Origin: Oceanospirillaceae bacterium
Lineage (GTDB): Bacteria; Pseudomonadota; Gammaproteobacteria; Pseudomonadales; Balneatricaceae
Direction of reading: 5' to 3'
DNA length: 38,937 nucleotides
Assembly (NCBI GenBank): GCA_023954795.1
Contig: JAGSHA010000003.1
Location: 1 to 38,937, forward strand
Shown here: positions 1-38,937 of the stretch, one piece after another
Layout of the letters: the number at the start of each line of letters is the position of its first letter
Numbering within the stretch: the stretch's first letter is position 1
Notes under the pieces: model-generated
What the model was told of the DNA's origin: nothing
The model's database searches: none
The model's input: only the letters and a program-made list of their open reading frames with translations
Program-made: the position numbers and the translations under genes

Positions 1-161
1 GAATCCACAATCCATTTCGGATCGGGGCTGGTATTACCGATATCGGTTTTTTGCTCAACGCGGGACTGAGCTAAACTTTCCCCGTAATCGTTGAAAATCA
101 GTGCCCGGCTCGCTTGCCCGCCCTGATCAAGAACCAGATAAAGCGTTTCAGACAATCGCAC
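1..161 (-). CDS. FGGY-family carbohydrate (glycerol-like) kinase, N-terminal part, truncated by window edge
   Basis: Reverse-strand open frame from GTG (161) or TTG (155) reads (V R)LSETLYLVLDQGGQASRALIFNDYGESLAQSRVEQKTDIGNTSPDPKWIVD; the DQG-x-SRALIF motif resembles the FGGY kinase phosphate-binding start. Not in the ORF track because it is truncated. Confidence 0.7.
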   Translation of the reverse strand, partial: MRLSETLYLVLDQGGQASRALIFNDYGESLAQSRVEQKTDIGNTSPDPKWIVD

Positions 162-340
162 CCCCTTAGGCTAAGCCCTGTACCTACAGCATAGTCCTGA
201 GTCAATTACTCAGCGAGCATTTCAGCTACAATGCACGCTGTCTGTGATCAGTTTGCAGTCGTGTCGTGTTATATATTGGACGTGAACGGGCGTTCGCTGG
301 GACGGCTAGAGTAGATATTTGGGTAGTTATGGAGGTAAGA

Positions 341-2482
341 ATGACCCGGCGCGAAACTGTCGTGCAATTGCTGGAGGGAGCCCGGCACAATAATCACCGC
401 CAGTTGCTGGTGGTGGCGGGTGATCGTGACTGGACGATCGCTCAGGCTGAACAGATTCAAAGCTGGTTGTGCACTGAACCGGACACGCACCTCTGGGTCT
501 CTCAGCAAGCACCTGCGGGTAGCACCGGCGTAGGTTCCCGCGATCTACACCGTTACCTCGGTCGTGAAACTGAGCTGCTGATTTTTGATGCCTGGGATGG
601 GTTTAACCCAAATGCCTTTGGTCAGATCAGTGGGACCTTGTGTGGGGGCGGCTTGCTGGTTCTATTATGTCCTGAACTCAACGACTGGCATGAATATGAA
701 GATCCAGAGCACAAAGCGCTGGTGGTGGAGCCTTATGGGGTCGAAGCGGTAGGGCGACGTTTTATTCGTCGACTGGTTTCGCTGATTCGTCAGGAAGATC
801 AATTGGCATTGCTGACGTCTGATGGTTTTCACACAGAATTTCATACTCGCTCGAAACCATCCTCTTCAGGCCATAACAATGTCCCTGCGCCTTATGCATC
901 TGCGGATCAGCAAAAGGCTGTCGATCTGATTACCAAGACGCTTTCCCGTGGTCGGCGTCCGGTAGTTATGACCGCTGATCGGGGTCGCGGGAAGTCCGCA
1001 GCATTGGGCATTACCGCCAGCCAATTGATGCGCAAGGGCGCCAGGCAGGTGTGGGTAACGGCACCCTCTCTGGAGAATGTCGCCGAGGTCTTTAGCCATG
1101 CAGCAGCGCAATTAACACCGGCTCAGGTTGAGAAAGGGCGTGTCACCTGCGGCTCTACAGTACTGCAATATATTGCTCCTGATGATGCCTGCCGTATCGA
1201 CGGGCATGGAGCCGTTTTGCTGGTGGATGAAGCCGCGGCGATCCCAGCTCCTGTGCTGACACGCTTATTGGAGCGTTTCCCTCGAATTGTATTCTCCACC
1301 ACGGTTCATGGTTATGAAGGGACAGGGCAGGGGTTTGCTGTTCGTTTCCGGCGAGAGCTGGACCGACGCACGCCCAACTGGAGAGCCATTGAGCTGGTAG
1401 AACCGATACGCTGGGCAGCGGGAGACCCTCTGGAAGCGTTCGTCTTTGATAGCTTGTTACTTAATGCTGAGGCGTTATCTGAAGATGAAGCCCAGCAATG
1501 TGATGGCGAAACATTGACCATAAGCTGTGTGGAGAGGGATCAGTTATTGGCCGATGATGTGTTGCTCAAACAGTTATTTGGTCTGTTGGTATTGGCTCAT
1601 TACCGTACTACCCCCGGCGACCTGCGTATTCTGCTCGACAGTCCGAACCTGACGGTTTGGGTCGCCCAGCAGAATAATCAGGTGGTAGGTGCTGCGCTGG
1701 TTGCGGAGGAGGGCCCAATTTCAGTGGCGCTGGCCCAGGCGCTTTGGGAAGGGACTCGCCGTCCAAAGGGGCATTTATTGCCGCAAACGGTGATTGGTCA
1801 GGAAGGTTATCTGGAAGCTGCGCCGTTACGTTGTGGCCGTATTATGCGTATTGCGGTGCATCCGATGTTGCAACGGCAGGGTGTTGCACGTCAGATGTTG
1901 CGTGAGATTGCAGAATTCGGGATGCAACATCAATGGGACTATCTGGGTTCCAGCTTTGGTGCGACCGAAGAGCTGTTGCTGTTCTGGCAAAGTAATGGTT
2001 TTGGCGCGATTCGTCTGGGTGAAAACCGCGATGCGGTGAGCGGTACACATGCGGCCCTGGTATGTCGTCCGTTGTCTGACCCCGGCCGTTTAATGTACAA
2101 CCATTTGCGTGAACGCTTCACCCAGCAGTTACCCTTGCTGTTGGGTTATAACTTACGCGACCTTGAGGTCGAGGTTTTGCCGATGCTGCTGCAAGGAATG
2201 CGCTTTGATACGGACCTTAGTCGACACGATCTTCGTGACCTGGAGGCGTTTGTTCAGCACAACCGCAGTTATGAAAGCTGCATTGCGCCGATTCGCAAGT
2301 TGGTGATTCGTGCGTTGAAAAATCGTTCAGTCTGGCACGCGTTGACACCGGACGAGCTATCCTTATTGGTATCTAAAGCACTACAGCAACGCAGTTGGGA
2401 AGAAATTAATGCGGAATCTGGCCGGAAAACACTGATGCGACGCATGCGTGCGCTGATAGGTGAGTGTCTCAGATTATCCTGA
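341..2482 (+). CDS. tmcA: tRNA(Met) cytidine acetyltransferase TmcA
   Basis: Walker A-like TADRGRGKSAALG, VDEAAAIP helicase motif, GNAT motif IAVHPMLQRQGVARQML. Start placed at ATG 341 behind a GGAGG at 331-335; the track's GTG at 266 is an upstream extension. Confidence 0.93.
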   Translation: MTRRETVVQLLEGARHNNHRQLLVVAGDRDWTIAQAEQIQSWLCTEPDTHLWVSQQAPAGSTGVGSRDLHRYLGRETELLIFDAWDGFNPNAFGQISGTLCGGGLLVLLCPELNDWHEYEDPEHKALVVEPYGVEAVGRRFIRRLVSLIRQEDQLALLTSDGFHTEFHTRSKPSSSGHNNVPAPYASADQQKAVDLITKTLSRGRRPVVMTADRGRGKSAALGITASQLMRKGARQVWVTAPSLENVAEVFSHAAAQLTPAQVEKGRVTCGSTVLQYIAPDDACRIDGHGAVLLVDEAAAIPAPVLTRLLERFPRIVFSTTVHGYEGTGQGFAVRFRRELDRRTPNWRAIELVEPIRWAAGDPLEAFVFDSLLLNAEALSEDEAQQCDGETLTISCVERDQLLADDVLLKQLFGLLVLAHYRTTPGDLRILLDSPNLTVWVAQQNNQVVGAALVAEEGPISVALAQALWEGTRRPKGHLLPQTVIGQEGYLEAAPLRCGRIMRIAVHPMLQRQGVARQMLREIAEFGMQHQWDYLGSSFGATEELLLFWQSNGFGAIRLGENRDAVSGTHAALVCRPLSDPGRLMYNHLRERFTQQLPLLLGYNLRDLEVEVLPMLLQGMRFDTDLSRHDLRDLEAFVQHNRSYESCIAPIRKLVIRALKNRSVWHALTPDELSLLVSKALQQRSWEEINAESGRKTLMRRMRALIGECLRLS

Positions 2483-2649
2483 TTAGCCTAACGGGTGGCG
2501 AGAATGTATCTAGCGATGATCGCCGCCCGACCGCCTGTTTCTCTCACGGAGCGTTTTCATAACGCCCTGTTCGGCTCTGTTGTTGTCCTGAAAACTGACC
2601 TCGGTATTTATACATGTGTGATATGTCATTCAATGTTTTTGTGAGCGTC

Positions 2650-2676
2650 TTTGATACCTGATTGACAGGTATCAAA
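2650..2676. promoter_or_regulatory. Perfect 11-bp inverted repeat upstream of the hemerythrin gene (candidate operator)
   Basis: TTTGATACCTG-attga-CAGGTATCAAA; no T tract on either side. Confidence 0.5.
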
Positions 2677-2738
2677 AACATAAAGCGATGCCGGGATATA
2701 TAGTTAGTCAAATGCACACAATTACTGGAGGCTTCGTT

Positions 2739-3287
2739 ATGACCATCCTGAATGAGTTGCACCAGGATCATATCAATCTCAACAAGATGCTGGCGATCTT
2801 GCGCCTCAAAGTTGAAAAACTACGGGCGGGAAATCATCCAAACTTCAGCCTGATGGCCGACGTGATCGATTACATCTCAAATTACGCTGACGCGTATCAT
2901 CATCCTCGTGAAGACAGTTTGTACCACCATTTTCATGGACGTAGTTCTGAACTGGATGCATTGCTTAAAAACTGCGAACAAGCTCACCAGAGTATGCGCG
3001 AGACCTGTGTGGAGCTGTCAGAAACCATCGATGGCATTTTGCACGATGCGGTTATTCCGATGGATGAGTTTACCGATAAGCTGGAAGCTTTCCTCGATGA
3101 GCAGGCAGAGCATTTGAATCTTGAAGAGGGCTCTTTGTTTCCGATGATACAGGGTATTGCGACGGATCAGGATTGGGCGCAGCTTATTACTGAATTACCT
3201 AAGTCCGACGATCCTTTATTTGGTGAAAAACAAGCGGTCGAATATAGCGAACTGTATAAAGAGCTGCTGGTGGATATGAACGAATAG
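2739..3287 (+). CDS. Hemerythrin-domain protein
   Basis: MTILNELHQDHINLNKML...YHHPREDSLYHHF...EQAEHLNLEEGSLFPMI matches the histidine/carboxylate ligand pattern of hemerythrin-like proteins. Start ATG 2739 has GGAG just upstream. Confidence 0.9.
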   Translation: MTILNELHQDHINLNKMLAILRLKVEKLRAGNHPNFSLMADVIDYISNYADAYHHPREDSLYHHFHGRSSELDALLKNCEQAHQSMRETCVELSETIDGILHDAVIPMDEFTDKLEAFLDEQAEHLNLEEGSLFPMIQGIATDQDWAQLITELPKSDDPLFGEKQAVEYSELYKELLVDMNE

Positions 3288-3318
3288 ACAGGCGCGAAAG
3301 AATACGTCTGTTTGCATG

Positions 3319-3372
3319 ATCCAGTCAGCTGGATATCCCATACCCAGGAAACTGCTTGTCGGTGTCCTGGGT
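3319..3372. terminator. Two hairpins in the convergent intergenic region (possible terminators)
   Basis: ATCCAG-tcag-CTGGAT (3319-3334) and ACCCAGGA...TCCTGGGT (3342-3372) between two convergent genes; no strong U tract. Confidence 0.4.
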
Positions 3373-3385
3373 CTTCAAATGTGTG

Positions 3386-4522
3386 TTATACCACTTCCAG
3401 CTTAGGCTTTGCGGGGGGCTCTGATCCCGACGTTGCGACAAACTGGACCTGATCACGACCCGCTGCTTTTGAGTGGTAAACCGCCTTATCCGCGGCGGAA
3501 ATCAGATTATAGGCAAGCCTTTCGAACGTATCTCGCTTATAACTTGCCGGGTAGCACGTAGAAACGCCTATCGATGTCGTCATTCGGAAGGGTTCGCCCT
3601 TATCGCTGCGGAAAATCAGGGCATTAAACTTTTCACGCAGGTTGTCTGCCAGCTGAACGGACTGAAGTTCATCACAGTTCGGTAGCAGAATGGAAAACTC
3701 TTCACCGCCATAGCGAGCGACGACATCCGATTTTCGCTGCTGCTGTTTTAAAAAGCCGCCTACCGTTCGTAGCACCCGATCACCGGATAAGTGACCGTAC
3801 TTGTCGTTGACGAGTTTAAAGTAGTCCAGATCCAGAAACAGACAACTCAGCGGGTATTCGCTGCGGCTGGCGCGGGATATCTCGCGCTGAATTTCAATCT
3901 CGAACGAACGCCGATTGTTCACACGGGTGAGCACATCAATGATGCTCATCCGCTTCATATTTTCATAGTTGATGCAATTTTCGATACAGATCGATATGAC
4001 TGATGCCAGATGTTTGATGTAGTCGTACATCATTGCATTGGAGTATCGGGTTGGATCTCCACTGCCCAGGTGAAGGCTGCCGATGATGCAGTTATGACGC
4101 TCAAGTGGCAGTAGAGCGCAGGACAGGATGTAATGGGAGCCCGGAAAAGCGGTCTCTCTGATCGTATCATCCGGTTCCCCTACGACCAGCTTCTTATCGG
4201 TGTATAGGGTCTTTAACAGACGCTGATTCTCAACAAAACGCAGAGTATTCGCAGGTGGAGGGGGAACATAATCTTCGAGCAGCGTGCGTGCGGCTTGCTG
4301 GGGATCGAACAGTACAAGATTTACCGCATCAAGGCGGAAGTATTCGCGAAACTCGATCAGGATCAGGTCCAGCAGTTCTGACAAGCTGGTACAGGAGAGA
4401 AGACGTATCTCCATCTCAAAAAAACTCTTTACGATAGCTTCGTTGCGTTCGACCTTGGAGGCCAGCAAACGTAGCGATCGTTTGAGTTCTCTGTTTTCCC
4501 GTTCCAACGAATGTTTACTCAT
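3386..4522 (-). CDS. Diguanylate cyclase with N-terminal DUF484/GAF-like sensor region
   Basis: ARYGGEEFSILLP GGDEF active site with RKSD I-site five residues upstream; N-terminus RENRELKRSLRLLASKVERNEAI resembles DUF484. Confidence 0.9.
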   Translation of the reverse strand: MSKHSLERENRELKRSLRLLASKVERNEAIVKSFFEMEIRLLSCTSLSELLDLILIEFREYFRLDAVNLVLFDPQQAARTLLEDYVPPPPANTLRFVENQRLLKTLYTDKKLVVGEPDDTIRETAFPGSHYILSCALLPLERHNCIIGSLHLGSGDPTRYSNAMMYDYIKHLASVISICIENCINYENMKRMSIIDVLTRVNNRRSFEIEIQREISRASRSEYPLSCLFLDLDYFKLVNDKYGHLSGDRVLRTVGGFLKQQQRKSDVVARYGGEEFSILLPNCDELQSVQLADNLREKFNALIFRSDKGEPFRMTTSIGVSTCYPASYKRDTFERLAYNLISAADKAVYHSKAAGRDQVQFVATSGSEPPAKPKLEVV

Positions 4523-4702
4523 CCTGTCCCCGGTTTTGTCCCCGTACTAAAGGTTATCGGCGAACTGTGACAAATATAAAACGAATTTTTTGAGGAAGGA
4601 ACTGCAAAAAACGGGTAATGGGATGAAGTCTGTCTCAAGCAGCTCTTGCAGAGATGTGCTGCGCTGACCTTATTCATAGACCAGCGCATGCCTGGGAGCG
4701 TG

Positions 4703-5296
4703 TCAGGAGAAGGCTTTGCGCCCTAGCTCAAAGGCTTGGTGGTTCAGAGCAAGCAAAGCTTCCCCTTTGTTTTTAAAGCGGGCTGTCAGGCTGTTTTCGA
4801 TCGTACCGGCAGGAAAGGGTAAGCGATCAGAAATTGCACCCAGCATAATACTATTAACTAAACGCCGATCACCCAGATCAATTGCAGATTGTCCGGCATT
4901 GTAATCATGGGTTTCGACACCCATTTTCCTCATCTTTTCGATCGGTTCATCCGGATAATCAAATAAACCAATTGAAACAACAGGGGGTTCCTGTGCAAAG
5001 GTATTGACCATTGCCAGGCCATCACCTTTCAGGTGAGATGACCAGCGCAGTGCTTCTGCAGGTTCAAACGCCAGCATCAGATCTGCATCACCGGCTTGGA
5101 TTGCAGGCGAGTAGACCTTGGGGCCAAAGCGGACGTGGGAGGTCACGACACCGCCGCGCTGTGCCATCCCGGCCACTTCCGTTTTCTTGACGTCATAGCC
5201 CAGAGAAAGCGCGCTGGTGGCGAGAATATCGGCGGCAGTCATAACGCCCTGACCACCGATGCCGACAACGAGAATATTTGTTACTTCGTTATTCAC
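4703..5296 (-). CDS. iorB: Indolepyruvate ferredoxin oxidoreductase, beta subunit
   Basis: NILVVGIGGQGVMTAADILATSALSLGYDVKKTEVAGMAQRGGVVTSHVRFG is typical of the gamma/beta domain of 2-oxoacid oxidoreductases; overlaps iorA by 4 bp. Confidence 0.92.
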   Translation of the reverse strand: MNNEVTNILVVGIGGQGVMTAADILATSALSLGYDVKKTEVAGMAQRGGVVTSHVRFGPKVYSPAIQAGDADLMLAFEPAEALRWSSHLKGDGLAMVNTFAQEPPVVSIGLFDYPDEPIEKMRKMGVETHDYNAGQSAIDLGDRRLVNSIMLGAISDRLPFPAGTIENSLTARFKNKGEALLALNHQAFELGRKAFS

Positions 5297-7158
5297 TTGA
5301 TTTCCACCGCATCTATTTTAGTGACGTTGTAAGCCGGAATAATGGCATCCGGGGCACAAGGTTTAGTGCACAGATTACAGCCCGTGCAGGCAGCTGTATC
5401 GATGCTGACAAAGGCGAGTTCTTTCTCTTTACCATTCGGTTTTACAACGGTTTCCCGGCGATCAACCAGAATAGCCGGACAGCCGATATCCAGACAGTTG
5501 CTACAACCGGTGCATTTGTCTGCGTCGACTTTCAGCGGTGGCAGCTTGCTGTAGCGTTCGGTGAGAACACAAGGTTGGTTGGTGATGATGACTGACGGTT
5601 CAGGAACTTTGACCTCCTGTCGCAGTGCTTTAAACAGAATCGGCATCTCGTATGGATTTACTTCGTGGATACGTTCCGGTTTTACCCCCAGTGCTTCACA
5701 CAGCTTGCGGAAGTCCACTTGCATGGTTTGTTCTCCATGCAAGTTAAGGCCAGATGACGGTGCGTCCTGTCCACCCGTCATACCCACCGCACGGTTATCC
5801 AGCAGCAGAATGGTGACGTTGCCCTTGTTGTAGGTGATATCCAGCAGACCCTGCATACCCATGTGCAGGAAGGTAGAGTCACCGATGACTGCAAGCACGT
5901 TCTTGTTCTCATCGCACTCTGCGCGGCCTTTATCCAAGCCTTGGGCAACACTCAGTGAGGCACCCATGCTGATGGTGGTATCCAGTGCATTCCAAGGGTG
6001 CCCTGCGCCGAGTGTATAGCAACCAATATCGCCTGAGATGATGGTGTTCTTCACATGGGACAGGCAGTAATAGATCCCCAGATGTGGACACGCAACACAC
6101 ATGGTTGGTGGGCGAGGGAATACCTGAGCGGTCGGAATCAGCTCGCTTTCCGCAATGGCTTCCCCAATCAGTTTACTGACCGGTGGTGTAATGACTGCCG
6201 GTGACAATTCGCCAATCTTCGGCAGCAGATCCTTGCCGTAAACGTCTACACCGGCTGCACGCAGTTCGGTTTCCAGAAGCGGTTCGACTTCCTCGACCAC
6301 AACCAGCTTTTCCACATCTCCCGCGAAGGTGCGAATGCTCTCAATGGGAGCCGGGTGACTGAAACCCAGTTTAAATACCGGTGCATCAGGAAAGGATTCT
6401 TTCACGTGATAGTAAGCCGCGCCAGACGTGACAAAACCAACCCGCGTATCAGAACCTGAGTCGATACGGTTGAGTTCGGTATCGGCAGCGAAACTTTTTA
6501 ATGTTTCGTCACGTGCCATCATCATTGGAATTCGATTCTTGGCATTACCGGGAACCATGACAAAGCGCGCAGGATCTTTCTTAAATCCAGTGCCTGTATG
6601 GCTTTCAGGCTCGCTGTTAATGACGACGCCTTTAACGTGGCAGATACGCGTGGTCAGGCGAACGATGACCGGCACCTCAAACTGTTCGGAGATACCGTAG
6701 GCCGCTCGAGTCATCTCATAGGCTTCTTGCGCGTCACTGGGCTCGAGTATCGGCAGGTGAGCAAAGCGGCCCCAATAACGGGAATCTTGTTCATTCTGCG
6801 ATGATGACAAACCCACATCATCCGCGACGACGATAACCAGGCCGCCGACAGCCCCGACCAGTGTCTGAGTCATAAAAGCATCAGAGGCAACATTCATTCC
6901 TACATGCTTCATTGCACACAGAGCACGACTGCCCGCCATTGACGCACCAATTGCCACTTCCAGAGAGACTTTCTCGTTGATCGACCATTCTGAATAGATG
7001 TCGGGATACTGAGAAACATACTCAAGGATTTCAGTGGAAGGTGTGCCTGGATAAGCTGCAGCAACCTTCACACCCGCGTCGCGGGCTGCTTGGGCTATAG
7101 CTTCGTTACCAGAGATAAACTGGCGCAGATCTGCGGATCTGGGTTCGGCGGCGTTCAA
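5293..7158 (-). CDS. iorA: Indolepyruvate ferredoxin oxidoreductase, alpha subunit
   Basis: AAYPGTPSTEI, GDIGCYTLG, TPP-binding GDSTF, and C-terminal CxxC 4Fe-4S motifs (CTGCSNCLDIGCP, CTGCNLCTKPC). Start preferred at TTG 7158 because AAGGAG lies 6 nt upstream; the track extends to GTG 7200. Confidence 0.92.
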   Translation of the reverse strand: MNAAEPRSADLRQFISGNEAIAQAARDAGVKVAAAYPGTPSTEILEYVSQYPDIYSEWSINEKVSLEVAIGASMAGSRALCAMKHVGMNVASDAFMTQTLVGAVGGLVIVVADDVGLSSSQNEQDSRYWGRFAHLPILEPSDAQEAYEMTRAAYGISEQFEVPVIVRLTTRICHVKGVVINSEPESHTGTGFKKDPARFVMVPGNAKNRIPMMMARDETLKSFAADTELNRIDSGSDTRVGFVTSGAAYYHVKESFPDAPVFKLGFSHPAPIESIRTFAGDVEKLVVVEEVEPLLETELRAAGVDVYGKDLLPKIGELSPAVITPPVSKLIGEAIAESELIPTAQVFPRPPTMCVACPHLGIYYCLSHVKNTIISGDIGCYTLGAGHPWNALDTTISMGASLSVAQGLDKGRAECDENKNVLAVIGDSTFLHMGMQGLLDITYNKGNVTILLLDNRAVGMTGGQDAPSSGLNLHGEQTMQVDFRKLCEALGVKPERIHEVNPYEMPILFKALRQEVKVPEPSVIITNQPCVLTERYSKLPPLKVDADKCTGCSNCLDIGCPAILVDRRETVVKPNGKEKELAFVSIDTAACTGCNLCTKPCAPDAIIPAYNVTKIDAVEIK

Positions 7159-7431
7159 TATCGGCTCCTTGGGTGTGCTTATGATAGTTTTTTGGTGCAC
7201 ACCTATGTGAAAAATGAATCATTTCGAGCCATGTTACGCAGTTACCCATATGGGGCTTTAGATCCAGATCAAATTTTGGACAAAAGATGCATGAATTATT
7301 CTATGGTTGGAATCAGGTTTCGTATTTTTAAATATTTTGGAATTATTGTTCTTTGCTTTGTTCGTGCAAAGTAATCCCTGCCTTTGATCGTGAAAGCAAT
7401 CAGACGTTGAGATCAGAGTGTATAGAGGGGC

Positions 7432-7890
7432 TTAGAGTGGAAGTGCAGTGGTGGATTTTTTCTGGTTTAAGACAAAGCTGGTGTTCATCGAGCGGATATC
7501 GGTCTGACGCAAAAGCTCGCGACTGATATAGGTTTCGTAGGCTTCCATGCTGCCGCAAGCAATTTTCAGAAGATAGTCGTATTCACCACTGACCGAACAA
7601 CATTCTAGGATTTGGGCGCTGGAGCGGACAAATTCGTCAAAACGTTCCGAAGATTCCGGACGGTGATCGTTCAGAGATACTTGAGCATAAGCCAGAACTG
7701 GCACGCCAATCTCTTTGGGTGCCAGCAGCGCGACATACTCTTTAATAACGCCGATCTCTTCAAGACGTTTTACCCGGCGCCAGCAGGGAGAGGGGGAAAG
7801 GCCCACTTTTTCGGCAAGCTCTTGATTCGATAAGCGAGCATCTTTCTGTAATTGATCAAGAATAGCCAGGTCGAGTGAGTCGAGTTTCAT
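7432..7890 (-). CDS. Lrp/AsnC-family transcriptional regulator
   Basis: MKLDSLDLAILDQLQKDARLSNQELAEKVGLSPSPCWRRVKRLEEIGVIKEYVALL is a canonical AsnC HTH. Start taken at ATG 7890. Confidence 0.93.
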   Translation of the reverse strand: MKLDSLDLAILDQLQKDARLSNQELAEKVGLSPSPCWRRVKRLEEIGVIKEYVALLAPKEIGVPVLAYAQVSLNDHRPESSERFDEFVRSSAQILECCSVSGEYDYLLKIACGSMEAYETYISRELLRQTDIRSMNTSFVLNQKKSTTALPL

Positions 7891-8010
7891 GGGTAATTTA
7901 TTTCTCTGAATATCTAAATGGAGCAACAATCTTCTGTTGTAGTTGGATTGTAATGCTTTTTTCAAAGCAGGTCTGTGCCAAAAGTGCGTTTAGGATCAAA
8001 GGATGAGGAT

Positions 8011-8493
8011 CTATTTCAGCGTTTTGCTGGCAATGACTTCGTACGCCGTAAACTGTTCTCGTTGCCAGAACGCCTCCGCTGCGGGGTTATCGCTGTCCCA
8101 GGCGACTTGAAGGCATTGGGTTCCCATTGTCTTCAACTGGGTTTCTGCTGCCTTTAAAAGTGCTGATGCTATACCGTGGCGACGGCAGTCCGGTTCAACC
8201 CAAAGGGAATACAGAACGGCTATCTTGGGCAATGCGACCGCTGGCTTTTCATAAACATACGCTGACAGGGTCCCCACCAATCCGGTTTCCGTTACGGCGA
8301 CCAGAGAGATAGCGGTCTCTGACGTAATACTATGAGTGACCAAGTTTTCAGTACGTTGCTTAACTTCATCCTGCAGATCGCCGCCGAAAGGTTGCTGCTT
8401 TTTGCTGGCGTCCAATTTTAGCCAAAGCTGACAGATTGACTCTATTTCACTTTCAAGAGCAGGTCGGATGGAAAACGTTTGGGAGGTAAGCAT
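8011..8493 (-). CDS. GNAT-family N-acetyltransferase
   Basis: LYSLWVEPDCRRHGIASALLKAAETQLKTMG (motif A) and AEAFWQREQFTAYE. Confidence 0.88.
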   Translation of the reverse strand: MLTSQTFSIRPALESEIESICQLWLKLDASKKQQPFGGDLQDEVKQRTENLVTHSITSETAISLVAVTETGLVGTLSAYVYEKPAVALPKIAVLYSLWVEPDCRRHGIASALLKAAETQLKTMGTQCLQVAWDSDNPAAEAFWQREQFTAYEVIASKTLK

Positions 8494-8590
8494 CTTTCAG
8501 GGACACCTTATCAACGGAAGATGCGTTTTATTGTATCTGAAGTGCTGCTGTATGGGCGGTCTAACGTTGAACTCTGGCATAATAGCGCGC

Positions 8591-9286
8591 ATGAGACTGG
8601 ACAGATTTCTTACTCAACAAACCCGAGAGAGCGGCAAAACGGTGCGCCAATGGCTGCTGGCCGGGCGTGTACAGGTCAATGAACAGGTATGCCGAGACGG
8701 TTCGATGCAGGTGGAACCGATGCAGAAGATCAGTCTGGATGAGCGAATATTGCAGGATCAGACGGCACGCTATTACATGTTGCATAAACCTCAAGGGGTG
8801 GTGAGTGCAACGATCGATGATAAACACCAGACGGTGTTGGACCTTATGCCGCCAACGCTGCGTGCCGATCTTCATATAGCAGGGCGGTTAGATCTGAACA
8901 CCACGGGCTTGATGCTCATTACCAATGACGGGCGCTGGTCTCGTAAAGTGACACAACCTGAAACGCGTATTCCTAAGGTTTATCTGGTTGAAACGGAAGA
9001 TAAGATCGAGGCGGAATACGTCGATGTGTTTCGTCGTGGTATCTATTTCGCGTATGAAGATCTAACCACGCTACCTGCTCAACTTGAGATCCTTTCGGAC
9101 CACCGGGCCAAACTCACGTTGTATGAAGGGCGTTATCATCAGGTGAAGCGAATGTTTGGATTCTTTGACAATAAAGTGGTTGGTTTACATCGGGAACAGA
9201 TCGGCGCCCTAGAAATGGATGCTCAATTAAACGCGGGTGATTATCGGTTGCTGACAAACGACGAAGTGAAGCTTTTTTGTGAGTGA
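8591..9286 (+). CDS. rsuA: RsuA-family rRNA small-subunit pseudouridine synthase
   Basis: S4-like N-terminus MRLDRFLTQQTRESGKTVRQWLLAGRVQVN; catalytic HIAGRLDLNTTGLMLITNDG; EGRYHQVKRMFGF. ATG 8591 preferred over the longer track ORF. Confidence 0.88.
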   Translation: MRLDRFLTQQTRESGKTVRQWLLAGRVQVNEQVCRDGSMQVEPMQKISLDERILQDQTARYYMLHKPQGVVSATIDDKHQTVLDLMPPTLRADLHIAGRLDLNTTGLMLITNDGRWSRKVTQPETRIPKVYLVETEDKIEAEYVDVFRRGIYFAYEDLTTLPAQLEILSDHRAKLTLYEGRYHQVKRMFGFFDNKVVGLHREQIGALEMDAQLNAGDYRLLTNDEVKLFCE

Positions 9287-9419
9287 ATAAGCGTCGATAG
9301 TTTACGCAACGTATGAATATACGTAACAACACATTTGATGTTTAGAGGGTTCGGAAACGATACGAAGCGGAAGAACTTGAAGGATCTTTCTTTATGAAGA
9401 GGTCGTGCGGGAAATACAG

Positions 9420-9448
9420 ATCAGGACGACCAGGCAAGTCGCCCTGAT
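9420..9448 (-). terminator. Hairpin downstream of the cold-shock gene
   Basis: ATCAGG-a-CGAC-caggcaa-GTCG-c-CCTGAT; weak U-rich tail on the minus strand. Confidence 0.5.
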
Positions 9449-9468
9449 AATATACTACAGTATAAAAA

Positions 9469-9669
9469 TTATGCTGCAGTTACGTTCTCAGCCTGTGGAC
9501 CTTTAGGACCCTGAGCAACGGTGAATTCTACTTTCTGGCCTTCCTGCAGAGAGCGGAAACCTTCAGACTGGATAGCAGTGTGGTGAACAAATACGTCTGG
9601 ACCCTGCTCCTGCTGAATGAAACCGAAACCTTTCTCGTCGTTAAACCATTTTACGATGCCAGTAGCCAT
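9469..9669 (-). CDS. Cold-shock protein, CspA family
   Basis: [66 protein letters not shown]1 and RNP2 motifs. Confidence 0.97.
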
Positions 9670-9969
9670 GATTAGTCTTACCTTCTTGTTACGTTTTGAA
9701 ATTAAAGCCTTTTTTCTTTTATTAAGGCCTGAGTGCTAAGAAATCGTGGTGTTACTAATGAGGCTCTGACGAGGTATTCCAGTGGGTACATCGTTGTCGG
9801 GCACACGAACACTGCCGAAATTTCAAGCCAAATCAGTATACGCCATTAAGATCAAGTCGCAACTTTAATTATACAGAAAATTTCAAATAATCTTGACGCT
9901 ATAACAAACCGTGGTTAAGGATTTATGACTCGAGATTGTCACTAGGACTATCTTGTATTCTCGTGTGGT

Positions 9970-10581
9970 TTAACGCGTATGTTGTTGCATATAGCGCTCA
10001 ACGGTTTCGACAACCGCTTGAGTATGAGGATCTACTTCCAGATTAACCAAGTCACCGACCTGAGCGTCTCCGAAGACCGTAAGAGAGAGCGTTTCCGGAA
10101 TCAGGTAGACATTAAAACACTGATCTTTTACTTCGCCGATCGTCAGGCTACAGCCATTTAGTGCGACAAATCCTTTTGGCAAAATATACTTCAGCCATTG
10201 TTCGCTGACTTCAAACCAGAGAATGCAGTTATTTTCCGGGCGCTCGATCTTACATATGGAGACCTGATCGTGAATATGACCTGATAGCAGGTGTCCCCCA
10301 ATCTCGTCGCCAAAACGCGCTGCACGCTCAAAGTTAACCTGATCTCCAACCGACAGCTGGCCAAGGTTGGTGACTTTCAGTGTTTCCATAATCAGGTCAA
10401 AGCTGACCAGGCTGCCGCTAAAGGCTGTGACGGTCAGGCACGTGCCATTGACCGCAATGCTGGCACCCAGCTGTAGGTTGTTTGCGTGCTCTGGCGGCAG
10501 TTCCAGCTGCAAACGCATGAATTGATCCTGCTTTTCGATGGATCGGATGGTGGCTTTACCCTGAACAATGCCAGTAAACAT
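9970..10581 (-). CDS. ribE: Riboflavin synthase, alpha subunit
   Basis: MFTGIVQGKATI, GTCLTVT, GGHLLSGHIH, GCSLTIGEV lumazine-binding repeats. Confidence 0.93.
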   Translation of the reverse strand: MFTGIVQGKATIRSIEKQDQFMRLQLELPPEHANNLQLGASIAVNGTCLTVTAFSGSLVSFDLIMETLKVTNLGQLSVGDQVNFERAARFGDEIGGHLLSGHIHDQVSICKIERPENNCILWFEVSEQWLKYILPKGFVALNGCSLTIGEVKDQCFNVYLIPETLSLTVFGDAQVGDLVNLEVDPHTQAVVETVERYMQQHTR

Positions 10582-10664
10582 GTTTTATTTCTCTCAAACT
10601 ACAGATCTGACGACTAAAATCTAACGTAAGCGTATCAGGTTAACGCGATTCAAGGGAGTGTGCG

Positions 10665-11555
10665 ATGAACGTGCTTATTACCGGGGGGACCGGTTTTATT
10701 GGTCAGGCATTTATCAAATGGCGTCAACCACATGGTTTGAACTTTACCTGCATCACCCGCAATCCGAAAAAAGCAAAAAAGCTATTTGGCGATTCTGTTC
10801 GGGCCGTCACCTCGCTGATGGAGGTTGATGGTGAAAAGTTCGATGCGGTAATTAATCTGTGTGGTGAGCCTATTGCGGATCGCCGATGGAGTGAAAAACG
10901 TAAGCAATTGCTGCGCTATAGCAGACTTACAATGACGCACGCGCTAGTGGATTGGATGACGATGTCGGCAAATAAACCCAGTGTGTTTATTAGCGGATCG
11001 GCCATCGGTTATTACGGCACTCATGCCAGTGATGATCTTCTGGTCGAGGCCAGTGCTGTCCGTCAGGGGTTTACCCATTCTCTGTGTGCTGATTGGGAAG
11101 AGGAAGCGTTGCGCGCAGCTGAGCTAGGTGTGCGGGTCTGTCTACTGCGCACAGGAGTAGTACTGGGCAAAGGCGGGGCACTGAAGAAAATGCTGCCGGC
11201 GTTTCGTATGGGGTTAGGTGGGCCAATTGGCACCGGCAAACAGTGGATGTCCTGGATTCATCTGCAGGATGAGCTGAGAGCCATCGACTTTTTGCTGCGT
11301 CATCAGACCTTGCAGGGGGCTTTTAACCTGACTGCACCTGAGGCGAGTCAGAACAGATCATTCGCGGAGGCTTTAGGAAAGGCATTGAAACGTCCCGCGA
11401 AACTACCTTTGCCCCCGTTGGTTGTTGAGCTGATGTTGGGTGACGGCGCTGAGTTGCTTCTTGAAGGGCAGCGTGTTTATCCACAACGTTTGATGCAGGC
11501 GGGTTTCGAGTTTAAGTATCCTGAACTGGATGAGGCTCTGGCGGAGTTATTTTAA
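10665..11555 (+). CDS. TIGR01777-family (YfcH-like) SDR epimerase
   Basis: MNVLITGGTGFIGQAFIKW, NLCGEPIADRRW, SGSAIGYYG, GLGGPIGTGKQWMSWIH. Confidence 0.93.
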   Translation: MNVLITGGTGFIGQAFIKWRQPHGLNFTCITRNPKKAKKLFGDSVRAVTSLMEVDGEKFDAVINLCGEPIADRRWSEKRKQLLRYSRLTMTHALVDWMTMSANKPSVFISGSAIGYYGTHASDDLLVEASAVRQGFTHSLCADWEEEALRAAELGVRVCLLRTGVVLGKGGALKKMLPAFRMGLGGPIGTGKQWMSWIHLQDELRAIDFLLRHQTLQGAFNLTAPEASQNRSFAEALGKALKRPAKLPLPPLVVELMLGDGAELLLEGQRVYPQRLMQAGFEFKYPELDEALAELF

Positions 11556-13189
11556 TAGCTGCCGTAGAGTTTTCGTTCACGGATCTTATCCAATGCCTCG
11601 ATCAGCAGGTCTCCTTTCCAGAGATGCTCTTCATCATGGTTGAGGTGATGTTCCATATCCATCAGTAACAACTGCAAGGTTTGGCTGCCGGAGGCACGGG
11701 CAACGTCTTCATTGTTGTAGATCTCGTCGTCCGGCCATGAGTGCTGCGCCCATTCCAGCAGAAGTATCTGGCTAGCCGCGCAATGGTTCTGGTCGCACGC
11801 CTGAGTCAACTCACCAAAGCTGCTGGCTTCAGCCAGATCGTAGTGTTCGATATCTTCAACGCTGTTTTCCAGCGGAGTGACTTCGGGCACTTTTTCCTGG
11901 CTATTGCGAATACGCTGAAAGGAATATAACCAGCCAAGGCTGGAGATCACCGCCAAGGCGGTCAGTATCCAAATGAGTAACGCGCTCTGGCTGGCTGAAT
12001 CTGGCGTATCCTCTGCCATTTCTGCGGTGTCTGCTGCTGCGACAGTATCACTAAGAGCAACTTTTTCCCCGCTAGCACTTTCTGTGTGACTGGCTGCTGA
12101 GACGTTGATCAAACGCGCTGCCAGAGCGACTTCTTTTTCCCGATCCTGACTGACATCCCACCACGGGATACGTATCTCCTGCAGGGTAATCTCGCCGCGC
12201 TCATAGGGAGTGATTGTCAGTTCTTCAGAGCGTGTACTGATGATGCCTTTGTCGGTCATCTGTTCTTCGAGAATGACGTTATCCAGCTGAATGTCGGCCA
12301 GCTCGTTTTTAAGTGGGCTGAGTGCGGGCAGCTCGGATGCGATGATACCGTGTGCTTCTAACGTCAGTGTGCGTTTAATGGGTTGCCCCATTGTGGTGCT
12401 GTTACGCGGTTGCAGGTTATCTTCAAACAGGACCTGAGTTGTTGGCAGCCAATAGCCCGGTCTTTTTTGATGAGCTTGAGGTAAGACAGCGATCTCAGTG
12501 GCGTTCTTTTGCAGCGGTTGGTCCAGGCTACGGGGTTTGCCATCATTATAAGTGATCGGTTCCAGACGAATCAGACCTGTTTGCTGTGGATAAATACCAT
12601 AGCGACGTTCGAGGACCTGATAACTTTGACCACGAACACGGGTGCTAAAGCGCCGGTCTTCCCCTAGCGGCTTGATGACAGCATCCGTCGTCACGGGGTG
12701 CGAAAGGCGTGCTTCTTCAGGTAAAGGCTGCTTATGGAACAGTTTTACTGTCAGTATGGACTGACTGTGCAGATAGATTTCATTGGTATCCAGTTCTGTT
12801 TCCAGCATCAGCTGACGTGACAGGAGCGGATTGGAACTGCGTTCGTTGGCGAGCACCACTAAAGAGATGGGCAGTGATCTTTCATCACCCACACGGATGG
12901 CCGGGATAGAGATCGCTCCCTGTTTTAGGGGGCGCAGTATAACGCGCCAACGGGTCGTGAAACGGGGTTCACCGCCGGTGTAACTGGAGATTGTCATCTG
13001 CTTGGAGCCCACAATGCGAAACTGAGTACTCAGTGCAGACAGATCAGGATTTTGGCGAACCTTCTGGTCAGCCTCGATGGTCAGTTGCAGGGCTTCCCCC
13101 AGAGTCAGGGTCTGTACGTTCACCTGAGCATTTACCGCCGCCTGTGCGGGCAGGCTCATCAGGGAGCATAACAGTAACAACTTTCGCAT
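11552..13189 (-). CDS. BatD-family protein (signal peptide, beta-rich repeats, C-terminal TM segment)
   Basis: LPAQAAVNAQVNVQTLTLGEALQLTIEADQ..., ERRYGIYPQQTGLIRLEPITYNDG, EITLQEIRIPWWDVSQDRE, TM LLIWILTALAVISSLGWLYSF. Confidence 0.85.
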   Translation of the reverse strand: MRKLLLLCSLMSLPAQAAVNAQVNVQTLTLGEALQLTIEADQKVRQNPDLSALSTQFRIVGSKQMTISSYTGGEPRFTTRWRVILRPLKQGAISIPAIRVGDERSLPISLVVLANERSSNPLLSRQLMLETELDTNEIYLHSQSILTVKLFHKQPLPEEARLSHPVTTDAVIKPLGEDRRFSTRVRGQSYQVLERRYGIYPQQTGLIRLEPITYNDGKPRSLDQPLQKNATEIAVLPQAHQKRPGYWLPTTQVLFEDNLQPRNSTTMGQPIKRTLTLEAHGIIASELPALSPLKNELADIQLDNVILEEQMTDKGIISTRSEELTITPYERGEITLQEIRIPWWDVSQDREKEVALAARLINVSAASHTESASGEKVALSDTVAAADTAEMAEDTPDSASQSALLIWILTALAVISSLGWLYSFQRIRNSQEKVPEVTPLENSVEDIEHYDLAEASSFGELTQACDQNHCAASQILLLEWAQHSWPDDEIYNNEDVARASGSQTLQLLLMDMEHHLNHDEEHLWKGDLLIEALDKIRERKLYGSY

Positions 13190-13320
13190 ATATAGAGCGT
13201 TCCAACGGGCTTCAAATCAGGGCCCGACTATTATGGGTAAAGCGCAGGTGCTAATCAAACTGGATTGTTGCTGTGATCAGACGCGTTGTAAAAGCACAGA
13301 AATATAGCGGTGCTTGCTGG

Positions 13321-13348
13321 ATATATAGGCTAAGTCAGGCTTATATAT
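13321..13348. promoter_or_regulatory. AT-rich inverted repeat upstream of the NAD-GDH gene
   Basis: ATATATAGGC-taagtcag-GCTTATATAT; 10-bp arms with one mismatch. Confidence 0.35.
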
Positions 13349-13400
13349 TATGAGACAGATGCTGACTCGTTGAACTGGTTACTACAAGGATGGATTGGAT

Positions 13401-16400
13401 ATGCCGCGTTATGATGCTGATAGTAAGGCCCAATTACTTTTTCAACTGAGCGAAGAGATTAACAGTCGGTTGCCTGAGGAGCGGGCCCGTGAGTTAAACG
13501 GTTTTATTCGTTTCTATTATGCTTCAGCGTCACCTGTGGATTTCTGTGAATGGCGCCTGGATGATCTTTATGGATCAACGGTAGCCTGTTGGCAGTTTCT
13601 GCAACAGCGTAAACCTGATGAAGCGAAAGTCAGGGTGTTTAACCCGGACTATGAGGCCCACGGTTGGCAGTCCACCCATACCGTTGTAGAAGTGCTGCAT
13701 CAGGATATGCCGTTTATTGTGGACTCTCTGCGCATGGAGCTGAATCAGCGTAACCTGCGAATTCATGCGATTAATAATGCCGTCCTCACCCTCAAGCGCA
13801 ACGAAACCCACCAACTTACCTCCTTGTTAAGTAAAGATAGCCGATCAAAAACCGCACAACGGGAGTGTCTGGTTTCTGTTGAGGTGGATCGCCATACGGA
13901 CCCGGAGCAGCTCGCTGAACTGGAAAGCAGTATCCGCGCGATACTGGAAGATGTTCGTATGGTGGTCGAAGATTTTGAACCGATGATGGCGCAATGTGAT
14001 GCGCTGGAGCAGGTGTTTGGTAGCGCGCTGCACGGATTAGATGAAAATAACATCGCCGAAGTTCGGGCATTTATCGGTTGGCTAAAAAACCATTTTACCT
14101 TTCTTGGCTATGACGAGTTTGAGTTGGTCGAAGAGAACGGGGAGAAGCGTCTAGAAGCTATTATGGGTAGCCAGCTTGGGCTGCTGAAATATTGTGATGA
14201 ACACTGCCGCGAGACACTGGTGAATGAAGGTAACCGGGATGCGGGAGAATTTGTGCTGATCCCCGATATCCTCTCCTTTTCCAAATCGCCCACTAAATCG
14301 AAAGTGCATCGCCCGACCTATCCCGATTACATCAGTCTTAAGCGTTTCGATAAGAAAGGTAAGTTGGTAGGGGAGGCGCGTTTCCTGGGGTTATACACCT
14401 CAAACGTCTATATCCAGAGTTCTCGGATGATTCCGGTGATTCGACATAAGGTTGATCAGGTAATGGAACGCTCTGGTCTGCATTCACAAGGGCATGACTG
14501 GAAGGAATTGCTACAGATTCTGGAGATCTATCCACGAGATGATCTGTTCCAGATCGGGGTTGAAGAGCTGGTCGACACCGCGATGGGGATTTTGCAGATC
14601 CACGAGCGTCGCCAGATCAGGGTGTTTTTGCGGCGTGATCATTTCGGACAGTTTTTTTCCTGTTTGGTGTACGCCCCCCGTGATGTATACAGCACCGAAT
14701 TTCGCTTGGCCGTCGAAGGTATTCTCTGCCGGGAGCTCGGCTGTAATCAGGTGGAATTTAATACCTACTTCTCTGAGTCTATATTGGCACGCACCCAATA
14801 CATCCTGCGCAGTGGTGAAGAAGTTAAAGCAGATATCGATGTACTGGCGCTGGAAGACATGATCCGTGAGGCCGCACGTAGTTGGGGGGATCATCTTTAC
14901 GATGCGCTGGTGGAGTCGATGGGAGAGGAGAATGGTATTGCTGCGTTCCATCGCTATGGTGATACCTTTCCGAATAGTTATCGATCTGACTTTGCTCCCC
15001 GTACCGCAGTTGTTGATATCGGCCATATGATGACGCTGAGTGGCGAGAAGCCACTAGCGTTCAGCTTCTATCGTGCGCTGGAAAAAGATCAAGATACCCT
15101 TAACTTCAAACTATTTAACTTGGGGAGTTCGCTACCCTTATCGGATGTTCTGCCGATTATGGAGAAGCTGGGTTTACGCGTCATTGATGAGCACCCTTAT
15201 CGGATGATTCTGAATAGTGCGGAGATCTGGGTTCATGACTTCAATTTGATCTATACCGGCAAGGCTAAAATTAGCTTTGATGAAGGCAAGGAGCTGTTCG
15301 AAGATGCGTTTCTGAATATCTGGAACGGCAACGCGGAAAGTGATGAATTTAACCGTCTGGTGTTACCGGCTCAGTTAGGCTGGCGTGAAGTGAACATTCT
15401 GCGTGCATACAGTGCGTATATGAAACAGATCCGCTTCAACATCAGTAGTGAAGGGGTCAGTGCCGCCCTGAATAATCAGGTCAGTATCACCGGAAAGTTG
15501 GTGGCGCTATTCGAAGCGCGTTTTGATCCGAGTGAACATTGTGAAGAGCGTCAGAATCAGTTAGAAGCAGACATATTGTCGGCATTGGAGGAGGTGCCGA
15601 GCCTGAATGAAGATCGTGTCATTCGACAATACCTCGCCTTGATTAAAGCAACCCAAAGAACCAATTACTACCAGCTGGAAAAGGGGCATTTGAAGCATTA
15701 TTACGCGTTCAAACTGATGCCTGAGCAGATCCCGAATATCCCGTTGCCACGTCCAATGTTTGAGATCTTTGTGTTTGCGCCATGGGTGGAGGGCGTGCAT
15801 CTGCGTGGCGGCCGTGTCGCACGTGGCGGGCTGCGTTGGTCTGATCGTTATGATGACTATCGCACTGAAGTGCTGGGTTTGGTCAAAGCGCAACAGGTCA
15901 AAAATGCAGTGATTGTACCCGTGGGGGCGAAAGGGGGCTTTGTCGCGAAGCGTCTGAACCCTGATATGGATCGTAAGGCATGGCAGGAGGAGGGGGTTCG
16001 TTGCTACGAGACCTTTATTCGCGGGTTATTGGACGTCACGGACAACCTAAAAGAGGGTGAGGTGTTACGTCCGGCTGATGTTGTGGTGCATGACGACGAC
16101 GACAGTTATCTGGTTGTTGCGGCTGATAAGGGCACGGCGACATTCTCTGACATCGCCAATCGTATCTCCGAAGAGTATGACTTTTGGCTGGGGGATGCTT
16201 TTGCGTCCGGTGGTAGTCAGGGCTATGACCATAAGGCCATGGGCATTACCGCCAAAGGCGCCTGGGTCTCCGTTGAACGGCATTTTCGTGAGATTGGCAT
16301 CAATACCGATAAAGATGATTTTACGGTGGTGGGTATTGGGGATATGGCGGGTGATGTGTTTGGTAACGGTATGTTGCTGTCGAAACACATTCGTCTGGTG

Positions 16401-18263
16401 GCGGCGTTTAACCATATGCACATCTTTATCGATCCCAATCCGGATGCCGCACGAAGCTGGAAAGAGCGTCGACGGTTGTTTGATCTGCCGCGCTCCAGTT
16501 GGAGTGATTACAACACCAAATTGATCTCTGCGGGAGGCGGGGTTTTCTCGCGCGAGACAAAAGCGATCAAACTCAGTGAGGAAGTGAAGTCTTTCACTGG
16601 ATTAACCGAGAAAAGTGTAACCCCAGCCGAGCTGATCTCTGCATTGATGGCTGCACCGGTTGATCTGATCTGGAACGGTGGCATCGGCACCTATGTTAAA
16701 GCGCAGAGTGAAAGCCACTCTGATGTCGGGGATAAAGCCAACGATGCCTTACGTATCAATGCGAACCAGCTGCGCTGCCGAGTGATTGGCGAGGGTGGCA
16801 ATCTGGGGATGACACAGCTGGCACGTATTGAATATGCGTTAGCGGGTGGCTGCATGAATACCGATTTTATCGATAATGCAGGTGGCGTGGATTGTTCTGA
16901 CCACGAGGTGAACATCAAGATTCTGTTAAATCAGATCGTATCCGATGGTGACTTAACAGATAAGCAGCGTAACCGGTTGTTGGAGGATATGACCGAGGCG
17001 GTCGCTGAACTGGTATTAAAGAACAACTATCGTCAGGTACAAGCGATCAGTATGGCTCAGGCACGTTCCTTTGGGGGAATGGCGGAGTATCGGCGGTTTA
17101 TTTCGACGCTGGAGCAGGACGGTAAGCTGAACCGAGCATTGGAATTTATCCCTGAAGATGATGCGTTGGCTGAGCGTAAGAGTGCCGGGCAAGGTTTAAC
17201 CCGGCCAGAGATGTCGGTGTTGATCTCCTACAGCAAAGCCGATCTGAAAGAAGCGTTAATCAAAGCGCGCGTGGCCGATGATCCATACCTGTCACGAGAG
17301 CTGGGAACCGCTTTTCCAACCGTATTAGCAGAGCAATACATGCCTCAAATGCAGCAGCATCGTCTGCGGCGGGAGATCGTTGCTACGCAGATCGCGAATC
17401 ACATTGTGAACCTGATGGGGATTAATTTTGTTGATCGCTTGCGTGCGTCGACAGGCGCAGATGATGCGGCAATTGCGCGGGCTTATGTGCTGGCGCGGGA
17501 TATTCTGGATCTCGGTCGGGTCTGGGAGCAGATCGAAGCACTGGATTTCAAGGTGGCGGCGGATATCCAGATCCAGATGATGAATGATTTACAGCACTTG
17601 GCTCGGCGCACAACACGCTGGTTTGTGCGGAATCGCCGATCAGAGTTGAATTGTAGCGATGAGGCCCAGTTGTTTACCGCGCAGCTTGGCAAGGTCAGTA
17701 AGAAGCTAGGTGAATTACTGTGTGGCGAGCCTAAAGTGATCTGGGATCAGGCGTATCAGCGATATCTGGATGCGGGTGTGCCGCAACGTCTGGCAGAACA
17801 GGTTGCGGGTGCGAGGAGTTTATACAGTGCGTTGGGAATTATCGAGGTGGCTCAAGAGACCCGTATCGGTGTCGAAACGGTGGCTCATGCCTATTTTGAG
17901 CTGGGGGAGCGTCTGGGATTGCAATGGTTCGCACGCCAGCTGAACGAACTGGAAGTGGATAACTACTGGCAGGCACTGGCCCGCGAGGCATTCCGCGATG
18001 ACATGGATTGGCAGCAGCGTGCGTTGATATCTAACGTATTGGGGTATTATCGTCGTGGTCGAACCATGCCTGATGTGGTGGCGCAGTGGGCCGATACCAA
18101 TGCCATGCACGTGCAGCGTTGGCAAAATGTTCTGACGGAGTTAAAAAGTGCGGAACGGGAGGAATATGCGATGTACACTGTCGCCGTGCGCGAACTCTTT
18201 GATCTGGCTAAAAATAGTGAGTTTAGCGAATCCACCGAAACAGAATATAACGCAATAGAATAA
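13401..18263 (+). CDS. gdhB: NAD-specific glutamate dehydrogenase, large ~180 kDa class
   Basis: About 1620 aa; RGGRVARGGLRWSDRYDDYRTEVLGLVKAQQVKNAVIVPVGAKGGFV and IGDMAGDVFGNGMLLS. ATG 13401 preferred over TTG 13395. Confidence 0.95.
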   Translation: MPRYDADSKAQLLFQLSEEINSRLPEERARELNGFIRFYYASASPVDFCEWRLDDLYGSTVACWQFLQQRKPDEAKVRVFNPDYEAHGWQSTHTVVEVLHQDMPFIVDSLRMELNQRNLRIHAINNAVLTLKRNETHQLTSLLSKDSRSKTAQRECLVSVEVDRHTDPEQLAELESSIRAILEDVRMVVEDFEPMMAQCDALEQVFGSALHGLDENNIAEVRAFIGWLKNHFTFLGYDEFELVEENGEKRLEAIMGSQLGLLKYCDEHCRETLVNEGNRDAGEFVLIPDILSFSKSPTKSKVHRPTYPDYISLKRFDKKGKLVGEARFLGLYTSNVYIQSSRMIPVIRHKVDQVMERSGLHSQGHDWKELLQILEIYPRDDLFQIGVEELVDTAMGILQIHERRQIRVFLRRDHFGQFFSCLVYAPRDVYSTEFRLAVEGILCRELGCNQVEFNTYFSESILARTQYILRSGEEVKADIDVLALEDMIREAARSWGDHLYDALVESMGEENGIAAFHRYGDTFPNSYRSDFAPRTAVVDIGHMMTLSGEKPLAFSFYRALEKDQDTLNFKLFNLGSSLPLSDVLPIMEKLGLRVIDEHPYRMILNSAEIWVHDFNLIYTGKAKISFDEGKELFEDAFLNIWNGNAESDEFNRLVLPAQLGWREVNILRAYSAYMKQIRFNISSEGVSAALNNQVSITGKLVALFEARFDPSEHCEERQNQLEADILSALEEVPSLNEDRVIRQYLALIKATQRTNYYQLEKGHLKHYYAFKLMPEQIPNIPLPRPMFEIFVFAPWVEGVHLRGGRVARGGLRWSDRYDDYRTEVLGLVKAQQVKNAVIVPVGAKGGFVAKRLNPDMDRKAWQEEGVRCYETFIRGLLDVTDNLKEGEVLRPADVVVHDDDDSYLVVAADKGTATFSDIANRISEEYDFWLGDAFASGGSQGYDHKAMGITAKGAWVSVERHFREIGINTDKDDFTVVGIGDMAGDVFGNGMLLSKHIRLVAAFNHMHIFIDPNPDAARSWKERRRLFDLPRSSWSDYNTKLISAGGGVFSRETKAIKLSEEVKSFTGLTEKSVTPAELISALMAAPVDLIWNGGIGTYVKAQSESHSDVGDKANDALRINANQLRCRVIGEGGNLGMTQLARIEYALAGGCMNTDFIDNAGGVDCSDHEVNIKILLNQIVSDGDLTDKQRNRLLEDMTEAVAELVLKNNYRQVQAISMAQARSFGGMAEYRRFISTLEQDGKLNRALEFIPEDDALAERKSAGQGLTRPEMSVLISYSKADLKEALIKARVADDPYLSRELGTAFPTVLAEQYMPQMQQHRLRREIVATQIANHIVNLMGINFVDRLRASTGADDAAIARAYVLARDILDLGRVWEQIEALDFKVAADIQIQMMNDLQHLARRTTRWFVRNRRSELNCSDEAQLFTAQLGKVSKKLGELLCGEPKVIWDQAYQRYLDAGVPQRLAEQVAGARSLYSALGIIEVAQETRIGVETVAHAYFELGERLGLQWFARQLNELEVDNYWQALAREAFRDDMDWQQRALISNVLGYYRRGRTMPDVVAQWADTNAMHVQRWQNVLTELKSAEREEYAMYTVAVRELFDLAKNSEFSESTETEYNAIE

Positions 18264-18312
18264 TAAGGCTGGCGACGATGTTTTGTGGTCAGTGATACGT
18301 TTAAGTACAGCA

Positions 18313-18534
18313 ATGAATGAAATAGTATTTGATCTCCATCTGCCCGCTGAAGAGTATCTGCGGGTGTATCAAGGCAGTGCCCGTGATGTTGTGACCCGGG
18401 CACTGGATGGCAGGCGGGTGCGTTTTCCCGCGCATATCCTAAAGCCTTATCTCCTGCATCATGGGATTTCAGGCCGTTTCCGGATCAGTTTTGATCGCAA
18501 CGGGCGTTTTCAGAAGATTGAAAAACTGGCGTAA
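18313..18534 (+). CDS. DUF2835-family protein
   Basis: MNEIVFDLHLPAEEYLRVYQGSARDVVTRALDGRRVRFPAHILKPYLLHHGISGRFRISFDRNGRFQKIEKL; matches DUF2835 as I recall it. Confidence 0.8.
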   Translation: MNEIVFDLHLPAEEYLRVYQGSARDVVTRALDGRRVRFPAHILKPYLLHHGISGRFRISFDRNGRFQKIEKLA

Positions 18535-18631
18535 CTCTGGGTTCCCTATGGGACTGCCCTGTTAATAAAGGGCTGGGTCGCCTATAATCTGCGGCAAATT
18601 TTTCCAATGCAGAATACGCCGAGTACCCCGC

Positions 18632-19657
18632 ATGCTATATCCTCTCGCTCGATCCCTGATGTTCCGCTTTGATCCAGAAACGTCCCATGAAGTGGCGTTG
18701 CACACGATGAACATCGCATCTGATCTTGGTTTCCACAAATTGATGGGGGCTGCTGAGATTAGCGATCCGGTTGAGGTGATGGGGTTGTCCTTCCCAAACC
18801 GTGTGGGTCTGGCGGCAGGTCTGGATAAAAACGGTATCGCTGTTGATGGCCTGGCGGCGATGGGATTTGGCTTTGTTGAAGTGGGTACAGTGACACCTCG
18901 CCCGCAGGCGGGCAATCCAAAGCCGCGTTTATTCCGTCTTCCAGAGCAGAGTGCGATTATTAACCGCATGGGCTTTAATAACGACGGCGTTGATCATCTG
19001 CTGAAAAACCTGCAGAAGAGCACGTATAAAGGCATTCTGGGTATCAACATTGGTAAGAACAAAGATACTCCGAACGAAAAAGCCAACGATGATTACCTGT
19101 ACTGTATGCGCAAAGTGTATGACCGCGCGTCTTATATCACCGTTAACGTTTCGTCTCCTAATACTCCGGGGCTGCGCACGCTGCAATACGGCGAGTCGCT
19201 GAACAGCTTGCTGGATGCACTGAAATCTGAGCAGGTGCGTCAGGCTAAATTGCATGATCGCTATGTACCGATTGCGGTAAAAATTGCACCGGATATGGAA
19301 GAGGAAGAGTTCGAGCTGGTGGCTTCTTCTCTGAAAGCTTATGAGATGGATGCCGTCATTGCGACCAATACAACCTTGTCGCGTGAAGGTGTCGAAGGCT
19401 CTCCGTTTGCACAGGAAGCAGGTGGCCTCTCGGGTGCGCCTGTGCGCAATAAGTCGACCCGTGCGATTCGCATTTTGTCGAATGCACTGGATGGTGCGCT
19501 GCCGATTATCGGAGTGGGTGGTATCACTGAAGGATTTGATGCGGCAGAGAAGATTGAGGCGGGTGCAAGTCTGGTTCAAATCTACTCCGGTTTTATCTAC
19601 CACGGACCTCAGCTTGTTACAGATTCTGTGCGCGCTATTCAGGCTCTAAAAGGTTAA
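18632..19657 (+). CDS. pyrD: Dihydroorotate dehydrogenase (quinone), class 2
   Basis: [76 protein letters not shown]. Confidence 0.97.
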
Positions 19658-19672
19658 TTCAGCGCTATACGA

Positions 19673-19703
19673 GAGAAGCTCCCTTGGTGGGGGAGCTTCT
19701 CGA
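19673..19703. terminator. Strong hairpin between convergent pyrD and rmf
   Basis: GAGAAGCTCCC-type 11-bp perfect stem (gagAAGCTCCC...GGGAGCTTctc) without a flanking U tract on either strand. Confidence 0.5.
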
Positions 19704-19722
19704 AATTAGTATGCCGAAGCTG

Positions 19723-19929
19723 TTAATGAAGTGACGGATTCATCTGAATCGAGGATACGCCAGTCTGGCCGCCCCAGTGGGCTTCACGGCCTTCGCGCCA
19801 GCCGCTCATCCAGTGGCTACGCAGTTCTATAGTGCTAACAGGGCAAAAGTCCCGGGACTTACCATCAAGACCTGCCTTAAAACCACGGTTGAAAAGGGAA
19901 GAGGTACGATCTCGTTTCTGTCTCTTCAT
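19723..19929 (-). CDS. rmf: Ribosome modulation factor
   Basis: MKRQKRDRTSSLFNRGFKAGLDGKSRDFCPVSTIELRSHWMSGWREGREAHWGG; typical RMF. Confidence 0.96.
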   Translation of the reverse strand: MKRQKRDRTSSLFNRGFKAGLDGKSRDFCPVSTIELRSHWMSGWREGREAHWGGQTGVSSIQMNPSLH

Positions 19930-20253
19930 CTGTTGGAGCCTCTCTGTTTGATTAGTCTTGAGTTGAGAGCAGATACCAGAGACTTGGTATCCTGTGCTTA
20001 TCTGTGACGCAATCTTTAAATGTGCGCTTCACAGAACTATATTCATATCGAAAAAACCGGCGCTTTACGATTTAAATTAGCTATCTTGTTACGGTGTTGT
20101 AATAAAAATAACCCGAGCGCTAGTGCAAAAACTGAACGTATTCATCAGCTTAACAAGGGGTGTCAGACACTCATTTAAGCATGAATAGTTTTATAGAAAT
20201 ATTGATTAGCATTGAACTGAATTCAGCTTATCTCTGAAAACTTACGTAGGTAT

Positions 20254-22416
20254 ATGACAACCATGAACTTTTTTCTCACCTGCCCAAAAGGGGTTGAGTT
20301 GCTGCTGGAAGAAGAGTTGCACGCCCTGGGGATTGATGAAACCCGGCAGACGGTGGCGGGTGTTTATTTTCAGGGAGAGCTGGAAGACGCCTACCGCGTA
20401 TGTTTGTGGTCGCGCCTGGCTAACCGGGTATTGATGTCATTACATCAGTTTGAGGTTGAGACTGCAGAGCAGCTTTATGCTGGCGTGCAAGAGATCAGCT
20501 GGTTGGAGCACATGCGTCCAGAGGGCAGTCTGACGATTGATTTTAATGGTCGGACTGACGGCATTAACAATACTCACTTTGGTGCGCTAAAAACCAAAGA
20601 CGCGATTGTTGATCAGATTCGCGCCCAGACTGGTCGTCGCCCAATGGTTGAGCGGCAGACGCCTGATATTCGGGTTAATGTCCATATCCAGCGAGGTGTT
20701 GCAACGCTGAGTCTGGATCTGTCTGGTGATAGTTTGCACCGTCGTGCTTACCGCTTACGGGCAGGTGAGGCGCCGTTGAAAGAGAACCTGGCGGCTGCGC
20801 TACTGATTCGTTGTGGTTGGCCTGCAGCGGCTGCAGAGCGCCCGTTATTGGTGGATCCTATGTGCGGCTCAGGCACGTTGCTTATCGAAGCGGTTATGAT
20901 GGCTGCTGATATTGCACCGGGTTTGCATCGTCGTTACTACGGCTTCAATCGCTGGCTGCAGCACAAACGCGATATTTGGCAGTCGCTGATACAGGATGCC
21001 GAAGCACGCAGAGATGCTGGGTTGATGACCTTGACGACTAAGTTTGCAGGCCGGGATATGGATTCCAAGGTGTTGCGTACGGCAAAAGATAACGCTGCGC
21101 GTGCGGGCGTTGATGCGTTCATTGAATTTCGTACGGGGCGTATCGAAGATATGCAGCGTGTCGATTTGCCTGAGGCGGAAACTGGACTGATGCTGACCAA
21201 TCCGCCGTATGGGGAGCGTTTGGGTGAAGAGTCCCAGTTAATGTTCCTGTATCGCCATTTGGGTGATCTGCTTAAGCGCCAGTTCCCTGGGTGGCAGGCG
21301 GCGATTTTTACCGGCAATCCTGAGCTGTGTAAAGTGATGGGTCTGCGTGCAGATAAGCAGTACAAATTCTTTAACGGTGCGATCGAAAGCCGTTTGTTTA
21401 TCTACGGTATTTCCGACAAAGTTGAAGAGAGGTCCGTAGCAGCGGAAGCGCAAACTGAACCCGCAGAACTCAGTGAAGGTGCGCAGATGTTTGCAAACCG
21501 TTTGCGTAAGAACCTGAAGCAGATGTCTAAGTGGGTCAGACGCGAAAATATTCAGTGTTATCGCGTATACGATGCGGACATTCCAGAATATCAGGTGGCT
21601 GTGGATATCTATGGCGATCAGGTGCATCTGCAAGAATACGCACCCCCAAAGAAAGTGGATAAAGTTAAATCCTTCACCCGTCTGAACGAAGTCATGGCAG
21701 CGTTACCTGTTGTGCTGGATATGCCTGCGGAGCGTATTACGTTAAAGCAGCGTAAACGTCAGCAGGGTACTTCTCAGTATGAGAAGCAATCCCAGACCCA
21801 GCACTTCTTTGAAGTCAGCGAACATGGCTGTCGATTGCTGGTGAATCTGAAAGATTATCTTGATACAGGGTTGTTCCTCGATCATCGTCCGGTACGTCAG
21901 CGCATTCAGCAGGAAGCACAGGGTAAAGATGTGCTGAACCTCTTCTGTTATACAGGCACTGCATCGGTTCATGCTGCTGTTGGTGGTGCAAAATCAACGA
22001 CCAGTGTGGATATGTCGTCTACCTACCTGAGTTGGGCTGAGCGTAATCTGGAGCTGAATGGCTTTAAAGGTAAGGCGCATAGCTTTATCCGCTCAGACTG
22101 TTTCAAGTGGCTGCACAGTCAGTTCAAGCCTGAATATGATCTGATCTTCATGGATCCTCCGACGTTTTCTAACTCCAAGAAGATGTCCAATGTGCTGGAT
22201 GTTCAGCGTGACCATGTTGAGCTGGTCGAAGCTGCGATGGGATTATTGCGTCCGGGTGGCAAGCTGATCTTCTCCAATAACTATCGTCGGTTTAAGCTCG
22301 ATTACGATGCGTTGAGTGATTTTCAGGTTCGGGATATCACGCAACAAACGCTGGACCCTGACTTTAAGCGTAACCAGCGTATTCATGTCTGCTTTGAGAT
22401 CACTCGTCCCGAGTGA
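20254..22416 (+). CDS. rlmL: Bifunctional 23S rRNA G2445-N2/G2069-N7 methyltransferase
   Basis: THUMP region, DPMCGSGTLLIEA, TNPPYGERLG, second methyltransferase domain NLFCYTGTASVHAA and FMDPPTFSNSKKM. Confidence 0.96.
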   Translation: MTTMNFFLTCPKGVELLLEEELHALGIDETRQTVAGVYFQGELEDAYRVCLWSRLANRVLMSLHQFEVETAEQLYAGVQEISWLEHMRPEGSLTIDFNGRTDGINNTHFGALKTKDAIVDQIRAQTGRRPMVERQTPDIRVNVHIQRGVATLSLDLSGDSLHRRAYRLRAGEAPLKENLAAALLIRCGWPAAAAERPLLVDPMCGSGTLLIEAVMMAADIAPGLHRRYYGFNRWLQHKRDIWQSLIQDAEARRDAGLMTLTTKFAGRDMDSKVLRTAKDNAARAGVDAFIEFRTGRIEDMQRVDLPEAETGLMLTNPPYGERLGEESQLMFLYRHLGDLLKRQFPGWQAAIFTGNPELCKVMGLRADKQYKFFNGAIESRLFIYGISDKVEERSVAAEAQTEPAELSEGAQMFANRLRKNLKQMSKWVRRENIQCYRVYDADIPEYQVAVDIYGDQVHLQEYAPPKKVDKVKSFTRLNEVMAALPVVLDMPAERITLKQRKRQQGTSQYEKQSQTQHFFEVSEHGCRLLVNLKDYLDTGLFLDHRPVRQRIQQEAQGKDVLNLFCYTGTASVHAAVGGAKSTTSVDMSSTYLSWAERNLELNGFKGKAHSFIRSDCFKWLHSQFKPEYDLIFMDPPTFSNSKKMSNVLDVQRDHVELVEAAMGLLRPGGKLIFSNNYRRFKLDYDALSDFQVRDITQQTLDPDFKRNQRIHVCFEITRPE

Positions 22417-22423
22417 TCCCTTT

Positions 22424-22439
22424 TGGCACATTCTCTGCA
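22424..22439 (+). promoter_or_regulatory. Candidate sigma54 promoter upstream of amtB
   Basis: TGGCAC-ATTCT-CTGCA: GG and GC spaced by 10 bp as in the -24/-12 consensus TGGCAC-N5-TTGCW. Confidence 0.55.
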
Positions 22440-22489
22440 TATATAGCCGGTTAACTGTGCCCTGTTTTCGCATCAGCATTGTGATGGTA

Positions 22490-22506
22490 TGCACTTTATT
22501 GGCGCC
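22490..22506. promoter_or_regulatory. Candidate NtrC site 1
   Basis: TGCACTTTATTGGCGCC, resembling the NtrC dyad TGCACYNNNNNGGTGCA. Confidence 0.45.
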
Positions 22507-22607
22507 TCCTTCATGGAGGGCCCCGAAATCCAACGGTTTCAGGGTGACCCGAAGTGGCGCAACCAAAGGACGCTGATACAAAAGCAGGGCATTGATAACT
22601 AAAATAA

Positions 22608-22624
22608 CGCACCAAAATGGTGCC
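22608..22624. promoter_or_regulatory. Candidate NtrC site 2
   Basis: C-GCACCA-AAA-TGGTGC-C, near-perfect dyad matching the NtrC consensus core. Confidence 0.6.
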
Positions 22625-22683
22625 TGATTAATTGGTCGGGCTAGTTTATGGTGCATAAGGTCATATACAAGCAGGAGTTAACA

Positions 22684-23892
22684 GTGGAAAACGTTAACAG
22701 TGCCGTTGAAACACTCATTCAGAGTTCCAACACGCTTTTCATACTGATGGGCGCCATTATGGTGTTCGCCATGCATGCCGGTTTTGCCTTTCTTGAGGTC
22801 GGAACCGTACGCCATAAGAACCAAGTGAATGCGCTGGTTAAAATCATGACTGATTTTGGTGTGTCTGCGATCGCTTATTTCTTTATCGGTTACTGGATTG
22901 CATACGATGTGACGTTCTTTCAGGATGCGGCAACGCTTGCTGAGGGTAATGGTTACCAGTTAGTTAAGTTCTTCTTTTTAATGACCTTTGCGGCAGCGAT
23001 CCCGGCTATCGTCTCCGGTGGTATTGCTGAGCGTGCTAAGTTCTGGCCGGTTCTTTTGGCGTCAGCGCTGACAGTGGCGTTTGTATACCCATTCTTTGAG
23101 GGCATGATCTGGAACGGGAATTATGGTTTTCAGGCATGGCTTGAAAGCTCGTTTGGTGCCGGATTTCATGACTTTGCTGGTTCTGTTGTTGTGCACGGTG
23201 TGGGTGGCTGGATTGCGCTTGCAGCAGTATTGCTGCTGGGTATCCGTAAAGGTCGCTATCGTAACGGCAGGCTGGTGGCGTTCCCGCCATCCAATATTCC
23301 GTTTCTGGCGCTGGGTGCCTGGATTCTGTCCATCGGTTGGTTTGGTTTCAATGTAATGTCCGCGCAAACACTGGATGGCATTTCTGGTCTGGTGGCTGTG
23401 AATACGTTAATGGCGATGGTGGGCGGTATTGTGACCGCTTTGATCGTTGGGCGTAATGACCCGGGTTTCATTCATAACGGTCCTCTAGCGGGTCTTGTGG
23501 CGGTTTGTGCAGGGTCTGATGTGATGCACCCAATTGGTGCATTGGTTGTGGGCGGTATTGCGGGTGTGATTTTTGTCTGGTTGTTTACCATTCAGCAGAA
23601 CAAGTGGAAAATCGATGATGTGCTGGGTGTGTGGCCATTGCACGGATTGTGTGGTGCCTGGGGTGGTATTGCTGCGGGAATCTTTGGTAGCGAAGCGTTG
23701 GGTGGCCTGGGTGGTGTCAGTCTGGCGTCTCAGGTGATTGGTACGGTTGCAGGTATTGCTGTTGCGCTGGTGGGTGGTTTCATCGTTTATGGTGTGATCA
23801 AGGCCCTTGTGGGTTTACGTCTGGATGAAGAGCAGGAATACAACGGTGCTGACCTTAGTATCCATAAGATCGAATCTACGTTTGTTGATTGA
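22684..23892 (+). CDS. amtB: Ammonium transporter, Amt family
   Basis: GFAFLEVGTVRHKNQVNALVKIMTDF, twin-His region FHDFAGSVVVHGVGG and VWPLHGLCGAWGG. GTG 22684 has GGAG 6 nt upstream; ATG 22648 is the alternative. Confidence 0.93.
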   Translation: MENVNSAVETLIQSSNTLFILMGAIMVFAMHAGFAFLEVGTVRHKNQVNALVKIMTDFGVSAIAYFFIGYWIAYDVTFFQDAATLAEGNGYQLVKFFFLMTFAAAIPAIVSGGIAERAKFWPVLLASALTVAFVYPFFEGMIWNGNYGFQAWLESSFGAGFHDFAGSVVVHGVGGWIALAAVLLLGIRKGRYRNGRLVAFPPSNIPFLALGAWILSIGWFGFNVMSAQTLDGISGLVAVNTLMAMVGGIVTALIVGRNDPGFIHNGPLAGLVAVCAGSDVMHPIGALVVGGIAGVIFVWLFTIQQNKWKIDDVLGVWPLHGLCGAWGGIAAGIFGSEALGGLGGVSLASQVIGTVAGIAVALVGGFIVYGVIKALVGLRLDEEQEYNGADLSIHKIESTFVD

Positions 23893-23905
23893 TACGTAAC
23901 ACTGC

Positions 23906-23945
23906 GACACAAAAAAGCCGACGTTAATGTCGGCTTTTTTGTGTC
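23906..23945. terminator. Bidirectional intrinsic terminator after amtB
   Basis: GACACAAAAAAGCCGAC-gttaat-GTCGGCTTTTTTGTGTC; 17-bp perfect arms with A/T tracts on both sides. Confidence 0.9.
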
Positions 23946-23959
23946 TGAAATATGGCTCT

Positions 23960-24376
23960 CTACATTTTAAGATGTAGCGAGTGAGAGTGTCCCTTGGGGG
24001 AGCGGTTTCGATGTCTGATAATCAGCAGTCCAAGCCCCAGGGTAATGGCTGCACAGCCTGCGTAGTGTAGCGTACTGGCTTCCGTGTGGCTTTGTAGCAG
24101 TATGCCAATAAGGATGTAGATAAATGGGATCGCTTCGTAGAGCGGTTCTGGTAGCAAAGAGGCTTCATGCCAGGGTAGATATCGATGGGGGTTCAGTGGT
24201 GTGTGCAGTGCATCTGCGCGACGGTTTTTGGAGCGCATGATCCAGATGGCTGATCCGCTACTGTAGAGAATGCCACCGGAAATCGCCTGCAGAAGATCGG
24301 TGGGGAAAATAATATTCATGGCCCCAAATACAAGGCAGAAATAGGGCAAAGACTCATAGAGAGGCTTGGGTAACAC
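23960..24376 (-). CDS. Uncharacterised small membrane protein with two duplicated modules
   Basis: VLPKPLYESLPYFCLVFGAMNIIFP...AIWIMRSKNRR and LLPEPLYEAIPFIYILIGILL...GLLIIRHRNRS. GTG 24376 has GGAG about 10 nt upstream; the track start GTG 24460 lies inside the gltA terminator hairpin. Confidence 0.65.
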   Translation of the reverse strand: MLPKPLYESLPYFCLVFGAMNIIFPTDLLQAISGGILYSSGSAIWIMRSKNRRADALHTPLNPHRYLPWHEASLLPEPLYEAIPFIYILIGILLQSHTEASTLHYAGCAAITLGLGLLIIRHRNRSPKGHSHSLHLKM

Positions 24377-24447
24377 GGGTGGAGATCTCCATACAGCATA
24401 CAGGTATATAAGCGAGCCGTAAGTGTAGGAGAGAATTATAAAAAAGC

Positions 24448-24480
24448 ACAAAAAAGCCACCGCAAGGGTGGCTTTTTTTG
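24448..24480 (-). terminator. Intrinsic terminator of gltA
   Basis: GCCACC-gcaag-GGTGGC flanked by A and T tracts, directly downstream of the gltA stop. Confidence 0.88.
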
Positions 24481-24496
24481 ATTCAGCGCAGCGTTT

Positions 24497-25774
24497 TTAT
24501 TCAGGATAGTCGCGTTTGCTTGGGCCAGTGTAAAGCTGGCGTGGGCGACCGATCTTGTTCGGGCTGCTGTGGAACTCGCTCCAGTGAGAGATCCAGCCGA
24601 TAGTACGGGACAACGCGAAGATCACTGTAAACATAGTGGTAGGAATGCCAATTGCTTTCAGGATGATGCCGGAGTAGAAGTCTACGTTCGGGTACAGTTT
24701 ACGCTGTACGAAGTAATCATCTTCCAGTGCGATCTGTTCCAGGCGCTTAGCAATTTTTAGCAATGGATCGTCGTCGATACCCAGTTCGTGCAACACTTCG
24801 TCACAAGTCTTCTTCATGACCTTAGCGCGAGGGTCGAAGTTGCGGTATACGCGGTGACCAAAGCCCATCAGGCGGAAAGAATCGTTAGGATCCTTCGCAC
24901 GTGCTACGAATTCTTCAATCTTGGATTCATCGCCGATCTCTTCCAGCATTTTCAGTACAGCTTCGTTAGCGCCGCCGTGAGCTGGTCCCCACAGTGCGGC
25001 AATACCGGAAGCGATACATGCGAATGGGTTAGCGCCGGAGGAGCCTGCCAGACGTACGGTAGAAGTGGACGCATTTTGCTCGTGATCAGCATGAAGCAGG
25101 AAGATCTTGTCCATCGCTTTCGCCAGAACCGGGCTAGGCTTGTACTCTGCGCAAGGCGTGCCGAACATCATGTGCAGGAAGTTTTCTGCATAGCTCAGAT
25201 CGTTGCGAGGGTACTGGAACGGCTGGCCGATGGAGTACTTGTAGCACATTGCCGCAATGGTTGGCATTTTCGCTACCAGGCGGTATGCGCAGACTTCGCG
25301 GTGGTGAGCGTCGTCGATATCCAGAGAGTCGTGGTAGAAGGCAGACAGTGCACCTACACAAGCAACCATGATCGCCATCGGGTGGGCATCGCGACGGAAA
25401 CCGTTGAAGAAGTGGTTCATCTGCTCGTGAACCATAGTGTGGTTCTTAACGATATTGACGAACTTTTCTTTTTCTTCAGGGGTTGGCAGTTCGCCGTTCA
25501 GAAGCAAATAGCACACTTCCAGGTAGTCAGAGTGTTCTGCCAGTTGTTCGATCGGGTAACCGCCGTGTAAGAGCACACCTGCACCACCGTCAATGTATGT
25601 GATTTTAGATTCACATGCAGCAGTAGATACAAAACCTGGGTCATAAGTGAAGCGGCCGCTGCCAGTCAGAGGGCGCACATCAACTACGTCAGGGCCTTCT
25701 GTGCCTGTATAGACAGGGAGTTCGATTGCTTCATCCAGACCATCGATGGTCAAACGTGCTTTCTTATCAGCCAT
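24497..25774 (-). CDS. gltA: Citrate synthase (type II)
   Basis: [85 protein letters not shown]. Confidence 0.98.
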
Positions 25775-25899
25775 TACAGGCTCCTATCATTTCGTTAGTT
25801 ATATGGACGTCTTAACGTATCAAGACATCTCTTTATTTTGATTTAGGCGACTAAATCAGAATCACTTGTTGGAGCTTGCCCAATATAAAAGGCACACCC

Positions 25900-25927
25900 A
25901 ATATAGAGTCTGCGAAGCGTTTGTCAA
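25900..25927 (-). promoter_or_regulatory. Predicted sigma70 promoter of gltA
   Basis: On the minus strand TTGACA (25927-25922), 16-bp spacer, TATATT (25905-25900). Confidence 0.65.
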
Positions 25928-26210
25928 CGCAGACCAAAGGTTGCTTTATTGCATCGCAGCAATTTATGACAAACTTTTAACAATTTTTGTTCTTTTGCTG
26001 AATAGGAATTTAGTTGTATTTCAGTGTGGTTAACCCCTGCAGACCTAGACAAAGGGCGTAGAACGGGAGTGTCGCGTTGTATTGTGGTTACGAAATGCTT
26101 ATACTCTCGCACCGAAGTTTATGTGCCTTAAAAGCGCTACAAGTGCCGAATTAAAGGGACGTGAGCTTTTTGGACGAGGTACTTATCTTTATAGCACTTC
26201 CTAGCAACCA

Positions 26211-26227
26211 TGCCCTGCAAGAGGGCA
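26211..26227 (+). promoter_or_regulatory. Hairpin just upstream of the sdhC start
   Basis: TGCCCT-gcaag-AGGGCA; the 3' arm contains an SD-like GAGGG. Confidence 0.45.
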
Positions 26228-26246
26228 GCAAAGTGTGACAAGAGCC

Positions 26247-26624
26247 GTGAATAAGAAAAGACCTGTAAACCTAGATCTGCGAACAATCAAACAGCCGCTT
26301 CCGGCGATTACATCCATTCTGCACCGTGCGACCGGCGTAGCACTTTTTGTTGCTGCTGCGTTCATGATGTATGCACTGGGTCTATCCCTGGAATCAGAAG
26401 CTGGCTTCAACGAAGCCGTTGAAATGTTCGAGAATGGCTTCCTTGCGAAGCTGATTGCGTGGGGATGTGTATCAGCACTGCTGTATCACTTCTTTGCGGG
26501 CATCAAACACCTGGTAATGGATTTCGGACACTGTGAAGAACTGGAAAGTGGCTTGAAAGCTGCTCAGGTTACACTGGGTCTGAGCGCTGTAGCAGTCCTT
26601 CTGGCGGGAGTATGGATATGGTAA
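26247..26624 (+). CDS. sdhC: Succinate dehydrogenase cytochrome b556 subunit
   Basis: VNKKRPVNLDLRTIKQPLPAITSILHRATGVALF...YHFFAGIKHLVMDFGH. GTG 26247 preferred by family N-terminus; GTG 26235 possible. Confidence 0.95.
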   Translation: MNKKRPVNLDLRTIKQPLPAITSILHRATGVALFVAAAFMMYALGLSLESEAGFNEAVEMFENGFLAKLIAWGCVSALLYHFFAGIKHLVMDFGHCEELESGLKAAQVTLGLSAVAVLLAGVWIW

Positions 26625-26965
26625 CTAGTATTACTAGCTTTGGTCGCAGTGGCCTGTACGACTGGATGATCCAGCGTGTAACTGCTGTCGTTCTTGCTGC
26701 TTACACTATTTTTATGATCGGTTATCTGGCATTTGGTGCCGAACTGACATACGAAATGTGGAATTCGCTGTTTGAAGGCACAGCGATGCGCATCTTTACC
26801 CTGCTTGCGTTGCTGTCTATGGCTGCACACGTATGGATTGGCCTGTGGTCTGTTTCTACAGATTACATCAAGCCAACTGGATTGCGTTTTCTGTTTCAAT
26901 CAGGCTCTGGACTAGTGACGTTTATTTACGTCGTTTGGGGCATCCAGATTCTGTGGGGTATCTAA
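26618..26965 (+). CDS. sdhD: Succinate dehydrogenase membrane anchor subunit
   Basis: GLYDWMIQRVTAVVLAAYTIFM...HVWIGLWSVSTDYIK; ATG 26618 is 7 nt after GGGAG. Confidence 0.94.
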   Translation: MVTSITSFGRSGLYDWMIQRVTAVVLAAYTIFMIGYLAFGAELTYEMWNSLFEGTAMRIFTLLALLSMAAHVWIGLWSVSTDYIKPTGLRFLFQSGSGLVTFIYVVWGIQILWGI

Positions 26966-26968
26966 AAG

Positions 26969-28741
26969 ATGTCTAAGCTGCGTACGCTAACTTTCGACGC
27001 AATTGTTGTCGGTGGCGGTGGTGCTGGCATGCGAGCTGCACTTCAGCTGGCACAGTCCGGTTTAAACACTGCATGTGTAACTAAGGTCTTCCCGACCCGT
27101 TCACACACAGTATCTGCTCAGGGTGGTATTACCTGTGCAATTGCTTCCTCTGATCCAAACGACGATTGGCGCTGGCACATGTACGATACCGTTAAAGGTT
27201 CCGACTATATCGGTGACCAAGACGCTATCGAATACATGTGTTCTGTAGGTCCTCAGGCTGTATTTGAGCTGGACCACATGGGCTTGCCATTTTCCCGTAC
27301 TGAAGCTGGTCGTATCTACCAGCGTCCGTTTGGTGGTCAGTCTAAAAACTTTGGTGAGGGCGGTCAGGCCGCTCGTACCTGTGCTGCTGCTGACCGTACC
27401 GGTCACGCACTGCTGCACACCCTGTATCAGGGTAACGTTAAAGCCGGTACTACCTTTCTGAATGAATGGTATGCTGTAGATCTGGTGACAAATGCTGACG
27501 GTGCAATCGTTGGTTGTATCGCCATCTGTATCGAAACCGGTGAGACCGTATACATCAAAGCTAAGGCAACTGTCCTGGCGACAGGTGGTGCGGGTCGTAT
27601 CTATTCTTCTACTACCAACGCTCTTATCAATACCGGTGACGGTATGGGTATGTCCTTGCGTGCAGGTGTTCCTGCTCAGGATATGGAGATGTGGCAGTTC
27701 CACCCAACCGGTATTGCGGGTGCGGGTGTTCTGGTTACTGAGGGTTGTCGTGGTGAAGGTGGTTACCTGATCAACAAAGACGGCGAGCGTTTCATGGAGC
27801 GTTATGCTCCTAACGCGAAGGATCTGGCAGGTCGTGACGTGGTTGCACGTTCTATGATTCTGGAGATTCTGGATGGCCGTGGTTGTGGTGAAGAGGGTGA
27901 TCACGTATTCCTGAAGCTGGATCACTTGGGCGAAGAAGTTCTGCACTCTCGTCTGCCTGGTATCTGTGAACTGTCTAAGACGTTTGCAGCAACTGATCCG
28001 GTTAAAGCGCCAATCCCAGTTGTACCGACTTGTCACTACCAGATGGGTGGTGTTGCTACCAACATCGGTGGTCAGGCGATTGCGCCGGATGCTGATGGCA
28101 ACGATCATATCGTTGAAGGTCTGTTTGCATGTGGTGAAGTTGCCTGTGTATCCGTACACGGTGCTAACCGTCTGGGTGGTAACTCCCTGCTTGACCTGGT
28201 TGTATTCGGTCGCGCTGCAGGTATCCAGATTGAGAAGCAGCTGCAGGAAGGCTATGAGAACACCGACGCGACAGAGGAAGATCTGGAACGCGCGATGGCT
28301 CGCCTGAACAAGCTGAACAATTCTACCAGTGGTGAAAGTGTTTCTGCTGTTCGTAAAGAACTTCAGGACACCATGCAGCTGTACTTCGGTGTATTCCGTG
28401 ACGGCGAAAGCATGCAGAAAGGTCTGGAACTGCTGAAAGGTATTCGCGCTAAAGTTGATAACTTGCATCTGGAAGATAAGAGTCAGTCATTCAATACTGC
28501 ACGTATTGAAGCGCTGGAACTTCAGAACCTGATGGAAGTTGCTGAAGCAACTGCGATTGCAGCTGAAGTCCGTAAGGAATCTCGTGGTGCTCACGCACGT
28601 AACGATTTCACCGAGCGTGATGACGAGAACTGGCTGTGCCACTCCATGTACTTCCCAGGTGAAAAACGTATCGGTAAGCGTGCGGTTAACTTCGCACCTA
28701 AAACCATGGATGCGTTCCCGCCTAAAATTCGTACATACTAA
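26969..28741 (+). CDS. sdhA: Succinate dehydrogenase flavoprotein subunit
   Basis: [55 protein letters not shown]. Confidence 0.98.
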
Positions 28742-28753
28742 GGAGTTGTTATC

Positions 28754-29458
28754 ATGCTGGTAAGTGTATATCGCTATAACCCTGAGACTGATGACAAGCC
28801 TTACATGCAGGATATCCATATCGATATCCCGGGTGGTAAGGACATCATGGTGCTGGATCTCCTTCAGTTGCTGAAGGATAAAGATCCGTCTCTGGCATAC
28901 CGTCGCTCCTGCCGTGAAGGTGTTTGCGGTTCCGATGGTCTGAACATGAACGGCCTGAACGGTCTGGCTTGTATCACTCCGCTGTCCGCAGTGGTAGAGA
29001 ATGACAAGCTTGTACTGCGTCCGTTGCCGGGTCTGCCGGTTATTCGCGACGTTGTTGTAGACATGACTCAGTTCTACAAAGCGTACGAGAAAATTAAGCC
29101 GTTCCTGATCAATGATACGCCGGCACCGGCGATTGAACGTCTGCAGTCTCCGGAAGAACGTGCTGAGCTGGATGGTTTGTACGAGTGTATTCTCTGTGCA
29201 TGCTGTTCAACATCTTGTCCGTCTTTCTGGTGGAACCCAGACAAGTTCATTGGTCCATCAGGCCTGCTGCAGGCATACCGCTTCCTGGCGGATAGCCGAG
29301 ACACCGCGACGCGCGAACGTCTGGCTGATCTGGATGACCCGTTCAGCGTCTTCCGCTGCCACGGCATCATGAACTGTGTGAATGTTTGCCCTAAAGGTCT
29401 TAACCCGACCAAGGCAATCGGTAAGATTCGCAACATGCTCATTCAGCAAGCGACCTGA
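28754..29458 (+). CDS. sdhB: Succinate dehydrogenase iron-sulfur subunit
   Basis: SCREGVCGSDGLNMNG, CILCACCSTSCPSFWWNPDKFIGPSGLLQAYRF, CVNVCPKGLNPTKAIGKI. Confidence 0.98.
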   Translation: MLVSVYRYNPETDDKPYMQDIHIDIPGGKDIMVLDLLQLLKDKDPSLAYRRSCREGVCGSDGLNMNGLNGLACITPLSAVVENDKLVLRPLPGLPVIRDVVVDMTQFYKAYEKIKPFLINDTPAPAIERLQSPEERAELDGLYECILCACCSTSCPSFWWNPDKFIGPSGLLQAYRFLADSRDTATRERLADLDDPFSVFRCHGIMNCVNVCPKGLNPTKAIGKIRNMLIQQAT

Positions 29459-29459
29459 T

Positions 29460-29492
29460 AAAAAGCGGTGCCCTAGGGCACCGCTTTTTTTT
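29460..29492 (+). terminator. Intrinsic terminator after sdhB
   Basis: AAAAAGCGGTGCCCT|AGGGCACCGCTTTTT is a perfect 30-bp DNA palindrome, followed by more T. Confidence 0.92.
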
Positions 29493-29610
29493 GTTCTTTT
29501 TGTGCTGAATGAGAAAGACTAATTGTCCGATTAGAAAAAAATGACAATTCAGTGATATTCACACAAAGAATTATTTAAAGCTTCCTGTGAAAAGCTATAG
29601 AATACCAACC

Positions 29611-29637
29611 GCCAAGCACAGGGACGCCTGTGGTGGC
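29611..29637 (+). ncRNA. Structured 5' leader element upstream of sucA (candidate cis-regulatory RNA)
   Basis: GCCA-ag-CACAGG-gacg-CCTGTG-g-TGGC hairpin in the 270-nt sdhB-sucA gap, about 100 nt before the start codon. Confidence 0.45.
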
Positions 29638-29731
29638 AGAGTAAATATACGGTAACGTCAAAGAGGGGCAGGCTGGACAGCGAATCGGCTGGTAAAGCTT
29701 AGCAAAGCCCCCTGAGCCAGGGTGATCAAGA

Positions 29732-32566
29732 ATGCAAGAAGGCATCATGGAGTTGATGTGGAAAAATGCGCACCTTTACGGTGGCAACCTTTCCTACATC
29801 GAACAACTGTACGAAACCTACCTGATGGATCCGAGTGCTGTTCCACAAGAATGGCGTGAAGAATTCGATCGTTTACCTAAAGTGGGTGACAACCTTACAC
29901 AGGATGTTCCGCACTCAACTATCCAGGAACATTTCCTGTACCTCGCTAAAAACCAGAAACGCGCTGCACCCGCTGCTGTCAGTTCTGTTAGCTCAGAGCA
30001 TGAGAAGAAGCAGGTTCGCGTTCTGCGAATGATCAACGCATATCGCGTACGTGGTCATCAGGTGGCAACCATCGACCCGTTGGGTCTGCTGGAACGTGAA
30101 GATGTTCCAGATCTGGATCCTCGCTACCATGAATTGTCTGAAGCTGATTACGATACCGTTTTCCAGCTTGGTTCCCTGTTCTTCGGTCCTGAAGAAGCGC
30201 CGTTGAAAGACATTCTGGCTGACCTGAAGAAAACATACTGCGGCTCCGTGGGTGCGGAGTACATGCACATCGTTGATACTCAGGAAAAACGCTGGATCCA
30301 GTCGCGACTGGAACCAAGTCGTTCTCATCCAGTGGTTGAGTCTGAGAAGAAAATGATGGTCCTTGAGCGCCTGACGGCTGCTGAAGGTCTGGAAAAATAC
30401 TTGGGTTCACGCTACGCCGGTGCTAAGCGCTTCGGTCTGGAAGGCGGCGAATCCATGATTGTCTGCCTGAACTCTTTGATTCAGCGTGCAGGCAAGCAGG
30501 GTACTAAAGAAGTTGTGATCGGCATGGCCCACCGTGGTCGTCTGAACACGCTGGTGAATATCTTTGGTAAGAACCCGGCTGAGCTGTTTGGTGAGTTTGA
30601 AGGTAAGAAAATGGTGGAAACGTCCGGTGACGTTAAGTACCACCAGGGTTTCTCTTCCAACGTAATGACCGCTGACGGTGAGGTTCACCTGGCGATGGCG
30701 TTTAACCCATCCCACTTGGAAATCTCTGCGCCGGTTGTTGAAGGTTCTGTACGTGCTCGTCAGGATCGACGTGATGATGCGGTCGGTACAACGGTACTGC
30801 CGGTCAACATCCACGGTGATCAGGCGTTTGCTGGCCAGGGTGTGGTGATGGAGACATTCCAGATGTCCCAGACCCGTGCTTACAAAACTGGCGGTACAAT
30901 CCACCTTGTTATCAACAACCAGGTTGGTTTTACCACCAACAAAAAAGAAGACTCCCGCTCTTCTGAGTACTGTACTGATGTCGCGAAGATGGTGTCTGCA
31001 CCAATCTTCCACGTAAACGGAGACGATCCGGAAGCGGTACGCTTTGTTACTCAGCTGGCGGTAGACTATCGTAACGAATTCAAAAAAGACGTTGTTATCG
31101 ATCTGGTTTGCTACCGTCGTCGTGGCCATAACGAGGCGGATGAACCATCCGGTACTCAGCCACTGATGTACGCTCAGATCAAGAAACAGAAAACAACGCG
31201 TGAGCTGTATGCCCAGCAGATGATCAGCGAAGGTGTTATCACCGCTGAACAGAGCAAGGCGATGGAGAAGGACTACCGTTCTGCACTGGAAAACGGTGAG
31301 CACGTAGTACAGTCTCTTGTGCAGCAGCCAAACGAAGAACTCTTCGTTGATTGGCGTCCGTATCTCGGCCATAAGTGGGTCTTTGACCACGATACCGGTG
31401 TTGACCTTAAGCTCCTGCAAGAGCTGGGTAACAAACTGTGTGACGTGCCGGACGGCTTCACTGTCCAGCGTCAGGTTCAGAAAATTATTGATGACCGTAA
31501 GCGTATGGCTGCGGGTGCAATGGCTCTGAACTGGGGTATGGCAGAATCGTTGGCATACGCTTCTATTCTGGCGGAAGGCCACCCGGTACGTATTACCGGT
31601 CAGGATGTTGGTCGAGGCACGTTCTCCCACCGTCATGCGGTTCTTCACAACCAGAAAGATGCAGAAACACATACGCCTCTGGAAAACTTGTCTCCAGAAC
31701 AGCCGCGTCTGACATTGCATGATTCTTATCTGTCTGAAGAAGCGGTACTTGCATTCGAGTACGGTTATTCAACCACTACACCTAATGCATTGGTAATCTG
31801 GGAAGCTCAGTTTGGCGATTTCGCTAACGGTGCTCAGGTTGTTATTGACCAGTTTATTACAAGTGGCGAGCAGAAATGGCAGCGCCTGTGTGGCCTGACG
31901 ATGCTTCTGCCTCATGGCTTTGAAGGTCAGGGGCCAGAGCACTCTTCTGCACGTCTGGAACGTTATCTCCAGCTGTGTGCTGAACACAACATTCAGGTGT
32001 GTGTTCCTACGACTCCGGCTCAGATCTTCCACTTGCTACGTCGTCAGGTCGTTCGACCTCTGCGTAAGCCTTTGGTCGTTATGTCGCCGAAAAGTCTGTT
32101 GCGTCACAAGCAGGCAACCTCGACTCTGGAAGAGTTGGCTGAAGGCACGATGTTCAAGCCAGTGATTGCTGAGACTGATCAGCAGGATCCGAGCAAGGTT
32201 AAGCGTGTTGTTCTGTGTAGCGGTAAGGTCTACTACGACCTGTATAACCGTCGTGCAGAGCTGGAAAAAGATGATGTTGCCATCATTCGTATTGAACAGC
32301 TGTATCCATTCCCTGAGAAGGATCTGGCGCGTGCGCTTGGTGAGTACACAAATCTGGAGTCTGTGGTTTGGTGTCAGGAAGAGCCAATGAACCAGGGCGC
32401 CTGGTACTGCAGTCAGCATCACATGCGTTCGATTCTGCACGCTCAGAATCCTAATCTGCACCTTGAAGGTGTAGGTCGTCCGCACGCAGCGGCACCTGCT
32501 GTAGGTTACGTATCTGTACACCTTGAACAGCAAGAAAAACTGGTTAACGAAGCAATCAACGGTTGA
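29732..32566 (+). CDS. sucA: 2-oxoglutarate dehydrogenase E1 component
   Basis: MQEGIMELMWKNAHLYGGNLSYIEQLYETYL, GMAHRGRLNTLVNIFGKNP, CQEEPMNQGAWY. Confidence 0.98.
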   Translation: MQEGIMELMWKNAHLYGGNLSYIEQLYETYLMDPSAVPQEWREEFDRLPKVGDNLTQDVPHSTIQEHFLYLAKNQKRAAPAAVSSVSSEHEKKQVRVLRMINAYRVRGHQVATIDPLGLLEREDVPDLDPRYHELSEADYDTVFQLGSLFFGPEEAPLKDILADLKKTYCGSVGAEYMHIVDTQEKRWIQSRLEPSRSHPVVESEKKMMVLERLTAAEGLEKYLGSRYAGAKRFGLEGGESMIVCLNSLIQRAGKQGTKEVVIGMAHRGRLNTLVNIFGKNPAELFGEFEGKKMVETSGDVKYHQGFSSNVMTADGEVHLAMAFNPSHLEISAPVVEGSVRARQDRRDDAVGTTVLPVNIHGDQAFAGQGVVMETFQMSQTRAYKTGGTIHLVINNQVGFTTNKKEDSRSSEYCTDVAKMVSAPIFHVNGDDPEAVRFVTQLAVDYRNEFKKDVVIDLVCYRRRGHNEADEPSGTQPLMYAQIKKQKTTRELYAQQMISEGVITAEQSKAMEKDYRSALENGEHVVQSLVQQPNEELFVDWRPYLGHKWVFDHDTGVDLKLLQELGNKLCDVPDGFTVQRQVQKIIDDRKRMAAGAMALNWGMAESLAYASILAEGHPVRITGQDVGRGTFSHRHAVLHNQKDAETHTPLENLSPEQPRLTLHDSYLSEEAVLAFEYGYSTTTPNALVIWEAQFGDFANGAQVVIDQFITSGEQKWQRLCGLTMLLPHGFEGQGPEHSSARLERYLQLCAEHNIQVCVPTTPAQIFHLLRRQVVRPLRKPLVVMSPKSLLRHKQATSTLEELAEGTMFKPVIAETDQQDPSKVKRVVLCSGKVYYDLYNRRAELEKDDVAIIRIEQLYPFPEKDLARALGEYTNLESVVWCQEEPMNQGAWYCSQHHMRSILHAQNPNLHLEGVGRPHAAAPAVGYVSVHLEQQEKLVNEAING

Positions 32567-32616
32567 TCAGGTGATCGAAAGTAATCACCTGACGGAGCAA
32601 CGGTAAAGGAAATAAC

Positions 32617-33819
32617 ATGTCCATCGAAATTAAAGCGCCGACTTTCCCTGAATCAGTAGCAGACGGTACTGTTGCAACCTGGCACAAGCAGCCAGGCGAA
32701 GCGTGTTCTGCGGACGAGCTGATTGTAGATATCGAAACAGACAAAGTAGTACTGGAAGTAGTAGCACCTGAAGACGGTGTTGTTGCCGAGATCCTGAAAG
32801 GCGAAGGCGACACCGTACTGAGTGAAGAAGTACTGGCAACCTTCACCGCAGGTGCAGCGGGTGCAGCAGCACCTGCCGCTGCTGCAGAAGCAGCGCCAGC
32901 AGGCGATGCAGATAAGGTTGGTCCAGCGGCACGTAAGCTGATCGACGAAAACGGTCTGGATGCTTCTGCGATCCCAGGTACCGGTAAAAACGGCGGTATC
33001 ACTAAGGAAGACGTTCAGAACTTCCTGAAAAACAAACCAGCAGCACCTGCAGCACCTGCTGCGGCAGCACCTGCTGCTTCCGCAACAGCGGCGGCACTGA
33101 ACATCGTAACCGGTGAGCGCGTTGAGAAACGTGTTCCTATGACACGTCTGCGTGCCACTATCGCTAAACGTCTGGTTGAAGCACAGCAGAACGCTGCAAT
33201 GCTGACCACGTACAACGAAGTGAACATGAAGCCGGTTATGGAACTGCGTAAGCAGTACAAAGACCTGTTCGAGAAGACCCATAACGGTACCCGTCTGGGC
33301 TTCATGTCTTTCTTCGTGAAAGCGGCAACTGAAGCACTGAAGAAATTCCCAGCGGTTAACGCATCTATCGACGGTAACGACATGGTTTACCACGGTTACC
33401 AGGATATCGGTGTCGCTGTATCTACCGAACGTGGTCTGATGGTTCCTGTTCTGCGTGATACAGATGCAATGAGCCTGGCGGATGTTGAATCGACTATCGC
33501 TGACTTCGGTAAGCGTGGTCGTGAAGGTAAGCTGGGTCTGGACGATATGCAGGGCGGTACTTTCACCATCACTAACGGTGGTGTATTCGGTTCCCTGATG
33601 TCTACACCTATCCTGAACCCGCCTCAGACTGCAATCATGGGTATGCACAAGATCCAGGAACGCCCAATGGCAGTCAACGGTCAGGTTGAAATCCTGCCGA
33701 TGATGTACCTGGCCCTGTCTTACGACCACCGTATGATTGACGGTAAGGAAGCTGTACAATTCCTCGTGACTATTAAAGACCTTCTGGAAGATCCTGCACG
33801 TATGCTGCTGGAAGTCTAA
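32617..33819 (+). CDS. sucB: Dihydrolipoamide succinyltransferase (E2 of 2-oxoglutarate dehydrogenase)
   Basis: Lipoyl site [11 protein letters not shown]; Ala/Pro-rich linkers; peripheral subunit-binding domain; catalytic [15 protein letters not shown]. Confidence 0.98.
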
Positions 33820-33861
33820 GTCAGCCCAAAACTATAACGAGTGAATTGATAGGATAGGTAA

Positions 33862-35304
<1,443 letters not shown>

Positions 35305-35323
35305 CCTGACGTTTTAAACTACT

Positions 35324-35355
35324 CGGCCAGGCACCATTTCGGGGGTACCTGGCCG
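35324..35355 (+). terminator. Hairpin downstream of lpdA (possible attenuator or terminator)
   Basis: CGGCCAGG...CCTGGCCG 8-bp stem with extra internal ACC/GGT pairing; following sequence is not strongly U-rich. Confidence 0.45.
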
Positions 35356-35390
35356 TTGTATAAAAGTTTGTCGTTGAAATCCCATCTGGG

Positions 35391-35424
35391 CTGCAACATC
35401 GTAACTCTCCATACGAGATTGCAG
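35391..35424 (+). ncRNA. Second hairpin in the sucC leader (candidate cis-regulatory RNA)
   Basis: CTGCAA-ca-TCGTA-actctcca-TACGA-ga-TTGCAG. Confidence 0.4.
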
Positions 35425-35459
35425 AAAAACACACTAGTGACAACACAACGGATTAGAGC

Positions 35460-36626
35460 ATGAATCTTCACGAGTACCAGGGTAAACAGCTGTTTGCCAC
35501 ATATGGTCTGCCGGTTTCTAAAGGAATCGCGGTAGATACTCCAGAAGCTGCAGCTGAAGCAGCTACAAAAATTGGTGGCGATAAGTGGGTTGTTAAGACT
35601 CAGGTGCACGCTGGCGGCCGTGGTAAGGCTGGTGGTGTGAAACTGGTTGACTCCCCTGCTGAAGCACAAGAGTTTGCAGCGAACTGGCTGGGCAAAAATC
35701 TGGTGACTTACCAGACTGATGCGAACGGCCAGCCTGTCGCTAAAATTCTGGTAGAAGATTGCACCGATATCGCTAACGAGCTGTATCTGGGCGCAGTTGT
35801 AGACCGTTCTTCTCGTCGTATCATTTTCATGGCATCTACTGAAGGTGGTGTGGAAATTGAGAAAGTAGCAGAAGAAACTCCAGAAAAAATCCTGAAAGCT
35901 GAAATCGATCCTTTGACTGGCGCACAGCCATATCAGGGCCGTGAGCTGGCGTTCAAGCTGGGTCTGGAAGGCGATCAGATCAAGCAGTTCGTTAAGATCT
36001 TCCTGGGTCTGGCACAGATGTTCCAGGAAAAAGATCTGGCGCTGCTGGAAATCAACCCGCTGGTTATTACTGACGAAGGCAACTTGCACTGTCTGGACGC
36101 TAAAGTAGCGATCGACGGCAACGCTGTATACCGTCACAAAGATCTGCAGGCTATGCACGATCCATCTCAGGAAGACGAGCGCGAAGCGCACGCAGCTGAG
36201 TGGGATCTGAACTATGTTGCTCTGGATGGCACTATCGGTTGCATGGTTAACGGTGCAGGTCTGGCAATGGGTACTATGGACATCGTTGCTCTGCACGGTG
36301 GCTTCCCTGCTAACTTCCTGGACGTTGGCGGCGGCGCGACTAAAGAGCGTGTTACCGAAGCATTCAAACTGATTCTGGCTGACGACAAGGTGAAAACCGT
36401 ACTGGTTAACATCTTCGGCGGTATCGTTCGTTGCGACCTGATTGCAGAAGGCAGCATCGGCGCAGTGAAAGAAGTGGGTGTAAACGTACCGGTTGTTGTA
36501 CGTCTGGAAGGTAACAATGCTGACCTGGGCTCCAAGCTGCTGGCTGAGTCTGGTCTGGATATCATCGCCGCAACTAGCTTGTCTGACGCAGCTCAGCAGG
36601 CAGTAAAAGCAGCGGAGGGTAAATAA
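35460..36626 (+). CDS. sucC: Succinyl-CoA synthetase, beta subunit (ADP-forming)
   Basis: [57 protein letters not shown]. Confidence 0.98.
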
Positions 36627-36628
36627 TC

Positions 36629-37501
<873 letters not shown>

Positions 37502-37526
37502 GCAATTACCTGTTAGTTATTCTAAG

Positions 37527-37553
37527 AAAAGGGCAGCTTCGGCTGCCCTTTTT
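37527..37553 (+). terminator. Intrinsic terminator of the suc operon
   Basis: AAAAGGGCAGC-ttcg-GCTGCCCTTTTT; UUCG tetraloop stem plus U tract. Confidence 0.93.
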
Positions 37554-37628
37554 GCGTTTTAGCTCCGGTGTAAGGTATCAGTCGATTTGGCCTTTGATAT
37601 ACTGGCGCTCCTATCTCAAAGGTGACTT

Positions 37629-38213
37629 ATGGTCGATCTCCCGCTATTTCCACTGCCGGTTGTGCTGTTTCCAGGAACACGTTTGCCGCTACAAATCTTT
37701 GAGCCCCGCTATCTGAGGATGGTAAAGGAGGCGATGAAAAGTGAGAGTGGGTTTGTGATGGTCCAGTCGCTACCTGGTGAGGCCAAACCAGAGCAAGGTC
37801 AGTCATTTTGTTCCGTCGGTTGTTACGGTGAGATTGCCGACTGGCATCCATTGCCGAATGATCTGTTGGGTATTGAGCTGGATGGACTTCATAAAGTAAT
37901 GATTCATAGTCATCGCGCAGAGGCGGATGGTTTGCTGATTGGTCAGTGTGAATATCTTGCCGCTGATCAGCAGACAACCGTGGCAGAAAAGCATCAGGCA
38001 TTGGTGCAGTTGCTAAAGGATCTGCAAAAGCACCCTATGATCGAGATGATCGGGTTGGATATAGATTACCGTAATGCCACTGAGGTGGGTTATAAACTGG
38101 CTGAGTTTTTGCCGTTCAGTCCGGCAGAGAAGCAGTTATTGTTAGAAAGTGATGATGCTCTGTTACGCCTTGATGCAATCCAGTCATTGTTACAGCAGTT
38201 AGGTGGAAAATGA
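37629..38213 (+). CDS. Lon protease N-terminal (substrate-binding) domain protein
   Basis: LPLFPLPVVLFPGTRLPLQIFEPRYLRMVKEAM; standalone ~194-aa LON N-domain without ATPase or protease. Confidence 0.9.
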   Translation: MVDLPLFPLPVVLFPGTRLPLQIFEPRYLRMVKEAMKSESGFVMVQSLPGEAKPEQGQSFCSVGCYGEIADWHPLPNDLLGIELDGLHKVMIHSHRAEADGLLIGQCEYLAADQQTTVAEKHQALVQLLKDLQKHPMIEMIGLDIDYRNATEVGYKLAEFLPFSPAEKQLLLESDDALLRLDAIQSLLQQLGGK

Positions 38214-38937
38214 GCGATCTAAAACAATTATTGGCAACCGCACTGGATAATCGTAGTGAACTGTTGTCATCTCTGCACAACGAAAATACAGATTGTTATC
38301 GTCTGTTCCATGGCACGAACGAAGGTATGCCCGGACTGACTGTTGACCGATATGGTCCACAGTTGCTGATTCAGAGTTTCCATGAGCCGGTATCCGACGC
38401 GAATTTGGCGGAGATTGAGCAGCAATGTGCTTTGATCTTTTCACCAGAAGAAGTGGTCTATAACGACCGTAGTGCAAAGAACTCCCGACGTAGCGATGAC
38501 AGCCGGCTGTTACGATCTGAATACGTAGGGCAAGAGTTGGGCGTCAATTACCGCGTACGTGGTAAACATGAGGGACAGGATCCGCTGTTGTTCCTTGATA
38601 TGCGAGCAGGGCGACGCAAGATATTGGCGCTGGCAGAAGGTAAATCGGTACTTAACCTCTTTTCCTATACCTGCGGTGTGGGGGTCTGTGCCGCAAAGGC
38701 GGGCGCGACAGAGGTGGTCAATGTGGATTTCTCAACGCGCAACCTGGATGTCGGTCGGGAAAATGCTGAGTTGAATGCTATCGATGATGCCCGGATCAAG
38801 TTTGTGCAAAGTGACTTTTTTACGGCCGCGAAGCAATACGCCGGTATCCCCGTCAAACAGCGTGTACGTCGAGGTCAGAAGCCGCGACCGTTTCCCCGCA
38901 TTGATGAGCAGCAGTTTGATCTGGTCTTTCTGGACCC
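38210..38937 (+). CDS. Class I SAM-dependent rRNA methyltransferase (RlmI/RlmK-like), truncated by window edge
   Basis: MSDLKQLLATALDNRSELLSSLHNENTDCYRLFHGTNEGMPGLTVDRYG...VLNLFSYTCGVGVCAAKAGATEVVNVDFSTRNLD...FDLVFLD; ATGA overlap with the upstream gene. Absent from the ORF track because it has no stop in the window. Confidence 0.88.
   Translation, partial: MSDLKQLLATALDNRSELLSSLHNENTDCYRLFHGTNEGMPGLTVDRYGPQLLIQSFHEPVSDANLAEIEQQCALIFSPEEVVYNDRSAKNSRRSDDSRLLRSEYVGQELGVNYRVRGKHEGQDPLLFLDMRAGRRKILALAEGKSVLNLFSYTCGVGVCAAKAGATEVVNVDFSTRNLDVGRENAELNAIDDARIKFVQSDFFTAAKQYAGIPVKQRVRRGQKPRPFPRIDEQQFDLVFLD

Follow-up and report, generated by a model that had tools for sequence, protein, structure and literature searches.

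A small gammaproteobacterial membrane protein with a duplicated two-helix hairpin, encoded between amtB and gltA

The locus and the gene model

The window analysed here, a stretch of 38,937 nucleotides from an Oceanospirillaceae bacterium, contains a short minus-strand gene that lies between an ammonium transporter gene and the citrate synthase gene gltA. The features of this part of the window, including the segments of the encoded protein, are as follows.

22648..23892, plus strand: ammonium transporter (amt/amtB type), convergent neighbour (PF00909, E=2.9e-92)
23906..23945, minus strand: nearly palindromic terminator, 14 nt after the stop (17-bp stem, -28.8 kcal/mol, z -11.2)
23960..24376, minus strand: two-module membrane protein gene, GTG start, 138 aa, stop included in the coordinates
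23963..23995, minus strand: short C-terminal tail with histidines (..GHSHSLHLKM), predicted to be disordered from sequence and pLDDT
23996..24154, minus strand: module 2, LPEPLYEAIPF ... LLIIRHRNRS, predicted TM hairpin 2 (module HMM E=3.3e-10)
24155..24211, minus strand: predicted cytoplasmic linker between the modules, poorly conserved (omega 0.48 vs 0.18 in module 1)
24212..24373, minus strand: module 1, LPKPLYESLPY ... WIMRSKNRRAD, predicted TM hairpin 1 (module HMM E=3.7e-22)
24385..24390, minus strand: probable ribosome-binding site GGAGAT, read from the sequence, with GGAG 10 nt from the GTG
24422..24451, minus strand: candidate own promoter, TTGTGC-18 nt-TACACT, with hexamers and spacing shared by three Pontibacterium-group loci
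24450..24478, minus strand: gltA terminator
24497..25774, minus strand: citrate synthase gltA, upstream neighbour on the same strand (TIGR01798, 774.6 bits)

The initial annotation placed an open reading frame at 23960-24460, which corresponds to the 166-aa minus-strand frame listed for the window (24460..23960). The gene and its strand are real, but its start is not the one given. Codon comparison with Pontibacterium sinense yielded an omega of 0.02, with 15 synonymous and 1 non-synonymous differences over 138 codons, and comparison with a more distant Marinobacterium-like relative yielded 0.19, rather than the Ka/Ks near 1 that the initial annotation had named as evidence against a conserved gene. 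The two-module gene is thus kept under strong purifying selection. In the first 28 codons of the longer frame, on the other hand, all 7 differences from P. sinense are non-synonymous and 0 are synonymous, and the matching stretch of the Marinobacterium-like relative contains two TAG stops. Most homologues begin at MLPxPLYE or very near it and have no counterpart of the 28-residue N-terminal extension. On these sequence comparisons, the true start is GTG 24376 and the product has 138 aa. GTG 24460, which lies inside the stem of the gltA terminator, was rejected as a start and the first 28 codons as non-coding.

The GGAGAT ahead of the GTG is also found at the loci of P. sinense and the Marinobacterium-like relative. 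The candidate promoter would give the gene its own transcription start, and its -35 hexamer overlaps the T-tail of the gltA terminator. The terminator that follows the gene probably serves the convergent amtB as well, and the two-module gene looks like a monocistronic unit.

The duplicated module and its predicted structure

The duplication of a unit of about 50 aa, on which the initial annotation was based, is borne out. The two units, 73 residues apart, align without gaps over 51 residues with a score of 61, which was reached by none of 5000 plain shuffles and by one of 5000 shuffles that kept the hydrophobic pattern, and alignment of a profile of all first modules with a profile of all second modules gave an hhalign probability of 100. 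As judged from these alignments, the internal duplication is genuine. An AlphaFold2 model of the protein (pLDDT 79.2, pTM 0.71), for which a 12-sequence alignment served as input, contains four helices, at residues 3-22 and 27-56 in module 1 and 76-96 and 100-124 in module 2, i.e., two predicted hairpins, in agreement with the duplicated two-TM module proposed earlier. The pLDDT is 51-75 at residues 51-80, the linker region, and below 50 at residues 127-137. A fold search of the PDB with this model returned no match below E 0.28, and viral models likewise gave none.

Conservation was assessed in an alignment of 49 modules, in which Y6, P10, R47 and R51 are 100% conserved and E7 98%. These positions make up a near-invariant Y-E-x-x-P before TM1 and R-x3-R after TM2, all near the predicted cytoplasmic ends of the helices. 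Among the 49 modules there is no conserved charged residue inside the TM segments, where only glycines are conserved. Lysine and arginine are concentrated on the C-terminal side of TM2, and the loop joining TM1 to TM2 has an acidic or neutral character, so that the positive-inside rule suggests an N-in/C-in topology with both hairpins parallel. An even number of TMs per repeat keeps the orientation, and the repeat is therefore expected to be parallel, following the logic by which two-TM repeats give a parallel and not an inverted arrangement (PMC3962082). Pseudo-symmetry of the two modules is plausible. The protein resembles parallel-duplicated hairpin membrane proteins in carrying two homologous two-TM units in one chain with the same expected orientation, but differs from them in having no sequence or fold match to a solved example and no conserved core charge.

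A family with one-module, two-module and cargo-bearing forms

The initial annotation recognised no characterised family, and indeed searches of Pfam, NCBIfam, PHROGs, PADLOC and PDB sequences yielded no significant match to the protein. A plasmid search gave no match, and no text mentioning the LPKPLYE motif was found in the literature collection searched. Module 1 of several members weakly matches the hydrophobic part of DUF6232 (PF19744, E 0.003-0.6), but always below the 27.4-bit cut-off and over only 35-45 hydrophobic residues. By these searches, the protein belongs to an undescribed, unnamed family of small membrane domains without an entry in Pfam, NCBIfam or PHROGs. We define it here as the LPxPLYExLP hairpin family, with a module of ~54 residues to which both halves of the window protein belong.

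To delimit the family, an anchored motif scan of ~85,000 species genomes was combined with HMM searches of whole genomes; two loci from the anchored DNA pattern scan (L020 and L032) proved unrelated. At a threshold of E 1e-3, the HMM matched 30 of 117 genomes belonging to the window's family. One of these matches (L064, E 3e-4), which resembles a segment of a larger EamA-type transporter, is probably spurious and was left out of the membership. At E 1e-5, matches were obtained in 30 of the 369 gammaproteobacterial genomes sampled (8%, the window's own genome included), and a phylum-wide sample contained the hairpin family only in Gammaproteobacteria. The homologues are spread over about 25 families, a distribution that is real but patchy.

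The survey of one-module and two-module homologues proposed in the initial annotation shows that both forms exist. One-module proteins of 55-115 aa occur in Contendobacter, Competibacteraceae, Andreprevotia, Rhodocyclaceae and others, and two-module proteins were found in Pontibacterium, Marinobacterium-like bacteria, Motiliproteus, Neptunomonas, Aeromonas diversa and Thalassotalea. Across 37 distinct two-module proteins, the two halves carry different signatures: first modules have Y11 (32/37), W44 (35/37), S48 (32/37) and R52 (35/37), and second modules have F11 (36/37). The window protein shows this two-module signature with W44, S48, R52 and F84, the last corresponding to position 11 of module 2. 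Such differing signatures fit one old duplication followed by specialisation of the halves. These module-specific residues were used for the duplication question in place of a module tree, which is unresolved at ~58 residues and in which a small number of first modules from two-module proteins are labelled as single. Genomes of the Motiliproteus group contain 4-12 module matches each. Tandem pairs of two-module genes, giving four modules in a row, occur in Motiliproteus (L034 2923-3846) and in a Neptunomonas-labelled MAG (L027 3835-4837).

A minority of family members carry cargo domains. In three Competibacteraceae-type relatives, one module is joined to 5-6 Sel1 repeats (PF08238, E 3.5e-43 to 8.5e-52; L014 2755-3720, L022 6033-6998, L026 785-1663), and a gyrB-like gene lies tail-to-tail with two of these three fusion genes. 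Sel1 repeats were seen only in these three loci; the window protein has no Pfam match to them, and what it has in common with these Sel1-repeat proteins is the membrane hairpin. Two-module proteins of Motiliproteus carry a tail with the pattern C-x2-C-x5-C-x59-C, at identical spacing in six of six sequences (L015 436-1167, L029 2112-2798, L030 6399-7082, L124 1001-1732, L126 1420-2244, L127 1444-2139). Because the first three cysteines match the spacing in RseC, the tail by analogy suggests a predicted cytoplasmic metal or Fe-S site. The predicted fold of one four-cysteine relative has an all-helical tail of low confidence (pLDDT 68, pTM 0.41), and a fold search with this model gave no match. 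A CRP/FNR-type regulator gene lies directly downstream of the four-cysteine gene on the same strand at two loci from Motiliproteus-group genomes, L029 (2862-3557, identified by PF00027 and HTH_Crp_2) and L127 (499-1188, judged by eye).

Possible roles of the hairpin

The reading that we favour, tentatively and with less than even confidence, is that the window encodes a small inner-membrane protein with two tandem hairpins, in which the hairpin is a membrane anchor or assembly unit and the protein acts as a scaffold or accessory subunit. Both hairpins would be inserted alike, leaving the N-terminus, the linker and the C-terminus in the cytoplasm. One-module members would pair as homo-oligomers, and two-module members would represent fused pairs whose halves have specialised. 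At the cytoplasmic face, Y-E-x-x-P where helix 1 begins and R-x3-R where helix 2 ends may clamp the hairpin, presumably by a salt bridge from E7 to R47/R51, and the conserved residues on this face could serve for docking. The hairpin of some relatives would carry a cytoplasmic cargo, either Sel1 repeats or the four-cysteine domain. Since the window protein lacks such cargo, it would most likely be a small accessory or scaffold subunit for a partner membrane protein or complex. An anchor or scaffold is preferred over a transporter because the invariant residues lie on the cytoplasmic side and no charge is conserved in the membrane. It should be noted that some observations count against an anchor or scaffold, namely that only a minority of members have cargo and that presence is patchy (8% of the sampled genomes, and five relatives lacking the gene at amtB-gltA). 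The lack of a constant neighbour, described below, is what a stand-alone accessory protein would show but also counts against a scaffold, since scaffolds often have conserved genomic neighbours.

The position of the gene might instead point to a role dedicated to its neighbours, with the protein acting as partner or regulator of the ammonium transporter or controlling how citrate synthase is expressed, and so linking nitrogen and the TCA cycle. Pfam and NCBIfam confirm both neighbours, as named in the initial annotation, and the order amtB > < gene < gltA is conserved in two genera, being kept in three of five genomes of the window's genus (the Pontibacterium group) and in ~11 of the second genus. 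However, in five relatives the space between the facing amtB and gltA lacks the gene, the homologue is placed away from amtB-gltA in four genomes of the second genus and also in Motiliproteus and other lineages, and the gene has its own candidate promoter and terminator. In Motiliproteus the gene sits between prfC and a TatD-type gene, and other sites include one beside gyrB (the Sel1 forms) and one in a leu operon (neighbours identified by eye unless searched). Among the loci compared, no neighbour is constant across lineages. Since the gene is dispensable in five relatives and sits elsewhere in other lineages, the amtB-gltA placement is probably no functional clue for nitrogen or the TCA cycle, and a dedicated link to either neighbour is very unlikely. 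Even less probable is a metal-binding or metal-handling role of the histidine-containing tail: such tails (GHSHSLHLKM, KSHHTKHIDM, HKHTDNRHTHKHFHM) are found in Pontibacterium, Marinobacterium and Andreprevotia members, but in most homologues the tail is missing or unrelated, and it is predicted to be disordered. A small pseudo-symmetric transporter or channel, with the two hairpins forming a translocation path, is implied by the term 'pseudo-symmetric membrane protein' in the initial annotation and would account for an internal duplication with four predicted helices in a membrane protein, and internal pseudo-symmetry is frequent in transporters (PMC3962082). This role is disfavoured, and we regard it as distinctly unlikely. 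The TM segments contain no conserved polar or charged residue, the near-invariant residues being at the cytoplasmic face only; by the logic cited above, two-TM repeats are parallel and not inverted; there is no structural match to a solved transporter; and the one-module and Sel1-fused members do not fit.

RseC, of the SoxR-reducing system, is the closest working analogue. It has two TM helices with both termini in the cytoplasm, and its CX2CX5C motif is the binding site of an Fe-S cluster sensitive to O2 (PMC11729352). The family could by analogy descend distantly from the hairpin of RseC and anchor a membrane redox complex (Rsx/Rnf-like) by two TMs in N-in/C-in topology, the Motiliproteus forms having retained the Fe-S domain. 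Sub-threshold Pfam matches to positions 72-119 of RseC_MucC, its hairpin, recur with E 0.0015-0.008, and the Y-x-x-P before TM1 is also present in the RseC hairpins of related genomes. The predicted topology is alike, the C-x2-C-x5-C spacing is shared by the Motiliproteus tails only and not by the window protein, and the two four-cysteine genes upstream of CRP/FNR-type regulators also fit this reading. However, the ORF (16.6 bits) and the best relative (18.9 bits) both fall below the RseC_MucC cut-off of 24.4 bits (PF04246), and the hhalign probability of 40.6 for the module against the RseC profile (score 20.7) was reached by one of 100 hydrophobicity-preserving column shuffles. The window protein has two hairpins, and its 138 aa do not include the N-terminal CX2CX5C cytoplasmic domain that the RseC proteins of related genomes have. 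A separate true RseC is encoded in the window's genome (L113), and the gene lies between amtB and gltA, not in an rpoE-rseABC operon. Membership in RseC_MucC was rejected on the scores, the missing cysteine domain and the genome's own RseC, and we consider descent from RseC unlikely, although less so than a transporter.

A broader proposal, which we regard as unlikely, is that the hairpin is a general gammaproteobacterial tether for interchangeable cytoplasmic effector or sensor domains. In Motiliproteus the tethered domain, with its four cysteines and possibly an Fe-S site, would then sense redox state or NO together with the adjacent CRP/FNR-type regulator, and the bare two-module forms, the window protein among them, would be an assembly platform for such partners. 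If tethering is true, the cargo-bearing relatives, with Sel1 repeats or with the four-cysteine domain next to a CRP/FNR-type regulator, are entry points to function. If it is false, a correct gene model and a family are still provided for small ORFs annotated as hypothetical or mis-started. Moreover, the coexistence of one- and two-module forms offers a compact natural case of a hairpin oligomer becoming a fused pseudo-dimer with specialised halves. The initial interpretation was thus broadly right and is partly supported; what the comparison adds is a family with one-module, two-module and cargo-bearing forms.

Several minor observations were made at related loci and elsewhere in the window. 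In a congener (G002, L130 2779-3251), one of the five relatives without the gene at this site, the amtB-gltA spacer contains a possible decayed remnant of module 2, ..PEPLS*ALPFIHIF.. (HMM E 0.25). In three genera of one family (L070, L075, L082), one-module genes precede a NUDIX-like gene that has the same orientation, and a glycerate-kinase-like gene is close by. On the minus strand of the window, two ORFs at 4703-7200, of which the larger contains POR_N and TPP_enzyme_C domains, together resemble a 2-oxoacid:ferredoxin (indolepyruvate-type) oxidoreductase.
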